From the NCBI GenBank assembly GCA_017416855.1, contig JAFQAZ010000025.1, forward strand, positions 1-64,000: a DNA stretch of 64,000 nucleotides, written 5' to 3'. Numbering within the stretch: the first letter of the stretch is position 1; the number at the start of each line of letters is the position of its first letter. Of this stretch, positions 1-64,000 are shown one piece after another. This DNA is from Clostridia bacterium. GTDB lineage: Bacteria > Bacillota > Clostridia > UBA1381 > UBA9506. The notes beneath the pieces are model-generated. The model worked only from the letters and a program-made list of their open reading frames with translations. It was not told the origin of the DNA and ran no database searches. Position numbers and translations under genes: made by a program.

Positions 1-138
1 AAGACGAACGAAACTTATTTCTACATTCCAATCTTCGACAGACTTTTCTATCGAAAAATGGTACAATTCAGCTATATAAACAGATAACGGTCAGTTTTCT
101 TGTAATGCTGATAAAAAGAAATGAATGGAGTTGGTTTT

Positions 139-243
139 ATGGTTTATCTGTTTATTTATAAGTTAAAATATAGAAATTTGGAAAAACCGCTTGGGGTTGT
201 TAAGGACCTCAAGCGGTTTCTTTTTATGCGAAATATAAGATAA
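139..243 (+). CDS. Putative 34-aa leader peptide of an attenuator
   Basis: A short ORF with GGAG at 127-130, eight bases before the ATG. Its last third is encoded through the rho-independent hairpin at 182-223, so ribosome progress on the ORF would decide whether the hairpin forms. This arrangement is typical of attenuators ahead of drug-inducible resistance genes on mobile elements. No resistance gene follows here; the next ribosome site (GGAG 283-286) leads only into a 27-codon TTG-started ORF (295-378). I infer a regulatory remnant left after cargo loss. It may not be functional. Confidence 0.35.
   Translation: MVYLFIYKLKYRNLEKPLGVVKDLKRFLFMRNIR
182..228 (+). terminator. Rho-independent terminator inside the leader ORF
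   Basis: The arm AAAACCGCTTG pairs with CAAGCGGTTT, with extra G-C and G-T pairs towards the loop, and is followed by CTTTTT. It overlaps the 139-243 leader ORF. Confidence 0.6.
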
Positions 244-539
244 TATTTTGCTTTTACTCGATTGTTGTCAATTTTTGGAAATGGAGTGACTACTTTGGTT
301 TTCGACTCAGAAGAATGTATTGGAAACTTGAAAAAAATGAATATTAAAGCTTTTGGCGTGGCAATTTCGCCCGCATAATAGGTTTAATTCGCTTCTCTGA
401 TGGCGGATTGCCGTGCGGTAGGAGTGAAATATGCTTAGTTGGATTACACGCTTTTTTATAAACCACAGAATTACTGCTCATAATAGGACAAGCCATAAAA
501 AGTCAACAGATGACGATTATGGAGGTTACTCATACCGTG

Positions 540-590
540 CAGCCAAAACATTACTCTCTTATAGGGTGTGTTTTGGCTGTTTTGTTTTCT
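540..590 (+). terminator. Rho-independent terminator
   Basis: An 11-bp stem (CAGCCAAAACA 540-550 with TGTTTTGGCTG 569-579) is followed by TTTTGTTTTC. A 25-codon ORF (ATG 519) also reads through this hairpin, but I see no ribosome site for it. It is therefore a second possible attenuator, weaker than the first. Confidence 0.6.
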
Positions 591-671
591 ATGTAGTAAT
601 TGAATATTATTGCCGTTCTCCACCTCTTTAAATCAATTTAAATCACTTTAGATTGATTGGAGGAAAATACA

Positions 672-770
672 TTGAAAAATTTTTTAAAAAAATTTTTAGA
701 AACCTACCATAGTTTGGGTAGTTTTACATTTAGAATGTGTTTTGAAAGGAGGTGCAACGGCTATGTCTGA
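672..770 (+). CDS. Possible 32-aa small protein upstream of the HTH gene
   Basis: A TTG start lies eight bases after a clean GGAGG (659-663). The peptide is basic and hydrophobic (begins MKNFLKKFLETYHSL) and its stop overlaps the start of the next gene by a few bases, which would permit translational coupling. I do not recognise the sequence. Only the ribosome site and the overlap support it, so it may be spurious. Confidence 0.3.
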   Translation: MKNFLKKFLETYHSLGSFTFRMCFERRCNGYV

Positions 771-1107
771 TGGAGCAAAAGTATTTGAAAGACGAATGGA
801 AATGCTTTTCCTATTACACAATGTTAAGGAAACAACAGTACCATCATTAGCAAATTATTTTTCTGTGAGTGCGAACACAATTCACAGAGATATTTCCTTC
901 CTTAGTCGTTATGCACCTATATATACACGGCACGGAATGTATGGCGGTATCTTTTTATTGAAAGGATATAAAAGCGATTTGAAACTGCATTTGTCAGTAG
1001 ATGAAAAAGATTTACTTGAACAACTCGCAGAAAAATCTAATAAAAAAGATGCAAGATTGCTTCGTAACATCCTACATAAATATTCCATGCCACCATCCGA
1101 TGTATAA
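763..1107 (+). CDS. Small HTH (DeoR-like winged helix) regulator
   Basis: A 114-residue protein. Roughly residues 10-60 form a helix-turn-helix of the HTH_11/DeoR type (VPSLANYFSVSANTIHRDIS), followed by the small wing RHGMYGGIFLL; the C-terminal half is charged and helical. I chose the ATG at 763 because AAAGGAGG (745-752) sits ten bases upstream; an earlier in-frame TTG at 742 lies before that site. There is no effector domain, so it is probably a local regulator of the integrative element that also carries the excisionase and integrase downstream. The target is unknown. Confidence 0.7.
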   Translation: MSDGAKVFERRMEMLFLLHNVKETTVPSLANYFSVSANTIHRDISFLSRYAPIYTRHGMYGGIFLLKGYKSDLKLHLSVDEKDLLEQLAEKSNKKDARLLRNILHKYSMPPSDV

Positions 1108-1618
1108 TTCCTTTCAATAATGAACATTGACAAAGAAAGCGTGCAAGATAACGGTATCGCAGTATATCAGCATACGGATACATTCCGATAGGCTTGAGCC
1201 GGACAATGGGTACGCCATGACGATTTTTAATGCAACCTTATATTTACCTTCTTTCTAAAGGTTGTAAATCCGAGCGAGAAATATTTACATTGTAAAAGAG
1301 GTTTGCTACCTTGTGGCGAAGACGGTTTGTCGGGATAATGATACTTCTGCTTAGTCACAGTCCGAGCGTTAAAAGCGTCGCAGGCAATGAGAGCAGTCCG
1401 GGCGGAGCCGGGAAGGTGGAATTCCTATGGAGCAGTTACGCAAGCTGCCATCCGTTTTGCTATATTTTTAATATTTTTGATAGCATAAAAAAAGGGATCA
1501 GTATGAGTAGTCCCCCCTAAACTATTTTAAAAGTATGTATGCAGCTAATTACTTTTTTGTATTGGTCCCTTTCTTTATGCTATTAAGCAAATAAACAATA
1601 AGGAGGTTAAGTAACATA
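1108..1618. other. Non-coding or decayed stretch of the integrative element
   Basis: No credible gene is present. Short frames such as 1311-1520 have no ribosome site and no recognisable sequence. The segment is locally richer in G and C around 1370-1440 than its AT-rich surroundings, as if pieces of deleted cargo genes remain. Its only clear structure is the long inverted repeat at 1480-1583 just ahead of the excisionase gene. Confidence 0.4.
1480..1583. repeat. Long imperfect inverted repeat upstream of xis
   Basis: The 21-nt arm at 1480-1500 (ATAGCATAAAAAAAGGGATCA) pairs with 1563-1583 with two non-Watson-Crick positions. The arms are separated by 62 bases. It ends about 35 bp before the excisionase start, so it could be a transcription stop or control hairpin for xis-int. 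Confidence 0.55.
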
Positions 1619-1834
1619 ATGGAAGAAAAAATAAAGCGTGGAAGCTATAATAAGATGTTTAAAGGCTATCCTGATGTCCTGAACATTATGCAGATGTGTG
1701 AAATGCTTGGAGGAATAAGCAAACAGACGGGGTATAAATTCTTGAAAGAAGGGAAAATCAAGAGCGTAAAAGTTGGGAGAGAATACAGAATTGTCAAAAA
1801 ATATGTTATTGACTTTCTTTTGCAAAATAATTGA
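1619..1834 (+). CDS. Excisionase-family DNA-binding protein
   Basis: A 71-residue protein of the MerR-like/HTH_17 excisionase family: residues about 19-62 contain LNIMQMCEMLGGISKQTGYK, then a LKEGKIKSVKVGREYRI wing and a basic tail. Proteins of this size directly upstream of a tyrosine integrase normally act as directionality factors, bending DNA so that the integrase excises the element. The ATG at 1619 follows AGGAGG (1601-1606). It lies 93 bp before the integrase gene on the same strand, which has its own promoter candidate in the gap. Confidence 0.8.
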   Translation: MEEKIKRGSYNKMFKGYPDVLNIMQMCEMLGGISKQTGYKFLKEGKIKSVKVGREYRIVKKYVIDFLLQNN

Positions 1835-1841
1835 TTTTTTT

Positions 1842-1870
1842 TTGACGAGAACATCTGCCGATGATAGAAT
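1842..1870 (+). promoter_or_regulatory. Predicted sigma-A promoter of the integrase gene
   Basis: TTGACG (1842-1847), 17 bp spacer, TAGAAT (1865-1870). It sits in the gap between the excisionase and integrase genes. Confidence 0.5.
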
Positions 1871-1927
1871 AATATTGTCAATGGTAGGTGTTTAATTTGT
1901 TCCAAGATAAGGAGGATTAAATTCAAT

Positions 1928-3226
1928 ATGGATAAACACGGAATAGATGTAAAAGCATATATACGAGAGAAAAAAGGATTGTACTATGTTTCTATTGTTT
2001 ATGTAAATAGTGCAGGAAAAAGAAAGGACAAATCTTTTCCTACAAAACTACCCGTAAAAGGCAACAAGAAAAAAGCAGAACTTATGGCAAAAGAAATTTT
2101 GGAGAATTTTGAAATTCCGGTGGTTGATTTATACTTGCAAGATGCATCAGCAATAGGCGATGGTAAAGAAATTAAGAAAAAAAGAAACATCGTATTGCCG
2201 AAAGAGTTAATTGAGCAGGTTACTCTATCTGATTTGACAAAAGAGCAAGTGTCAGGGATGTTATTTGCGGATTATTTGGAGAAGTATTTACCAATAGTAA
2301 AAAAAAGAGGAATTGAAGAAACAACATATTCATCATATGCGGGAAATGTTAAAAATCCGATAGGTCCTCATTTTCGTAATAAGAATATTACTCTTGGCAA
2401 ACTGACATCAAAGGATATTCAAGATTTTTACGATATTCAGCTTGAAAGAGTAACGGCAAATACTGTGATTCACTATCACGCAATAATAAGATTGGCATTA
2501 TGTTATGCAAGGAAAATGGGATATATAAAGGAAAATCCCATTGAAGAAGTGGAAAAACCTGAAAAAAACCGTTTTGTAGGTTCGTTTTATCAAAGTTCAG
2601 AGTTAAACAAAATTATTGAACTTACACGAGATACAAAATTGGAATTTGCAGTGATCTTCGGTGGCTTTTATGGTTTGCGTAGAAGTGAGATTGTTGGACT
2701 AAGATGGTCTGCGATAGACTTTGAAAATAATGTTTTCTATGTTAATCATACTGTTACAACCCCGCAAGTTGATGGAAAGAAGAAAATTATTGCAAAAGAC
2801 AGAGCGAAAACCAAATCAAGTATCCGTGCATTACCACTTGATGAAAGTGTTAAGGCAAGATTGATTGAACACAAACGCAAGCAGGAAATGTATCGTAAAA
2901 AGTTTAAGCGTTCTTATAGTAAGGAATGGCTTGACTACATAATGGTTGATGAATTAGGCGGATTGATTTTACCGGATTATATTACATCTGCGTTTAGTAA
3001 TTTATTAAAAGCAAATGGTCTAAGGCACATAAGATTTCATGATTTAAGACATACTTGTGCATCCTTGCTATTAAATAAAGGCAAACAAAACGGAGTTACC
3101 TTAAAAGATATTCAGGTATGGCTCGGTCATAGCGATTTTTCTACAACAGCAAATATATATTCTCACTTAGATGCTAATTCAAAAATATCATCACTTGATA
3201 CACTTTCGGGCGTTGTTAATATATAA
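1928..3226 (+). CDS. int: Tyrosine site-specific integrase
   Basis: A 432-residue phage/ICE-type integrase. The N-terminal about 60 residues look like an arm-binding domain (GLYYVSIVYVNSAGKRKDK), about 105-195 is the SAM-like core-binding domain, and the C-terminal catalytic domain shows GLRRSEIVGLRW (first Arg), FHDLRHTCASLL (His-x-x-Arg) and WLGHSDFSTTANIYSHL with the nucleophilic Tyr. All catalytic positions are present, so it is probably active. The ATG at 1928 follows AAGGAGG. The gene ends 48 bp from the 3' end of tRNA-Ser, the classical place for an integrase beside its target tRNA. It most likely drives insertion at tRNA-Ser(CGA). Confidence 0.93.
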   Translation: MDKHGIDVKAYIREKKGLYYVSIVYVNSAGKRKDKSFPTKLPVKGNKKKAELMAKEILENFEIPVVDLYLQDASAIGDGKEIKKKRNIVLPKELIEQVTLSDLTKEQVSGMLFADYLEKYLPIVKKRGIEETTYSSYAGNVKNPIGPHFRNKNITLGKLTSKDIQDFYDIQLERVTANTVIHYHAIIRLALCYARKMGYIKENPIEEVEKPEKNRFVGSFYQSSELNKIIELTRDTKLEFAVIFGGFYGLRRSEIVGLRWSAIDFENNVFYVNHTVTTPQVDGKKKIIAKDRAKTKSSIRALPLDESVKARLIEHKRKQEMYRKKFKRSYSKEWLDYIMVDELGGLILPDYITSAFSNLLKANGLRHIRFHDLRHTCASLLLNKGKQNGVTLKDIQVWLGHSDFSTTANIYSHLDANSKISSLDTLSGVVNI

Positions 3227-3240
3227 TAGGGGAACGAAAA

Positions 3241-3268
3241 AGAGGTTTCCGTTTTATTGGAAACCTCT
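3241..3268. terminator. Hairpin between int and tRNA-Ser
   Basis: The perfect 10-bp arms AGAGGTTTCC (3241-3250) and GGAAACCTCT (3259-3268) flank an 8-base loop. The T-run is on the minus strand (TTTTTCG), so it mainly terminates the leftward tRNA-Ser transcript, but it can also stop the int transcript. Confidence 0.7.
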
Positions 3269-3273
3269 GAATG

Positions 3274-3364
3274 TGGCGGAGAGTTAGGGATTCGAACCCT
3301 AGGTTGGCTCATCACCAACACGAAATTTCGAGTTTCGCACCTTCGACCTCTCGGACAACTCTCC
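3274..3364 (-). tRNA. tRNA-Ser (anticodon CGA)
   Basis: Read on the minus strand it starts GGAGAGTTGTCC and ends with a perfect 7-bp acceptor partner ACTCTCC, G and encoded CCA. The anticodon loop is CTCGAAA (anticodon CGA), there is a long type-II variable arm (GTTGGTGATGAGCCAAC), and the T arm contains GGTTCGAATCC. It is intact and 91 nt long. It is flanked by the integrase on its 3' side and by two decayed tRNA-Ser 5' halves on its 5' side, so this copy was probably delivered by the integrative element as a replacement for the host gene. Confidence 0.95.
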
Positions 3365-3402
3365 TTATCTATTTTGAACAGCTCGGAAAAAGAAAGAATA
3401 TT

Positions 3403-3425
3403 TTTGGGAACTTTCTTTGGGAACT
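3403..3425. repeat. Paired TTTGGGAACT repeats (putative integrase arm sites), copy A
   Basis: Two TTTGGGAACT copies at 3403-3412 and 3416-3425, period 13 bp. The same pair with the same period recurs at 3588-3610. Short direct repeats close to a core site are how tyrosine integrases mark arm-binding sites; that role is inferred. Confidence 0.55.
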
Positions 3426-3473
3426 GCTAAAAACGATAATATTAAATTTTTGAAAAATCCCCATAAAATAAGG

Positions 3474-3550
3474 GTTTGTGAAGGGTTTCGCCACAAATGG
3501 TCATAACAGATTTCGAGTCGAGGCCGTTATAACCACTTCGATACTTCTCC
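3474..3550 (-). pseudogene. Decayed 5' half of a tRNA-Ser(CGA), copy 2
   Basis: The reverse strand reads GGAGAAGTATCGAAGTGG, then TTATAACGGCC and an ACTCGAAA anticodon loop, matching the D-arm and anticodon layout of tRNA-Ser. Homology fades after the variable arm and no T arm or acceptor 3' strand is present. The anticodon stem is mismatched. TTTCGAGT (3511-3518, plus strand) is the putative crossover core, shared with the intact tRNA (3326-3333). Confidence 0.6.
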
Positions 3551-3587
3551 CAATATATTTTTCAGCTCTGCAAAAGGCGTGTAAATC

Positions 3588-3610
3588 TTTGGGAACTCCT
3601 TTTGGGAACT
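3588..3610. repeat. Paired TTTGGGAACT repeats, copy B
   Basis: TTTGGGAACT at 3588-3597 and 3601-3610, period 13 bp. The copy lies within a stretch that also matches 3364-3460 outside the motif (both have a TGGGAACTGC end, then AATATTAAATTTTT). Confidence 0.55.
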
Positions 3611-3661
3611 GCAAAATAAGCAATATTAAATTTTTCAAAAAGCCAGTAATATCAATGGGTT

Positions 3662-3732
3662 AGGGGGTGTGATGTTCCGAAATACTTAAAGTTTTTCGAG
3701 TTAGCCCCATTATAAATGTTTCGATACTTCTT
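3662..3732 (-). pseudogene. More decayed tRNA-Ser(CGA) 5' half, copy 3
   Basis: The reverse strand reads GAAGAAGTATCGAA, then ATTTATAATGGGG, then an ACTCGAAA anticodon-loop octamer. It resembles copy 2 more than the intact tRNA but is more diverged, consistent with being the oldest copy. TTTCGAGT is at 3694-3701. No 3' half is present. Confidence 0.45.
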
Positions 3733-3820
3733 CAAATTCGGTTATCAATGTTAATATTGTAACCGAATTGTTGTGCTTTGTCAAGAGTTAAGTGGTGTAT
3801 TCGTAGAACAATAGGAAAGG

Positions 3821-3849
3821 TTTACAAATACATATTTTTTTGATATAAT
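3821..3849 (+). promoter_or_regulatory. Predicted sigma-A promoter of the pfkB-family kinase gene
   Basis: TTTACA (3821-3826), 17 bp, perfect TATAAT (3844-3849). It lies 34 bp before the GTG start of the kinase. Confidence 0.65.
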
Positions 3850-3882
3850 AGTTCTACATTACAGGCAGAAAGGGCGTTTGGT

Positions 3883-4821
3883 GTGGGACATAAGATTATT
3901 ACGGTTACATTGAATCCATGTATAGACAAAACAATTATCGTTAACGGTTTTACAGAAGGGGGCCTGAACCGCGCAGAAAGAGTGCGGACCGATGCCGGTG
4001 GCAAAGGTATTAATGTAGCCAAGGTTTTGAAAAACTTCGGGAATGATGTCCTGGCCGTAGGCGTTATGGGTGACCATGGCAGGGAGACTCTTATTGCGGA
4101 ATTGGATGAGAGAAGAATTAAGCATCGTTTCTTGACTGTTCCTGGCACAATCAGAACCAATTATAAACTATATAATAAGGAAACAAAACATATAACAGAA
4201 ATTAACGAGCCGGGTTTTACTGTTGCAGAAGAAGAACTAGACCCCGTTCTTTCATTAATAAATGAAGGAATGGAAGAGGCAGGTGTTCTGGTGCTGTCCG
4301 GTAGTGTTGCTCCTGGATTTTCAGAAGATATTTATAAAGAGTTGATTGTCCGGGCAAAGGAAAAAAAAGTCCGGGTGGTGCTGGATGCAGAGGGTGAGCA
4401 TCTACGAAGGGGATTGGAAGCGGCTCCCTTTGCGATAAAACCGAACTTATATGAATTGGAATTATTTATAGGAAGAAAAATTTCAGGGATTTGTGATGTG
4501 CTTGCTTGCGGGGAAAAAATTTTAGAGCAGGGCATTGCGTTATTGGTCGTTTCCATGGGCGAAAAAGGTGCTGTTTGTATGACGCAAAACGAGCGGTATT
4601 ATGTGAAACCGCCAGCCGTGCAATGCAAAAGTACAGTAGGAGCAGGAGACTCTATGGTGGCGGCTATGGCGTATGGCTTGGCACAGAAAATGAGTATAAA
4701 AACAATTGCTTGCATGGCTACGGCGGCAGGTACCATAACTGCCACAAAAGAAGGCACCGAGGTGTGCGATTTTCATGAAGTTCAGGATTTTTCGAAAAAA
4801 CTTTTAGTAGAAAGTTTATAA
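3883..4821 (+). CDS. 1-phosphofructokinase/tagatose-6-phosphate kinase family protein
   Basis: A 312-residue PfkB-fold hexose-phosphate kinase. The N-terminus (ITVTLNPCIDKTI) and GGKGINVAKVLKNFG are typical of the FruK/LacC subgroup, which phosphorylates fructose-1-phosphate or tagatose-6-phosphate using ATP. The C-terminal PfkB signature STVGAGDSMVAAMAYG holds the catalytic Asp and anion hole. Length is normal for the family. The GTG start at 3883 follows GAAAGGG. It is a single gene with its own promoter and no PTS transporter or FruR-type regulator beside it, so the exact substrate cannot be fixed from context. Confidence 0.85.
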   Translation: MGHKIITVTLNPCIDKTIIVNGFTEGGLNRAERVRTDAGGKGINVAKVLKNFGNDVLAVGVMGDHGRETLIAELDERRIKHRFLTVPGTIRTNYKLYNKETKHITEINEPGFTVAEEELDPVLSLINEGMEEAGVLVLSGSVAPGFSEDIYKELIVRAKEKKVRVVLDAEGEHLRRGLEAAPFAIKPNLYELELFIGRKISGICDVLACGEKILEQGIALLVVSMGEKGAVCMTQNERYYVKPPAVQCKSTVGAGDSMVAAMAYGLAQKMSIKTIACMATAAGTITATKEGTEVCDFHEVQDFSKKLLVESL

Positions 4822-4841
4822 AATATCAATGCTTTTGCTTA

Positions 4842-4875
4842 TTTTCACAAATGGATTGAATTGCATTTGTGAAAA
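4842..4875. terminator. Hairpin after the pfkB-family gene
   Basis: A perfect 12-bp stem (TTTTCACAAATG 4842-4853 with CATTTGTGAAAA 4864-4875) around a 10-base loop. No strong T-run follows on the plus strand, so termination efficiency is uncertain. Confidence 0.45.
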
Positions 4876-4918
4876 ATGCCAAAAACGAAAAAAATTACAA
4901 AATGATGACTAATTTTTA

Positions 4919-4947
4919 TTGACATACAGTTTTTTTTGTATTATAAT
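4919..4947 (+). promoter_or_regulatory. Consensus sigma-A promoter of the secreted-protein operon
   Basis: Perfect TTGACA (4919-4924), 17 bp spacer, perfect TATAAT (4942-4947). This is the strongest promoter by consensus in the window. Confidence 0.8.
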
Positions 4948-4999
4948 ACATTATAGGATCATGATAGACTATTAATATTATGAAAAGTGGGTGTGATTA

Positions 5000-5962
5000 A
5001 TGAAGAAAGGTTTAAAGAAAATTTTGGCAGCGCTTGCAGCTGGCGCAATGCTTCTGAGTATGAATATGTCTGCATTTGCATTAACTTATAATGCAAGCAC
5101 AACTTACACAAATGAAACAACAGCTACTGTTAATGTTACCAATGTTACTGCTGGCGCGAATGATCAGGTGGCTTTCTTAGCAGAAAATGGTTCTGAAATC
5201 ATTTACATTGATCAAAAGACAGCTGATGCTTCAGGTAATGTAACAAACTTTAGCTTCGCAATTGATTTGAAAGATGCAATTGCAGCTCCGACCATTAAGG
5301 TTGGTTCTACCAGCACAGCAGCAGGTGCTGCTACATCAATTAAGCTGGCAAGCAAAACTGCTTCTGCTACTTCCAACAATGCAGACTACGGTCAGGTTAT
5401 TGTAGATGCAACAACTGTTTACGGCGATGTTGTTAAAGTGTATGTTGCTCCTTATAGTGGTTATGCTCCTGTTTCCTACTCAGTAAATGGTGACGAAGCT
5501 CAGCCCATTACTGCTATCAGCAATGAGGGTTATATTACTGTTGATTTAACAAATGTTTCTGGCGAAACTGCTGCTATTGTAGTGAACTTTGATGAAGCTG
5601 ATGCAGGTGATGTTATTGTTACTGCTCAGCCTGCTACTAAGTTGCCTACAGGTCGTGGCTTTACCGTGTTTGGTACTGCAAGCAATGCAGTTGAATTTGG
5701 TGCCTTGGTAGCAGGAACCGAAGGCGAAATTACGAATGTTAATCAGAGTGATATTGCTAATCTGGTGCCCAATACCGGTGCTGTAAAGAAGTTTGCTGCA
5801 TTGGCTGCTGATGGTGCAGGCGCATTTAGTATTACGGTTGAAGATGCTGAAGTAAATGGCGCATATGTTTTACCGAACAGCATTTCTGTTGCTACTTATG
5901 CCGTAGGTACTGATTTCAAGACTGCAACTGCTGGTACTGTTAGTCTTGTAGACGCTGAGTAA
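5000..5962 (+). CDS. Secreted Ig-like repeat protein of unknown function
   Basis: A 320-residue protein with a clear Sec signal peptide (MKKGLKKILAALAAGAMLLS, cleavage near AFA-LT at about residue 27). The mature part is Ala, Thr and Val rich with very few Lys or Arg. Residues about 55-105 (EIIYIDQKTADASGN...) resemble the beta-sandwich modules seen in large clostridial surface proteins; the rest is probably also beta-rich. There is no SLH, LPXTG or choline-binding anchor, so it is probably released or held by partners. A consensus promoter and optimal-looking codons suggest high expression. It is followed 19 bp later by a 65-residue peptide gene in the same transcript. The function is not recognised. 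Confidence 0.8.
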   Translation: MKKGLKKILAALAAGAMLLSMNMSAFALTYNASTTYTNETTATVNVTNVTAGANDQVAFLAENGSEIIYIDQKTADASGNVTNFSFAIDLKDAIAAPTIKVGSTSTAAGAATSIKLASKTASATSNNADYGQVIVDATTVYGDVVKVYVAPYSGYAPVSYSVNGDEAQPITAISNEGYITVDLTNVSGETAAIVVNFDEADAGDVIVTAQPATKLPTGRGFTVFGTASNAVEFGALVAGTEGEITNVNQSDIANLVPNTGAVKKFAALAADGAGAFSITVEDAEVNGAYVLPNSISVATYAVGTDFKTATAGTVSLVDAE

Positions 5963-5981
5963 TTAGAAGGAGGATATAGCT

Positions 5982-6179
5982 GTGAGAGAATATATTAAAC
6001 CCGAACTTCAGGTTCGTGAAATTAGAGTTATGGAAAACTTAGCAAAAACCACACGTGCTGGTATTGCTTTAAATTGGGTAAAAGGTCAGGCTCCTTCTAC
6101 TGTTTATAGCCTTGGTCTCTACACCGGTTCCGGTGTTCAGCCGGCTGCTGAGGAAACTGACGAAACAGTTAATGCATAA
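5982..6179 (+). CDS. 65-aa peptide with YxxPxL leader-like N-terminus
   Basis: A GTG start follows AAGGAGG with good spacing. The N-terminus MREYIKPELQVREIRVMENL has the YxxPxL pattern found in leader regions of lasso-type RiPP precursors and in many uncharacterised small clostridial proteins. The C-terminal part (after TTRAG) is small-residue rich and ends in an acidic EETDETVNA tail. There is no signal peptide and no Cys. It is co-transcribed with the upstream secreted protein. No RiPP cyclase, RRE or protease gene is nearby; an HprK-like kinase of the type sometimes found in lasso clusters lies 9 kb away. The product could equally be a non-RiPP partner of the secreted protein. Confidence 0.65.
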   Translation: MREYIKPELQVREIRVMENLAKTTRAGIALNWVKGQAPSTVYSLGLYTGSGVQPAAEETDETVNA

Positions 6180-6201
6180 TTGAACAATTAAGAGTATTAA
6201 T

Positions 6202-6233
6202 AAAGCACATCATTTTGATGTGCTTTATTTTTT
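6202..6233 (+). terminator. Rho-independent terminator of the secreted-protein operon
   Basis: AAAGCACATCA (6202-6212) pairs perfectly with TGATGTGCTTT (6216-6226), followed by ATTTTTT. Confidence 0.85.
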
Positions 6234-6251
6234 ATGGTTTACATAAAAGAA

Positions 6252-6293
6252 AAAAGAGTAGCAATTACAATCAAAGTGAATTGCTGCTCTTTT
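6252..6293 (-). terminator. Rho-independent terminator of the smpB-side transcript
   Basis: A 15-bp stem with one G-T/C-A position (AAAAGAGTAGCAATT with AATTGCTGCTCTTTT), with the T-run on the minus strand. It ends the leftward miaB-mutS-smpB transcript. Confidence 0.7.
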
Positions 6294-6348
6294 TATAATT
6301 TGAGAAATGATGCTACATTTGTGTTGAACTATAATTGCATCGGATAGA

Positions 6349-6801
6349 TCAACCTTGATTCTTTGCTTTGATAGCACGGTCCATTTGCCGTTTGGCATCG
6401 CGGTCGGCTATATCATTTCGCTTATCATATAGTTTTTTACCGCGGGCTAAAGCAATTTGTACTTTAACCAGACTATCTTTTAAATAAACAGATAAAGGAA
6501 TAACAGAGAAGCCCTTTTGTTTGACAGAACCAAACAGATAATTAATTTCCCGTTTATGGAGCAACAATCGTCTGTCGCGTAAGGGATCTTTATTGAAGAT
6601 GTTGCCCTGCTCATAAGGGCTGATGTGCATATTTTTAATAAACGCTTCGCCACCGGAAAAGCTGACAAAGCTATCCTTTAAATTCAGAGCACCTTTTCGA
6701 ATGGATTTAACTTCCGTACCGCTTAATGAAATACCTGCTTCAAAGGTTTCTTCAATAAAATAGTCATGTCTTGCCTTTCGATTTTCAGCTAAAATTTTCA
6801 T
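6349..6801 (-). CDS. smpB: SsrA-binding protein SmpB
   Basis: A 150-residue protein that binds tmRNA and delivers it to stalled ribosomes for trans-translation. Family marks: [20 protein letters not shown] at the start, [23 protein letters not shown], and the basic C-terminal tail [18 protein letters not shown] that enters the ribosomal decoding site. I start at the ATG at 6801; the longer frame to 6864 begins inside the mutS end and adds an unrelated Cys/Lys-rich stretch. It follows mutS closely on the same strand. The tmRNA gene, often adjacent, is not seen in this window. Confidence 0.95.
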
Positions 6802-6826
6802 AAAGCGTTCACGTCCTTTCCGGGAT

Positions 6827-9430
6827 TTAATTCTTAGCAGTTTTTTGCAACTCAAACAACACATTCATTGCCTCAATGGGCGTCAGTGTGGTGATATCCA
6901 TTGACTTTAAACATTCAATAATCTCAGCACCGCGCATATCTGCAATACCAAGCTGCATATCCGGCTCGGTTATTGGAGCGGTTAAAGTGGTTGTCTGATG
7001 CTTATCATCCTTATTTTCAATAGAGGTTAAAATTTCCTTCGCTCGCTTTACCACTTGCGGAGGCAGACCGGCTAAAGCGGCAACTTCAATACCATAGCTG
7101 TCATCAGCGCCACCGCGTACAATTCGGCGGAGAAAGGTAACACTGTCTCCGCGCTTTTTGCAGGCGATGGAGTAGTTTTTCACACCGGCAAGCTGTCCTT
7201 CCAAAGCGGTCAATTCGTGATAGTGAGTTGCAAACAAGGATTTTGCTCCAAGCTTTTTAGATGATATGTATTCTGCCACACTCCAGGCGATGGCCAGTCC
7301 ATCAAAGGTACTGGTGCCACGACCAATTTCATCTAATAGAAGTAAGCTTTTGTTGGTAGCATTTTTCAAAATGGCAGAGAGCTCTGTCATTTCCACCATA
7401 AAAGTACTCTGACCGGCGGATAAATCGTCGGAGGCGCCGATACGGGTAAAAATTTTATCGCAAATGCCGATTGTACAAGCTGATGCCGGGACAAAAGAGC
7501 CGATTTGAGCCATAATGGTAATCAAGGCCACCTGACGCATATAAGTGGACTTACCGGCCATATTAGGACCTGTTACAATGAGGAAACGGTCATCCTTACA
7601 GTTTAATTCGGCGTCGTTGGGAACGAACAGTTCGTTCTTTAACATTTTTTCAACGACAGGATGACGACCGTCACGAATGCTGATGGTATCTGACATATCT
7701 ACAGTTGGCATCGCATAATTATTCTTAGCCGCCACCTCTGCAAAAGAACAGAGCACATCGGCTATCGCTAAAGCAGTAGCCGTTTTCTGAACCCGCTCTA
7801 CTTCTTGTGCAATGGTATCCCGGATATCACAAAAGAGCTTGTATTCTCTCTGACGCAAACGCTCTTCAGCACCTAACAGTTTATCTTCAAGTGCTTTGAG
7901 TTCCGGATGAATATATCGCTCATTATTGGCTAAAGTCTGCTTGCGGATATATTCCGGAGGGACCTCACCCTGAAAGGATTTGGGTACATCAATATAATAT
8001 CCGAACACTCGGTTATAGCTGATTTTCAGGGTTTTAATGCCTGTGCGTTCACGCTCTGCCGCTTCCATGCAGGTAACGGCTTCGTGTCCGTTATCCTTCA
8101 AGTCTCGGTTTGTATCAACCTCTTCGTCATAGCCTTCTTTAATAATGCCGCCTTCGCGGGTAATATTGGGGGCGTCGTCCCGGATGGCTGCTTCCAAAAT
8201 GTCTAATAAATCACCCATTGTGTCAAGACTCTCAGACAATTCATTGATTAAGGGAGAGTCTAACCGTGCAAGCAGCAATTCCACCTCCGGTAACACTAGG
8301 AGAGAACGTTTAAAAGCGACCAATTCTCTGGGTGTAGCCGATTTGCAGACAATACGGCCGATCAGGCGCTCTAAATCCTGAATTTCATAAAGAGCCGCCA
8401 TTAGGTCCATACGCAGTTCTGCATTTTTCAGTAAGGTATCTACAGCATATAGACGTTTTTGAATTTTGGTGCAATTCACCAAGGGCTTTTCCAAAAAGCT
8501 TTTCAGCATACGGCCGCCCATGGCGGTTTTGGTTTTATCCAGCACCCAAAGCAGAGAACCTTTTTTGTTGCCTAAGCGCATAGTTTCCGTCAGCTCCAGG
8601 TTGCGACGGGTGTTGGCATCAAGCTCCATATAATCTTCTGCGCTATAATGCCGTACAGCACGGATGTGTTTTAAAAATGTTTTTTGTGTGGCTGTTAAAT
8701 ACTCGATTAACAGACCTAAGGTGTTGATGACACAAGTATCCTCAGGCAGACCTAATGCTACCGGAGTATCAACATTGAACTGCTTTGTGATCAAATCCCA
8801 TGAGTGTTCCCACTCCGGTTCAAAAGCAGCCTGATCCATTCTGGCGTTAAAGCGTAAATCAATTTCTGCGCGGAGAAGCTCGTTTTCATAAACCGGACCG
8901 GAACAAATGATTTCCGCCGGCTTATACCGTGCCAGTTCATCCAGCAATTTTTGCCAGGAGGGCAAGGTGACTAAAAACAACTCACCGGTGCTTATATCAG
9001 CAAAGGATACGCCAAATCGGCCGCTATCTTCATAAACAGCACAAAGAAAGTTGTTGCTTTTTTCCTCAAGCTGAGCGGTATCTGTTATAGTGCCGGGGGT
9101 GATAACGCGGATAACATCGCGGGGGAGCACACCTTTTACTTCGCCTGGCAGAGCCATTTGTTCACAAATAGCCACTTTAAAGCCTTTGGCGGTTAAACGA
9201 CCGATATATGTATCTGCCGCATGAAAAGGTACACCGCACATGGGATTGTTTTCTACGTCCGGTCGACCGGCTTCATTTTTCTGACGGCTGGTCAGTGCTA
9301 AATCCAGCACTTCAGAAGCCGTGCGGGCATCTTCTGAAAACATTTCATAAAAGTCGCCCATACGGAAAAACAGAATCGCATCGGGATATTCTTTTTTCAG
9401 CTCATAATACCGCTCCATTGCCGGTGTCAT
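6827..9430 (-). CDS. mutS: DNA mismatch repair protein MutS
   Basis: An 867-residue full-length MutS1. The N-terminal mismatch-binding domain carries the Phe-x-Glu wedge motif ([12 protein letters not shown]); connector, core, clamp and C-terminal ABC ATPase domains follow. Walker [12 protein letters not shown] lies near residue 620, with [15 protein letters not shown] (Walker B/signature) and THYHELT after it. It recognises base mismatches and recruits MutL; no mutL is in the window. The ATG at 9430 has AGGAGGA eight bases upstream. It is in an operon with the RicA-like gene and miaB upstream and smpB downstream. Confidence 0.97.
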
Positions 9431-9457
9431 AAGTTGTTCCTCCTGCTCATGTATTGT

Positions 9458-9856
9458 TTAGTGGCATCCGCTGCAACCGGAACAGTTGCCGGAGCAACCG
9501 CCTGCTTCTTCACCGCGGATGTGGTAACCGATGATTTCATTCACCTGTGTAATGATACGGTTAAATTTAGACTTTGCTTCTAAATATGCTTTTGCAGTAG
9601 CATTCTGTGTTAATTCAGCCATGTTTTCATTCATTTTCTGGCGGAAGGATTCCAGCTTTTCTGCCGTCATAGTAGTTGAATGCATTTCTTTGGAAAGCTC
9701 GGCGCTTTTCTTTTCATATTCGGCAACGGCAGCCTGTGCATCCTCATCGCTGAAGAATGTGGTTTCCATTTCCTGAAATTCTGCCAGTTCAGCAGATTCG
9801 GCTAATAATTCGCCTAATTCATGTGCTTTTTTTAAAATATTTTCCATTTTATTCAT
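9458..9856 (-). CDS. YlbF/YmcA (RicA) family protein with Cys-rich tail
   Basis: A 132-residue, largely helical protein of the DUF964 (Com_YlbF) family. In Bacillus, YmcA and YlbF form the Ric complex with YaaT, which controls mRNA maturation by RNase Y and affects sporulation and competence. Position directly after miaB matches the Bacillus ymcB-ymcA order, so RicA/YmcA is the better match. The C-terminus is GGCSGNCSGCSGCH: four closely spaced Cys plus a terminal His that could hold an Fe-S cluster. The start is uncertain: the ATG at 9856 is only two bases from its SD, and the ATG three codons later is an alternative. A ricT homologue lies at 30.4-31.3 kb. Confidence 0.85.
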   Translation of the reverse strand: MNKMENILKKAHELGELLAESAELAEFQEMETTFFSDEDAQAAVAEYEKKSAELSKEMHSTTMTAEKLESFRQKMNENMAELTQNATAKAYLEAKSKFNRIITQVNEIIGYHIRGEEAGGCSGNCSGCSGCH

Positions 9857-9868
9857 AACCTTTCTGTG

Positions 9869-11272
9869 TTAATTTTCTGTTAAACTACCGGAGAGTGACC
9901 ATGTGTTGGTTTTATTCACGGTTACGGTGACATAATCACCGGTTTTAATGCCATTCTTCTTCGGGAAGTTTATAATTTTACCGCCGGGGGTACGGCCGGT
10001 GAGCATATCCTTATCGGTTTTGCTTTCGCCTTCCACCAACAGCTCATAGGTCTTACCGAAGCAGGCATCGTTGATTTCTCTTGATATGCGGTTTTGCACT
10101 TCAAGTAATCGGTCAAACCGCTTGTGTTTTTCATCATCCGTTACCTTATCATCAATTTCAGCAGCTGGGGTGCCCTTTCGTTTGGAATAAATGAAAGAGA
10201 ACACGCTGTCAAAACGAACGGCTTCTAAAACCTTAATGGTTTCTTCAAAATCTTCTGCCGATTCGTTGGGGAAGCCAACAATGATATCGGTGGTTAAGGT
10301 AATGTCCGGCATTTTCTCGCGGACACGGCGTACCAAATCCAGGTATTGCGCCTGATTATAGTGACGGTTCATAGCTTTTAGAATTCTATCACTCCCGGCC
10401 TGGAAGGGAAGGTGCAGCTGAGGCATTACCTTATCACATTCAGCCATAGCCGTAATGAGACGCTCACTTATATCCTTGGGATGAGATGTCATAAACCGGA
10501 TGCGGCGGACACCGGGAATACTATTGACCATACGGAGCAAATCAGCAAAGTCAATGTCTTCTTCTAAATCCTTGCCATATGCATTGACATTTTGACCTAA
10601 GAGGCTGATTTCCGTTACCCCTTGCGCCACCAGGCCTTTGATTTCCCCTAAAACCCGTTCCGGTTGACGGCTGCGTTCACGACCACGGACATAGGGTACA
10701 ATACAGTATGTGCAGAAGTTGTTGCAGCCATACATAACAGAGACCCAGGCCTTAGGGTCACCGGTGCGGTACATGGGCACATCCTCTGCGATCACGCCTT
10801 CGGAATCTTCTACAGAAAAGACTCTTTTATCATCCAGCAATGCTTCATATAAAAGCTGTGGAAATTTGTGGAGAGAGTGGGTGCCGAACACCAGGGAAAC
10901 GTGACGGTATTTGCTTTTGATTGTTTTTGCCATGTGCTCCTGCTGTGCCATACAACCGCAAAGGCCAATGAGGAGTTCAGGACGACGGCGTTTTTCGTGA
11001 ACCAAAGCGCCGATGTTTCCCAAAACGCGCTGTTCTGCCCCTTCGCGGACAGCGCAGGTGTTATATAAAATAAGGTCGGCTTCTTCTTTATTTTCTGTAA
11101 ACGTATATCCCATAACGGCCAGCATACCTCGAATACGCTCGGAGTCGTTTTCGTTCTGCTGACAGCCATAGGTAATCACAAGAGCCTTAGGACTGCGGTG
11201 TGCCATCATATTTTTCACGCGGTCAGAAAACTCTGCCTGTTTATTCATTTCTTCGGCTGAAACTGTTTTCAT
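9869..11272 (-). CDS. miaB: tRNA-2-methylthio-N6-dimethylallyladenosine synthase MiaB
   Basis: A 467-residue radical-SAM methylthiotransferase. The N-terminal UPF0004 domain holds the auxiliary cluster Cys in TYGCQQN, YNTCAVRE and LCGCMAQQ. The radical SAM motif YGCNNFCTYC (CxxxCxxC) is near residue 182, followed by IVPYVRGRERSR. A C-terminal TRAM domain starts around residue 400 (FGKTYELLVEG). It adds the methylthio group to i6A37 of tRNAs reading UNN codons. It is the first gene of the miaB-ricA-mutS-smpB run. The QN after the first Cys and the overall pattern fit MiaB rather than MtaB or RimO. Confidence 0.95.
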   Translation of the reverse strand: MKTVSAEEMNKQAEFSDRVKNMMAHRSPKALVITYGCQQNENDSERIRGMLAVMGYTFTENKEEADLILYNTCAVREGAEQRVLGNIGALVHEKRRRPELLIGLCGCMAQQEHMAKTIKSKYRHVSLVFGTHSLHKFPQLLYEALLDDKRVFSVEDSEGVIAEDVPMYRTGDPKAWVSVMYGCNNFCTYCIVPYVRGRERSRQPERVLGEIKGLVAQGVTEISLLGQNVNAYGKDLEEDIDFADLLRMVNSIPGVRRIRFMTSHPKDISERLITAMAECDKVMPQLHLPFQAGSDRILKAMNRHYNQAQYLDLVRRVREKMPDITLTTDIIVGFPNESAEDFEETIKVLEAVRFDSVFSFIYSKRKGTPAAEIDDKVTDDEKHKRFDRLLEVQNRISREINDACFGKTYELLVEGESKTDKDMLTGRTPGGKIINFPKKNGIKTGDYVTVTVNKTNTWSLSGSLTEN

Positions 11273-11290
11273 AACAAGGCTCCTTTCTTT

Positions 11291-12385
11291 TTAAAGTGTT
11301 TGCAAAATAGAAGACAGCGCTTCTACAAAGCCTTTACATTCTTCTAAGGTGCCAATGGTTACGCGGAGATAGCCGGGCATACCCAACACGTGTCCGCCTT
11401 TTACGATGTAGCCTTTTGTAAGGAGTGCTTCGTAAACGGTTTTGGCATCCTTTTTTGTATCAACCGCAATAAAGTTGGTGCTGGTTTTAACAAAAGGAAG
11501 TCCCATTTCAGTAAAGGCTTCTTCTAAGTATTTTTTTCCTTCTTTGTTTGCTTTTAAAGACTGATTTAAAAAGTCCTCATCTTCCAAAGCGGCTTCGGCG
11601 GCAGCTAGGGCAGGGGAGCAAACGTTAAAGGGTGGACGGGCCTTTTCCAGCTCGGCAAGCAGGTGGCTATCGCCAATGCCATAACCCACACGAAGTCCGG
11701 CCAGTCCATAAATTTTAGAAAAGGTTCGCAGAATGAGAATGTTTTTTCTATCTTTAAGCAATGCCAAGCTGTTGGGATAATCAGCATTTCCTGCAGCGTA
11801 TTCATAATAAGCTTCATCAACAACCACCAAAACATTTTCGGGCACTTTTTCGAAAAAGGAAAGCTGTTCCTTTTCTGTGTACATCCCGCCGGTTGGATTG
11901 TTTGGATTGCAGAGCCAGATCACCTTGGTTTTCGGAGTGATGGCAGAGAGCAACATCTCGGGATTATACTGCATATTTTTGTTTAAAGCAACTTTTACGG
12001 GAGTTGCACCGTTGGCCAGAACATTCAATTCATAAAGAGAGAAGGAAGGATCCGGCATAATGCTTTCGTCCCCTTCAGCTAAAAAGGTTTTGCACACCAG
12101 CTCAATCAGTCCGTCGCTTCCGGTGCCGAAAATAAAGTTTTCCGGCTGTAAGTTTAAGTGAGAAGCCAGTGCCTGACGAAGAGAGTAAGCATTAGGGTCG
12201 GGATACATAAACACATCCTGCATTGCCTTTCCGGCGGCAACTAAGGCCTTGGGAGAGGCTCCTAAGGGGTTTTCGTTAGAGGCGAGTTTAACAACTTCGG
12301 AAAGACCAAACTGCCGTTTAATTTCATCAATGGGGCGACCGGGGGCATAAGGTGCCACCTGCGCCAATGTTTTTTTAATCTGCAT
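11291..12385 (-). CDS. hisC: Histidinol-phosphate aminotransferase
   Basis: A 364-residue class II aminotransferase of fold type I. Visible features: NENPLGASPKA near the N-terminus, NPNNPTGG and VDEAYYEYA (cofactor Asp and Tyr), and TFSKIYGLAGLRVGYG containing the PLP-binding Lys. It converts imidazole acetol phosphate and glutamate to histidinol phosphate; family members can also act on aromatic keto acids. No other his gene is nearby, so an aromatic or dual role is possible. It sits between miaB and purE on the same strand and may share their transcript. Confidence 0.9.
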   Translation of the reverse strand: MQIKKTLAQVAPYAPGRPIDEIKRQFGLSEVVKLASNENPLGASPKALVAAGKAMQDVFMYPDPNAYSLRQALASHLNLQPENFIFGTGSDGLIELVCKTFLAEGDESIMPDPSFSLYELNVLANGATPVKVALNKNMQYNPEMLLSAITPKTKVIWLCNPNNPTGGMYTEKEQLSFFEKVPENVLVVVDEAYYEYAAGNADYPNSLALLKDRKNILILRTFSKIYGLAGLRVGYGIGDSHLLAELEKARPPFNVCSPALAAAEAALEDEDFLNQSLKANKEGKKYLEEAFTEMGLPFVKTSTNFIAVDTKKDAKTVYEALLTKGYIVKGGHVLGMPGYLRVTIGTLEECKGFVEALSSILQTL

Positions 12386-12396
12386 AGAATTACACC

Positions 12397-12903
12397 TTAT
12401 ACATTAGCGGCTTCTTCGCGAATAGCCTTATTTTTTGCTTCTACTTCTGCTGCCATATCAGCTTTGAACTGCGCCAGTTTGGGCTGAATATCTTCGTATT
12501 TTAAAGACAAAATCTGTGCAGCTAAAATACCGGCGTTATCAGCACCATCAATGGCAACAGTAGCCACGGGAATACCCTTGGGCATCTGCACCATAGAAAG
12601 GAGAGAATCAAGACCGTCCATCGTGGAGGACTTCATAGGGATGCCAATGACAGGCAAAGTGGTAAAAGCAGCCAGTACACCGGCTAAGTGCGCTGCTTTG
12701 CCGGCAGCGGCAATGATAATATCCACGCCGTTTGCCTGAGCATTTTTTGCATAATGCTCTGCGGCATCCGGTGTTCTGTGGGCAGAAATAACGTTGACAT
12801 CAGCTTCGATGCCGAATTTTTTCAGCATAGCAATACATTTTTTTACTACGGGGAAATCAGAATCGCTGCCCATAATCACAGCGGCTTTTGGTTGTTTATT
12901 CAT
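12397..12903 (-). CDS. purE: 5-(carboxyamino)imidazole ribonucleotide mutase PurE
   Basis: A 168-residue PurE with the class signature [13 protein letters not shown] at the start, ISAHRTPD, and the [24 protein letters not shown] block. It carries out the carboxylation step giving CAIR in purine synthesis, either from N5-CAIR (class I, needs PurK) or directly from AIR and CO2 (class II); I cannot assign the class. It is unlinked from the purF-purD run at 47-53 kb and sits 11 bp upstream of hisC. No purK is seen in the window. Confidence 0.94.
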
Positions 12904-12922
12904 TTGTCATCATCCTTTTATT

Positions 12923-13864
12923 TTATTTAATAATTTGCGTCATAATGTAATACACACCGGGCAAGGTGATAAGACTCAACACCGTAGTAATGAACACACA
13001 CTCTGTTGCATAGCGATAGTCAGAACCCAGTTCGCTGGAAACAACTGTGAGAATGGTCTGTACCGGCATGGCAGCCTGGAGAATCAGAACACCCACCATA
13101 GTTTTATCAAAAAACGGCAGGTATGAAAAAACAAACATCAGGGCAATGGGCACCAGAATCATTTTCACAAGAACAATAAAGTAAATGGTGAACCGCTTAT
13201 AAATGCCCTTAAGGGGAATGGTGGCTAATGTTATGCCGATAAAAAGCATGGAAAGATTAGTGGTCATTTTACCCACGGAAGACAATGTATCGTGCAACAG
13301 GTTTGGCAGACGCACACCAAAGGCCAGCATAACAAGTGCAATAGCAAAGGCAATGGTGTTGGGGTTTATGAGCTTTTTCCAATTGGCTTTTGAATTATTG
13401 CCGGCAGATTTGGCGATGAGATACACGCCGATGGTCCACACGATACCGTCATTGAGTAAAGCATACACAACAGCATAAAACAAGCCTTCCTGACCGTAAA
13501 GAGCAGTAATTAAGGGATAACCCAGAAAGATAACGTTACCAAAAGCACTCATACAGGTGTGAATGGTTTTGGTGGCGGGTGGCAGGCGGAACAGTTTAGA
13601 AACCAAGGTGCCTACGCACAGCATAATGCCAATGCCGCCTAAAGCAAACAGAATTAAAATACCGGCATTTGTCAGCATATCCGGACGCAATGTCTGCCCT
13701 GTGATAGCCGTAATGTTCAAAAGAGGCAGGGTGAACTTTAAAATGATTTTGGAAATGCTGTCCTTCAGTTCAGGTTGGATATATTTTGCCTTAACGCCTA
13801 TAAAGCCCAAAAGCATTAAAATAGCCAGCATAATAATTTGTTTTGCAACGATATCGAAACCCAT
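12923..13864 (-). CDS. AEC-family (auxin efflux carrier-like) transporter
   Basis: A 313-residue membrane protein with about ten hydrophobic segments in two halves. The N-terminus (LMLLGFIGVKAKYI), the PLLNITAITG segment and the AFGNVIFLGYPL motif are typical of the AEC family. Members export or exchange small carboxylates such as malate; the substrate cannot be read from the sequence. The ATG at 13864 follows AGGAG. It is the gene upstream of purE, 19 bp away, so probably in the same transcript. Confidence 0.85.
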   Translation of the reverse strand: MGFDIVAKQIIMLAILMLLGFIGVKAKYIQPELKDSISKIILKFTLPLLNITAITGQTLRPDMLTNAGILILFALGGIGIMLCVGTLVSKLFRLPPATKTIHTCMSAFGNVIFLGYPLITALYGQEGLFYAVVYALLNDGIVWTIGVYLIAKSAGNNSKANWKKLINPNTIAFAIALVMLAFGVRLPNLLHDTLSSVGKMTTNLSMLFIGITLATIPLKGIYKRFTIYFIVLVKMILVPIALMFVFSYLPFFDKTMVGVLILQAAMPVQTILTVVSSELGSDYRYATECVFITTVLSLITLPGVYYIMTQIIK

Positions 13865-13951
13865 GGGAGAACTCCTTTTGTTAGTTGTTTTTAACTAATT
13901 TATTTTATCATATTTTCCGGTAAAATACAATTGTTTTTTTAAAGGAATGTA

Positions 13952-13990
13952 AAAAAAGAGCCGATATGGCAAATGCCATATCGACAAAAA
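13952..13990 (-). terminator. Hairpin after the cysteine synthase gene
   Basis: A palindrome CGATATGGCAAATGCCATATCG with an A-rich flank on the left (T-run when read leftward). It ends the leftward cysteine synthase transcript and separates it from the AEC transporter. Confidence 0.65.
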
Positions 13991-13995
13991 TTTAT

Positions 13996-15006
13996 TTAGC
14001 GGATAACCCGAATACCGGTTAAAGAAATATCAGCGGTTAAAGAGCCTTCCGGCGGTGTTTGTGTTTTGGCATAATCGGTGGATAAATACTTTTTATTATC
14101 ATCAGCAAAAACGGTTACAATAACAGCATCGTCCCCTAAGGCATCGCCGGCTAAAACACAGCCTAAGAAGTTTGCACCGGAGGAAACGCCAACGCCAATG
14201 CCCAATGTTTCAGAAAGCTTTCTGGCCATACAAATAGCATCACCATCATCAACAGAAACAATCTGGTCCATTTCGGGGAGCTTTAAAAGATCCGGAATAA
14301 ATTCATCGGAAATACCGTAAATTCTGTGCTTGCCAACTTTATATCCTGTAGAGAGCGTGGGGGAATTGGAGGGCTCTAAGGGGAATGCTTTACAAGCCGG
14401 ATTGGCTGATTTTAAGCTTCTTGAAATACCCATCACCGTTCCGCCGGTGCCGACACCGGCTACCACACCATCTGCCTTTAAACCTAACGTGCCAAGCTGT
14501 TCAATAATTTCAGCACCGGTGCTTTCAATGTGTGCATTGGTGTTATCTTCATTAGAAAACTGGCAGGGCAGAAAGGCGCCGCCTTGTCTGGCGAAATCCT
14601 CTGTCATTTTAATGGAGCCTAAAAAGCCGCCTTCTTCTGAAGAAACCAGACGGACAGTAGCTCCAAAGCTTTCCATTAAGGCAATACGCTCGCGGCTCAT
14701 CCAATCGGGCATATAAATTTTAACAGGATGACCGAGGTAGCGGCCAATGGCAGAAAAAGAAATACCGGTGTTGCCGCTGGTGGCCTCTACAATGGTATCT
14801 CCCGGGTGAATATCCCCGTTTTCATAGGCTTTTTTCAGTATGTAAAGGGCAACACGGTCTTTAATGCTGCCGGTTACATTATAATATTCAGCTTTTGCAA
14901 AAATGCGACGTGCCTTGCCTTTATAAGTAAACGAAATTTCCAACAAGGGTGTGTGCCCAATTAAAGGTTCTATGGCGGCAAAGCGGTCTTTTAAAGCTTG
15001 ATCCAT
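13996..15006 (-). CDS. PLP-dependent cysteine synthase family protein
   Basis: A 336-residue fold-type II PLP enzyme. The PLP Lys is K49 in NVTGSIKDRVA, the substrate loop is EATSGNTGIS, and GTGGTVMGISRSLK binds the phosphate. Family members make cysteine from O-acetylserine and sulfide (CysK) or act in cystathionine beta-synthase-type reactions. A metA gene with an acetyltransferase-type residue is 2.5 kb away, so sulfur assimilation through acetylated precursors is plausible. The C-terminus (DYAKTQTPPEGSL...) has a short extra tail compared with typical CysK. It has its own start and terminator. Confidence 0.87.
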   Translation of the reverse strand: MDQALKDRFAAIEPLIGHTPLLEISFTYKGKARRIFAKAEYYNVTGSIKDRVALYILKKAYENGDIHPGDTIVEATSGNTGISFSAIGRYLGHPVKIYMPDWMSRERIALMESFGATVRLVSSEEGGFLGSIKMTEDFARQGGAFLPCQFSNEDNTNAHIESTGAEIIEQLGTLGLKADGVVAGVGTGGTVMGISRSLKSANPACKAFPLEPSNSPTLSTGYKVGKHRIYGISDEFIPDLLKLPEMDQIVSVDDGDAICMARKLSETLGIGVGVSSGANFLGCVLAGDALGDDAVIVTVFADDNKKYLSTDYAKTQTPPEGSLTADISLTGIRVIR

Positions 15007-15154
15007 TTAGTTCATTCCTTTTATTTTAAGATTCCTTGTAATCAATGTATGCAGATATGCCATAATGCGTACCTTATTATTATAATACGAAGCGGGAAAA
15101 TTTGCAAGTGGTTAGAAGAATAAATTAAAAAAGACTGCAGCTGCAGTCTTTTGA

Positions 15155-16015
15155 TTATTCAATAGCTTTCATAGCTGTTTCAACGGCTTCCTGAGAAATG
15201 TCACATTGTAAGCGGTAAACCGGCAATGCTTCAATGATTTTTGCCATAATATCCAGATTTTTTTCGGCCAGATCAGCAATAACAGGCTTGCGCACTGCTT
15301 CAAACAGCTTCCACACTGCATCCATAGAATCCATATCGGTTAAAGAACAGGTTTTGCCACGTTCAATAAATACAATGGCTTTCAAGGGAACACGCAGATT
15401 TTTGTGAATGGAATTTTTGCCGCTCCATGGGGCGCCATACAGGTAAGGGACGCCGTTTTCCAAACGAACAATGGGCATATCATCGTTGACAATTTCTGTT
15501 CCCGGGGCATATTTCGTCCATAGATTTGTATGGGTGGACTTGCCTGTGCCGGAGGGAGCAGAAAACAACAAACCTTTTCCGTCATAAGCCAGGGAAGAAG
15601 CGTGAATGATGGTACCTTCGCGGAATAAGAGGGCATAGCGGAGAATTTCCTGGGTTAAATTATAAGGTCGTTCGTCCCGCGTAACATGTAAAAGTGCTGT
15701 AGGGCACAACCAAAGGTCGATGTGGCTGAAGGTTTCATCCGCAATCATTAAATTTAAAATTTTATCGGTAAACTCTTCGATTTTATCCACAAAAGCATAG
15801 CCGTTTTCTGTTTTATACCAACGACGTTTGTTCACTTCGGCAATTAAAGTGCCGGTTGGTTCAGAAATACTGTCGCACTCCGGATGCACGGAAAATGTAA
15901 TATCCGGTGTGTCTGTGGCCGGAGCTTCGTAAAAAGAAAGGTGGTAAAGCCCTTCTGTATGAAAGAGAGCATCGGTTTTAACGGTGAGCCCCCCTAATGT
16001 ATAACGTAAAGACAT
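15155..16015 (-). CDS. HPr kinase-like (PEPCK-fold) protein, orphan
   Basis: A 286-residue protein. The first about 130 residues form an unfamiliar beta-rich domain; the C-terminal half is HprK-like with the P-loop SAPSGTGKSTHT near residue 150 and VNDDMPIVR as the acidic catalytic pair. True HprK has a different N-terminal domain and a KNAAELRGIG-type region, not seen here. Similar stand-alone kinases occur beside PqqD-type proteins and in some lasso-peptide clusters, where they phosphorylate the precursor. None of those partners is adjacent. The substrate is unknown; it may be a peptide or protein Ser. It is a single gene between cysteine synthase and tyrS. Confidence 0.75.
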   Translation of the reverse strand: MSLRYTLGGLTVKTDALFHTEGLYHLSFYEAPATDTPDITFSVHPECDSISEPTGTLIAEVNKRRWYKTENGYAFVDKIEEFTDKILNLMIADETFSHIDLWLCPTALLHVTRDERPYNLTQEILRYALLFREGTIIHASSLAYDGKGLLFSAPSGTGKSTHTNLWTKYAPGTEIVNDDMPIVRLENGVPYLYGAPWSGKNSIHKNLRVPLKAIVFIERGKTCSLTDMDSMDAVWKLFEAVRKPVIADLAEKNLDIMAKIIEALPVYRLQCDISQEAVETAMKAIE

Positions 16016-16126
16016 AGAATCACTCCTGTTATTCTATAAAAAGCAACATTACATATTATAAATTCTATCATTAAACAAAGGGATTGTCAATGATTTTACA
16101 ATGTGCAATTTTGTCAAAGAGGGGAC

Positions 16127-16155
16127 TTGTTTTTGTGTCAGTTTTATGTTACAAT
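16127..16155 (+). promoter_or_regulatory. Predicted sigma-A promoter of tyrS-metA
   Basis: TTGTTT (16127-16132), 17 bp, TACAAT (16150-16155), 37 bp before the TTG start of tyrS. I see no T-box leader in this gap, unlike many Firmicute tyrS genes. Confidence 0.5.
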
Positions 16156-16192
16156 AAATTGAATAGTGTATTAATTTAAAGGGGCGAGAAGA

Positions 16193-17413
16193 TTGACAAA
16201 CGTATTTGATACTTTAAAAGAGCGTGGCTTGATTGCGCAGACAACCCATGAAGATGAAATCAGGGAGCTTTTAGGCAAAGAAAAAGTAACCTTTTATATT
16301 GGATTTGACCCTACGGCAGACAGCTTGCATGTAGGCCATTTTCTGCAGATGGTGGTTATGCGCCATATGCAGGATGCCGGCCACAGACCCATTGCTTTAG
16401 TCGGTGGCGGTACCGGCATGGTGGGCGACCCCTCCGGCCGTACCGATATGCGTCAGATGATGACGGTGGAAACCATTAACTATAACTGCGAGCGCTTTAA
16501 AAAGCAGCTTTCTTCCATCATTGATTTTTCTGACGGCAAGGCGATTATGGTAAACAACGCCGATTGGCTTCGTGAACTCAATTATATTGAATTTTTAAGA
16601 GACATCGGGTCCTGCTTCTCTGTTAACGAGATGCTGAGAGCAAAATGCTTCCAGACACGTCTGGAGAAAGGTCTTTCCTTTATTGAATTTAACTATATGT
16701 TAATGCAGAGCTACGATTTTCTGCAGCTTTATAAGCAGTATGGCTGTCAGATGGAGCTGGGTGGTGACGACCAGTGGAGCAACATTTTAGGCGGTATTGA
16801 TCTGGTTCGCCGTAAGGAAAATAAGCAGGTTTACGGTATGACCTTTACCCTGCTGACCACTTCAGATGGTAAAAAGATGGGCAAAACTGCAAAAGGTGCC
16901 CTGTGGCTTGATCCTGAAAAGGTTTCTCCCTACGAGTTCTATCAGTACTGGAGAAATGTTGATGATGCAGATGTTTTACGTTTAATGAAAATGGTTACAT
17001 TTGTACCGATGGAAGAAATCCGTGAAATGGAAAAATGGGAAGGTGCTGAACTGAATAAGGCAAAGGTGCGCCTTGCATTTGAAATTACCAAGCTGGTTCA
17101 CGGTGAGGAAGAAGCAAACAAGGCTAAAGCAACGGCAGAAGGCATTTTTGGCGGCGGCGCCGGCGGCGAAATGCCCACCACAGAACTTGCTCTTGCTGAA
17201 CTTTCTGATGAAACAGGTCTTTTGGATATTATGCTGGCTGCAAAACTCATTCCCTCTAAGGGCGAAGGCCGCCGTTTGATTCAGCAGGGCGGTGTATCCG
17301 TAGACGATGAAAAAGTAGCCGATCCCAATATGACTGTTTCCAAAGAGAAGTTAACAGCCGGCATTGTGATTAAAAAAGGTAAAAAGGTATATCATAAAGT
17401 AATCGGCAAATAA
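16193..17413 (+). CDS. tyrS: Tyrosyl-tRNA synthetase
   Basis: A 406-residue class I synthetase that charges tRNA-Tyr. The HIGH-type motif is HVGHFLQM near residue 46, the tyrosine-binding region includes [10 protein letters not shown], and the KMSKS-type loop is DGKKMGKT near residue 228. A C-terminal S4 RNA-binding domain (about 340-400) ends in [13 protein letters not shown]. The TTG start at 16193 follows AAAGGGG with eight bases spacing. The next gene, metA, begins 46 bp downstream. Confidence 0.95.
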
Positions 17414-17459
17414 ACGCCGGTTACGGTGTTTAAAATTTTGGGCAAAGGAGCACAGAAAG

Positions 17460-18377
17460 ATGCCGATTAAAATACCCAATCAGCTTCCGGCAACCAAAAC
17501 GCTGACGGAAGAAAATATATTTGTCATTACAGAAACAAGGGCACTAACTCAGGATATCAGACCGCTTAAAATTGCGATTTTAAACCTGATGCCCACTAAA
17601 ATAGAAACAGAAACACAGCTGGCCAGATTGCTGGGAAACACCCCTTTGCAGGTGGAACTGACGCTGTTGCACACAGAGAGCTATAAGTCCAAGAATGTGG
17701 CAGAAGAGCATATGCTCGCCTTCTATAAAACCTTTGCAGAGGTGAAGGATGAAACCTTTGACGGGATGGTCATCACCGGTGCACCGGTGGAACAGATGCC
17801 CTTTGAAGATGTGATTTATTGGGATGAGCTTTGTCAGATTTTTGAATGGACAAAAACTCACGTTACCAGTACCTTCCATATTTGCTGGGGTGCACAGGCA
17901 GGGCTTTATTATCATTATGGTGTGCCCAAATATCCTTTGGATAAAAAACTGTTCGGTGTATATCCCCATAAAGTGGAGCATAAATCTTCCATTTTGTTCC
18001 GTGGCTTTGATGATGAATTTATGGCACCCCATTCACGGCATACGGAAATTCGTCGTGAAGATGTAGAGAAGGTGCCTGAATTGAAAATCTTGTCCTCTTC
18101 TGAGGAGGCAGGGTTATATGTAATCAGCACCAAACGGGGACGGCAGATTTTTGTCACCGGTCATTCAGAATATGATGCGGGCACGCTGAACAAGGAATAT
18201 GTCCGTGATGTAAAAGCAGGCCTGCCTATTGAGGTGCCGAAGAATTATTTCCCGGATGATGACCCGGAAAAAGAACCTTTGGTTACCTGGCGCAGTCATG
18301 CGAATCTTTTGTATTCCAACTGGCTGAACTATTTTGTATATCAGGTAACGCCCTATGACATCAGTAAAATTAAATAA
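17460..18377 (+). CDS. metA: Homoserine O-acetyltransferase (MetA family)
   Basis: A 305-residue MetA-fold acyltransferase that activates homoserine for methionine synthesis. The catalytic Cys is C142 in [12 protein letters not shown]; the His/Glu partners lie in FVTGHSEYD. Residue 111, which in this family separates succinyl-CoA users (Gly) from acetyl-CoA users (Glu), is Glu ([11 protein letters not shown]), so acetyl-CoA is the predicted donor even though the family is often labelled succinyltransferase. No SAM riboswitch or T-box lies in the 46 bp upstream; it is probably read from the tyrS promoter. Confidence 0.93.
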
Positions 18378-18411
18378 GCTGTGGCTGTTGAAAGTTTAAA
18401 GATTATGGTAG

Positions 18412-18440
18412 ACATTCGTCTTATGGCGAATGTCTATTTT
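18412..18440 (+). terminator. Rho-independent terminator of metA
   Basis: AGACATTCG and CGAATGTCT form a 9-bp stem around an 8-base loop, followed by ATTTTTG. Confidence 0.8.
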
Positions 18441-18500
18441 TGTGTCTTATTTGTTATGTGAATTTTGTAACTCTCTGTGCTGTGTGGAAAATAGTGCAGA

Positions 18501-18663
18501 TTGAATAAACTGAACCCGAAGCTGTACAAAGGTACTGCGATGCGGTGCTGTCGAAATCTTTAATTTCGCAAACAGCACCCATGCAAAGATTCTCTGCAAA
18601 ACGAGTCACTTTTGTGACGAAGTTGAGTAGTTAGAATCGACTGCTGCGGTGAAGTTTATTCAA
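18501..18663. ncRNA. 163-bp multi-hairpin element closed by inverted ends (unassigned)
   Basis: The ends are a perfect 11-bp inverted repeat, TTGAATAAACT (18501-18511) and AGTTTATTCAA (18653-18663), extended inward by CCG/CGG and GC/GC pairs. Inside lie a GTACaaagGTAC hairpin (about 18524-18535), GGTGCTGT/ACAGCACC with an inner CGAAAT/ATTTCG stem (18544-18579), GTCAC/GTGAC (18605-18618) and AGTTGA/TCGACT (18621-18642). The whole could fold like a branched cloverleaf. No ORF of note is inside. It could be a structured RNA or a small non-autonomous mobile element; I see no clear target duplication. I do not recognise it, and the strand is not determined. Confidence 0.45.
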
Positions 18664-18664
18664 A

Positions 18665-18751
18665 GCATAAAGCATTTAAAAAAGTAGGCATTCGTTTTTT
18701 AAACGAATGCCTACCATAGTTTTTATTCTTATAGTATTTTATGCTTTATGC
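18665..18751. terminator. Nested palindromes downstream of the NagB-like gene
   Basis: The inner stem GTAGGCATTCGTTT (18684-18697) with AAACGAATGCCTAC (18701-18714) is a perfect 14-bp hairpin with T/A-rich flanks on both sides, working as a bidirectional terminator. It is enclosed by GCATAAAGCAT (18665-18675) and ATGCTTTATGC (18741-18751). Confidence 0.7.
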
Positions 18752-18778
18752 GATCTGTACATTTTACGCCAGCACAAA

Positions 18779-19729
18779 TTAGTTACATTCAGCATTTAAA
18801 GGACCAGCCAGCTCGTTTAAGAAGAAGAGCTTACCGGGCAGAGTGGGAATGTAGCTGGAGGTGATCCAAGGAGTGGGACCGTAACGCAGGGTCATCCACA
18901 GGCTCATGCCCTGCCACTGCATACCGCGGGAGAGAGCACCGTCACAACCACCGATAATGGTATCAGCCTGCATAAAGATGCCGGGGCCAATGGTGTTAGC
19001 ACGGCAAGGAACCAGAGTGGTTCTAGATTTAAAGCTGGTGATAGCATTCTGTTCAATGGTCAAGGGATGAAGCTTGGCACCTAAACGGTAGGGCTGTTTC
19101 ATCCATTCTTCTTCGCTTGCAAATTCAGCAGCAAACTGGGGTTCCCAGAATGCAATGTGGCACATTCTGCCGATACCGAAAATCAGTACCATTTTAGCGC
19201 CTTCAGCCTTTAATTTAGCAATCTTTTCAGGATATTTGGGCAGATTTTCTTTGGTAGCGAAGTTTCTCTGTTCCTTGGGAACGGTCAGTTCGCCTAAGGG
19301 ATTGTAGAAAGCCTGTTCCATAGCGTTAGTGAAGGCTGCAGGGTCGTTGGATGCTAAGGTGTTGCCGTCAGCATCTGACCATTCGTCCATGTTAAAGCAA
19401 TGGAGATGATCACATTTAATGTTCCATTCTTTTAAGAAGAATACAGCCCATTTATACATACCCATAGGACCAACAGGCAGAATCATAATCAGTTTTTCAC
19501 CGGCTTCACGAGCCTTTTTAATGGTGTTGGCGATTTCGTGACCCATCAGCATATCAAATTCAGTTACGTTTTCGCAGGAAATGGGGGTGAAATCCTTGTT
19601 CCAGAAGCTCTGACGGTCAAAAATGGATTCCGGGGGATTGGAGCAGCATGCGTCAATCTTTTCCATGTCCCAACCGGCGGGGTAGAAGCCCTCTAACAAA
19701 GAGCCTTTAACGGTACTTGCAAAATTCAT
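18779..19729 (-). CDS. Divergent glucosamine-6-phosphate deaminase (NagB)-like protein
   Basis: A 316-residue protein of the NagB/6-phosphogluconolactonase fold. It keeps the base-bearing CFNMDEW motif and the H and E of the active-site loop, but the loop reads [13 protein letters not shown] where NagB has GxGxDGHIAFNEP, so the Asp before Gly-His is Met and the Gly is Cys. The N-terminal about 50 residues are extra. Upstream on the same strand is a PIG-L deacetylase, suggesting a deacetylate-then-deaminate or isomerise pair on an amino-sugar derivative. The altered loop makes ordinary GlcN6P deamination doubtful. AGGAGG precedes the ATG. Confidence 0.8.
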
Positions 19730-19772
19730 TTTTCTTCCTCCTAAAAATATATTTACTTAATAATAAAAATCA

Positions 19773-20477
19773 TTACGGTAACATTCTCTTGGTGGTGGGC
19801 TTTGGATAAACCATACACTGAGAGAAGGCTTCGGCATACTGAGCACCGCACTGATAGCCACGGTATTTGGAAATTGTTTTCACCATATCCGCAAAATCAA
19901 TATTGTCGTGCTCGCGCATCCATTTCAGCTGGCTTTCGTGACATTCCAGCATTTCCAGCTTCAAATCAATTTCTTCCGTAATATCTACATATTCTGTAGG
20001 TAAAAACTCATTGCCGCCTAAGTTATCCATATAAAAAATGGGGGTTACAGCGGAAGGCGTCATAATGCCGGATTCGTAATGGGGAACGCTGGCAGCAAAG
20101 GCAGCATCGAACACCAAACGGCTTACAGCAACATGGTCGGGCATATAGTCATTAGGCGCGTGAGTGATAATAAAGTCGGGCTGTGCTGTGCGAATCACAT
20201 CTACTACCTTATCCCGCTGTTCTTTACTGGATTCATAGGCCATTAAATCGCCAATGTCGCAGGTTACAACACGGATGCCTGCCAAGGCGCCGGCCTTGAT
20301 GGCTTCGTTTTTTCGAATTTCAGCCAACTCATCCGGCTGGATAATCACGTGTCCTAAATTACCGTTACAAACATGGCAAACTGTAACAGTATCACCGCGT
20401 TTCACGCATTTTGCCAAGGTTCCGGCACAGTTAATTTCTATATCATCCGGATGGCAACCAATTGCTAATACATTCAT
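19773..20477 (-). CDS. PIG-L (LmbE) family deacetylase
   Basis: A 234-residue zinc-dependent deacetylase. The motif AIGCHPDDIEINCAGTL carries the metal ligands (HPDD) and THAPNDYMPDHVAV provides the third His region. Family members remove N-acetyl groups from GlcNAc-linked substrates such as GlcNAc-PI, mycothiol or bacillithiol precursors. It lies 43 bp upstream of the NagB-like gene and downstream of the C_GCAxxG_C_C gene, all leftward. The substrate is not known. Confidence 0.88.
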   Translation of the reverse strand: MNVLAIGCHPDDIEINCAGTLAKCVKRGDTVTVCHVCNGNLGHVIIQPDELAEIRKNEAIKAGALAGIRVVTCDIGDLMAYESSKEQRDKVVDVIRTAQPDFIITHAPNDYMPDHVAVSRLVFDAAFAASVPHYESGIMTPSAVTPIFYMDNLGGNEFLPTEYVDITEEIDLKLEMLECHESQLKWMREHDNIDFADMVKTISKYRGYQCGAQYAEAFSQCMVYPKPTTKRMLP

Positions 20478-20498
20478 CTTTCTCTCTCCTATAACAAA

Positions 20499-20906
20499 TT
20501 ATTGATTAAAGAATTTTTCTAATAGTTCGGCGGTATATCCCACCAGCTCGTGGCAGTTTTTCTTTTCTTTGTTTTCCTGAGCCAAGGCAAGCAATTCACG
20601 GCATAACACAGAACCATTTTCTGATTGAAAAGCTTCTGCCAAAGAGCGAACCTCTTCATAACACAGTGCTTTTTCCTGTGGTGTCGGGGCTTCGTTTTTT
20701 GCACTGGCCAGGCCGAGGACCATAAAAGCACCGGTAAGGGCGCCGCAGGTTTCCCGCATTTGCCCCATACCGCTACCGAAAGGAAGAGACATTTTGGCCG
20801 CTGCTTCTCTGGAAAGACCAAAATCTTCGCAAAAGGCCAGCAGAACCGATTGGGCACAGTTATATCCTTTTGAGTGAATTTCCATTGCCAGCTCTCGTTT
20901 GCTCAC
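20499..20906 (-). CDS. C_GCAxxG_C_C family protein
   Basis: A 135-residue protein matching the small redox-type family named for its Cys pattern: YNCAQSVLLAF, ETCGALTGAFMVLGL, SVLCREL and KNCHELV. Four conserved Cys suggest a metal- or disulfide-based function, but the family has no firm role. The GTG start at 20906 follows AAGGA. It is the first gene of a leftward trio with the PIG-L deacetylase (21 bp gap) and the NagB-like protein. Confidence 0.85.
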   Translation of the reverse strand: MSKRELAMEIHSKGYNCAQSVLLAFCEDFGLSREAAAKMSLPFGSGMGQMRETCGALTGAFMVLGLASAKNEAPTPQEKALCYEEVRSLAEAFQSENGSVLCRELLALAQENKEKKNCHELVGYTAELLEKFFNQ

Positions 20907-21059
20907 ATTTCATCCTTCTTTCATAGCGATTTGTATGTTTTTATACCTATTTAATAATTATATACCGAATGTTGGGAATTGTCAAGGAACGGATGGGGCA
21001 GAAACAGAGAAAAAGTGATATTTTTGTGAAAAGGAAAGGATTAAATAAAGTCAAAGAAA

Positions 21060-21093
21060 AAACGAGCTACACCTTGCGGTATAACTCGTTTTT
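21060..21093 (-). terminator. Terminator of tRNA-Pro
   Basis: Arms AACGAG and CTCGTT with further pairing around a loop. The T-run is on the minus strand, immediately after the tRNA 3' end. Confidence 0.6.
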
Positions 21094-21170
<77 letters not shown>

Positions 21171-21463
21171 AAAAATGCCTTGCTATCGTTAAGACTCATT
21201 TATTATACAACAAAAAAAGAGATTTGTCAAATGTTTTTTTTAAAAACTTAAAAAACTTATAGATTTTTTAAAAAATATATTTCACATTTTGTTTACAGTT
21301 CATTCGTAAAATAGAAATAAATCTTTGATATGATTATTTTATAATGTAAAAAACTTTTTATTTATTTTTTTCGATTTATATGATATAATGAATTCCATTA
21401 ATTGTAAAGTATCTGTCTGAATGACGGTTTTACATAGAATATATAGGGTCTTATTCGTCCGCG
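21171..21463. other. AT-rich intergenic region before the export operon
   Basis: A very AT-rich 293-bp gap. It holds a perfect TATAAT near 21381-21386 that could be the -10 of the export operon, but no good -35 at 16-18 bp. TTTACAGTTCATTCGTAAA (21292-21310) partly matches the palindrome found at 27489 and 35045 but lacks full symmetry. No gene is seen. Confidence 0.4.
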
Positions 21464-23314
21464 ATGAGACTTATCAAGCATTTTGCGGACGGAAAGGCTA
21501 TGAAATATATGCAGATTAGCGATATTACGGGCAAAATCAAAAAAGGTGGTCAAAGCTTTAAAGCGATGCCGAGGAAAAAGAAAATTATCTTTATTTCTAT
21601 AGCGGCACTGTTACTGGTCGCTATTATGTTATTGTTGCTTTCTCCTTCTGAAAAGGTTCAGCCGAAAAATACCACAGCTCAGGTTACAAGAGGCGATGTA
21701 TCGGTTATCATCAGCGGAACGGGCACCATCAAGCCAATTGATGAATATCAGGTGACTTCTCTGGTGAAGGGCGAAATTTTAGAGGCAACCTTTGAAGAAG
21801 GCGATATGGTGGAAAAAGGTGACCTTTTATATCAGATTGATTCTAGTGATCTGGAGAATACATTGGAAAAAGCTCAGCTCAGTCTGGAAAGAAGCCAGCT
21901 TTCTTACAATCAGACAATGGATGATCTGGATAAACTGAATGTTAAAAGCAAATACAGCGGCACCATTACCGAAACCTATGTTAAGGTTGGCGATTCTGTT
22001 AATAATGGTACGAAAATTGCTGATCTGATTGATTTGAAGACCTTGGTTTTAAAGCTTCCCTTTAATGCAGTTGATGCAGAATCTGTTCATGAAGGGGACC
22101 GGGCTCAGGTTATGCTGACCAATTCCTTTTATACCTTAGAAGGCACAGTGACCAGAGTCGCTACAGGCAATCTTATTTCAGCAGACGGCAACACCGTCCG
22201 GACGGTGGAAATAGAGGTGCAAAACCCCGGAGCTGTTTCTAAAGGCGATATGGCAACGGCAATTGTGGGTGATGTAGCCTGCAATAGTCCCGGCACGTTT
22301 GAATATAAACTGGAAACCACAATTACAGCGGAAACATCCGGTAAAATTGTTGCGATGCATTACGGAAAAGGGGATTTGGTTTCTGTCGGCAATATAGTGG
22401 CAAAATTGGAATCAGCTAACTCTGACAACACCAGAAGAAGCAGTCAGATTTCTCTGCGGGATGCGCAACTCTCCATTGATAACTATAATAAACAGCTGGA
22501 AAACTATCAGATTACGGCACCAATTTCGGGAACCGTGCTGAAGAAAACCTCCAAAGCAGGGGATACGCTTGATAACACAAACTCATCTACGGTTATGGCT
22601 GTGATTGCTGATATGTCCACCATTATTTTTGAAATGAGTGTTGATGAGCTGGATATCAGTAAAATTAAGGTGGGACAGCGTGTCAGTGTAACAGCAGATG
22701 CAATGGAAAACAAAAGATATTCCGGCTATGTGGATTATGTCAGCGTGGTGGGAACCACACAGAACGGTGTGACTACATATCCGATTACGATTGTTGTGGA
22801 AAAACCGGAGGGCTTGATTCCTGGCATGAATGTGAGTGCGGAAATTGTTGTGGATTCCCGTCAGGATGTACTGCTAGTGCCTGTTTCGGCGGTGAACCGC
22901 GGTAACATTGTTTTCGTTAAAGATGATGGAAAAGCAACACCGCAACCGGCTGAGGAAGAAAAGCCACAAGCCGGTAACAAAGCTCCGCAGCCAGGCGAGG
23001 AATCTTCACAAGCAGGTGAGAAAACTTCCCAAGCCGGTAATAAAGGTACGATGGGCAAGGGCATGACAGTACCTGATGGTTTCCGCGCTGTCCGGGTAGA
23101 AACAGGCCTTAACGATTCTAATTTTGTGGAAATTATCTCCGGCTTGTCAGAAGGAGACGAAGTATATGTACCGGTATCGGCCGGCTCCGGCACCAATACA
23201 ATGTCCGGTATGATGGGCATGGGTGGCGGTATGCCCATGGGCGGTGGTATGCCTATGGCCGGTGGAATGTCCGGTGGCAGAACGACCGGTATGACCGGAG
23301 GGAGACAACGATGA
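21464..23314 (+). CDS. MacA/HlyD-type periplasmic-adaptor-like subunit of an ABC exporter
   Basis: Up to 616 residues. A cytoplasmic N-terminus precedes one membrane segment (KKIIFISIAALLLVAIMLLLL); then come biotinyl-lipoyl, hairpin and beta-barrel domains typical of the MFP family (two lipoyl-like halves, TSLVKGEILEATFEEGDMV and ETSGKIVAMHYGKGDLV). Near the C-terminus a Pro/Gln/Gly-rich insert (about 488-530) is followed by a barrel end and a Gly/Met-rich tail with about a dozen Met. It should couple the MacB-like ATPase/permease to an extracellular substrate. The start is uncertain: ATG at 21464, 21500 or 21509. The stop overlaps the ATPase start by 4 bp. Confidence 0.85.
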   Translation: MRLIKHFADGKAMKYMQISDITGKIKKGGQSFKAMPRKKKIIFISIAALLLVAIMLLLLSPSEKVQPKNTTAQVTRGDVSVIISGTGTIKPIDEYQVTSLVKGEILEATFEEGDMVEKGDLLYQIDSSDLENTLEKAQLSLERSQLSYNQTMDDLDKLNVKSKYSGTITETYVKVGDSVNNGTKIADLIDLKTLVLKLPFNAVDAESVHEGDRAQVMLTNSFYTLEGTVTRVATGNLISADGNTVRTVEIEVQNPGAVSKGDMATAIVGDVACNSPGTFEYKLETTITAETSGKIVAMHYGKGDLVSVGNIVAKLESANSDNTRRSSQISLRDAQLSIDNYNKQLENYQITAPISGTVLKKTSKAGDTLDNTNSSTVMAVIADMSTIIFEMSVDELDISKIKVGQRVSVTADAMENKRYSGYVDYVSVVGTTQNGVTTYPITIVVEKPEGLIPGMNVSAEIVVDSRQDVLLVPVSAVNRGNIVFVKDDGKATPQPAEEEKPQAGNKAPQPGEESSQAGEKTSQAGNKGTMGKGMTVPDGFRAVRVETGLNDSNFVEIISGLSEGDEVYVPVSAGSGTNTMSGMMGMGGGMPMGGGMPMAGGMSGGRTTGMTGGRQR

Positions 23315-24000
23315 TTGAACTCCGTGATATTTATAAAATATATTCTGATGGTGACAGCGAAATCAGAGCCTTGGACGGTGTGACAATGACCGTTGAGCAG
23401 GGTGAGTTTGTGGCCATTGTGGGTCAGTCCGGTTCCGGTAAGTCTACCTGTATGAATATTATTGGCTGTCTGGATATTCCCACCAGCGGTTCTTACCACT
23501 TAAATGGCATTGATGTGAGCACTATGAATGAAATTGAACTGTCTCATATACGCAATCAAACCTTGGGCTTCATTTTTCAGCAATATAATTTGCTGCCGAA
23601 ACTGAATTTATTGGAGAATGTGGAATTACCCCTTATTTACAGGGGACTGTCGCCAAAGGAAAGAGAAGAAAAAGCAAAAATTGCCCTGGAAAGAGTGGGG
23701 CTTTTGGACAGAGCTAAAAAAATGCCCTCCCAGCTTTCCGGTGGTCAGCAACAGCGTGTGTCTATCGCCAGGGCGCTGGCCGGAGAACCACCTGTGATTC
23801 TGGCTGATGAGCCCACCGGGGCATTGGACAGTAAAACCGGTCGTGACGTTCTGGATTTTATTAAGAAGCTGAATGACGAGGGTACAACCATTGTGCTGAT
23901 TACGCATGATATGTCCATCGCGGAGGAAGCGAAGCGTATTATCCGGATTCAGGACGGAAAAATTATTTCTGATATGCCTGGAAGGAGGAATGCTTTGTGA
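23311..24000 (+). CDS. ABC transporter ATP-binding protein (MacB/LolD type)
   Basis: A 229-residue ATPase with Walker A GQSGSGKST, Q-loop FIFQQYNLLPKLN, signature LSGGQQQRVSIARAL, Walker B VILADEPTGALD and the switch His in VLITHD. Such ATPases pair with FtsX-fold permeases for mechanotransmission-type export of peptides, antibiotics or lipoproteins. It overlaps the adaptor stop and the permease start by 4 bp each, so translation of the three is coupled. Confidence 0.95.
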   Translation: MIELRDIYKIYSDGDSEIRALDGVTMTVEQGEFVAIVGQSGSGKSTCMNIIGCLDIPTSGSYHLNGIDVSTMNEIELSHIRNQTLGFIFQQYNLLPKLNLLENVELPLIYRGLSPKEREEKAKIALERVGLLDRAKKMPSQLSGGQQQRVSIARALAGEPPVILADEPTGALDSKTGRDVLDFIKKLNDEGTTIVLITHDMSIAEEAKRIIRIQDGKIISDMPGRRNAL

Positions 24001-25169
24001 ATATGAAACAATCCTTTATTCTGGCGCTGAAGAGCTTAAAAACCAGTAAAATGCGTTCCTTTCTCACGATGCTCGGTATCATTATCGGTGTGGCTTCTGT
24101 CATTATCCTGACCAGTATGGTAGACAGCATGAAGCAACTGATGGTGGATAAATTTGAAAGCATGGGAACGAATCTGATTACGGTGAGCATCTCCGGCCGT
24201 GGCGGCAACCGCCGGGTGGAGCCGGAGGATATGCTGAAGCTAGTAGAAGAAAAAGATACGTTGCAGGCGGTTTCGCCTAATATCACTATTCCGGCTTACA
24301 TAAAAAACAACAACGAGAATCAATCTGTGAACTGTATTGGTACCAGTGAAACATATCACGAAATCAACAACATAGGCATTGAAAGCGGACGGTATTTATC
24401 CTATATGGATGTGGAGCGCCGTCAGAAAAACTGTGTGATTGGTTCTTATGTTGCCAAAAATGTATTTCAGGGAACGAATCCTATTGGTCAGATTATCAAA
24501 CTGAACGGCAACAGCTTCACTGTGGTTGGCGTGGCAGAAGAAAAGGCCGGCGGCACCCAGGGCAGTCAGGATGACCGGGTATATTTGCCCTATACGGTGG
24601 CCAGAACCTTAACCTTTATCTCCCGTGTATCCAACTATACCTTCAGCGCTGCAGATAAAAATGAATTGGAACAGGCCATTGCCGATATTGAAAATGCTTT
24701 GTTTAAGGTATACCAGAGTGAAGATTTTTATAATGTAATCAGTGTGTCTGCTATTGTGGATACCTTGGATGAACTCACCGGCACACTCACTTTGATTCTG
24801 GTTGGTATTGCAGGGATTTCATTGTTGGTTGGCGGTATTGGTATTATGAATATTATGTTGGTATCTGTTACAGAACGTACCCGCGAAATTGGTGTACGCA
24901 AATCTTTGGGTGCTACGCCTTGGAATATTCTGAGTCAGTTTGTGGTAGAAGCTGCCACCACCAGCGGATGTGGCGGCGTTCTTGGTATTGTTTTAGGCAT
25001 TGGCGGAGCCTATGCCCTATGCTCGTTGATGGATATGCCAACGGTTATTACTTTAGGCTCTATTATTATTGCGTTTTCGGTGTCGGCTGTTATTGGTATA
25101 GCCTTTGGCTATTTTCCGGCACGAAAAGCAGCAAGACTGAACCCCATAGATGCTTTGCGACACGACTAA
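23997..25169 (+). CDS. ABC transporter permease (MacB/FtsX type)
   Basis: A 390-residue permease: one N-terminal membrane helix (FLTMLGIIIGVASVIILTSM), a large extracytoplasmic MacB-PCD domain to about residue 250, then three C-terminal helices including LLVGGIGIMNIMLVSVTERTR and EIGVRKSLGATPWNIL. This is the classical MacB half without a fused ATPase. The GTG at 23997 has AGGAGG with good spacing. It works with the ATPase and adaptor just upstream; the substrate is unknown. Confidence 0.93.
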   Translation: MNMKQSFILALKSLKTSKMRSFLTMLGIIIGVASVIILTSMVDSMKQLMVDKFESMGTNLITVSISGRGGNRRVEPEDMLKLVEEKDTLQAVSPNITIPAYIKNNNENQSVNCIGTSETYHEINNIGIESGRYLSYMDVERRQKNCVIGSYVAKNVFQGTNPIGQIIKLNGNSFTVVGVAEEKAGGTQGSQDDRVYLPYTVARTLTFISRVSNYTFSAADKNELEQAIADIENALFKVYQSEDFYNVISVSAIVDTLDELTGTLTLILVGIAGISLLVGGIGIMNIMLVSVTERTREIGVRKSLGATPWNILSQFVVEAATTSGCGGVLGIVLGIGGAYALCSLMDMPTVITLGSIIIAFSVSAVIGIAFGYFPARKAARLNPIDALRHD

Positions 25170-25200
25170 GCAACGGAATGTGTAGGAAAGGAATGTTTGC

Positions 25201-27465
25201 ATGAAAAAATCAGGAAGTAAAATATTAATTCTGGCAATATGTATGGCTTTGTTATTGCCCTGCCTGTCTGTATCGGCGGTAGCAGGAGAGCAGGAGATTG
25301 CCAATCTGCTTGCCAGTATGTCAATTATGAACGGCTATCCGGATGGTGAACTTCGTCTGGAACAGTCGGTTACAAGAGCTGAATTTTCTAAAATTGCTAT
25401 CGCGGCGTCTCCTTATAAGAATCAGGTGGCCTCCAGCTTGTCTATATCACCCTTTGGTGATGTGAGCTATAAGCATTGGGCAGCCCCTTATGTAAAGCTG
25501 GCGGTGTCTAACAGTCTTGTAACCGGATACCCCGACTCCACCTTCCGTCCCGATCAGACGGTGCTGCTAGAAGAGGCTGTAACAGTGATGCTTAAGCTAT
25601 TGGGTTACACCAACGATGATTTCGGCTATTCCTGGCCTTACGGTCAGTTAGGCTTGGCAGAAAACATTGGCCTGCTTGATGATATGTCGGCTACAGTAGG
25701 CACCCCTATGAGTCGTCGGGATGTGATGCTGCTGACCTATAATTTATTGACCTGTTCACCCAAAAACAGTGTAGGAGATTATCTGGAAAGCATCCAGTAT
25801 AAACTGACGGAGGATGTTGTTTTAATTGCAACAAACGAAGAAGACAGTTCAGTAAATCCGGGGAAGGTGGCAACCTCTGCCGGCAGTTATCGGATTGATG
25901 ATACATTTAACCGCAGTCATCTGGGACAGCGGGGTGATGTGATTGTAAAGAACGGCGATACGCTGGTGTGCTTTATTCCCTATGCACAGGCGGCCGAGGA
26001 ATATGTTGTGTATTCCAAGCTGGATAATACGATTGTTGTGTATCAGAATGGTGCAACCTCTCAGCTCACTCTGAATGATGGCACCATTGTATACTCAGGG
26101 ACGCAAAAGACCACCTATCAGGCAATCAAAAACACCCTGGCAATGGGGGATTTGATTTCTGTTCAACGTGATAGCAAGCAGAATATTGAGTATGTAACGG
26201 TGCGCAACGGCAACGTTGTGGGACCTGTTGTGGTGAGAACCAACACTTGGTATCAGGACCTGTCGGTTGGCTCTGATATGACCGTTATGCGTGATGGTGT
26301 TAAATGCACAAGCAATGATATACAGATTTACGATGTAGTGTATTATTCTTCTGACTTGAATATGGTTTTGGCCTACAGTAAGAAAGTAACCGGTATTTAC
26401 GAAACAGCCACTCCCAACAAAGATCAGCTGACGGGTGTAACCATTTCCGGTATTTCTTATCAGGTAGAATCGGCAGATGCCTTTAATGCGCTGTCGTCCA
26501 ACGGTAAATTTAACTATGGCGACACGGTAACAGCTCTTTTAGGCAAGGACGGAGCCATTGCCGGTGTTGTTTCAGCTGATACCACAGATAGCGCACAAAT
26601 CGGTTATTTCTGTGGCGCCGGTGTAAAGGATTACACCAATCAGACGGGGGAAACATATTCCAACTTCTATATTAAAGTGGCCGGAATGGATGGCAATGTA
26701 TATGAATATGCTGCCAAGCGTGATTATAGCGATAGTGAGGCTTTGAATCAGGTGGTTAAAGTTTCTTTCAAGGACGGATTGGCTTCTGTTGCAACCTACA
26801 ACCGTCAGGGTATATCCGGCAAAATTGATGCCGAAACCCGTATGCTCGGCACTCTTCCTTTTGCAGAATCTGTTAATATTCTGGATGTGGTGCCTATGGA
26901 GAAAAGTAAGAGCGGAGCTTACACATCTGTTTTTCTGCAACGACTGCATCAGATGGATTTAGGTGTTAAGCAGGTGCTTTATTACGATTTAAATAGCCGG
27001 GGACAAATTACCGATCTGATTTTAAACGATGTAACAGGTGAATGTTATGAATACGGTATTATCACCCAGGCGGAATCCCGCACCGCCGGCAACAATGTAG
27101 GCGGTAGCTATAGCTATAATATCGGCGGGCAGATGGGTAGTACATCTACCAATGGTGTAGCGTATAATGTGGGTATGGGTCAGCCGGTGATGCTTTTGAT
27201 GAACGGCGGCAGACCGCAGAATATAAAGCCTCTCGTACAGCTTGGTGAAAAAGTGACGAAGGTGTATAACGGGTACATCACAACAGCGGCTAATAAGGAA
27301 TATCCCTTATCTGATAAAGTGACAGTATTCAAGAAAACCTCTTATGATTATACGGTGATTCCCTTATCGGAGCTTTCACCGGAGAAGTATACAATTGCTA
27401 CATATTATGACCGGACACCGGATAAAGGCGGTCGAATCCGGATTATAGTGGCAACAGAAAAATAG
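25201..27465 (+). CDS. SLH-domain surface protein
   Basis: A 754-residue exported protein. The signal peptide ends near residue 28 (LLPCLSVSAVAGE). S-layer homology repeats occupy about 30-190 (NGYPDGELRLEQSVTRAEFS, FGDVSYKHWAAPYVKLAVSN, GYPDSTFRPDQTV), which bind pyruvylated wall polymer and tether the protein to the envelope. The remaining about 560 residues are beta-rich with repeated VYxNG-type strands and no recognised enzyme motif. It starts 31 bp after the permease gene, so it probably belongs to the export operon as a surface partner, or simply shares its transcript. Confidence 0.87.
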   Translation: MKKSGSKILILAICMALLLPCLSVSAVAGEQEIANLLASMSIMNGYPDGELRLEQSVTRAEFSKIAIAASPYKNQVASSLSISPFGDVSYKHWAAPYVKLAVSNSLVTGYPDSTFRPDQTVLLEEAVTVMLKLLGYTNDDFGYSWPYGQLGLAENIGLLDDMSATVGTPMSRRDVMLLTYNLLTCSPKNSVGDYLESIQYKLTEDVVLIATNEEDSSVNPGKVATSAGSYRIDDTFNRSHLGQRGDVIVKNGDTLVCFIPYAQAAEEYVVYSKLDNTIVVYQNGATSQLTLNDGTIVYSGTQKTTYQAIKNTLAMGDLISVQRDSKQNIEYVTVRNGNVVGPVVVRTNTWYQDLSVGSDMTVMRDGVKCTSNDIQIYDVVYYSSDLNMVLAYSKKVTGIYETATPNKDQLTGVTISGISYQVESADAFNALSSNGKFNYGDTVTALLGKDGAIAGVVSADTTDSAQIGYFCGAGVKDYTNQTGETYSNFYIKVAGMDGNVYEYAAKRDYSDSEALNQVVKVSFKDGLASVATYNRQGISGKIDAETRMLGTLPFAESVNILDVVPMEKSKSGAYTSVFLQRLHQMDLGVKQVLYYDLNSRGQITDLILNDVTGECYEYGIITQAESRTAGNNVGGSYSYNIGGQMGSTSTNGVAYNVGMGQPVMLLMNGGRPQNIKPLVQLGEKVTKVYNGYITTAANKEYPLSDKVTVFKKTSYDYTVIPLSELSPEKYTIATYYDRTPDKGGRIRIIVATEK

Positions 27466-27488
27466 AAGGAAAACAAAGGGTTGACAAT

Positions 27489-27510
27489 TTTACAATCGAA
27501 TGATTGTAAA
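27489..27510. promoter_or_regulatory. 22-bp palindrome upstream of a predicted promoter (copy 1)
   Basis: Perfect 9-bp arms TTTACAATC (27489-27497) and GATTGTAAA (27502-27510) around GAAT. The same sequence with one change occurs at 35045-35066. In both places its centre is 33-35 bp upstream of a TTTACA -35 box. A protein-binding operator is inferred. Confidence 0.5.
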
Positions 27511-27532
27511 TATAAAAAATTACAGAAAAGTC

Positions 27533-27561
27533 TTTACAAATTATCTGTTTTGCGGTAAAAT
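27533..27561 (+). promoter_or_regulatory. Predicted promoter after the SLH gene
   Basis: TTTACA (27533-27538), 17 bp, TAAAAT (27556-27561). It points rightward towards a terminator only about 60 bp downstream, with no ORF between. Confidence 0.45.
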
Positions 27562-27567
27562 AAGTGT

Positions 27568-27660
27568 GTAAAAGTATATAGTTTCGTCACCCCCCCCTTT
27601 CATATAGTACCATGAACCGTGCCGATGTTGTCCGCCAAAGCAACGTCGGTATTGTTTTTT
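27568..27660 (+). ncRNA. Candidate small RNA, about 90 nt
   Basis: A predicted promoter (-10 at 27556-27561) and a rho-independent terminator (27622-27649 plus T-run) bracket about 90 bases without an ORF. The RNA would carry an unpaired run of eight C (27590-27597), the kind of C-rich loop that trans-acting regulators use to mask Shine-Dalgarno sequences. The evidence is only positional; the terminator may just serve the SLH gene. Confidence 0.3.
27622..27660 (+). terminator. Rho-independent terminator
   Basis: CCGATGTTG (27622-27630) pairs with CAACGTCGG (27641-27649), with one G-T pair, followed by TATTGTTTTTT. Confidence 0.75.
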
Positions 27661-27677
27661 ATAGAGTTATTTTTTGC

Positions 27678-28466
27678 TTATTGGGAAGAGGGTTTCAGCC
27701 TATTTTGATAAGCTGTGGGAGAGCAACCCATATTCTTTGAAAAAAACCGGGAGAAAGTGAGAACATCGGGGAAACCAATGGAAACGGCAATTTCAGAAAT
27801 GGAACAATTTGTGTTTTTAAGCATAGATTTTGCCCGCTTTAGTTTTAGCTGATTCAGATATTGCTTAGGTGCTATTCCTTCATGTTTAATAAATAGATTA
27901 TACAAGTAACGGTCGCTGATGCCAATGGTATCGGCGACTTCTTTTATAGAAAGATTGCGATAAAAATGGATACTCATATATTTTTTAGCCTCCAGAACAT
28001 AATGATTCCCTGTGAGCGGCCTTTTCTTTTCGTGGTAAGAGAGTAATAGTAAAAAATAGCCCAGAGCCTTGGTGTCGTTCATGGGTGTTTCCTCTGACAG
28101 AATACTGTCAGATAAGCTTAAAAGCTCCGGTTTAAAATCAAAGGTGAAAATGTTGTTCTGATCAGTAGAAATAAATCGGCTACAAATTGTTTCAGCGGAA
28201 GTGCCGCCGAAGATAACCCAAAAATAACTCCAGGGATTGTGAGCGGAGGAGTGATATTCGTGTATGGTTTTGGGTGTAATTAAAAAGCCTTGACCGGATG
28301 TGACGATGTGATTGTTAAATGTGCCTTCGCCGGATAATACATAATGCAAAATATAAACATCGCGGCTGCCTTTACCCCAATGTGCATTTTTTGATATATC
28401 CTCAAAACCGTAGGATGAAACAAACAGGTTGCTGTCTGCGCTGAATTCTGTTGTTATTATGTTCAT
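27678..28466 (-). CDS. AraC-family transcriptional regulator
   Basis: A 262-residue protein. The N-terminal cupin-like sensor (about 20-110) includes YILHYVLSGEGTF; the C-terminal double HTH (about 160-258) shows IKEVADTIGISDRYLYNLF and the family signature AVSIGFPDVLTFSRFFSKNMGCSPTAYQ. It is divergent from the alpha-galactosidase gene with 107 bp between, so it most likely activates that gene in response to a galactoside. I start at the ATG at 28466, which has GGCGGTGA upstream, rather than the GTG at 28475. Confidence 0.9.
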   Translation of the reverse strand: MNIITTEFSADSNLFVSSYGFEDISKNAHWGKGSRDVYILHYVLSGEGTFNNHIVTSGQGFLITPKTIHEYHSSAHNPWSYFWVIFGGTSAETICSRFISTDQNNIFTFDFKPELLSLSDSILSEETPMNDTKALGYFLLLLSYHEKKRPLTGNHYVLEAKKYMSIHFYRNLSIKEVADTIGISDRYLYNLFIKHEGIAPKQYLNQLKLKRAKSMLKNTNCSISEIAVSIGFPDVLTFSRFFSKNMGCSPTAYQNRLKPSSQ

Positions 28467-28573
28467 TTCTGTCACCGCCTTATAGTATGATTTTACTATA
28501 TAAATGTATGTTTTGTAAATAGATTTTTCTGCTTGAAAGATATAAAATAGAGAAAAAGTGAGGAGGTTATACC

Positions 28574-30025
28574 ATGAGATATACTGAAATTGCTATAGCA
28601 AAACCCTTTGAAGGTGCACCGAAAATCAATGTGCCGGATTGCTTTGGCGCATCACCGAAGAAACCGTTATTGTTAAAAATCGCTGCCAGCGGTCAGCGTC
28701 CGCTTACCTATAATGCAGAAAATCTGCCGGCAGGCCTGACAGTTTCTAATGGGATCATCACCGGTGTTGTAGCAGAAGAAGGCGATTATACTGTAACACT
28801 GATTGCTGAGAATAAACATGGCAAAGATGAAAAGAAAATAGTTTTTGAAATCCATAAGGACAGAGTGCAGCTAACACCGCTGATGGGTTTTACCAGCTGG
28901 AATGCCTTTGGATATCAGGTAACTCAGGAAAATATGGAAACTACGGCAAATAGAATGACAGAGCTTGGCTTGTCTGAATATGGTTATAACCACATCAATA
29001 TTGACTCCGGCTGGCAGGGCGCCTATGGGGGTGAATTTGATGCCATTATGCCCAATGAAAAGTTCCCCGATATGAAAGGCTTTTGTGACCGTATGCACGC
29101 GATGGGGTACCATTGTGGCATTTATTCAACACCTATGCTCAACGCCTTTGGCTGTTCTATGGAAACGGTGCCCCTGCCGCCCGGATGCACCCAGGGTGAG
29201 CCGGATGACCGTTTTGCTGACGAACGCGGTGGTATTGGTGTTATCAGAAAAGAGAAAAACAATGCCCAGCAGTGGGCCGATTGGGGCTTTGATTATCTGA
29301 AATATGATTGGCGTCCTGCTGACCCTTATAACGCCGAGCTTATGCGCAAGGAGCTTATTGAAACAGATAGAGATTTCGGTTTTTGTGTGACCTTAAAGGC
29401 CCGTCCTGAATATCACAAGTACTGGGAAAAATACTGTAACAGTTATCGTTGCAACACAGATTCCATGGCCAACTGGCCTAATCTGTTAACGATTTATAAA
29501 ACCTATTTTGATTTTATTGAATACATTAACAAAGGCCATTATTTTGATCTGGATATGCTGGATCTGGGACGGTGTGATTTGTTCCCAAATGGTTATTTCA
29601 TTAAGGAATATGGTTATACAGAGGATGAACAAATTGTGGCCTATACGATGCGGGCGATTACCGCATCCCCCATTCAAATTAGTTGTATTCTGGATCAAGT
29701 GAGCGAGTTTGAGCTTTCTGTTTACTGCAACGAAGAGGTCATTGCTATTAATCAGGATAGCGGTGGTTATGCGGCAAAGCCTCTTATGATGGTAGAGGAA
29801 GGCAACAAAATCATCCACATTTTAAAGCGCAAGCTATCCAATGGGGACGAAGCAGTTGCAGTCTTTAATCTTGGCGAAACAGTGGAAACTGTGAAGGTTT
29901 ACTTAGACGATGAATGGGAAGTCCGTGATGCTTGGGCTAAGAAAGATTTAAAACCCACATCTGTTATTAAGCTGCTCGAAATGCAGCCTCATACCTGTCG
30001 ATTGTTCAGAATTAAGAAGAAATAA
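28574..30025 (+). CDS. Alpha-galactosidase, glycoside hydrolase family 27
   Basis: A 483-residue enzyme that releases alpha-linked galactose from raffinose-type sugars or galactomannan. Residues about 28-96 are a putative-Ig (He_PIG) module (RPLTYNAENLPAGLTVSNG). The (beta/alpha)8 domain begins with PLMGFTSWNAFG; DYLKYDWRPADPYN contains the nucleophile Asp and DLDMLDLG lies where the GH27 acid/base Asp motif is expected. A C-terminal beta-sandwich ends the protein. There is no signal peptide, so it acts in the cytoplasm on imported oligosaccharides. GGAGG precedes the ATG. It is divergent from an AraC regulator; no transporter is adjacent. Confidence 0.9.
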   Translation: MRYTEIAIAKPFEGAPKINVPDCFGASPKKPLLLKIAASGQRPLTYNAENLPAGLTVSNGIITGVVAEEGDYTVTLIAENKHGKDEKKIVFEIHKDRVQLTPLMGFTSWNAFGYQVTQENMETTANRMTELGLSEYGYNHINIDSGWQGAYGGEFDAIMPNEKFPDMKGFCDRMHAMGYHCGIYSTPMLNAFGCSMETVPLPPGCTQGEPDDRFADERGGIGVIRKEKNNAQQWADWGFDYLKYDWRPADPYNAELMRKELIETDRDFGFCVTLKARPEYHKYWEKYCNSYRCNTDSMANWPNLLTIYKTYFDFIEYINKGHYFDLDMLDLGRCDLFPNGYFIKEYGYTEDEQIVAYTMRAITASPIQISCILDQVSEFELSVYCNEEVIAINQDSGGYAAKPLMMVEEGNKIIHILKRKLSNGDEAVAVFNLGETVETVKVYLDDEWEVRDAWAKKDLKPTSVIKLLEMQPHTCRLFRIKKK

Positions 30026-30027
30026 AA

Positions 30028-30061
30028 AACAAGGTTGTTGCTATTGCAACAACCTTGTTTT
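30028..30061. terminator. Bidirectional terminator
   Basis: AACAAGGTTGTTGC pairs perfectly with GCAACAACCTTGTT around a four-base loop, with A-run on the left and T-run on the right. It serves both the alpha-galactosidase and the leftward dnaX-ricT operon. Confidence 0.85.
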
Positions 30062-30062
30062 T

Positions 30063-30383
30063 TTACTGTGCGGCTTTCTGCAGGAACTCACGTTCCATTT
30101 CTAAAATATCTTCCAGCCAGTATACGCCGATATCCAATGCAGCATACAGACTGTCGCGCTCAGCTTTTTTTGTTAAACGGGCACTTTTAATATCGTCACC
30201 GTGCTTTTCCAGCAGCTCAATGTTCACCTTGGAGGCAACCTCTAAGTCCTGAATTTTCTTTGTTTCAGTAATGGTGAAACGGGTGATGAAGTTTTCGTTA
30301 AAATCACCATAATATAAAACGTTTCCATCTCTTAAAAGAGGTTTTCCTTCATATAACAAACATTCCTTTGCTTTCTTTGCCAT
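30063..30383 (-). CDS. Conserved small protein of unknown function
   Basis: A 106-residue protein, charged and without membrane segments: beta-rich at the start (ECLLYEGKPLLRDGNVLYYG) then two helices (QDLEVASKVNIELLEKHG and about 75-105). The ATG at 30383 follows GGAG; a TTG four codons earlier overlaps that site. It is the last gene of the leftward dnaX-ebfC-pstA-holB-ricT run, 37 bp after ricT, so it may be linked to that functional group. I do not recognise the family by function. Confidence 0.7.
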   Translation of the reverse strand: MAKKAKECLLYEGKPLLRDGNVLYYGDFNENFITRFTITETKKIQDLEVASKVNIELLEKHGDDIKSARLTKKAERDSLYAALDIGVYWLEDILEMEREFLQKAAQ

Positions 30384-30420
30384 TTTCTTCTCCAATCTGC
30401 CGCCGGAGCGACTATTATTC

Positions 30421-31293
30421 TTAACCTTCCAGTTCTTTTAATGCAGCCAGGTCAATATCTGCATCCTGATTTCTTCTGACGCTGTCTTTAATCACGGTTA
30501 AATCAGCAACCTTGAACTCGCTGATGGTGTTTTCGGCACCGGAATCCATTCTTACCTGTGCCAGACCCTTTAAAAGGGACGTGGAAACCACTGTTCCGCG
30601 ACCGGAGGGTGTTTCAACAATAGCGCCCACATTAGGTGTTTCACGAATCAGTGCTTCGTAAGCATCCTGTTCGTATTTTAAACAACACATCAAACGGCCA
30701 CAGGTGCCGGAGATTTTCGTGGGATTTAAAGACAGAGACTGTTCTTTTGCCATTTTAATAGACACAGGTTCAAAATCACCCAGGAATAAGGAACAGCATA
30801 AGGGCCTGCCACAAATGCCCAAGCCACCGCGCATTTTTGCTTCATCACGGACACCGATTTGCCGGAGCTCAATACGGGTACGGAATACGGAAGCTAAATC
30901 TTTAACGAGTTGTCTGAAGTCCACACGGCCATCAGCGGTGAAATAAAACAGAATTTTACTTCTGTCAAAGGTATATTCCACATCAATCAGGTTCATTTCC
31001 AGCTTGTTAGCACGGATTTTAGACATACAAATGTTATATGCTTCTTCTTCCTTTTTTTTATTTTCCTCCAAGGTTTTCCGGTCTGCATCGGTGGCTACGC
31101 GGATAATCTTTTTAATCGGAATGGAAAACTTACTTTCATCGATTTCTTTTTCCGTCATAGCAACTTCACCGTATTCGGTTCCTCTGGCGGTTTCAACAAT
31201 AACACCATCGTGTAAGGACAGTTCTTTGCCATCGGGATCGAAATAATATATTTTTCCGACAGATTTAAATCGGATTCCGATTACTTTGGTCAT
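30421..31293 (-). CDS. ricT: PSP1-domain protein RicT (YaaT homologue)
   Basis: A 290-residue protein. The C-terminal half is the PSP1 domain with clustered Cys: GICGRPLCCSLFL and GTCGRLMCCLKYE. In Bacillus, YaaT/RicT forms the Fe-S-containing Ric complex with YlbF and YmcA and promotes RNase Y-dependent mRNA processing and phosphorelay activation of Spo0A. A RicA-type partner is at 9.5 kb and spo0A at 57 kb here. It sits downstream of holB with a 29-bp overlap, and AGGAGG lies inside holB ahead of the ATG. Gene order matches Bacillus (pstA-holB-yaaT). Confidence 0.93.
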   Translation of the reverse strand: MTKVIGIRFKSVGKIYYFDPDGKELSLHDGVIVETARGTEYGEVAMTEKEIDESKFSIPIKKIIRVATDADRKTLEENKKKEEEAYNICMSKIRANKLEMNLIDVEYTFDRSKILFYFTADGRVDFRQLVKDLASVFRTRIELRQIGVRDEAKMRGGLGICGRPLCCSLFLGDFEPVSIKMAKEQSLSLNPTKISGTCGRLMCCLKYEQDAYEALIRETPNVGAIVETPSGRGTVVSTSLLKGLAQVRMDSGAENTISEFKVADLTVIKDSVRRNQDADIDLAALKELEG

Positions 31294-32290
31294 GGGTTTC
31301 CTCCTGCATCTTCGTTAAAAGTTCAAGTCCGGCACCTGCGAAGCTGGCATTTTTCTGCAAGCGTTCGCGGTAATGAATCACCGCTTCCATTAAACGGACC
31401 AGATTGCCGGGTGCAAGCTTTTGACTAAAGGCTTTAACAGCTGCTTGCTGATCTGTACAAATGAGCTTTGCTTTTCCGGTCAGATTAAGACGCAAAGCAT
31501 CCCTCAGAAAAACAAGCATAAAATCAATAATATTTTCAATTTTTTCTCGGTTATCGGTTAAAAACTGATTAAAATCAGCAAAGGCCGATAAGGAGTTTAA
31601 AAGGTACTGCATATTTGTGACTGTGTTTTCGTAAAGGTTGTAAAATTCTTCATCAGTCAGCATTTGTTTGCCACGGCCGATGTTGCCCTGGGCAAAAGAA
31701 GCGGCCAATTCCCTGCGAGGAGCGTCGCCGGTGGTTAATTGCTCGAAATACCGGTGGCAAAGCGCCTGATTCAGGGGCAAAAACTGCAGCTTTAAACAAC
31801 GGGAAAGCACCGTGTCTAAAAGGAGATTTTGTGCAGTAGTTAAAATGATAAACACCACATATTCCGGCGGCTCTTCCAGAACCTTCAGCAAGGCATTCTG
31901 GGCTGCTGTTGTCAATAGCTCGCCTTTTTCAATGAGGAACACCTTTCGTTCCGATGAAAAAGGACGGACATAGGCTTCCTGAATGAGTTGCTCGCGGACT
32001 ACATCCACGCCAAAGGTTTTATTGTCTTCAGGCGTTTGCAAGGTGATGAAGTCGGGATGATTCCCGGCGGTCATCAGCATACAGGAAGGGCAATGAAGAC
32101 AAGGCTTTCCATCTACGGGTGCATGGCACAGTAGTGCCGCAATAAAGGGGTAAGCAACGGTTTTTTTACCGATGCCTTCTGCACCGGAGAACAGATAAGC
32201 ATTGACAAACTGATGCCGGCAAACGGCTTGTTTTAATTTTGCACAAATCAATTCGTGACCGATTACGGCCTCATAATCAAACTTTTTCAA
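31265..32290 (-). CDS. holB: DNA polymerase III delta' subunit
   Basis: A 341-residue clamp-loader subunit. It has the AAA+ fold with SGAEGIGKKTVAYPF in the P-loop position, a zinc module CHAPVDGKPCLHCPSC, LLKVLEEPPEYVVFIL and a sensor-like LSRCLKLQF. Delta' is normally not an active ATPase but completes the DnaX clamp-loader ring. The TTG start at 32290 overlaps the pstA end by 14 bp, implying coupled translation. The C-terminal domain is less conserved, as usual. Confidence 0.93.
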   Translation of the reverse strand: MKKFDYEAVIGHELICAKLKQAVCRHQFVNAYLFSGAEGIGKKTVAYPFIAALLCHAPVDGKPCLHCPSCMLMTAGNHPDFITLQTPEDNKTFGVDVVREQLIQEAYVRPFSSERKVFLIEKGELLTTAAQNALLKVLEEPPEYVVFIILTTAQNLLLDTVLSRCLKLQFLPLNQALCHRYFEQLTTGDAPRRELAASFAQGNIGRGKQMLTDEEFYNLYENTVTNMQYLLNSLSAFADFNQFLTDNREKIENIIDFMLVFLRDALRLNLTGKAKLICTDQQAAVKAFSQKLAPGNLVRLMEAVIHYRERLQKNASFAGAGLELLTKMQEETHDQSNRNPI

Positions 32291-32609
32291 AACGTTCTAC
32301 ATCCACAACGAAAATGGTTGCACCGCCGGTTTCGATTTCTTCCGGGAAGGAAGAATAGTCCATATCAATAGACCCGATCATCGGTTCAGGTGTAAACAAA
32401 ATCTGTTTTCTCTTCATACTGAATTTAGCGATAATATCAACGGCTTTTTGAACATCTTCTTCCTCAACACCGGATAACAATGTGGTGTTACCGGCGCGGA
32501 GAAAACCACCTGTAGAAGCCATTTTTGTCACAGGGACACCGGCTTTGTTCAGCTCGCGCATTACCAGGTTACCGTCTTCGTTACTAACAATTGCAAATAC
32601 AAGTTTCAT
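32277..32609 (-). CDS. Cyclic-di-AMP receptor (PstA/DarA, YaaQ family)
   Basis: A 110-residue PII-like protein: MKLVFAIVSNEDGNLVMREL, GVPVTKMASTGGFLRAGNTTLLSGV (the ligand loop) and a C-terminal GGATIFVVDVERFEKV strand. Homologues bind c-di-AMP as trimers; the downstream target is unclear. The ATG at 32609 has GGAGG five bases upstream, so the four extra residues of the longer frame are dropped. It lies between ebfC and holB, as in other Firmicutes. Confidence 0.92.
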   Translation of the reverse strand: MKLVFAIVSNEDGNLVMRELNKAGVPVTKMASTGGFLRAGNTTLLSGVEEEDVQKAVDIIAKFSMKRKQILFTPEPMIGSIDMDYSSFPEEIETGGATIFVVDVERFEKV

Positions 32610-32685
32610 AAGAACCTCCATTCTGTCGCAAGGCGACTCTTTATTTTACGGTGAGTGCCAAAGCACAATCACCATCCTATCCATA

Positions 32686-33033
32686 TTAGAATAAACCGGG
32701 AATGTTCAGGCCACCGGTAATGCCGGCCATGCCTTCTTCCATCATGTCAGCAGCTTTCTTTTCTGCTTCGTTGACAGCGGCAACGATTAAGTCTTCTAAC
32801 ATTTCAATATCGTCTGGATCAACAATTTCGGGCTTTAATTTAACAGATACCAGCTCGTGGCTGCCTTTCATAACAACTGTAACGGCACCGCCGCCGGCTG
32901 TTGCCTCAACGGTTGACTCGCTGATCTCGTTCTGCACGCGTTCCATATCAGCCTGCATCTGCTGAATACGCTGCATCATTGCGGCTTTATTCTGATTTAC
33001 ACCGCCGCCGGTGAATTTATTACCTTTTGCCAT
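32686..33033 (-). CDS. YbaB/EbfC nucleoid-associated protein
   Basis: A 115-residue protein with a long N-terminal helix (MMQRIQQMQADMERVQNEIS), the central ATAGGGAVTVVMKGSHELVSV strand pair and a C-terminal helix ending GMAGITGGLNIPGLF. Dimers bind DNA and are usually co-transcribed with dnaX. I start at the ATG at 33033 with GGAG upstream. In many bacteria recR follows directly; here it does not, and the c-di-AMP receptor comes next. Confidence 0.93.
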   Translation of the reverse strand: MAKGNKFTGGGVNQNKAAMMQRIQQMQADMERVQNEISESTVEATAGGGAVTVVMKGSHELVSVKLKPEIVDPDDIEMLEDLIVAAVNEAEKKAADMMEEGMAGITGGLNIPGLF

Positions 33034-33064
33034 GTTTTTCTCCATTTCTGTCACGGGTGTGACG

Positions 33065-34717
33065 CTAAATTATTTCAATTTCTTTAAATTCTTTTTCCAA
33101 AGCCAGAAGTTGCTCAAAACTGTCTTCCTTGGAATCGGCAATGCCGGCTTCCTTTTCGGAGAGACACTGCACCTCAATATCTTCATTTATAATAGCCTGC
33201 ACGGCAATGTGGATTAATTCTAAGTTGCCGGCGCGGGACACAACGGTTTTATTCATCATTGCTTCTTTGGGGAAGACCAGTGAAAGTTTGTTTTGTAACA
33301 TCATCGGTTTAGCACGATTGATGTGCACCAACACCGGCATACCGCCGTGGGCCTTGATGAATTCTTTAATTTCACCCCAACGAGCCAGAACAGGATGAAC
33401 GCCTTCTTTTGCATCAGCCGGTACCGGTTCTGGTTCTGTAGCTTCCGGCTGTGCCGGGGGAGCAGGTATCGGTGGTGGTGTGGGGATGCTTTCAGCAGGA
33501 ACATCCCAGGGAGGGGCTTCTTCTGCTTTTTCTGCAGGGGCAGGGGTCTGCACAGGAGCCAAAACACCATTTGCCAGCTTTTTCTCTAAATCTGCCACGC
33601 GGGCGAATAAGCCTTCTAATGAAGTGTCATAGGCTGGTTCAGCCAGTTTCACTAATGCCAGTTCATATACCGTCCGACCATAACCGGAGACTTTGGCGCT
33701 GGCAACAGCTTCGTTCAGCTGCTTTAAAGCGAATATCAGTTTCTCCCGGGAAAAGCGGTCTGCAAGGGTTTGCATACGACTCAGCTGTTCCTGAGAGGTG
33801 TTGATAATAGTTTCCGGATTCTTTGTCAGCTTCACCACTAACAAATCACGGAGAAAACGAATTAAACGGTCTATAAAAACATCCGGCTCTTTGCCGTTTT
33901 CAATAATTTCATCCAACACGGCCAGCGCTTCGCCACCATTACAATCGCAAAAGGCATTGCCGATGCGGAACAGGGCATCATAGTCAGTAATGCCGATGAT
34001 GGTCAGCAGGTCATCATATTCAATTCGGCCTTCTGAATATCCTAAAACCTGTTCTAAAATGCTTAACGCATCACGCATGGAACCGTCGCCTAATTCTGCA
34101 ACCATCCGCAAGGCTTCAGGTGCCATTTCGCGACCGCCGGCTTCCACAATTTTCTGCAACCGGCCGGCAATGTCATCTAAGGTAATCCGCTTAAAGTCAA
34201 ACCGCTGACAGCGGGATAAAACCGTGGGCGGAATTTTGTTCAGTTCAGTTGTGGCCAAAATGAACAACACATGTGCCGGAGGTTCTTCCAGGGTTTTGAG
34301 CAGGGCATTGAAGGCCTGGGTGGTTACCATGTGCACCTCGTCAATAATATAGACCTTTTTTTTGGCCCTTGTGGGCAGAAAAGCCACATCATCAATAATT
34401 TCACGAATGTTCTCAACCTTGTTACGGGAGGCGCCGTCCATTTCCACAACATCTAAAATGCTTTCGTCCAAAAGACCTTTACAGATTTCACATTCGTTGC
34501 AGGGATTTCCGTCAACAGGATTCAGACAGTTAACGGCACGGGCCAGAATTTTAGCTGTTGAGGTTTTACCGGTGCCGCGGGTACCGCAGAATAAATAAGC
34601 GTGAGCCAGATTACCGGTTTTGAGCTCGTTTTTTAAAGTTTGTGTGATATGCTCCTGGCCTGCTACATCGTCAAAAACCATAGGTCGCCAAGCACGGTAT
34701 AACGCCTGATAAGCCAA
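33065..34717 (-). CDS. dnaX: DNA polymerase III gamma/tau subunit
   Basis: A 550-residue clamp-loader ATPase: Walker A GTRGTGKTST, zinc module CLNPVDGNPCNECEIC, DEXX box YIIDEVHM, and sensor LATTELNKIPPTVLSRCQRF. Domain III follows to about 370, then a Pro/Glu-rich linker (about 395-445) and a short tau-like tail. I use the TTG at 34717, giving MAYQALYRAWRP as in homologues and nine bases from AAGGAG; the GTG two codons upstream is too close to that site. The SRP RNA gene lies just upstream, a common Firmicute arrangement. Confidence 0.95.
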   Translation of the reverse strand: MAYQALYRAWRPMVFDDVAGQEHITQTLKNELKTGNLAHAYLFCGTRGTGKTSTAKILARAVNCLNPVDGNPCNECEICKGLLDESILDVVEMDGASRNKVENIREIIDDVAFLPTRAKKKVYIIDEVHMVTTQAFNALLKTLEEPPAHVLFILATTELNKIPPTVLSRCQRFDFKRITLDDIAGRLQKIVEAGGREMAPEALRMVAELGDGSMRDALSILEQVLGYSEGRIEYDDLLTIIGITDYDALFRIGNAFCDCNGGEALAVLDEIIENGKEPDVFIDRLIRFLRDLLVVKLTKNPETIINTSQEQLSRMQTLADRFSREKLIFALKQLNEAVASAKVSGYGRTVYELALVKLAEPAYDTSLEGLFARVADLEKKLANGVLAPVQTPAPAEKAEEAPPWDVPAESIPTPPPIPAPPAQPEATEPEPVPADAKEGVHPVLARWGEIKEFIKAHGGMPVLVHINRAKPMMLQNKLSLVFPKEAMMNKTVVSRAGNLELIHIAVQAIINEDIEVQCLSEKEAGIADSKEDSFEQLLALEKEFKEIEII

Positions 34718-34756
34718 AATCACACACTCCTTTCTTTAAAAAACAGTTCTAATACG

Positions 34757-34782
34757 AAAAAAACCGCACGGCAGGCGGATTT
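34757..34782 (-). terminator. Terminator of the SRP RNA
   Basis: On the minus strand, CCGC and GCGG arms around CTGCCGT are followed by seven T. Confidence 0.6.
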
Positions 34783-34797
34783 AATTGAAGAAAATAC

Positions 34798-34915
34798 CGT
34801 TTCACGCCGGGTAAGCCTGCATCACATCCAAGATTCCGCTTATCGCTGCTTGGTTCCCCACCTGACGAGGTTCACGGGCTCAGATTGCGCAGGACCCGGC
34901 CGACAACGCTTGCGC
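34798..34915 (-). ncRNA. ffs: Signal recognition particle RNA (small, 4.5S type)
   Basis: The minus strand contains the conserved SRP domain IV: GTCAGGTGGGGAACCAAGCAGC (positions about 34836-34868), flanked by long complementary arms GCCGGGTCCTGC near the 5' end and GCAGGCTTACCCGGC near the 3' end. It binds Ffh and targets nascent membrane proteins. The length is about 115 nt, without the Alu domain of the long Bacillus form, though the 5' end is approximate. A consensus promoter is upstream and dnaX downstream. Confidence 0.9.
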
Positions 34916-34971
34916 GCTGAACGCTAAAGTTATGAAACGATATATGTAACAATATATAATTGTACAGTTAT

Positions 34972-35000
34972 ATTATAACATATTTATTAGGAAGTTTCAA
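34972..35000 (-). promoter_or_regulatory. Promoter of the SRP RNA
   Basis: On the minus strand: TTGAAA, 17 bp, TATAAT (plus-strand 34995-35000 and 34972-34977). Confidence 0.7.
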
Positions 35001-35044
35001 CAGTTTTTTTCTTCAATTAAAGAAAAGAAAATGGAAATTAACGA

Positions 35045-35066
35045 TTTACATTCGAATGATTGTAAA
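35045..35066. promoter_or_regulatory. 22-bp palindrome upstream of dprA (copy 2)
   Basis: TTTACATTC (35045-35053) and GATTGTAAA (35058-35066) around GAAT; it differs from the 27489-27510 palindrome at one base. It lies in the gap between SRP RNA and dprA. Confidence 0.5.
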
Positions 35067-35089
35067 TTTTCGTTTTTCCAAAAAATAAC

Positions 35090-35118
35090 TTTACAATTTT
35101 TTTGTTTTGTAGTAGTGT
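35090..35118 (+). promoter_or_regulatory. Predicted dprA promoter
   Basis: TTTACA (35090-35095), 17 bp, weak -10 TAGTGT (35113-35118). The weak -10 together with the upstream palindrome would fit an activator-dependent promoter. Confidence 0.4.
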
Positions 35119-35171
35119 AGTATAGAAGTCATTTTGAAAACGATTAGTCGAAAAAAGGAGAAATCGGCTTT

Positions 35172-36371
35172 ATGTCTGAGTTACAATATTGGCTTTGGCT
35201 AACACTGAAAAAGGGCTTGAAAAACCAAAAAATTACGGCGCTTTTAGAGTATTTCGGTAAGCCGGAAGCGGTGTATATTGCCGATAAGGAAACGCTTTCG
35301 CAGGTTTCCGGTTTAACCCGTGCTGAACTTTCGTCTCTGTGCGATAAGAGTATGGATAAAGTCAGCAAGGTGATGGCTGTCTGTAAAAAGAAAGGCATTA
35401 AAATTCTGACCTTTGACAGCCCCTATTATCCACAACTGCTAACAAAGATTTACGATCCACCTTATGTATTGTATGCCAGATACAGGGAAAGAATAGATTT
35501 AAATGAACATATGACAATTTCTGTGGTGGGAACGCGAAAATGTTCTCCTTATGGTGCCAAAATGTCCGGCATTATAGCACGCGATCTTGCCAAAGAAGGG
35601 GTAACCGTTGTCAGTGGTATGGCGGAGGGTATTGACGGAGCGGCCAACAAAGGTGCATTGACCGGCGGCGGTGTAACCGTGGCGGTTTTAGGTTGTGGCG
35701 TGGATATGTGTTATCCGGCAATGCACAAGCAGCTAATGGAGGATATTATCAATCATGGTATGGTGCTTTCTGAATATCCGCCAGGCACTCCTGCCTATCC
35801 CGGAAATTTTAAAATAAGAAACCGCATCATAACCGGATTGTCTTACGGAACGGTGATTGTAGAAGCACCGGTTCGCAGCGGGGCGGTTAATTCAGCCAAC
35901 TGGACCATTGAGCAGAACCGGGAATTGTTTGTAGTGCCCGGTGATGCCACGAGAGGCACGGCAAAGGGTTCAAATAAAATGCTGGTTGATGGTGCAAAGC
36001 CTGTGCTTTCAGCAGAAGATGTTTTGTTTGAATACAAAGAACGTTTTGCGGAATATCTTGAACATAACAGACCGGCGGAATGCGACTGGCCGGAAGATAT
36101 TGACACAGAAGATATAGAAACAGACAAAATAAATGAGGAACAGGAAGCGGTATTGGAAGAAAAAGAAGAACTAAAGCGCCCACAGGTTTCTTTAGATGGT
36201 TTAAATGAAAATGAACGGGCTGTGGTAATGCTTCTAACGGAAGAACCACAGCACATTGATCAGCTGGCCGAGCAGGGGATATCAGCAGGGGCTTTATCAG
36301 CCGCGCTGACGATGCTGGAACTTAAGGGCTACATTAAAGCTCTGCCCGGCAAATTCTATTGTTTAAAATAA
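35172..36371 (+). CDS. dprA: DNA processing protein DprA
   Basis: A 399-residue protein that loads RecA onto incoming single-stranded DNA in natural transformation. An N-terminal SAM-like region is followed by the Rossmann domain with SVVGTRKCSPYGAKMSG, VVSGMAEGIDGAANKGAL, YPPGTPAYPGNFKIRNRII and NRELFVVPGDATRGTAKGSN. An acidic linker (about 298-345) connects to a C-terminal winged-helix domain (residues 345-399). Next is topA, 31 bp downstream, an order common in Firmicutes. The ATG follows AAAGGAG with 11 bases spacing. Confidence 0.95.
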   Translation: MSELQYWLWLTLKKGLKNQKITALLEYFGKPEAVYIADKETLSQVSGLTRAELSSLCDKSMDKVSKVMAVCKKKGIKILTFDSPYYPQLLTKIYDPPYVLYARYRERIDLNEHMTISVVGTRKCSPYGAKMSGIIARDLAKEGVTVVSGMAEGIDGAANKGALTGGGVTVAVLGCGVDMCYPAMHKQLMEDIINHGMVLSEYPPGTPAYPGNFKIRNRIITGLSYGTVIVEAPVRSGAVNSANWTIEQNRELFVVPGDATRGTAKGSNKMLVDGAKPVLSAEDVLFEYKERFAEYLEHNRPAECDWPEDIDTEDIETDKINEEQEAVLEEKEELKRPQVSLDGLNENERAVVMLLTEEPQHIDQLAEQGISAGALSAALTMLELKGYIKALPGKFYCLK

Positions 36372-36402
36372 TGAGGTTTTATGATATAAAGGAGGCACTA
36401 TA

Positions 36403-38481
36403 GTGGCAACCAATCTGGTCATAGTGGAATCGCCGGCGAAGGCGAAAACCATTAAACAGTATCTTGGAAAATCCTATACGGTTATGGCATCATTCGGCCA
36501 TGTCCGCGATTTGCCCAAGAGCAAAATGAGTATTGATATTGAACATGATTTTGAACCCAAGTATATAACCATACGCGGTAAAGGTGACTTACTGGCAAAG
36601 CTGAAAAAAGCAGCCAAGGATTCCAAAAAAGTTTATCTGGCAACTGACCCGGACCGCGAAGGTGAAGCCATCAGTTGGCATCTGGCCAATTTGCTGGAAA
36701 TTGATGAAACAGAAAAATGCCGTATTACCTTTAATGAAATTACTAAAACGGCGGTGAAAAATGCTATTACAGAGCCTCGCGCCATTGATAAGGATCTGGT
36801 GGATGCACAGCAGGCTCGCCGTGTGCTTGACCGTATTGTGGGCTATTCTATCAGCCCGATTTTGTGGAAAAAGGTGAAAAAAGGCTTGTCGGCCGGCCGC
36901 GTGCAGTCTGTTGCCTGCAAGCTGATTTGCGACAGAGAGCAGGAAATTGAGGATTTTGTTGCAGAGGAATATTGGTTACTCAATGCACATTTGCAGGAAA
37001 GGAAATCCGGTTCTGATTTTGTGGCAGAATTTTATGGCAAACAAGGTAAAAAGCTGAAGCTTTCTTCTGAAGCAGATGTGAATAAAGTGCTGGCACAGAT
37101 TGAAACCGCTGATTTTACAGTAACCAATGTGACAGCAGGGGAAAAGAAACGGAACCCGGTTCCGCCCTTTATTACCAGTACACTGCAGCAGGAAGCATCC
37201 CGCAAATTGGGTTTCACCGTTAAACGCACCATGATGGCAGCACAGAATTTGTACGAAGGTGTAACAGTACCCGGTCATGGCACCGTGGGTTTGATTACGT
37301 ATATGCGTACAGACTCTTTGCGTATTGCCAATGAAGCGCTTTCTGAGGTTCGTTCTTATATTAAAAACCAGTATGGTGACAGCTATTTGCCTGCCAAGGC
37401 TCGTGTTTATAAAACCAACAGCAATGCTCAGGATGCTCACGAAGCCATTCGTCCTACCTATGTGGAATTGACGCCGGCTGAGCTAAAGGGTAGCCTGACA
37501 CCGGATATGTATAAGCTCTATAAATTAATCTGGGAACGCTTTGTAGCCTGCCAGATGGAATCAGCGGTTTACAACACTGTTTCAGTGGATGTTACTGCCG
37601 GAGATTATTTGTTTAAAGCAAACGGCCGACAGATGAAGTTCAAGGGTTTTATGGCCTTGTATGTAGAAGGCAGTGACGAAGAGGAAAAAGAACAAAATGG
37701 TAAGCTACCGGCTCTTTCATCCGGTGACATTCTGATTAAACAGAAACTGGAGCATGACCAGCATTTCACACAGCCGCCTGCACGATATACTGAAGCAACG
37801 CTGATTAAAACGCTGGAAGAAAAAGGCATTGGCCGACCCAGTACCTATGCTCCCACCATTACCACCATTACAGCACGTGGATATGTATCCCGTGAGAAAA
37901 AACAGTTTGTGCCCACAGAGCTTGGTAAAGTGGTTACGGATATTATGGCTGGTCATTTTAACGATATTGTGGATGTTGCTTTTACAGCGAAAATGGAGCA
38001 GGAACTGGATGCTGTGGAAGATGGCAACGCCGATTGGGTTAAAATTATCCGCACCTTCTACGGCCCTTTTGCTGAGCAACTGAAAAAAGCAGAAAAAGAG
38101 CTTGAAAAGGTTAAGGTTGCTGATGAAGTTTCGGATGTTATTTGTGAAAAGTGCGGCCGTAATATGGTGTATAAAATGGGCCGGTTCGGTAAGTTTTTGG
38201 CTTGCCCCGGTTTTCCGGAATGCCGGAATGCCAAACCCATTGTGAAAGAAACCGGTGCAGTTTGTCCTAAGTGCGGCGGCAAAATTCTGGAAAAGAAATC
38301 ACAGCGCGGCAAAAAATACTTTGGTTGCGAACACAACCCGAAATGTGATTTTATGAGCTGGGATGAACCGGTGACGAAGGAACAATGTCCCAAGTGTGGC
38401 GGACTTTTATTGAAGAAAACCGGCCGTGCGAAGAAGATTGTTTGTTATAATGAGGATTGTGACTACGAGAAAAAGATTTAA
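36403..38481 (+). CDS. topA: DNA topoisomerase I
   Basis: A 692-residue type IA topoisomerase that relaxes negative supercoils. The Toprim domain is at the start (NLVIVESPAKAKTIKQYL, ATDPDREGEAISWHL); the active-site Tyr lies in GLITYMRTDSLR. The C-terminus carries three C4 zinc ribbons (CEKCGRNM...CPGFPEC, CPKCGGKI...CEHNPKC, CPKCGGLL...CYNEDC). The GTG start at 36403 has AAAGGAGG upstream. It is in an operon with dprA and is followed by a strong terminator. Confidence 0.97.
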   Translation: MATNLVIVESPAKAKTIKQYLGKSYTVMASFGHVRDLPKSKMSIDIEHDFEPKYITIRGKGDLLAKLKKAAKDSKKVYLATDPDREGEAISWHLANLLEIDETEKCRITFNEITKTAVKNAITEPRAIDKDLVDAQQARRVLDRIVGYSISPILWKKVKKGLSAGRVQSVACKLICDREQEIEDFVAEEYWLLNAHLQERKSGSDFVAEFYGKQGKKLKLSSEADVNKVLAQIETADFTVTNVTAGEKKRNPVPPFITSTLQQEASRKLGFTVKRTMMAAQNLYEGVTVPGHGTVGLITYMRTDSLRIANEALSEVRSYIKNQYGDSYLPAKARVYKTNSNAQDAHEAIRPTYVELTPAELKGSLTPDMYKLYKLIWERFVACQMESAVYNTVSVDVTAGDYLFKANGRQMKFKGFMALYVEGSDEEEKEQNGKLPALSSGDILIKQKLEHDQHFTQPPARYTEATLIKTLEEKGIGRPSTYAPTITTITARGYVSREKKQFVPTELGKVVTDIMAGHFNDIVDVAFTAKMEQELDAVEDGNADWVKIIRTFYGPFAEQLKKAEKELEKVKVADEVSDVICEKCGRNMVYKMGRFGKFLACPGFPECRNAKPIVKETGAVCPKCGGKILEKKSQRGKKYFGCEHNPKCDFMSWDEPVTKEQCPKCGGLLLKKTGRAKKIVCYNEDCDYEKKI

Positions 38482-38493
38482 ATGATTTCAATG

Positions 38494-38537
38494 AAGGGGC
38501 TGTAGCAAAGCCAATTGTTTTGCTACAGCCCCTTTTT
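38494..38537 (+). terminator. Terminator of dprA-topA
   Basis: AAGGGGCTGTAGCAAA (38494-38509) pairs perfectly with TTTGCTACAGCCCCTT (38519-38534), then TTTAGG. The stem shares GGCTGTAGCAAA with the hairpin at 41698-41733. Confidence 0.85.
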
Positions 38538-38585
38538 AGGTATTTCCTGCCGGAGATTTTCATACATTGTACAGAGGTGGGAAAT

Positions 38586-40193
38586 GTGAAACGAGCCAGG
38601 AAATTCTTTATAAACGGTATTCTGTTGGGTTGCACAACGGTGTTTCTCCGTGGGGCAAGTCTTGCATTTAATGTATATATTACCCATGTGATCGGAGCGG
38701 AGGGTGTCGGTCTGTTTGGTCTGATTATGTCCGTTTATACGCTGGCGACAACGGTGGCTTCTTCCGGCGCCTATCTTGCCACGGTGCGCCTTGTTACAGA
38801 GGAAGGAGCCATGTATTGTGATGGCGGTGTGAGAAAAGCCATGCGGGTTTGCTTGAGTTATACGGCGTTTTTTGGTGTGAGTGCCGCCTTACTATTGCTC
38901 TTTTTTGCACGCCCCATCGGCCTCTACTGGCTTTGTGATAGCCGGACAGTCAGATGCTTATATCTGTTGTCTGTCAGCCTGCCCTTTGTGGCTATGTCTT
39001 CAGCTATGAGCGGTTATTTTGTGGCGGTGCGACGAGTGATTAAAAGCGCATCAGCTCAAATCTTTGAAATGCTGATTAAAATGACGGTGACCTTTCTGGG
39101 GTTGTCTGTTTTTGCCGGTAGGGGCATTGAATATGCCTGTATGGCGGTTATTGGTGGGGGAAGCATAGCAGAAATATGCTCGTTTTTGTATCTGTATTGC
39201 CTGTATCAGTCTGAAAAGAAGAAAAGAAATAATGGAAGAGAGAAAGAAAAAAGATATACAAAACGGCTACTGGGTGTAGCGTTACCCATTGCCGTCAGCT
39301 CCTATCTGCGCTCGGGGCTGGTGACACTGGAGCACCTGCTGGTGCCGGTGGGACTAAAAAAATTCGGGGCCTCTGCATCGGCCTCGCTGGCTCAGTATGG
39401 GGTGGTGCATGGTATGGTCATGCCCCTTTTGTTGTTTCCAGCGGCTGTTTTAGGTGCTTTTTCAGGCCTTTTAGTGCCGGAACTGACAGAGTTTCAAAAG
39501 GTGGGAAACAAAACCGGCATCCGGCGGATTGCCACCAGGGCTCTTACAACCACTTTTTTGTTTTCAATCGGGGCGGCAGGCATCTTTTTTGTATTTGCAG
39601 ATGAACTGGGGCAAGCCGTTTACCACAGCGGCGATGCAGGCTTGTTTATTCGCTTTTTAGCGCCGTTGGTGGTGGTGATGTATGCTGACGGTGTGGTGGA
39701 TGCTATGCTGAAGGGGTTAAACCGTCAGGTGGATTCTATGGGATTTAATATTATTGATTCGGCTGTGAGTGTGGCTCTGATTTACACCCTGCTTCCCCGA
39801 GCTGGCGTGGACGGCTATGTGGTGGTGATTTTTATCACGGAACTTCTCAATGCATATTTAAGCCTTCGCTGCTTGATGAAGACAACAGATTTTGGCCTTT
39901 CGCTTTGCAAAGATGTTTTTCGTCCGGCTTTCCTGATTCTGAGTTCGGCTTACGGTGTGCGGTGGAGTATGGAGCATTTTCTGACGCAGTCGTTGGCAAA
40001 TGGTTGGGTGCTGACGTTGTGTTTATTGCTGACAGGTGCCGTGTATGCCGGAATGTTATTCCTTGCGGCCAAAACAGAACAGGCTACACATCCTGCAGGC
40101 AGATGTGCCATCCCTTTTCTAAAATGGAAGAAACCAGCCGTGCCTCCGTTACGGTACGGACGGAATTCTGAAACCCGTCCACGATGTGAATGA
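38586..40193 (+). CDS. SpoVB-like polysaccharide/lipid II flippase family protein
   Basis: A 535-residue membrane protein of the MVF/MATE-like superfamily with about 14 hydrophobic segments (FINGILLGCTTVFLRGASLA onward). SpoVB is required for spore cortex formation, and relatives flip lipid-linked glycans. I use the GTG at 38586 (GAGGTGGG upstream), since the longer frame runs into the topA terminator. The last about 36 residues (from about 40084) are encoded antisense to the end of spoIVFB and are hydrophilic and unlike the family. The spoIVF pair next to it supports a sporulation role. Confidence 0.82.
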   Translation: MKRARKFFINGILLGCTTVFLRGASLAFNVYITHVIGAEGVGLFGLIMSVYTLATTVASSGAYLATVRLVTEEGAMYCDGGVRKAMRVCLSYTAFFGVSAALLLLFFARPIGLYWLCDSRTVRCLYLLSVSLPFVAMSSAMSGYFVAVRRVIKSASAQIFEMLIKMTVTFLGLSVFAGRGIEYACMAVIGGGSIAEICSFLYLYCLYQSEKKKRNNGREKEKRYTKRLLGVALPIAVSSYLRSGLVTLEHLLVPVGLKKFGASASASLAQYGVVHGMVMPLLLFPAAVLGAFSGLLVPELTEFQKVGNKTGIRRIATRALTTTFLFSIGAAGIFFVFADELGQAVYHSGDAGLFIRFLAPLVVVMYADGVVDAMLKGLNRQVDSMGFNIIDSAVSVALIYTLLPRAGVDGYVVVIFITELLNAYLSLRCLMKTTDFGLSLCKDVFRPAFLILSSAYGVRWSMEHFLTQSLANGWVLTLCLLLTGAVYAGMLFLAAKTEQATHPAGRCAIPFLKWKKPAVPPLRYGRNSETRPRCE

Positions 40194-40941
40194 GACAATA
40201 GCTGTCATAGCTGAGCAACTTAAAAACATCCCGGGCGGGCACATTATCCATAGCGGTGATGACACGGGAGGGTAAAAGACCTTTACTGCGAAGCTTGTCT
40301 TTGTTATACAAAAGCTCCTGCATAATGATGTATTCATTTTGCTTTTGCTCCTCTGAAAGGTGCAGGGTTAAAAAGCTTGTTGTCATAACGAGAGAGATAT
40401 TTAATTTTGTGAGAATGAGAAGAATGCCGCAAAGGATTCCTAAGCAGCAAATTACTGCACGGCTGAGCCGGCGCATAACGGCAACGGCAGAAATATAGCC
40501 GATTTTCCGGGTGAGCAGAGCTTTGACAATCCGACCACCATCAAGGGGCAGACAAGGCAGAAGATTCATCAGCAAAACGGCCCAGTTTAACGTATTAAAT
40601 AGTATAAGTGATAACGAAGTGTTACCATAATACCTTGCAAGTAGGGGAGAAAGGCACAGCATCAGCACATTGGCAACAGGACCGGAGGCGGCGATGAAAA
40701 TTTCTTTGTAGGTGTTGCGGATCAGGCTTTTAGACAGCCGCACGGTTATGCCAAAGGGCATAATGATGATGGTACCCACACGTTCCCTGACCAGTAAAGC
40801 GGCAAATAAATGAAACAACTCGTGAATGGCCACAACAGAATAGGCTGTCAGCAGGGTATAGAGTCCGCCGGCAAGGTATGAAAGGAACACAAGGGGCAGC
40901 ACCAGCCAATGTATGTAAAAAAAACGGGTGATTTTAATCAT
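40084..40941 (-). CDS. spoIVFB: Site-2 protease family, SpoIVFB-like
   Basis: A 285-residue intramembrane metalloprotease. The zinc motif HELFH is at H40-H44, and the second ligand region NLLPCLPLDGGR places the Asp at D134. About six membrane helices span the first 200 residues; a C-terminal cytoplasmic CBS-like tail follows. In Bacillus, SpoIVFB cleaves pro-sigma-K in the mother cell membrane. It overlaps the upstream SpoIVFA-like gene by 8 bp, and its 3' end overlaps the spoVB-like gene by 110 bp, convergently. Confidence 0.88.
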   Translation of the reverse strand: MIKITRFFYIHWLVLPLVFLSYLAGGLYTLLTAYSVVAIHELFHLFAALLVRERVGTIIIMPFGITVRLSKSLIRNTYKEIFIAASGPVANVLMLCLSPLLARYYGNTSLSLILFNTLNWAVLLMNLLPCLPLDGGRIVKALLTRKIGYISAVAVMRRLSRAVICCLGILCGILLILTKLNISLVMTTSFLTLHLSEEQKQNEYIIMQELLYNKDKLRSKGLLPSRVITAMDNVPARDVFKLLSYDSYCLIHIVDGFQNSVRTVTEARLVSSILEKGWHICLQDV

Positions 40942-41638
40942 GGCTATTTTCCTTCTTAAACGCTATGAATTCGGCAGGGTCTAAATAGGTGTCTCCATTC
41001 CGGAGTTCAAAATGGAGATGTGGCCCGGTAACGTTGCCGGTGGCACCAACGGTGGCAATAACCTGACCGGCCTGGATTTCATCACCGCTTTGAGGTAAAA
41101 CCGTTTGGCAGTGAGCGTAAAGAGTGTAAATCTCATCGGCGTGTTGTACTAAAATATAGTTTCCGTATTCATTACTCTGACCAACTTCTACAGCCTTGCC
41201 TTTGGCGGCACATTTGATTTTTTCGCCTTCAGGTGCTCCTATATCCACACCGTAATGAAATTTTTCCGCTCCGTCGGTGGGGTGGGTTCTCAGACCAAAA
41301 GGAGAGGTGATGGAGGCATCTGCCGGAATCACCAAAGAGGTCAGCACAGATTTATCCGGCAACAAGTTTTGGTCTGCCGGCATAAGAGAGCTGATAAGCT
41401 GACGAATCTGATGCGGAATGGCGGCGAAATCCGTATTGTTTTCCAGAATGAACTGTATAGCATTTTGAGCAAAGGGCTTTTTTTCAGGCTGTGTTTTCAC
41501 AAACAGACAGACAAGGAACAGCAAAAGGCAAATGAAAGACTGAGCAATTACATTTTTCTTATAGCCTGTTATCGGTTCTGCGCTATATGTATTTCGTTGT
41601 GATATACGCTCGGAGCGGCGTCTGTAAACCTGTTCCAT
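40934..41638 (-). CDS. spoIVFA: M23 peptidase family protein, SpoIVFA-like
   Basis: A 234-residue protein. A basic cytoplasmic N-terminus leads to one membrane segment (NVIAQSFICLLLFLVCLFV), a spacer, then a C-terminal LytM/M23 domain with FHYGVDIGAPEG, the GNYILVQHADEIYTLYAHC strand pair and GPHLHFELR. In Bacillus, SpoIVFA inhibits and anchors SpoIVFB and is itself processed in the intermembrane space. HxxxD and HLHF metal ligands are both visible, so it might retain peptidase activity, unlike the Bacillus protein. The ATG at 41638 follows AAAGGGG; the longer frame crosses a hairpin. Confidence 0.85.
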   Translation of the reverse strand: MEQVYRRRSERISQRNTYSAEPITGYKKNVIAQSFICLLLFLVCLFVKTQPEKKPFAQNAIQFILENNTDFAAIPHQIRQLISSLMPADQNLLPDKSVLTSLVIPADASITSPFGLRTHPTDGAEKFHYGVDIGAPEGEKIKCAAKGKAVEVGQSNEYGNYILVQHADEIYTLYAHCQTVLPQSGDEIQAGQVIATVGATGNVTGPHLHFELRNGDTYLDPAEFIAFKKENSHD

Positions 41639-41697
41639 GTTCTTGTCCCCTTTCTTCAGATGGTACAGTATATGGTGAGAGGAGAGAAAATATGACA

Positions 41698-41733
41698 AAG
41701 GCTGTAGCAAATTAACCGATTTGCTACAGCCTT
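41698..41733. terminator. Hairpin between uidA and spoIVFA
   Basis: AAGGCTGTAGCAAAT (41698-41712) pairs perfectly with ATTTGCTACAGCCTT (41719-41733). Only a modest T-rich flank follows on the minus strand. It is likely to reduce read-through from uidA into spoIVFA. Confidence 0.6.
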
Positions 41734-41748
41734 GATTATATTTGTGCA

Positions 41749-43548
41749 TCAGCTCTTATATCCAAAATCAGGAATGCGGTGCCAGCGTTTTTTGAAATAA
41801 TGAGCGGCCAGCTTGGGGCGACGGTCACGGGTGAAAATGCCTTTTTTGTTGCCGTCTACCCGCATGATGCCCTGAATGGTGGCGAAATCGGCAAAGTTCC
41901 ACACTTGTTCGCCAATGAAATAATCATAGCGGTCGGTGATTTCGTGAACGGCTTCATAAAATTCCACCTGATATTCCTCTGTGAACATGGTGGGTGTGGC
42001 GGCATGGAGGCCGGCCACGGTGTCGGCTCCGTATTCAGTGAACATCAGCGGTTTGCCCAGCTTTTCCCAATAGTCCAGTTCAATTTTAAGCGCCTGTTTG
42101 GCAGCCTGCAAATCGCCACCATAGACATACCAGCCGTAATAGCGGTTTAAGCAGATCACATCCATCAGAGGGAGCGTTTTATCCTTGGCGAAATCATTTT
42201 GGACACCTACAATGGTAACGGGGCGGTTTTGTGGATCGCATTGGTGAGCCAATTCGTAAAGAGGCTTATAGTAATCCACGGCACTGTCCGGAAAAGCGGT
42301 GGTATCGGATTCATTGGCAATGGACCACATCACTACACAGGCTCGGTTTTTGTCACGGCAAATCATATCCCGGATCACATCTTCGTGATGCTCTTTTGTG
42401 CGGATGATTCTGTAGGTATCCTGCGGCTCGCCGCCGGCGGCAGCACCGAAGTTTAAGTTCACACCTACAGCCGGGGTTTCGTCGATAACCACAATGCCTT
42501 CGCGGTCGCAAAGAAGCATCATTTCCTCGGCATAGGGATAATGACTGGTGCGGAAGGAGTTGGCACCAATCCAGCGCATTAAACTGATGTCCTTAACATT
42601 TAATACTTCATCCATACCGCGGCCACGGAAGGGAGAGTCTTCGTGTTTGCCAAAGCCTTTAAAGTAAAAGGGCTTGCCGTTGATTAAGAACTCTTTGCCC
42701 CGGACCTCCACAGTACGAACCCCTAAGGTTTCGGTGTATTCATCCTCGCAGAAACGGACTTTTATGTTATACAGGTAGGCATTCAGCGGTTGCCACAAAT
42801 GAACATTATTAATATTGAAGCTTCCGCTCGTTCCGGTAGCTTCGGCTACAACTTTTCCTTCTTCATCACAAACGGTTAATATGACATCGCCCTGTCCCTC
42901 CACCTCAACCTGATACTGAATTTGGGCATCGCTGCCGCTGACAGTGGGGATCAAGGTAATGTCTTTAATATAGTCTTTAGGAGTTGTATAGATTTTCACC
43001 GGTCGGGTAATGCCGCAATAGTTAAAAAAGTCAAAGTTGGGATAATTTTGCTTTTTAGGGGTCACGCCAGGGAGGTCCGGAATGAGTCCTGTCAACATAT
43101 TGCCACCTTTTTCACTACCAACGGGCAGAGTGGATAAGTCAATGCGGTTATCCACCGCCACTGTAAGCAGGTTGTTGCCAGCGGTTAAAAACTCGTTGAT
43201 TTCCACTTCGAAAGGCAAAAATCCGCCTTTGTGTTCGCAGATTTTTTGACCGTTAATATACACTTTGGCACTTTGGGTGACAGCACCAAAACGCAGGACA
43301 ATGCGTTGGGTCAGTAGATAGGCAGGCAGGTCAAGACAACGCTGATACAGCACCCAGCCATAATGGTCACGAAAAGACTCGCCTTCCTTCTGATCGTTGT
43401 AAGAGGCGGGAACGGCTATGGTCATCGGCTCTGAAAGAGGAGAAGCTGTGATGGCTTCATCGAAGTCTTCTCCGTGGTTTAATTTGAAATTCCACACGCC
43501 GGACAGGTCAATGAGTCCCCGGGCAGTGTTTAGTTTGGGATACAGCAT
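41749..43548 (-). CDS. uidA: Beta-glucuronidase, GH2
   Basis: A 599-residue enzyme. The N-terminal sugar-binding domain (GVWNFKLNHGEDFDEA) and Ig-like domain precede the TIM barrel. The acid/base Glu is in VMWSIANESDTTAF (about residue 412), the nucleophile Glu in LMFTEYGADT (about 503), and the glucuronate-specific Asn-x-Lys motif in DGNKKGIFTRDRRPK. A loop of about 20 residues (FGAAAGGEPQDTYRIIRTKE) sits where Loop-1 enzymes of the gut contact small drug glucuronides. There is no signal peptide. It is downstream of the GPH transporter; KDPG aldolase and KDG kinase are divergent. The ATG at 43548 is better spaced from AAAGGA than the one at 43557. Confidence 0.93.
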   Translation of the reverse strand: MLYPKLNTARGLIDLSGVWNFKLNHGEDFDEAITASPLSEPMTIAVPASYNDQKEGESFRDHYGWVLYQRCLDLPAYLLTQRIVLRFGAVTQSAKVYINGQKICEHKGGFLPFEVEINEFLTAGNNLLTVAVDNRIDLSTLPVGSEKGGNMLTGLIPDLPGVTPKKQNYPNFDFFNYCGITRPVKIYTTPKDYIKDITLIPTVSGSDAQIQYQVEVEGQGDVILTVCDEEGKVVAEATGTSGSFNINNVHLWQPLNAYLYNIKVRFCEDEYTETLGVRTVEVRGKEFLINGKPFYFKGFGKHEDSPFRGRGMDEVLNVKDISLMRWIGANSFRTSHYPYAEEMMLLCDREGIVVIDETPAVGVNLNFGAAAGGEPQDTYRIIRTKEHHEDVIRDMICRDKNRACVVMWSIANESDTTAFPDSAVDYYKPLYELAHQCDPQNRPVTIVGVQNDFAKDKTLPLMDVICLNRYYGWYVYGGDLQAAKQALKIELDYWEKLGKPLMFTEYGADTVAGLHAATPTMFTEEYQVEFYEAVHEITDRYDYFIGEQVWNFADFATIQGIMRVDGNKKGIFTRDRRPKLAAHYFKKRWHRIPDFGYKS

Positions 43549-43581
43549 AAAAAACATCCTTTCAAGTTTTTGTGTTTTAAT

Positions 43582-44952
43582 TTACCGCGAGCGGAGAATT
43601 TTTTGGTTTTCTTCAATTTTCCGCCGGGAGAGGGGATACCAGAAGATTAAGATCAGGGCCACAATAAAATAACAGATGGCCGGAACCAGAGTGGAAACGG
43701 TATAAATCCGCTCTGCCACCTCTGGGGGTTGCACCACATTTTCGGTAGAGGAAATGTAGCCGATTATAGACAAAACATAACCGCCAATGCCACCGGCTAA
43801 GGCCTGTCCGATTTTACGGGCGAAGGAATAAACTGCATAAATGGTACCGTCATCACGGCTGCCGGTATTGGCTTCCTGACTGTCGATGACATCTGTAATA
43901 AAAGCCCAGATGAGCAGGTTAAAAAGACCAACACCCAGATTGCCGAAAAATAAGAATCCGCAGAAAAGCCATGGATTTCTGATGCGAAGTAAAAACAAAA
44001 TGAAAAAGACCACAGATGCAAAGAAAACAGAAACACCGGCGGCTTCTTTTTTGCCGATTTTTTTTGTAATGGTGGTGCTGAAGGGGGCAAGGAGCAACGT
44101 GGCGGCTGTTTGCAACAATCCGGCAATGCTCATAGCCTCTTTGCTTTTAAAATAATCCATAAACAGATAAAGATTCATAGTATTGGAGAGCAGGGAGGAT
44201 AAAAGCAGTACAATGGCGGCAGCGATGATGGCCCATAAAGCTCTGTTTTTGGACATACCCCGGAGAGCGACAGAAAGGCTGCCTTTTTCTTTTGTGGCTG
44301 TTTGCGGTTCTATCCGCTCAGTTGTCCAGGCATAACAAAGCAGATAACAAATGAGGGCCAGGATACCGAAAACAATGACCAAAGGCAGAAAACGGTCGCC
44401 TAAAATCAACTGATTCCCCTGAGCATCATAGGTATAAATGATCAAAGGAACACCGGAACCGACAATGACACCGGCAATGGCGGCGCCGATGGAACGGAAG
44501 GTAGACAAAGAGGTACGCTCCACCGAGTCACTGGTGATGACGGATGCCATAGAACCGTAGGGGATGTTGATGGCTGTGTAGCAAACGCTACCCCAAAGCA
44601 GATAGGTAACATAAATATAGATTAGTTTGCCGGTGTACGGAAGGTTTTTTGCCGCCGGAATAAACATGAAAATGCCGGCCAAAACCACCGGTACGCACAT
44701 ACGCAGAATCCAGGGGCGGAAGCGACCGGCACGGGTGGGTTTTGCTGTGTCAGTAATCCGCCCCATAGTAATATCGCTGACAGCATCAACAAAACGGGCG
44801 ACGAAGAACAGAGTTCCCACCACGCTGCCGGCAATGCCCAGCACTTTTGTGTAAAATACCATTAAAAAGGAACTGGCTAGAATAAAGAAAAAATCGTTGC
44901 CTAAGTCCCCGAACATATACCCTAATTTATCCTTCAAACCAAACGTTTTCAT
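43582..44952 (-). CDS. GPH-family (glycoside-pentoside-hexuronide) cation symporter
   Basis: A 456-residue, 12-helix MFS transporter. KLGYMFGDLGNDFFFILASSF at the N-terminus and DAVSDITMGRITDTAKPT are signatures of the GPH family (MelB, UidB, XylP). The beta-glucuronidase gene starts 33 bp downstream on the same strand, so glucuronide uptake is the best guess. AAAGGAG precedes the ATG. It is the first gene of the leftward unit; the promoter is in the 242-bp divergent gap. Confidence 0.9.
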   Translation of the reverse strand: MKTFGLKDKLGYMFGDLGNDFFFILASSFLMVFYTKVLGIAGSVVGTLFFVARFVDAVSDITMGRITDTAKPTRAGRFRPWILRMCVPVVLAGIFMFIPAAKNLPYTGKLIYIYVTYLLWGSVCYTAINIPYGSMASVITSDSVERTSLSTFRSIGAAIAGVIVGSGVPLIIYTYDAQGNQLILGDRFLPLVIVFGILALICYLLCYAWTTERIEPQTATKEKGSLSVALRGMSKNRALWAIIAAAIVLLLSSLLSNTMNLYLFMDYFKSKEAMSIAGLLQTAATLLLAPFSTTITKKIGKKEAAGVSVFFASVVFFILFLLRIRNPWLFCGFLFFGNLGVGLFNLLIWAFITDVIDSQEANTGSRDDGTIYAVYSFARKIGQALAGGIGGYVLSIIGYISSTENVVQPPEVAERIYTVSTLVPAICYFIVALILIFWYPLSRRKIEENQKILRSR

Positions 44953-45111
44953 AACAACACTCCTTTATTTTCATAGTTTAACCAATTCAATGTATTTATA
45001 CTTGTTTTTTTGAGAAAATATAATTATTGCTGTTTCGTGTAAGGCGAAGGGGAAATTTTTTCATTAATTTTGTTTATTTTCAACGAAATTAAAAGATTTA
45101 AAGCAGAATTG

Positions 45112-45140
45112 TTGACCTTTAAAGCTTCTTGTGTTACAAT
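45112..45140 (+). promoter_or_regulatory. Predicted promoter of eda-kdgK
   Basis: TTGACC (45112-45117), 17 bp, TACAAT (45135-45140). The divergent gap to the GPH transporter is AT-rich and presumably holds a regulator site, but I cannot identify one. Confidence 0.6.
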
Positions 45141-45212
45141 GTATTTTGTGGAATTATTTTCTTATGTTATGTAAATATTTAAATAATAAACAGCGTGGAA
45201 GGAGCAAAACAA

Positions 45213-45857
45213 ATGGATAAGGAAAAAATTATTACTAAAATTTGCGATTCCGGTATCGTGGCTGTTGTTCGTGCCAACGATGCAGAACAGGCAATTAAAA
45301 TTGCAGATGCTTGTATTGAAGGCGGCGTGCCTGCAATTGAATTGACCTTTACCGTGCCCGGTGCACATCATGTTATTGAAGAGCTGGCAAAACGCTATAC
45401 CCCGGATCAGATTATTTTAGGCGCTGGTACCGTTATGGATTCCGAAACCGCCCGTATTGCAATTTTATCCGGTGCGCAGTATATCGTTAGCCCCTATTTT
45501 AATTTAGAAACCGTTAAACTGTGTAATCGTTACAGAACAGCTTGTATGCCCGGTGCTATGACCATTAAAGAGGTTGTAGAAGCTATGGAAGCCGGTGCTG
45601 ACATTGTGAAGTTGTTCCCCGGCGAAGCGGGTGGCCCCAAAATGATTAAAGCAATCCGCGGTCCCATTCCCTATGCAAAGATTATGCCCACCGGCGGTGT
45701 GGATGTTAACAATGTGGCAGAATGGATTAAAGCAGGTGCTGTTGCCGTTGGTGCAGGCAGCTCCCTGACTGCCGGTGCTAAAACCGGTGACTATGCGGCC
45801 ATTACTGCTATGGGCCGTGAATTCGTGAAGAAGATTCGCGAAGCAAGAGGACTGTAA
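45213..45857 (+). CDS. eda: KDPG/KHG aldolase
   Basis: A 214-residue class I aldolase cleaving 2-keto-3-deoxy-6-phosphogluconate to pyruvate and glyceraldehyde-3-phosphate. Visible: GIVAVVRANDAEQA, VPAIELTFTVPGA with the catalytic Glu, GAGTVMDSETA, and the Schiff-base Lys in DIVKLFPGEAGG. The ATG at 45213 follows GGAAGGAG. Next is kdgK on the same strand; together they complete the lower hexuronate pathway fed by beta-glucuronidase. Steps from glucuronate to KDG (UxaC, UxuB, UxuA) are not in the window. Confidence 0.93.
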   Translation: MDKEKIITKICDSGIVAVVRANDAEQAIKIADACIEGGVPAIELTFTVPGAHHVIEELAKRYTPDQIILGAGTVMDSETARIAILSGAQYIVSPYFNLETVKLCNRYRTACMPGAMTIKEVVEAMEAGADIVKLFPGEAGGPKMIKAIRGPIPYAKIMPTGGVDVNNVAEWIKAGAVAVGAGSSLTAGAKTGDYAAITAMGREFVKKIREARGL

Positions 45858-45937
45858 ACTATTTTCCAATGCGGCTGCTTGCCCGGGGCAGCTTGTTTGA
45901 ATTATATATTTTCGGGCAGAAAGGTTATGGATTAAAA

Positions 45938-46960
45938 ATGGCTAAAGTTGTTACTTTTGGTGAAATTATGCTGAGACTGGCACCAAACGGATATTACAGA
46001 TTTTTTCAGAATGATCAGATGCAGGCAACCTTTGGCGGTGGCGAAGCAAATGTGGCTGTTTCCCTTGCAAACTACGGTTTGGAATCAAGCTATGTAACCA
46101 AGCTCCCCAAGCACGCGATCGGTCAGGCAGCTGTTGACAGCTTACGGTATTTTGGCGTTGACACATCAAAGATTGTTCGTGGTGGCGACAGAGTGGGCAT
46201 TTACTTCCTTGAAAAAGGTGCTTCCCAGCGTGGTAGTGTTTGTATATATGATAGAAAGTATTCTGCCATTCAGCAGGCTGAGCGTGCAGATTTTGACTGG
46301 GATGCCATTTTCGAAGGCGCTGACTGGTTCCATTTCACAGGCATCACCCCCGCTTTGGGTCCCAACGTTGTTGATATTTGTATTGATGCCTGCAAGGCGG
46401 CAAAGGCAAAGGGTGTAAAAATTTCCTGTGACTTAAACTACCGCGGCAAGCTCTGGACAAGAGACGAGGCAAGAAAAGCCATGACAGAGCTTTGTAAATA
46501 TGTTGATGTTTGCATTTCAAACGAAGAAGATGCAAAGGATGTGTTCGGTATTGAAGCTGAAGGTACCGATATTTATGGCGGAAAATTGAACCATGAGGGA
46601 TACAAGAGTGTTGCAAAACAGCTTGCTGACAAGTTTGGCTTTGAAAAGGTTGCTATCACACTCCGTACGTCCATTTCTGCAAGTGATAATGACTGGGCAG
46701 GTATGCTCTATGATGGTGAGGATTATTACTTCTCAAAGTCATATCATCTCCACATTGTTGATCGTGTTGGCGGCGGCGATTCCTTTGGCGGTGGCCTTAT
46801 TTATTCAATTCTCTCAGGTAAAACATCTGCAGAAGCAATTGAGTTTGCTGTTGCAGCATCTGCACTCAAACATTCTGTTGAGGGCGACTATAACCGCGTA
46901 TCTGTAAGCGAGGTTGAAAAGTTGGCAGGGGGCGACGGCTCCGGTCGCGTACAAAGATAA
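45938..46960 (+). CDS. kdgK: 2-keto-3-deoxygluconate kinase (PfkB family)
   Basis: A 340-residue PfkB kinase. It has GEIMLRLAPNGYYRFFQ, ATFGGGEANVAVSLANYG, ISCDLNYRGKLW and the catalytic DRVGGGDSFGGGLIYSI. It phosphorylates KDG to KDPG, the substrate of the aldolase encoded just upstream. The ATG at 45938 gives the usual MAKVVTFGEIMLR start; the longer frame crosses the intergenic region. Its C-terminal end, LAGGDGSGRVQR, is typical of the family. Confidence 0.92.
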   Translation: MAKVVTFGEIMLRLAPNGYYRFFQNDQMQATFGGGEANVAVSLANYGLESSYVTKLPKHAIGQAAVDSLRYFGVDTSKIVRGGDRVGIYFLEKGASQRGSVCIYDRKYSAIQQAERADFDWDAIFEGADWFHFTGITPALGPNVVDICIDACKAAKAKGVKISCDLNYRGKLWTRDEARKAMTELCKYVDVCISNEEDAKDVFGIEAEGTDIYGGKLNHEGYKSVAKQLADKFGFEKVAITLRTSISASDNDWAGMLYDGEDYYFSKSYHLHIVDRVGGGDSFGGGLIYSILSGKTSAEAIEFAVAASALKHSVEGDYNRVSVSEVEKLAGGDGSGRVQR

Positions 46961-46968
46961 TAATGGAT

Positions 46969-46999
46969 GGCGCGGCTGACAGTAGTTAGCCGCGTCGCG
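46969..46999 (+). terminator. GC-rich hairpin between kdgK and purF
   Basis: CGCGGCTGAC pairs with GTTAGCCGCG (one G-T pair) around AGTA, followed by TCGCGTTTTC. It is only 36 bp from purF, so purF either depends on partial read-through or has a promoter I cannot see in the gap. Confidence 0.65.
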
Positions 47000-47034
47000 T
47001 TTTCACACAAAATCTTGGTTTAGGAGCAATTTTT

Positions 47035-48450
47035 ATGAAACAAATTCCATCTGTTACAATTTTGGATGATAAAGTAAAGGAAGAATGCGGCATTTTCGGT
47101 ATTTATGATAATGATGGCTTTGATGTGGCGCATCTTACCTATTACGCTTTGTATGGTCTGCAGCACAGAGGTCAGCAGAGTGCCGGTATTGTAGTCAATG
47201 ATGACGGTGTTTTTCATACCTATAAGGATTTGGGCTTGGTACCAGAAATTTTCAGCGAACGGATTTTGAACAGTCTGCCCGGGACCATTGCGGTGGGGCA
47301 TGTTCGTGCTTCTGCTAAGGGTGGTAACTCCCGTGCTAATGCTCAGCCTCTTTCTTACAATTATGTAAAGGGAACGTTAGCGCTGGCTTATAACGGCAAT
47401 GTGTTTAACGCAGAGGAACTTCGCGAAGAATTTATGAAGGAAGGCGCTATTTTCCATACTCAGATTGATGGGGAAGCCATTATGTACCGCATTGCAAAGG
47501 AACGGATTAAAACTCATTCTATTGAAAAAGCAGTGCTAAACACTATGGATTATACTAAGGGTGGCTACTCTTTGGTTATGATGAGTCCCCGAAAACTGTT
47601 GGGAGCCAGAGACCCCCATGGTCTGCGTCCTCTTTCTATCGGCAAAATTGAGAATTCTTATGTTTTATCGTCAGAAACCTGTGTGTTTGATAACATTGGC
47701 GCAGAATTTATCCGCGACGTAGAACCCGGTGAAGTGGTATGGATTGATAAAGACGGACTCCATTCCATTCGCCATAAGGATGCGTTGGAAAAAGCTAAAA
47801 TCTGCGTATTTGAATATGTTTATACAGCCCGTCCGGACAGTGTGGTGCAGGGTGCCAGTGTATATGAAGTGAGAAAAGCCATGGGTCACGAGCTTGCAAA
47901 AGAACATCCTGTAGAGGCGGACCTTGTGTTCGGTGTGCCGGATTCCGGCCTGTGTGCAGCCATCGGTTATGCCGAAGAATCAGGACTGCCTTACGGTAAA
48001 GGATTTATAAAAAATAAATATATTGGCCGTACCTTCATTCTGCCCACACAGGCGCAGCGTGAAGCGGCTGTGAATATTAAATTGAATGTGTTAAAGAGCA
48101 GTGTGGAAGGTAAACGTGTGGTCATGGTAGATGACTCTATTGTTCGCGGTACTACTTGTGCGAACATCATTCGCGCGATGAAAGAAGCCGGTGCGAAAGA
48201 GGTGCATATGCGTATCAGTTCACCGCCGTTTTTATGGCCATGCTATTTTGGCACAGATATTCCTTCGCGGGATTGCTTAATGGCTGTGCAGTACAGTGTG
48301 GAAGAAATCCGGCAGAAGATTGGGGCAGACAGTTTGGGATATTTAAGTATTGAAGGCTTGAAAAATGCAACCAAGGCATTAAACTGTGATTACTGTCAGG
48401 CTTGCTTTAACGGCGAATATCCCATGGATGTGCCGCCTATTAAAGAATAA
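47035..48450 (+). CDS. purF: Amidophosphoribosyltransferase
   Basis: A 471-residue enzyme for the first committed purine step (PRPP plus Gln to phosphoribosylamine). A short propeptide is followed by the catalytic Cys in KEECGIFGIY (C18, N-terminal after cleavage). The PRPP loop is RVVMVDDSIVRGTT. The C-terminal LNCDYCQACF Cys pair and earlier Cys fit the Fe-S-containing, Bacillus-type enzyme. AGGAG precedes the ATG. It is first in the run purF-purM-purN-purH-purD. Confidence 0.96.
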   Translation: MKQIPSVTILDDKVKEECGIFGIYDNDGFDVAHLTYYALYGLQHRGQQSAGIVVNDDGVFHTYKDLGLVPEIFSERILNSLPGTIAVGHVRASAKGGNSRANAQPLSYNYVKGTLALAYNGNVFNAEELREEFMKEGAIFHTQIDGEAIMYRIAKERIKTHSIEKAVLNTMDYTKGGYSLVMMSPRKLLGARDPHGLRPLSIGKIENSYVLSSETCVFDNIGAEFIRDVEPGEVVWIDKDGLHSIRHKDALEKAKICVFEYVYTARPDSVVQGASVYEVRKAMGHELAKEHPVEADLVFGVPDSGLCAAIGYAEESGLPYGKGFIKNKYIGRTFILPTQAQREAAVNIKLNVLKSSVEGKRVVMVDDSIVRGTTCANIIRAMKEAGAKEVHMRISSPPFLWPCYFGTDIPSRDCLMAVQYSVEEIRQKIGADSLGYLSIEGLKNATKALNCDYCQACFNGEYPMDVPPIKE

Positions 48451-48477
48451 TTGTAATATAACAGGGAGGATTATGAT

Positions 48478-49512
48478 ATGAGTACAGCATATAAAGCTGC
48501 CGGTGTTGATGTTGAGGCCGGCTACGAAGCTGTTAAACTGATGAAAGAACATGTAAACAAAACCGTAATTCCCGGTGTTCTCAGTGGTATTGGCGGTTTT
48601 GGCGGTTTGTTTGAATTGGGCGAAGGTTATAAAAATCCGGTACTGGTCTCCGGAACGGATGGTGTTGGTACCAAATTGCGTCTTGCCTTTTTAATGGACA
48701 AGCACGACACCATTGGTCAGGACTGTGTGGCTATGTGTGCCAATGACATTGCCTGCTCCGGTGCTAAACCACTGTTCTTTTTAGACTATCTGGCAGTTGG
48801 TAAAAATGTGCCTACCCGTATTGCGGAAATTGTGAAAGGTGTAGCCGATGGTTGTGTTCTGGCAGGGGCTGCTTTAATCGGTGGCGAAACGGCTGAAATG
48901 CCCGGTTTTTATGAACCTGAAGAATATGATCTGGCCGGCTTCTGTGTGGGCGTGATTGATAAAGATAAAATCATCGACGGTTCCAAAACCAAGGTGGGTG
49001 ATGTGCTGGTGGGTATTGCATCCTCCGGTATTCACAGTAACGGTTATTCTCTGGTTCGTAAGGTGTTTAACTTAGACGGCGAGGGCGCTAAAGAACGTTT
49101 AATGGAAACACCTGCAGGCTTGGGTTGCACTTTGGGTGAAGCGCTTTTAACACCAACCAAAATTTATGTAAAACCCTTGCTTTCTGTTATTGAGAAGTTT
49201 GATGTACACGCTGTTTCTCACATTACAGGCGGCGGTTTTTATGAAAATATTCCCCGTATGCTGCCGGAGAATATGCACGCGAAAGTTGTTAAAGACAGTT
49301 TTGAAACACCGGCTATTTTCCGCCTGATGGAAGAAAGAGCAGGCCTTTCAGAGCGCGACCTTTATAACACCTTTAATATGGGTATTGGTCTCATTATGGC
49401 TGTGGATAAATCGGAAGCTGATGCCATTGTAAGTCATCTGGCATCCTTAGGCGAAAAAGCCTGGGTAATTGGTGAAGTGGCAGAAGGTGCCGGCGAAGTT
49501 GAACTGATTTAA
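48478..49512 (+). CDS. purM: Phosphoribosylformylglycinamidine cyclo-ligase
   Basis: A 344-residue AIR synthetase (FGAM plus ATP to AIR). Visible motifs: [15 protein letters not shown] at the start, [37 protein letters not shown] (metal/ATP region), [11 protein letters not shown], and [22 protein letters not shown] precedes the ATG. It lies 27 bp after purF and 11 bp before purN, so it is part of one transcript. Confidence 0.97.
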
Positions 49513-49523
49513 GGGGCATACAT

Positions 49524-50159
49524 ATGAGTGAGAAAAAAAGAATTGCCGTTTTGGTTTCCGGCGGTGGCACCAATCTGCAGGCGCTGATTGATGCGGAGAA
49601 AGCCGGAAAACTTACAAGCGGTGAAATTGCAGTTGTCATTGCCAGCAAACCCGGCGTGTTTGCTCTGGAACGGGCGGCAAAGGCCGGCGTTGAAGGCATT
49701 TGCGTGGAAAGAAAGGCATTTTCATCGAAAGAGGATTTTGAAAAAGCATTGCTTTCCGAACTTTCTGCACGAAAAATTGATGTGTTGGTGCTGGCAGGCT
49801 TTATGCTGGTTTTGAGCGAAAGCTTTATTAAGAGTTTTCCTGATAGAATTGTGAATGTACATCCGGCTTTGATTCCGTCATTTTGCGGTGACGGATTTTA
49901 CGGCTTGCATGTGCATGAGCGTGCCTTGGAATATGGTGTGAAAGTCACTGGTGCAACGGTTCATTTTGTGAATGAAATCACCGATGGCGGTGCCATTATT
50001 CTGCAAAAGGCTGTGCCCATTCCCGAGGGCATTTCGGCAGAAAATTTGCAGCAGCTTGTTATGAAAGAGGCAGAGCACATTCTGCTCCCGCAGGCGGTGG
50101 AGCTGTTATGTGCCGGCAAGCTGAAACGGGACGGACGACGAGTTTTAATTACTGAATAA
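49524..50159 (+). CDS. purN: Phosphoribosylglycinamide formyltransferase
   Basis: A 211-residue folate-dependent GAR transformylase. It has VLVSGGGTNLQALIDA at the phosphate-binding start, LAGFMLVLSESFI, the active-site NVHPALIPSFCG (Asn-x-His) and HFVNEITDGGAIILQ with the catalytic Asp. It uses 10-formyl-THF for the third pathway step. It is in the middle of the pur operon. Confidence 0.96.
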   Translation: MSEKKRIAVLVSGGGTNLQALIDAEKAGKLTSGEIAVVIASKPGVFALERAAKAGVEGICVERKAFSSKEDFEKALLSELSARKIDVLVLAGFMLVLSESFIKSFPDRIVNVHPALIPSFCGDGFYGLHVHERALEYGVKVTGATVHFVNEITDGGAIILQKAVPIPEGISAENLQQLVMKEAEHILLPQAVELLCAGKLKRDGRRVLITE

Positions 50160-50182
50160 AATAAAAAAAGGGGTAGATTGAA

Positions 50183-51727
50183 ATGGCAAAAAGAGCATTA
50201 TTGAGCGTATCCGATAAAAGCGGTATCGTTGAATTTGCAAAAGGTTTAATTGATTTAGGTTTTGAAATTGTATCCACCGGTGGTACCAAAAGAGCACTGA
50301 CGGAAGCAGGTTTGCCTGTAACCGGCGTGTCTGAAATTACAGGTTTTCCCGAATGTTTAGACGGTCGTGTTAAGACCCTGCATCCGAAAATCCATGCAGG
50401 TATTTTAGCTATGCGTTCCAATCCTGAACATATGGAACAGCTTTCTGAATTAGGGGTTGACACCATTGATGTGGTTGCCATTAACCTGTACCCCTTTAAA
50501 GAAACCATTCAGAAAGAAAACGTCACCTTAGAGGATGCCATTGAAAACATTGATATCGGTGGTCCGACTATGATTCGTGCTGCTGCTAAGAATTATCAGG
50601 ACGTGGCTGTTGTGGTTGACCCGGCTGACTATGAAACCGTTCTTTCTGAATATAAGCAGAACGGTTCTGTAAGCCGTGACACCAAATTCTATTTAGCTTA
50701 TAAAGTATTTGAGCATACAGCGGCTTATGATACTTTAATTTCTACATACTTAAGAAAGACCATCGGCAAGGAACTGTTCCCCAAGAACCTGTCACTCACC
50801 TTTGAAAAGGTGCAGGATATGCGCTATGGTGAAAATCCCCATCAGCAGGCTGTGTTCTACAAGGAAGTTGGTCCCTGTAGCGGCACTTTATCTGCTGCAA
50901 AGCAGCTCCATGGTAAAGAGCTTTCTTATAACAACATTAATGATACCAACGGTGCGCTGGATCTGGTAAAAGAATTTACCGAGCCTACCGTTGTTGCTTG
51001 CAAGCACGCTAATCCCTGCGGTGTGGGTACCGGTAAGGATATTTTTGAAGCTTATACCCGTGCTTATGAAGGCGACCCGGTTTCCATCTTTGGCGGCATT
51101 ATTGCGGCCAACAGAGAAATTGACGGTCCTACCGCTGAAGCGATGAGCAAAATTTTCCTGGAAATCATCGTTGCTCCTTCTTTCTCTAAAGAAGCAATGG
51201 AAATTTTAACGCAAAAGCAGAACATTCGTCTGCTGGAACTGCCCAGTATTGCTAAAAAAGCGGATGTGAACGATTTTGATATGAAAAAGGTTATGGGCGG
51301 TCTGTTGGTTCAGCAACGTGACGCTGAACTCTATGACGAAGAAAACTGGCAGGTTGTAACCAAAACACAGCCTACAGCTGAACAGATTCAGGACTTAAAG
51401 TTTGCATGGAAGGTTGTTAAACACGCAAAATCTAACGCCATTGCAGTTGCAAAGGACAATATGTCCTTAGGGGTTGGCCCCGGTCAGACAAACCGTGTTA
51501 TGGCTGCAAGAATTGCTCTGGATTATGCCGGTGAACGTGCACAGGGTGCAAGCTTAGCTTCTGACGCTTTCTTCCCCTTCCCGGATACGGTTGAAACAGC
51601 TGCAAAAGCCGGTATCAAAGCAATTATTCAGCCCGGTGGCTCTAAGAAAGACCAGGAATCCATTGATGCTTGTGATAAATACGGCATCGCTATGGTGTTT
51701 GTTGGTCAGCGTCATTTTAAACACTAA
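50183..51727 (+). CDS. purH: Bifunctional AICAR formyltransferase/IMP cyclohydrolase
   Basis: A 514-residue enzyme for the last two steps to IMP. The N-terminal MGS-like cyclohydrolase domain ([40 protein letters not shown]) is followed by the transformylase domain with [10 protein letters not shown] and the conserved C-terminus [13 protein letters not shown]. Length is normal. Just after it (51742-51774) an ATTGCCGCC/GGCGGCAAT hairpin lies before purD. Confidence 0.97.
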
Positions 51728-51741
51728 AATATGAGAATGAT

Positions 51742-51780
51742 ATTGCCGCCTGCGTAGTTTTGCGCGGCGGCAATTATTTC
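51742..51780 (+). terminator. Hairpin between purH and purD
   Basis: The ATTGCCGCC and GGCGGCAAT arms pair around a GC-rich loop, followed by TATTTC. The T-run is weak, so it is probably a partial terminator or an mRNA-stability element within the operon. Confidence 0.5.
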
Positions 51781-51804
51781 ACTTTGGAAAAGGAGATACT
51801 TAAT

Positions 51805-53076
51805 ATGAAGGTATTGGTAGTTGGCGGCGGTGGTCGTGAACATACAATTTTATGGAAACTGGCACAGAGCCCTCAGAAGCCGGAACTTTTTGCAGCACCG
51901 GGTAACGGTGGTATTGCAAAACTTGCAAAATGCGTGGATATTAAAGCTACAGATGTTGAGGGTGTTGTAAAGTTTGCCAAGGAAAATCAGATTGATTTAA
52001 CGGTGGTTGCGCCGGATGACCCCTTGATGCTGGGTATGGTAGACCGTCTGGAGGAAGCGGGCTTGAAGGCCTTTGGTCCCCGTCAGAATGCAGCCATTAT
52101 TGAGGGCAGCAAGGTTTTTTCAAAAGAATTAATGAAAAAATACGGTATCCCCACAGCTGCATATGAGGTGTTTGATGATAGTGCAAAAGCTATCAGCTAT
52201 TTAGAGGGTGTTTCTTATCCTACCGTTGTAAAAGCTGAAGGTCTGGCGTTGGGTAAGGGTGTTATCATTGCTGCAAACTTTGAAGAAGCAAAGGCTGCTG
52301 TGGAAGAAATTATGTGCGACAAGGTGTTCGGTGATGCCGGTAGCCGTGTTGTCATTGAAGAATTTTTAACTGGTCAGGAAGTTTCTGTTCTGGCCTTTAC
52401 TGATGGTAAAACCCTGTATCCTATGGTGAGTGCACAGGATCACAAGCGCGCCTATGATAACGATGAAGGCTTAAACACCGGCGGTATGGGTACGTTTTCA
52501 CCTAGCCGGTTATATACAGAAGCTATTCACAATGAGTGTATGGAAAACATTTTTATGCCCACTATGAAGGCGATGAATCAGGAAGGTCGTACCTTTAAGG
52601 GTGTTCTGTATTTTGGTTTGATTATGACCAAAAACGGTGTGAAGGTTATTGAGTATAACGCCCGTTTCGGTGATCCGGAAACTCAGGTTGTTCTGCCGCG
52701 TTTAAAGACCGATTTGTTGGAAATCTTTTTAGCAGTTGCAGAAGAACGCTTAGGCGAAATGACGGTTGAATGGGCAGATAACGCAGCGGTTTGCGTTGTT
52801 ATGGCATCCGGCGGTTATCCCAAAGAATATAAAAAGGGTCTGCCTATTAGTGGTTTGGATATAGCTGAAGCTGATGAGGCGATTACCGTGTTCCATGCCG
52901 GCACAAAGCTTGACGGCGAAACCTTCTTAACCAATGGCGGCCGTGTGCTGGGCGTGACGGCTGTTGGTAATGATTTAGAAGCGGCTATTTTAAAGGCCTA
53001 TGAAGGCGTGAAGAAAATCCATTTTGACAACGTGCATTATCGCACGGATATTGGCAGAAAAAAGGAAACTATTTAA
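51805..53076 (+). CDS. purD: Phosphoribosylamine-glycine ligase
   Basis: A 423-residue ATP-grasp ligase making GAR. The N-terminus MKVLVVGGGGREHTILWKL is the standard start, chosen over a longer frame because AAGGAGA precedes this ATG. Others: VVKAEGLALGKGVIIA (ATP-grasp), NTGGMGTFSP and EYNARFGDPETQVVLP (metal ligands). It is the last gene of the pur run. Pathway genes purL, purQ, purS, purC and purB are not in the window, and purE is at 12.4 kb. Confidence 0.96.
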   Translation: MKVLVVGGGGREHTILWKLAQSPQKPELFAAPGNGGIAKLAKCVDIKATDVEGVVKFAKENQIDLTVVAPDDPLMLGMVDRLEEAGLKAFGPRQNAAIIEGSKVFSKELMKKYGIPTAAYEVFDDSAKAISYLEGVSYPTVVKAEGLALGKGVIIAANFEEAKAAVEEIMCDKVFGDAGSRVVIEEFLTGQEVSVLAFTDGKTLYPMVSAQDHKRAYDNDEGLNTGGMGTFSPSRLYTEAIHNECMENIFMPTMKAMNQEGRTFKGVLYFGLIMTKNGVKVIEYNARFGDPETQVVLPRLKTDLLEIFLAVAEERLGEMTVEWADNAAVCVVMASGGYPKEYKKGLPISGLDIAEADEAITVFHAGTKLDGETFLTNGGRVLGVTAVGNDLEAAILKAYEGVKKIHFDNVHYRTDIGRKKETI

Positions 53077-53121
53077 AAACTTGCTTGCCGATGGTTTATA
53101 CTTTCGGCTCAGGAGCGCAGT

Positions 53122-54195
53122 ATGGAACATAAAAATATTTTAGCGGCGATTATTTCGCCGCTTTGTTCGTGGTACAGAAAAAATCAACGGATATTGCCCT
53201 GGCGGGAAAATAAAGATCCCTATCGTATCTGGGTGTCGGAAATTATGTTGCAGCAAACCAGAGTAGAGGCGGCTATTCCGTATTATCACCGGTTTTTGGA
53301 GGCTCTGCCTACAGTAGAAGCATTGGCTCAAGCACCACTTGAACAGCTGATGAAGCTGTGGGAAGGACTTGGGTATTACAGTCGTGTGAAAAATATGCAA
53401 AAGGCGGCTGTGACGGTGGTAGAACAATATGGCGGCAGGTTTCCGGCAGATATAAAATTACTTGAAAAATTGCCCGGTATAGGAGATTACACAGCCGGTG
53501 CTATCGGTTCCATTGCCTTTGGATTACCAACACCGGCGGTGGATGGCAATGTGCTTCGCGTAGCAGCGAGACTCTGCAATGATGATGCCGATATAATGTT
53601 GCCTCAGACAAAGCGCCGTGTGAAGGCAGATTTGGAAACGGCCTATCCGGAGGCTGTAGATGTCAGTGATCTGACGCAGGGACTGATGGAGCTGGGGGCA
53701 TTGATTTGCGTACCTGGTGTGCCGAAGTGCGACCTTTGTCCGCTGACGGCATTTTGTGAGGCACGTAAGGCAGGCAGAGAACAGTTGTTGCCGGTGCGTG
53801 AGGTGAAAAAGGAGAAAAAAACAGAAAAACGAACAGTATTTATGCTTTGCTGTGGGGACAAAGTTGCCGCAGTAAAACGTCCAGAGAAGGGTGTTCTGGC
53901 CGGCATGTGGGAATTTCCTGCGGTGGAAGGACATATAACCGGAGGAAAAGCAGAACAGATTTTAACATCATGGGGCATGAAAGGAAAAGGGGAAGCCTTT
54001 GTAGACAACCGACATGTTTTTACTCATTTAATCTGGGAAATGAAAAGCTATCTGGTGATGGCAGATACAATGTCAGATCGGTTTTCCTGGTTTTCTTTCG
54101 AGGAATTACAAAACAGCGTGGCCATCCCCACAGCTATGAAACCTTTTTTAACTGCGATGTTAAAAAAGGTTGAAGAGGAGCATAAGCAAAAGTAA
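53122..54195 (+). CDS. mutY: A/G-specific adenine glycosylase
   Basis: A 357-residue base-excision enzyme that removes A mispaired with 8-oxoG. The HhH-GPD domain has SEIMLQQTRVEAAIPYY, LPGIGDYTAGAIGSIAFG and VDGNVLRVAARL; the 4Fe-4S loop is CVPGVPKCDLCPLTAFC (C-x6-C-x2-C-x5-C). A C-terminal NUDIX-like domain (about 232-350) reads 8-oxoG. It follows purD by 45 bp and has its own AGGAG site. Confidence 0.95.
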   Translation: MEHKNILAAIISPLCSWYRKNQRILPWRENKDPYRIWVSEIMLQQTRVEAAIPYYHRFLEALPTVEALAQAPLEQLMKLWEGLGYYSRVKNMQKAAVTVVEQYGGRFPADIKLLEKLPGIGDYTAGAIGSIAFGLPTPAVDGNVLRVAARLCNDDADIMLPQTKRRVKADLETAYPEAVDVSDLTQGLMELGALICVPGVPKCDLCPLTAFCEARKAGREQLLPVREVKKEKKTEKRTVFMLCCGDKVAAVKRPEKGVLAGMWEFPAVEGHITGGKAEQILTSWGMKGKGEAFVDNRHVFTHLIWEMKSYLVMADTMSDRFSWFSFEELQNSVAIPTAMKPFLTAMLKKVEEEHKQK

Positions 54196-54286
54196 AATGT
54201 TCTTTACTTTAGGGGGCATTTGTGATAAAATGAAGGTACAGGTTCGGGATATTGATAACCTGAAAATATGAAAATGAGGAAAAGTT

Positions 54287-54790
54287 ATGGGAAAACAATA
54301 TAAATCCGGCAAATCTTCCGGAGGGAAAAAAATCTTATTGACGATTGGTGTCCTTGCATTACTGGTTTTGCTGTTCTTTTTGTCTTTTTGGATTACGGGT
54401 ATAGTTTTAAGAGCAAACCAAGGTCCGCTTATTTCTCAGGAAGCAACAGAGACCGGTGCGCCTACACCTAAGCCGACCTATGAAGAACTGGAAAAAACAG
54501 TGATTGAGCAAAACGAGAGAATAGAAGAACTGGAAAAAGAACTGGCAAGTTATCGCCTGGACGGCACACCGGCGCCAAATAAAACAACGGCACCGTCTTT
54601 TACCACAGGACAAAATCCGACAGCTAAACCAAAGGAAACTCCTGTTGCAAAGCCATCGGTCAAACCCACAGCCAAGCCGACTGCTGTACCGACAGCCAAG
54701 CCGACGGTAGCGCCTACACCGGTGCCGACTGCTGCACCGGCAGCGCCAACCAAAACACCGGTTCAGATTCTGCCTCCGGGATTACAGTAG
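54287..54790 (+). CDS. Membrane-anchored protein with Thr/Pro/Lys repeat tail
   Basis: A 167-residue protein. A basic start is followed by one membrane helix (ILLTIGVLALLVLLFFLSFWITGIVL), a short coiled coil (about 65-88, YEELEKTVIEQNERIEELEK) and a low-complexity extracellular stalk of KPTAxPT-type repeats (about 105-160). There is no catalytic motif. The layout suggests a wall-spanning stalk or spacer protein. It lies upstream of tsaE-tsaB by 15 bp, perhaps just sharing the transcript. The function is unknown. Confidence 0.75.
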   Translation: MGKQYKSGKSSGGKKILLTIGVLALLVLLFFLSFWITGIVLRANQGPLISQEATETGAPTPKPTYEELEKTVIEQNERIEELEKELASYRLDGTPAPNKTTAPSFTTGQNPTAKPKETPVAKPSVKPTAKPTAVPTAKPTVAPTPVPTAAPAAPTKTPVQILPPGLQ

Positions 54791-54805
54791 AGTGAGTGGA
54801 ATTGT

Positions 54806-55234
54806 ATGAAAGAAACTTGTTATATAACACACAGTGAAGCCGAAACAAAAGAATTTGCAGGTACCTTGGCACGATCCTTGCAAAAAGGGCAGATTCTTTG
54901 TTTGAATGGCGAAATGGGTGTTGGTAAAACGATCTTTGCCAAAGGGCTATGTGAGGCTTTGGGTGTAACAGAACATGTCAGTAGCCCCACCTTTACTCTG
55001 GTGAATGAATATGAAGGCAGGGAATGTCCGGTATATCATTTCGATTTATATCGGATTGAGGAGCCGGAAGAACTGTATGCCATTGGATTCGAGGAATTTA
55101 TTGATGGCCGTGCCATCGTGATAATTGAATGGCCGGAGCGGGCAGGGGAGCTTTTGCCGACTTGTCGCATGGAGATTCTTTTAGAGCGTGCCGGTGAAGA
55201 AAAACGGAAAATAACGGTGAAAGAGTTAGTTTAG
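54806..55234 (+). CDS. tsaE: tRNA t6A37 biosynthesis ATPase TsaE
   Basis: A 142-residue P-loop protein with Walker A NGEMGVGKTIFAKGL, SSPTFTLVNEYEG, VYHFDLYRI and IIEWPERA. It assists TsaB/TsaD in making threonylcarbamoyl-adenosine at position 37 of ANN-decoding tRNAs. It is directly followed (13 bp) by tsaB; tsaD is not in the window. Confidence 0.95.
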   Translation: MKETCYITHSEAETKEFAGTLARSLQKGQILCLNGEMGVGKTIFAKGLCEALGVTEHVSSPTFTLVNEYEGRECPVYHFDLYRIEEPEELYAIGFEEFIDGRAIVIIEWPERAGELLPTCRMEILLERAGEEKRKITVKELV

Positions 55235-55247
55235 AGGAGCTACTGGG

Positions 55248-55937
55248 ATGATTGTTTTAGGAATAGACACCTCATCAGATGCAGCGGCTGTCGGCCTTGT
55301 GGCAGATGGCGTTTTGCTGTGTGAATATACGGTCAATAACGGTAAAAATCATTCCGTTAAGGTACTGCCGATGATTGAGGCGGTGCTGTTACAGGCAGGT
55401 GTATCTTTTTCAGATATTGATGTATATGCCTGTGGTGTTGGTCCCGGTTCTTTTACCGGTGTCCGCATTGGTGTAGCAACGGCCAAAGGCTTTGCACAGA
55501 GCTGGGAGAAACCTGTGGTTTCTATGTCCAGCCTGCGGCTTCTGGCTGAAAACGTCTGCGGATATGAAGGGCTACGGGTCAGCCTGATTTATGCCCGCGC
55601 TGACGAATTGTTTTGCGGAGCCTATGATGGTGCAGGTAACGAAGTGCTAAAACCTTGTGTTATGACCTTAGAAGAAGTGATCAGCTTTTTGCAAGGCAAA
55701 GAATGTGTACTGCTGGGTGACGGCGCGCTGAAATACCGTCAGGAATTTGCAGAAAAACTGCCGGAGGCCACAGTGCCGGAGGGTAAAGTACATATTATAA
55801 ATGGTGGTGCAACCGCTGAATTGGGATACCGTTTGGCAATGGCCGGCGAAACTATGCCGCTGGAACAAATGGAACCTGCTTATCTGCGGGTTTCACAGGC
55901 AGAACGGGAATATGCAGAAAAACAAAAAAATAAATAA
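55248..55937 (+). CDS. tsaB: tRNA t6A37 threonylcarbamoyltransferase subunit TsaB
   Basis: A 229-residue ASKHA-fold protein with LGIDTSSDAAAVGLV, HSVKVLPMIEAVL and GPGSFTGVRIGVATAKGFA. It lacks the metal-binding His pair of TsaD, as expected for the scaffold subunit. It is adjacent to tsaE. The rimI gene, often next, is absent here and rpiB follows. Confidence 0.95.
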   Translation: MIVLGIDTSSDAAAVGLVADGVLLCEYTVNNGKNHSVKVLPMIEAVLLQAGVSFSDIDVYACGVGPGSFTGVRIGVATAKGFAQSWEKPVVSMSSLRLLAENVCGYEGLRVSLIYARADELFCGAYDGAGNEVLKPCVMTLEEVISFLQGKECVLLGDGALKYRQEFAEKLPEATVPEGKVHIINGGATAELGYRLAMAGETMPLEQMEPAYLRVSQAEREYAEKQKNK

Positions 55938-55954
55938 TATAAGGAGTCATCAGA

Positions 55955-56389
55955 ATGATTGTAATTGGTAGTGACCATGGTGCTTTCGAACTGAAAGCGG
56001 TTTTAAAAGAACATTTAGCAGCTAAAGGAATTGAAGTAGAAGATTGTGGTACCTTTGACGGCAGTAGTGTAGACTATCCTGACATTGCTGAAAAGGTATG
56101 CGAAAAAGTAAAAAGCGGCCAGTTTGAATTCGGCATTTTGCTGTGTGGAACAGGCATTGGCATTTCTATTGCAGCTAACAAAATTGACGGAATTCGCTGT
56201 GCTCTTTTGAACAATGAATATTCTGCAGAAAAAGCAAAGCAGCACAACAATGCCAATGTGATTGCTATGGGTGGCCGTGTGCTGGGTCCTGACCTTGCTA
56301 AAAACATTTTAGATGCGTTTATGAATGCATCCTTTGAAGGCGGACGCCATCAGAATCGTATTGATAAAATTCACGCATTAGAAAAATAA
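55955..56389 (+). CDS. rpiB: Ribose-5-phosphate isomerase B
   Basis: A 144-residue enzyme interconverting ribose-5-phosphate and ribulose-5-phosphate. It has VIGSDHGAFELKAVLKEHL, the VDYPDIAEKVCEKV segment, the catalytic Cys in GILLCGTGIGISIAANK, and the C-terminal GGRHQNRIDKI. AAGGAG precedes the ATG. It is possibly co-transcribed with tsaB. Confidence 0.95.
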   Translation: MIVIGSDHGAFELKAVLKEHLAAKGIEVEDCGTFDGSSVDYPDIAEKVCEKVKSGQFEFGILLCGTGIGISIAANKIDGIRCALLNNEYSAEKAKQHNNANVIAMGGRVLGPDLAKNILDAFMNASFEGGRHQNRIDKIHALEK

Positions 56390-56422
56390 AATCCGCACAA
56401 GCGGAGAGTGGGGGGCAATCGT

Positions 56423-56938
56423 ATGATTGAAAGACGGGATAAAATCAATTACTATCTGGATATTGCACAAATGGTATCTGAACGCGGCACATGTCTGCGC
56501 AGAAACTACGGTGCTATTTTAGTCAAGAATGATGAGATTATTTCCACAGGATATACAGGTGCGCCCAGATCCAGAAAAAACTGCATTGATATGGGGCATT
56601 GTCTCCGGGAAAAATTACAGATTCCATCAGGTGAGCGGTATGAACTTTGTCGGTCTGTTCACGCGGAAGCCAACTGTATTATCAGCGCATCTCGCCGTGA
56701 TATGATTGGTTCAACTTTATATCTTGCCTGCCGGAACGCAAAAACCGGTGAGCTGATGGAAGGAACCAACAGTTGCAGTATGTGTAAACGGTTGATTATC
56801 AATGCCGGTATTAAAGAAGTGATTGTACGGGATACAAAAGACGATTACCGTATTATACCGGTGGCGCGCTGGATTACCAACGATGACAGCTTATTCGAAG
56901 AAGATAAAGCGCAAAATATGATTGAATCAAATAAATAA
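56423..56938 (+). CDS. dCMP deaminase (ComEB-like)
   Basis: A 171-residue zinc-dependent cytidine/deoxycytidylate deaminase. The zinc site is SVHAEANCI with the proton-shuttling Glu, plus NSCSMCKRLIINAG. It makes dUMP for dTMP synthesis. The family's P before the first Cys is replaced by S (SCSMC), a tolerated variant in some deaminases. The ATG at 56423 is preferred over the GTG at 56408 because the G-rich SD lies between them. It ends at a strong terminator shared with spo0A. Confidence 0.88.
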   Translation: MIERRDKINYYLDIAQMVSERGTCLRRNYGAILVKNDEIISTGYTGAPRSRKNCIDMGHCLREKLQIPSGERYELCRSVHAEANCIISASRRDMIGSTLYLACRNAKTGELMEGTNSCSMCKRLIINAGIKEVIVRDTKDDYRIIPVARWITNDDSLFEEDKAQNMIESNK

Positions 56939-56943
56939 AAAAG

Positions 56944-56986
56944 AAAAGGTGCTGTTTTTGGGGGGCTAAAAACAGCACCTTTATTA
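56944..56986. terminator. Bidirectional terminator between the dCMP deaminase gene and spo0A
   Basis: AAAGGTGCTGTTTTT pairs with AAAAACAGCACCTTT around a short G-rich loop, with T-runs available on both strands. Confidence 0.85.
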
Positions 56987-57018
56987 TATAGCGGCAATGG
57001 TTGGTTGCCGTTATATGC

Positions 57019-57864
57019 TCAGGCATTAACCGCATTTTTCATTTTCAAACGAATGGAATCTGAAATCATGGCAATGAACTCGCCGTTGGTGGGCTTGCCT
57101 TTGTTGGTATCAATGGTATAGCCGAAAATACTGTTTAAAATTTCTTCGCGGCCACGGTTCCAGGCGACTTCAATGGCGTGGCGTATGGCGCGCTCTACTC
57201 GGGAGGATGTGGTTTGGTAGTTGCGCGCCACAGTGGGGTATAACAGTTTGGTGATGGAATTGATAAATTCCTTGTCCTGAATACAAAGAGTAATGGCCTC
57301 GCGCAGGTAATTGTAGCCCTTGATATGTGCAGGCACACCAATTTCGTGAATGACATTTGTAATAATGGATTCTAAATGGTCAGGATGGAAGGAAACGTTA
57401 GCCTTTGCGTGAGATCCCGAATCGGTTAAAGAAAAGACCTCGGTTGCTGTGAAACTCTCCATATTGATGCCTGTAGTTGCCGGTGCATTCTGCATAACCT
57501 GACGGATGCGCTTGCAAATGATTTCGGTGTTTTGTATGGGCTTTACAATATAATAATGTGCACCTGACTGCAGAGCTTTGCAGGTGATGTTATCGTGGCT
57601 GATGGCAGACATCATAATGCAGGCCGGTTTTTTGGCCGGCGGATTTTTTTGCAATTGCTCCAGAAGTTCAAGGCCGTCCATACGGGGCATCACCATATCC
57701 AGAACAATCACATCCGGCAGTTTTTCGTTGATCAGGTCTAATCCGTCAATGCCGTCGTGGGCAATTCCTACGACCTCTAAATCGTCTGTTGCATCAATGT
57801 CTTTTTGAATGGTGTGACATAAAGGTTTGTTATCGTCGATAATCATTACTGTGATCTTTTCCAT
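57019..57864 (-). CDS. spo0A: Sporulation master regulator Spo0A
   Basis: A 281-residue response regulator. The receiver domain has acidic pocket D10 D11 (MIIDDN) and phosphoacceptor D56 ([13 protein letters not shown]). The C-terminal Spo0A DNA-binding domain (about 165-281) includes [20 protein letters not shown] and [19 protein letters not shown] with the recognition helix. Phosphorylated Spo0A binds TGTCGAA boxes and starts sporulation. The -10 TATAAT at 57924-57929 (minus strand, TTGCTT -35 at 18 bp) is a likely promoter; putative 0A boxes lie farther upstream. spoIVB, often adjacent, is not here. Confidence 0.96.
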
Positions 57865-58428
57865 GCAGGGTTCCTCCTTGTGGAATAAATTCCATTTTTT
57901 TACAATTTGCTTTCGTTGGTGATATTATAACACCATTAAAACTGAAAAAGCAAGCAAAATTTTGGTAATAATTGTATAATTATGGAAGTTGATAAAATTG
58001 TTTCAAAAGAAGGTCTGTATATTAATAAAAAGTAACATTTTCAGAAACAATAGACACGAAAAGTGTCAAAAAAAGTTTTTATCATTTTCCAAAAATCGGT
58101 TTATAGAAAAACTGCTGGAAGGCTGTCGAAATAGCAAAAACAAATGAAAAATGTAAATTTTTTATAAGTTTTGGCGAGTGTGGTAAAGTTGCACAAAGAA
58201 AAAGTAAAACTTTAGTAATTATTATATAGAATTTCTTTTTTGTTTCCTATTTATTTTATGGAAAATGTGTGATATAATATAAAAAGGTATATTTGTGCAG
58301 TTGCAGGCTGCCGAGTACAGGTAAGCTAAAAGGTAAGATGTAAGAAATAAGCTGCCAACGTTTTTTGACGGTTTGTTTCTTATCTCTTGCTTTTAGCTTA
58401 CCAAACAATAAATTTTTGGAGGTTAGCT
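57865..58428. promoter_or_regulatory. Divergent spo0A/pnp regulatory region
   Basis: A gap of 564 bp, AT-rich, without genes. Leftward it holds the spo0A promoter candidate (57924-57953) and two possible 0A boxes, TGTCAAA (58064-58070) and TGTCGAA (58124-58130). Rightward it holds a perfect TATAAT (58273-58278, poor -35 TTTATT) and the long pnp leader hairpin (58320-58402). Confidence 0.55.
58320..58402 (+). promoter_or_regulatory. Long stem-loop in the pnp leader
   Basis: GGTAAGCTAAAAG (58320-58332) pairs with CTTTTAGCTTACC (58390-58402 region), and TAAGAAA with TTTCTTA further in, leaving a mismatched middle. The stem is about 27 bp and ends 26 bp before the pnp ATG. There is no T-run, so it is not a terminator; a substrate for RNase cleavage and autoregulation, as described for E. 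coli pnp, is a fair inference. Confidence 0.6.
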
Positions 58429-60528
58429 ATGTTTAAAACCTATGAAATGGAACTGGCGGGTCGTCCGCTGGTCATCGAAACAGGCAGATATGCTGAACTC
58501 GCCGGCGGTGCCGTTATGGTTCGTTATGGTGACACAGCTATTTTGTCAACAGCAACGGCTTCTGCCAAGCCCAGAGAAGGAATCGATTTCTTTCCCTTGA
58601 GTGTTGACTATGAAGAAAAACTCTATTCCGTTGGTAAAATCCCCGGTGGTTTTATTAAACGTGAAGGTCGCCCTACCGAGAAAGCAATTTTAACTTCTCG
58701 TGTGATTGACCGTCCCATTCGTCCCTTGTTCCCCAAAGACTTAAGAAATGATGTTTCTGTTGTAAACACCGTTATGTCTGTTGAACAGGACAATTCTCCT
58801 GAAATTGCCGCTATGATTGGTACATCCTGTGCCATCAGTATTTCTGACATTCCCTTTAACGGCCCCATCGGCGGCGTTATTGTTGGCTATGTTGACGGCG
58901 AGTTTGTTATTAACCCCACCGCAGCACAGCGTGAAAAGAGCTTAATGCACTTAACCGTTGCCGGCACTAAGGAAAAGGTTGTTATGATTGAAGCCGGTGC
59001 CAAAGAAGTATCTGAAGATGTTGTATTTGACGGTATTCAGCTGGCTCACGAAGAAATCAAGAAGATTTGTGATTTCATTTCTGGTATTCAGGCTGAAATC
59101 GGTAAAGAAAAATTTGCTTATGAGCCTCACGTGGTTGATCCCGAAATGTATGAGGATGTGAAAGCCTTTGCTGAGGACAAGCTGAAGATTGCTTTAGACA
59201 CCGATGACAAGACTGTTCGTGAAAAGAACCTGAAGGTTATTTACGATGAACTCTATGCTCATTATGCTGATAAATACACCGAAGAAGAACACGGCACTGC
59301 TATTTATGAAGCAATGGAAAAACTGCAGAAGACCATCGTTCGTCGCTGGATTTTAGATGAAGGCAAGCGTGTTGACGGCCGTGGTATCTTAGACATCCGT
59401 CCTCTTTCTGCTGATGTTGCTCTTCTGCCCAGAACCCACGGCTCCGGTTTGTTCAAGCGTGGTCAGACTCAGGTGCTCACCGTTGCCACCTTAGGTGCCA
59501 TGGGTGATGCTCAGGCCTTAGACGGCATTGATTTAGACGATCAGAAACGCTATATGCATCATTATAACTTCCCCTCTTACTCTGTTGGCGAAACCCGTCC
59601 CTCCAGAGGTCCGGGACGTCGTGAAATCGGTCACGGCGCATTGGCTGAACGCGCTTTGGAACCCGTTATTCCTCCCGAGGAAGAATTCCCTTATGCAATT
59701 CGTCTGGTTTCTGAAGTATTAAGCTCTAACGGTAGTACCTCGCAGGGTAGTGTTTGTGCCAGCACTCTGGCGCTGATGGATGCTGGTGTGCCCATTAAGG
59801 CACCTGTTGCCGGTATTTCTGTAGGTCTTGTAACCGAAGGTGAACGTTTTATTACCATGGTAGACATTCAGGGCTTAGAGGACTTCTATGGCGATATGGA
59901 CTTTAAGGTAGCCGGTACCAAAGCAGGTATTACTGCTATTCAGATGGATATTAAGATTGATGGTTTAACACCCGCCATCATTAAGCAGGCTCTGGCTCAG
60001 ACCAAGGAAGCCCGCTTCAAGATTATTGATGAAGTTCTCTTAAAGGCCATTGAGGCTCCCAGAGCATCTCTTTCTCAGTATGCTCCCAAAATCTTTACCA
60101 TGACTATTGATACCGATAAGATTCGTGACGTCATCGGCTCCGGCGGTAAGACCATTCAGAAGATTATTGCTGAAACCGGCGTTAAAATTGATATCGAAGA
60201 TGACGGTAAGGTATATATTGCTACAGCTGATGAAGAAATGGCCAACAAGGCTATGGAAATCATCAAGGGCTTAACCGGTAACATCGAAATCGGCTCCATC
60301 TACAAAGGTAAAGTTGTCAACATTCTGCCTTTTGGTGCATTTGTTGAGTTCCTGCCCGGTAAAGACGGTATGGTTCACATCTCCAAGCTGGCTAACAAGC
60401 GTGTTGAAAAGGTTGAAGATGAAGTGAATATCGGTGACGAGATTATGGTTAAAGTCATTGAAATTGACAGACAGGGCCGCATCAATCTTTCCCGTAAAGA
60501 TGCGATGAACGAACTGAATCTCTGGTAA
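58429..60528 (+). CDS. pnp: Polyribonucleotide nucleotidyltransferase (PNPase)
   Basis: A 699-residue 3'-5' phosphorolytic exoribonuclease. Two RNase PH-like domains (the second with [21 protein letters not shown] and [17 protein letters not shown]), an alpha-helical linker between them, a KH domain ([15 protein letters not shown]) and a C-terminal S1 domain ([20 protein letters not shown]). The ATG at 58429 follows GGAGG. The C-terminal tail after S1 is very short (ends NELNLW). rpsO, usually just upstream, is absent. Confidence 0.97.
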
Positions 60529-60536
60529 AAAATGAT

Positions 60537-60577
60537 GATGCGGCGGCCGGGGTTTCCCATCCGCCGCATTTTTCTTA
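60537..60577 (+). terminator. Terminator of pnp
   Basis: ATGCGGCGG pairs with CCGCCGCAT, followed by TTTTTC. The apparent upstream extension of the next ORF runs through this hairpin, which argues for its later start. Confidence 0.8.
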
Positions 60578-60600
60578 CAAATGACAAGGAGTTGGCGCAA

Positions 60601-62256
60601 GTGCTTTTGGTGGGGGTTAATGCGAAGTTTATCCACAGTAATCTTGCCATACGGTATTTATCCAAAATGGATGCACGATGTTCATTTTGCGAATTTACCG
60701 TACAGGACCGCCCTGAGCAGATTGCGGCCAGGTTATACAAAACCGGTGAGCAGGTGTTTTTGTTTTCCTGCTACATCTGGAATATCCGGCATATATTGAA
60801 AATATGTAACATTTTAAAACAGGCAGATGATCACATACAAATTGGTCTGGGTGGTCCTGAAGTCAGCTTTAATGCTAAGGAATACCTTGAAGAGAATCCA
60901 GCAGTGGATTTTATTCTCTGCGGTGAAGGTGAGCCGGCCATCGGCTTGTTTGCTGATAGTCTAAATTCCTTGGATTTTGATGGTGTGCCGGGACTGTGGT
61001 ACCGTAAAGACGGTGTGATTCATCAAAGTTCTGTACAGCCAAAAGAAGCTGATTTAGAATCACTGCCCTTCCCCTACACAAAAGAGGATGTACAGAATTT
61101 GAAAAACAGAATTCTGTATTTTGAAACCTCAAGAGGTTGCCCCTATCGCTGTGCCTTTTGTTTATCCGGCGGAGCAGGGAGCCTCAGGTTTATGTCTCTT
61201 GCTAAGGTACAGAACGCTATTGACTTTTTTGCAGAACATAAGGTGCCGCTGGTGAAACTGGTGGACAGAACCTTTAATGCAGACCCAAAGCGTGCTCTTG
61301 CTATTATTGAAGCCATTAAGGCTAAAAACGGTGGAACAACCTATCATTTTGAAATCCGTGCTGAGACAATGACAGAGGCATTGATTAAGAGCCTGCAAAA
61401 TGCTCCTAAAGGAATGTTTCAGCTGGAAATCGGTGTGCAGAGCGTGCATCCTGAAACCCTGAAGAGAATTAACCGGAAGCCGGATTTTGAAAAGCTTTGC
61501 AAAGTGGTGCGACAGCTTGCAGAAAATCAGAATATGCATCTGCATCTGGACTTAATTGCCGGTTTGCCGGGGGAAACCTTAGAACAGTTTATCAGCTCCT
61601 TTAATCAGTTGATGGCTTTAAAGCCTCATAACCTGCAGTTGGGATTTTTGAAAAAATTAAAAGGATCAACATTGGAAGCACCGGGGAGTGCCTTTTGGAA
61701 TTTTGCTCCCTATGAAGTGATTCACAGCGATGCTATGACCTATGGCGAGCTGTTAATGCTCCACGATGTGGAGGAAATGCTGGAACGGTACTATAACAGC
61801 GGTTCATTTTACGAAACGATGTCTTATCTTTTGCCTGCCTATTACGGTGGCAGGGAGTTTGATTTTTTTAAAGAACTAGCGGAGTTTGCCGCCGGAGATA
61901 CCATTCCAAAAAGTCAGAAGGCTATGTATGAAATGCTTTTTGAATTTACTAAGAAGCAATTTAACGATGAACATATAATAAACAGAATTATATTTGATTA
62001 CTGTCTTTCACATCGGGATGCATTATCTTTTATGCAGGCTGATGAGGGACTGAAAAGTAAGGCGTTTGAGTTTTTGAAAAAGCCTGAGCGGGTAACTCAT
62101 TATTTTGAATACTATACCGGCGTAAAACCGGTTGTATTATATAAGAAAATCCGTTTTGTGCCCATTGGCGGACGCGTGATTGCATTTGACTATGAACACG
62201 GGTTGGCGGTGGATGTAACAGCGGAAATTGAACAGGAGGAAACAGCAAATGTTTAA
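60601..62256 (+). CDS. B12-binding radical SAM protein (DUF4080 type)
   Basis: A 551-residue protein. The N-terminal cobalamin-binding-like fold (VLLVGVNAKFIHSNLAIRYL, IGLGGPEVSFNAKEYL) is followed by a radical SAM domain with CPYRCAFC, then a C-terminal DUF4080-like region. Such proteins are widespread in Clostridia and are probably methyltransferases or methylthiotransferase relatives; the substrate is not known. The GTG at 60601 has AAGGAG nine bases upstream. The stop overlaps the thrS start by 8 bp, so the two are translated together. Confidence 0.85.
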   Translation: MLLVGVNAKFIHSNLAIRYLSKMDARCSFCEFTVQDRPEQIAARLYKTGEQVFLFSCYIWNIRHILKICNILKQADDHIQIGLGGPEVSFNAKEYLEENPAVDFILCGEGEPAIGLFADSLNSLDFDGVPGLWYRKDGVIHQSSVQPKEADLESLPFPYTKEDVQNLKNRILYFETSRGCPYRCAFCLSGGAGSLRFMSLAKVQNAIDFFAEHKVPLVKLVDRTFNADPKRALAIIEAIKAKNGGTTYHFEIRAETMTEALIKSLQNAPKGMFQLEIGVQSVHPETLKRINRKPDFEKLCKVVRQLAENQNMHLHLDLIAGLPGETLEQFISSFNQLMALKPHNLQLGFLKKLKGSTLEAPGSAFWNFAPYEVIHSDAMTYGELLMLHDVEEMLERYYNSGSFYETMSYLLPAYYGGREFDFFKELAEFAAGDTIPKSQKAMYEMLFEFTKKQFNDEHIINRIIFDYCLSHRDALSFMQADEGLKSKAFEFLKKPERVTHYFEYYTGVKPVVLYKKIRFVPIGGRVIAFDYEHGLAVDVTAEIEQEETANV

Positions 62257-64000
62257 AGTTACGTTAAAGGATGGAAGTCAGTTAACAGTAGAAAATGCAA
62301 AAACTCTGTTTGAACTGGCCGGCGACATTAGTGGTGGTCTGCAGCGCGCAGCACTGGCAGCGGAGGTGAATGGTACAGTTACCGAGCTCACCCGAACTAT
62401 TGACGCTGACGCTTCCGTCAGCTTTCTGACCTTTGACGACCAAAAGGGTAAGGATACCTTCCGCCATACGGCGTCTCATATTCTGGCGCAGGCGGTTAAA
62501 CGGCTGTATCCCCAGGCAAAACTGGCCATTGGTCCGGCCATTGAAAACGGTTTTTACTATGATTTCGACTGTGATGTTTCTTTCACAGCTGAAATTTTAG
62601 AAAAAATAGAAGCTGAAATGCAGAAAATCGTAAAAGAAGACGTAGCACTGGAACGGTTTACCATGAGCCGTGAAGAAGCCGTTCAATATTTTGAAGAAAA
62701 AGGGGAACCCTATAAAAAGGAATTGGTTGAAGACCTGCCGGAAGGGGAAGAAATTTCCTTCTATAAACAAGGTGATTTCACCGATTTATGTGCCGGCCCC
62801 CACTTACCCTCAACCGGTAAGGTGAAGGCATTTAAGCTGACTCAGGTTGCTGGTGCTTACTGGCGTGGTGATGAAAAGAACAAGATGCTGCAGCGTATTT
62901 ATGGTACAGCATTCCCGAAAAAGAGTGAATTGGAAGCTCATTTAGAAGCCATTGAAGAAGCAAAAAAGCGTGACCATAATAAAATTGGTCGTGAACTTGG
63001 TTATTTTACCACTTCTGAACTGATTGGTCAGGGTCTGCCCATTCTGCTCCCTAAGGGTGCCCGTGTGATTCAACTGATGCAGCGCTTTGTTGAAGATGAA
63101 GAACAAAAGAGAGGCTATTTGCTGACCAAAACACCCTTTATGGCAAAACGTGATCTGTATAAAATCTCCGGACATTGGGATCATTATAGAGACGGCATGT
63201 TTATTATGGGTGATCCTGATGCTGAGGGTGAAGTGTTTGCTTTGCGTCCTATGACTTGCCCCTTCCAGTTTCAGGCATATCTGACCGAAATGCGTTCTTA
63301 CAGAGATCTGCCTCTTCGTTATGCAGAAACTTCCACTCTGTTCCGTAATGAAGCTTCCGGCGAAATGCATGGCTTGATTCGTGTTCGTCAGTTCACCATT
63401 TCGGAAGGCCATTTAGCTTGTACACCGGATCAGTTAGAGGGCGAATTTGCACAGTGTGTTGAACTGGCAAAATATATGCTCACAACCTTAGGCTTGGGCG
63501 ATGATGTTTCTTACCGCTTCTCTAAGTGGGACCCCAACAATAAGGAAAAATACATCGGCTCTGAAGAAGAATGGGAAACCGTTCAGAACCGTATGCGTGA
63601 AATTTTGAATGACCTGAAGATTGACTACACCGAAGAAGAAGGCGAAGCTGCTTTCTATGGTCCGAAGTTGGATATTCAGATTAAGAATGTTCACGGTAAA
63701 GAAGACACTTTGGTTACTGTGCAGATTGACTTCCAGCTGGCTGAACGTTTTGGCATGGAATATGTGGATTCTGACGGCACAAAGAAATATCCTTACGTTA
63801 TCCACAGAACCTCCATTGGTTGTTATGAACGTACCTTGGCGCTGCTGTTAGAAAAATATGCCGGCGCACTGCCTACCTGGCTGGCACCCACACAGGTTAA
63901 AATTCTGCCCATTGCCGATGCACATCGTGATTATGCGTATGCCGTTCGCGATATGTTAATGGAACAGGGTGTGCGCGTGGAAGTGGATAGCCGTAATGAA
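62249..64000 (+). CDS. thrS: Threonyl-tRNA synthetase (3' end outside window)
   Basis: 584 codons are visible with no stop, out of about 640 expected. The TGS domain is at the start (FKVTLKDGSQLTVENAKTL), then the editing domain with HTASHILAQAVKRLYP and DLCAGPHLPSTG (zinc/HxxxH-type site), and the catalytic core with MTCPFQFQAYL, RYAETSTLFRNEASGEMHGLIRVRQF (motif 2 region) and DFQLAERFGMEY. The C-terminal anticodon-binding domain begins about 545 and is cut. The ATG follows AGGAGGA. No T-box leader is present, in contrast to many Firmicute thrS genes; it is coupled to the radical SAM gene instead. Confidence 0.95.
   Translation, partial: MFKVTLKDGSQLTVENAKTLFELAGDISGGLQRAALAAEVNGTVTELTRTIDADASVSFLTFDDQKGKDTFRHTASHILAQAVKRLYPQAKLAIGPAIENGFYYDFDCDVSFTAEILEKIEAEMQKIVKEDVALERFTMSREEAVQYFEEKGEPYKKELVEDLPEGEEISFYKQGDFTDLCAGPHLPSTGKVKAFKLTQVAGAYWRGDEKNKMLQRIYGTAFPKKSELEAHLEAIEEAKKRDHNKIGRELGYFTTSELIGQGLPILLPKGARVIQLMQRFVEDEEQKRGYLLTKTPFMAKRDLYKISGHWDHYRDGMFIMGDPDAEGEVFALRPMTCPFQFQAYLTEMRSYRDLPLRYAETSTLFRNEASGEMHGLIRVRQFTISEGHLACTPDQLEGEFAQCVELAKYMLTTLGLGDDVSYRFSKWDPNNKEKYIGSEEEWETVQNRMREILNDLKIDYTEEEGEAAFYGPKLDIQIKNVHGKEDTLVTVQIDFQLAERFGMEYVDSDGTKKYPYVIHRTSIGCYERTLALLLEKYAGALPTWLAPTQVKILPIADAHRDYAYAVRDMLMEQGVRVEVDSRNE

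Follow-up and report, generated by a model that had tools for sequence, protein, structure and literature searches.

The left end of the DNA analyzed here, a 64,000-nucleotide window (contig 25, bases 1-64000, of a 32-contig draft genome of 2.37 Mb), is best read as the integrase end of an integrative element equipped with a whole tRNA-Ser gene and splitting resident tRNA-Ser genes serially, a reading to which we assign a probability of roughly 0.88. The rule described for islands in tRNA genes (tDNA islands) is that attP carries a fragment of the tDNA that restores the target (PMC4383910; PMC8371274), and a single partial tDNA copy marks an island (PMC9897764); Islander holds 3760 islands with 3' fragments and 159 with 5' fragments (PMC4383910). 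The elements of gut Clostridia described below break this attP-repair rule, in that they bring in a whole gene and leave the resident gene abandoned in two halves.

As the window starts at base 1 of its own contig, the far end of the element is absent from it, and 3.2 kb of the element is present. From left to right, the locus comprises a gene for an HTH_17 protein, the integrase gene, a terminator, a tRNA-Ser(CGA) gene, a pair of arm sites, a spacer, a tRNA 5' half (scar 1), a second arm pair, a second spacer, a second 5' half (scar 2) and the chromosome, where the right-hand neighbor encodes a pfkB-family kinase (3883-4821, plus strand; Pfam PfkB). The integrase (1928-3226, plus strand; 432 amino acids) is of the tyrosine type, with a PF00589 match (E, 2.4e-20) and N-terminal SAM-like domains, and the gene directly upstream encodes a 71-amino-acid HTH_17 protein (1619-1834, plus strand; E, 1.5e-7) that is a probable excisionase; an HTH_17 protein is likewise encoded by the first gene of the related element L044. 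A small HTH regulator farther to the left (763-1107, plus strand; Pfam HTH_11 / HTH_DeoR) probably belongs to the element as cargo. The integrase and tRNA genes are convergent and share an intrinsic terminator (3241-3268, minus strand; 10-bp stem, U tail) lying behind the tRNA gene; a lone GGGGAAC (3229-3235, plus strand) may be the remnant of a left arm pair, which is present as a pair in L043, L044, L055, and L056.

The tRNA-Ser(CGA) gene (3274-3364, minus strand, 5' end towards the right) is complete, encodes its CCA, and was recognized by ARAGORN and by Rfam RF00005 (47.6 bits, above the gathering score of 29); two other Rfam matches at the locus, Plastid-psbl-rps4 and RAGATH-32, were under their gathering scores and were set aside. 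The first-pass annotation had reported that this gene is followed by two 5' halves in the same orientation, and both are borne out: in ungapped comparison with a functional tRNA-Ser 5' half, scar 1 (3511-3550, minus strand) matches at 34/40 positions and scar 2 (3694-3733, minus strand) at 31/40, against a best match of 24/40 in 1000 dinucleotide shuffles of the region. All three copies do share TTTCGAG at the anticodon loop (at 3326, 3511, and 3694), and the core within the intact gene (3326-3332, minus strand) would be the next target. The description of both halves as progressively decayed stands for scar 2, which has lost the GG of the D loop and would derive from the oldest resident tRNA-Ser gene, but not for scar 1, which consists of the core and an intact 5' half; the latter matches the 5' half of the window's own intact gene at 25/40 positions and that of the complete tRNA-Ser(CGA) of L050 at 40/40, and it is therefore a different allele, undecayed, which we assign to the tRNA-Ser(CGA) of an earlier element.

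Two putative promoters accompany the scars. TTGACA-17-TACAAT (3756-3784, minus strand; 11/12 of the consensus) probably served the original tRNA gene as its native promoter, recurs as the same motif in the flank of G007, a genome of the window's genus, and points through the scars towards the intact tRNA-Ser gene, with no terminator found in between. TTTACA-17-AAAAAT (3557-3585, minus strand) may be the fossil promoter of the earlier element's tRNA, its 9/12 match lying inside the chance range of the region. An extended -10 motif before the carried tRNA was clear in four of the nine elements tested (L044, L050, L055, and L056; shuffle P, 0.001 to 0.005) and was not significant by the same test in L048, L052, or the window, for whose carried tRNA we therefore do not claim a promoter of its own.

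Arm pairs of the form TTTGGGAACT(N3)TTTGGGAACT, with repeats 13 bp apart, lie at 3402-3425 and 3587-3610 (both plus strand). Their presence between consecutive copies had been noted previously, and both were recovered here, whereas 1000 dinucleotide shuffles yielded none; the distance from arm end to core, said to be nearly constant, measured 85 and 83 bp. The pair next to the intact gene, the putative P' arm of the youngest element, is near-identical in L048, L049, and L052, and the second is attributed to the earlier element. Repetition extends beyond the arms: the 5' halves recur with a 185/183-bp period, the entire unit of 183 to 185 bp is repeated, and the window's two units are 73% alike over the repeat found. 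An alignment of 10 units, which delimited the spacers of the youngest (3426-3510) and the earlier (3611-3693) element, revealed a CAATATTAAATTTT-like motif that is conserved in relatives; a decayed 3' half had also been considered as the origin of the spacer, but this conserved motif of its own spoke against it. Arms, tRNA-proximal leader, and spacer motif all align across units and are conserved with the carried tRNA, so that the complete tRNA is part of the conserved end of the element. Pattern searches across the window's own genome returned just the two arm pairs already known from the locus and neither a further pair nor a second tRNA-Ser(CGA) 3' half. Two candidates for the far 3' half were discarded, C31:112976-113000 as a chance match within a coding region and C29:20-33 because it belongs to a tRNA-Met.

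Relatives of the window's integrase that adjoin tRNA-Ser genes, 57 to 71% identical to it, come from the same order and class, from MAGs labelled Clostridia and Oscillospiraceae. Most of these relatives show the succession of integrase gene, terminator, complete tRNA-Ser, arm pair, spacer of about 85 bp, core, and 5' half of the same isoacceptor; the isoacceptors carried are CGA and GGA, the unit is 182 to 185 bp long in most elements and 206 to 210 bp in two, and L056 and L078 have two scars each. The far ends, matching scar halves, uninterrupted genes, and fossil unit of relatives described below support the proposal that the elements carry a complete tRNA-Ser with arms, cut the resident gene at its anticodon loop, and leave the 5' half behind, and no integrase-free relative with the same tandem array, which had been named as the observation that would speak against it, was found. 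Viral contigs contained no relative of the integrase and no exact match to the arm pattern. In L055 and L056, the tRNA cassette is flanked by identical arm repeats. At L058 (G218:C31), integrase, arms, spacer, and core are present and the tRNA in between is absent; the cassette may have recombined away or may never have been gained. At L059 and L097, the 3' end of the tRNA is severed right after TGGCGGAG, beside integrase-type flanks, suggesting that another break or insertion point lies close to it.

Two complete elements among the relatives, L044 (6.7 kb) and one in G456 (58.4 kb), show what the far end looks like. In L044, a bare tRNA-Ser 3' half ends at the core at 1909, after which come a Z end bearing a GGGAAC arm pair, the HTH_17 gene, two reverse transcriptase genes, the integrase gene, the carried tRNA, arms, the core at 8590, and a 5' half; contig C16 of G456 has the same anatomy, with the far core at 2101 and the outer core at 60472. 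In both, a tRNA gene has been split at a fixed subsite into two resident fragments that end at the anticodon-loop core, the 3' half at the far end and the 5' half at the integrase end; neither is completed by the element, and a separate, complete, and different tRNA-Ser lies inside. The outer halves, when joined, form in L044 as in G456 a tRNA-Ser whose anticodon stem is fully paired, whereas the L044 3' half and the 5' half of the carried tRNA form no tRNA. The 3' half that was expected at the far end on the basis of the window is thus present in both elements, and it matches the 5' half at the integrase end. The cargoes of the two differ: the L044 reverse transcriptases (2955-6494) match Drt3a and Drt3b, a defense pair that is the main cargo of this compact element, and the G456 element carries restriction-modification, beta-galactosidase, GH1, and S-layer genes. 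Ten G456 proteins were scanned, with metabolic, S-layer, and restriction-modification families found and no conjugation families among them.

The G456 element also allows the replaced gene and its replacement to be compared directly. Six congeners of G456 have an uninterrupted tRNA-Ser(GGA) that is identical to the joined halves at 92/92 bases, which answers the earlier call for a comparison with element-free relatives, and the carried gene is 77% identical to this native gene; a foreign gene has thus taken the place of the resident one. The sole full-length match to tRNA-Ser(GGA) in the G456 assembly, which is 89% complete, is the carried copy. The carried GGA gene is identical at 92/92 bases in the elements of G017, G012, G015, and G456, which span two host families, and the integrase genes of G017, G012, and G456 are 86 to 88% identical in DNA. 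Identity of the tRNA in the face of 12 to 14% divergence of the integrase gene implies selection, and the carried tRNA gene appears, from these sequence comparisons, to be kept by it. The window genome's own tRNA-Ser(GGA) (L002) is 98% like the carried GGA gene, with no arms or scar adjoining. At L092, an apparently orthologous site in the G456 congener G481, the tRNA-Ser(GGA) is 98% identical to the carried type and 78% to the native type, and no element or scar was seen adjoining it; this gene is possibly a replacement that has outlived its element.

From this anatomy we infer the crossover chemistry, the expression of the genes, and the number of local insertions behind the two scars of the window. 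Recombination by the integrase would take place between the element's outer core (arms-spacer-core-Z) and the 7-bp anticodon loop of a resident tRNA-Ser gene for the same isoacceptor, and this gene would be permanently split, its 5' half and promoter coming to lie just outside the integrase end and its 3' half at the far end. Both halves would be abandoned and the complete tRNA gene of the element would take over, expressed either from a promoter of its own or from that of the former resident gene, some 200 bp distant, which could drive it because no terminator was found in between. Since the carried tRNA would then be the only intact target, it is this gene that the next element would split, and each round would add one unit of approximately 183 to 210 bp (5' half, leader, arms, and spacer) on the side away from the integrase; scars would therefore pile up outward, the older ones being more decayed. 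In the window, scar 1 would represent the tRNA of the previous element and scar 2 the oldest resident gene.

Several observations bear on the serial character of the process. The older, fossil unit at L078 in G475 is identical to the right end of the G008 element at 202/202 bases; G008 belongs to the genus of the window, G475 to a different family. With an integrase 39% identical to that of the window and arms reading GGGCAAA, the G008 element shows that this site is exploited in a like manner by more than one integrase lineage. This second lineage (L101/L104, G008:C16, 12594-14150) has the same whole-tRNA architecture, and its element carries restriction-modification-like genes; the L104 integrase, like that of L044, belongs to PF00589. 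A third arm type, TAGAAA/TTAGA, was seen at the same tRNA-Ser(CGA) site, in the left ends of L097, L098, and L100 and in the units of L102, L099, and G007, and it also marks L010. In G102, the integrase gene is followed by a tRNA 3' half, a core, and then the left end of another element, the joint predicted for insertion into the tRNA of an earlier element, which taken alone also fits conventional tandem islands. Two human-gut contigs labelled phage, MT839038 and MT836101, contain an integrase gene, a tRNA-Ser(CGA), and two scars, the tRNA of MT839038 being 87% identical to that of the window. Repeated insertion at the window's locus, at least two events, is strongly implied, and one of the two scars may have come in as part of a block, together with an element.

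Such block transfer, in which an element is excised via an older outer core with a unit attached, would reduce the local history to one insertion and place the remainder elsewhere. We regard it as an unlikely account of the window, though the one deserving most attention among the alternatives. In its favor, several cores in a row offer the integrase a choice; it could also explain why the second unit of G475 equals the right end of an element from another host family, and the right-end core of L110 is indeed joined to the left end of another element. Against it, the oldest scar shares its position on the pfkB side with G007, where the pfkB orthologue is 71% identical, two tRNA-Ser 5' halves occupy the same site, and the contig stops exactly at a core; at least the oldest scar is therefore local, and the model of carried-tRNA splitting is unchanged either way. 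Somewhat less likely again is that the integrase deletes or amplifies units between neighboring cores, so that the number of scars does not equal the number of insertions. L048, with one scar, and L051, with none, occupy the same chromosomal site within one genus, which unit loss would explain; loss would make the scar count too low rather than too high, and in the window neither unit is a recent copy of the other, given their different tRNA alleles and 73% similarity.

The two remaining alternatives dispense with replacement altogether. Conventional integration, with attP bearing a tRNA 3' half, the intact gene a hybrid, and the 5' halves incidental remnants, has the described rule for tDNA islands (PMC4383910; PMC8371274) on its side, as well as arm motifs that in several elements also occur on the integrase side of the tRNA. 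Its integrase end is resembled at L043/L057, L045, and L051, where the integrase gene sits beside a tRNA-Ser with its native leader, joined directly to the chromosome and lacking a 5' scar; these loci may reflect the conventional mode or the loss of a unit via core-core or 5'-half recombination. We nevertheless consider this account improbable for the window, and it is already contradicted for L044 and G456: there the 3' half at the far end matches the outer 5' scar rather than the carried gene, the scars of G456 when joined are identical to the native gene at 92/92 bases, and the 5' half and leader of the carried tRNA move together with the element from one host family to another. An integrase-independent origin, with the tRNA gene duplicated in tandem through slippage or unequal crossing-over, would give head-to-tail copies with a near-constant period, as seen, but hardly the rest: the 5' halves represent three different alleles (25/40 between the intact gene and scar 1), integrase-type arm pairs lie within the units, and the copies lack 3' halves, with the break always at the anticodon loop. 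We consider it the least credible of the alternatives.

Compared with known systems, the splitting of resident genes by elements with a whole tRNA-Ser shares much with the tDNA islands of Islander (PMC4383910), including a tyrosine integrase gene at the element end, attB in the anticodon loop, a displaced tRNA fragment at the far end, and the occurrence of tandem islands. Those islands regenerate the gene from element and resident parts and leave one fragment (PMC4383910), whereas the present elements supply a complete gene of their own and leave the two resident halves in place. The ssrA islands of Dehalococcoides (PMC3146451) are similar in that serial insertions stack gene fragments beside an intact copy and so record past insertions; they differ in using a Ccr-like serine recombinase, in repeating only a 20-bp 3' end of ssrA, and in repairing the gene, whereas the window has a tyrosine integrase and a tRNA-Ser target. 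Archaeal pTN3-like integrases, as reviewed in PMC8371274, use a tRNA gene 5' half as attB; in that account, the matching segment of the element restores the tRNA and no separate whole tRNA gene is described. Tycheposons, according to a second-hand description (PMC10872708), are tyrosine-recombinase cargo elements bordered by a tRNA gene. The literature searched, outside which many subscription papers lie, gave no account of whole-gene tRNA replacement, and priority is not established.

We tentatively suggest, as an idea with less than an even chance of being right, that these elements are tRNA-replacement devices that have made themselves indispensable, achieving stability without a toxin and passing tRNA genes successively between families. 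As the resident halves decay and the tRNA of the element becomes the sole copy of its isoacceptor, loss of the element would cost the cell a tRNA, and a tRNA-Ser(GGA) so lost is probably essential. Replacement moves whole tRNA genes between bacterial families and could lock an element in place. Because the gene is replaced instead of repaired, a fragment matching the host gene is needless beyond the short core, and a need to match just this core would widen the host range. Insertions leave datable scars, one for each event and in a set sequence, so that such loci may be read as insertion histories, and for one scar stratum a present-day counterpart has already been identified. Island-finding programs would log these loci as ordinary 3'-fragment islands and miss the replacement. 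Draft contigs often end at or near a tRNA-Ser core (L010, L050, L053, L096-L100, and L111), a pattern to be expected if cells differ in whether they carry an element, or in which one they carry.
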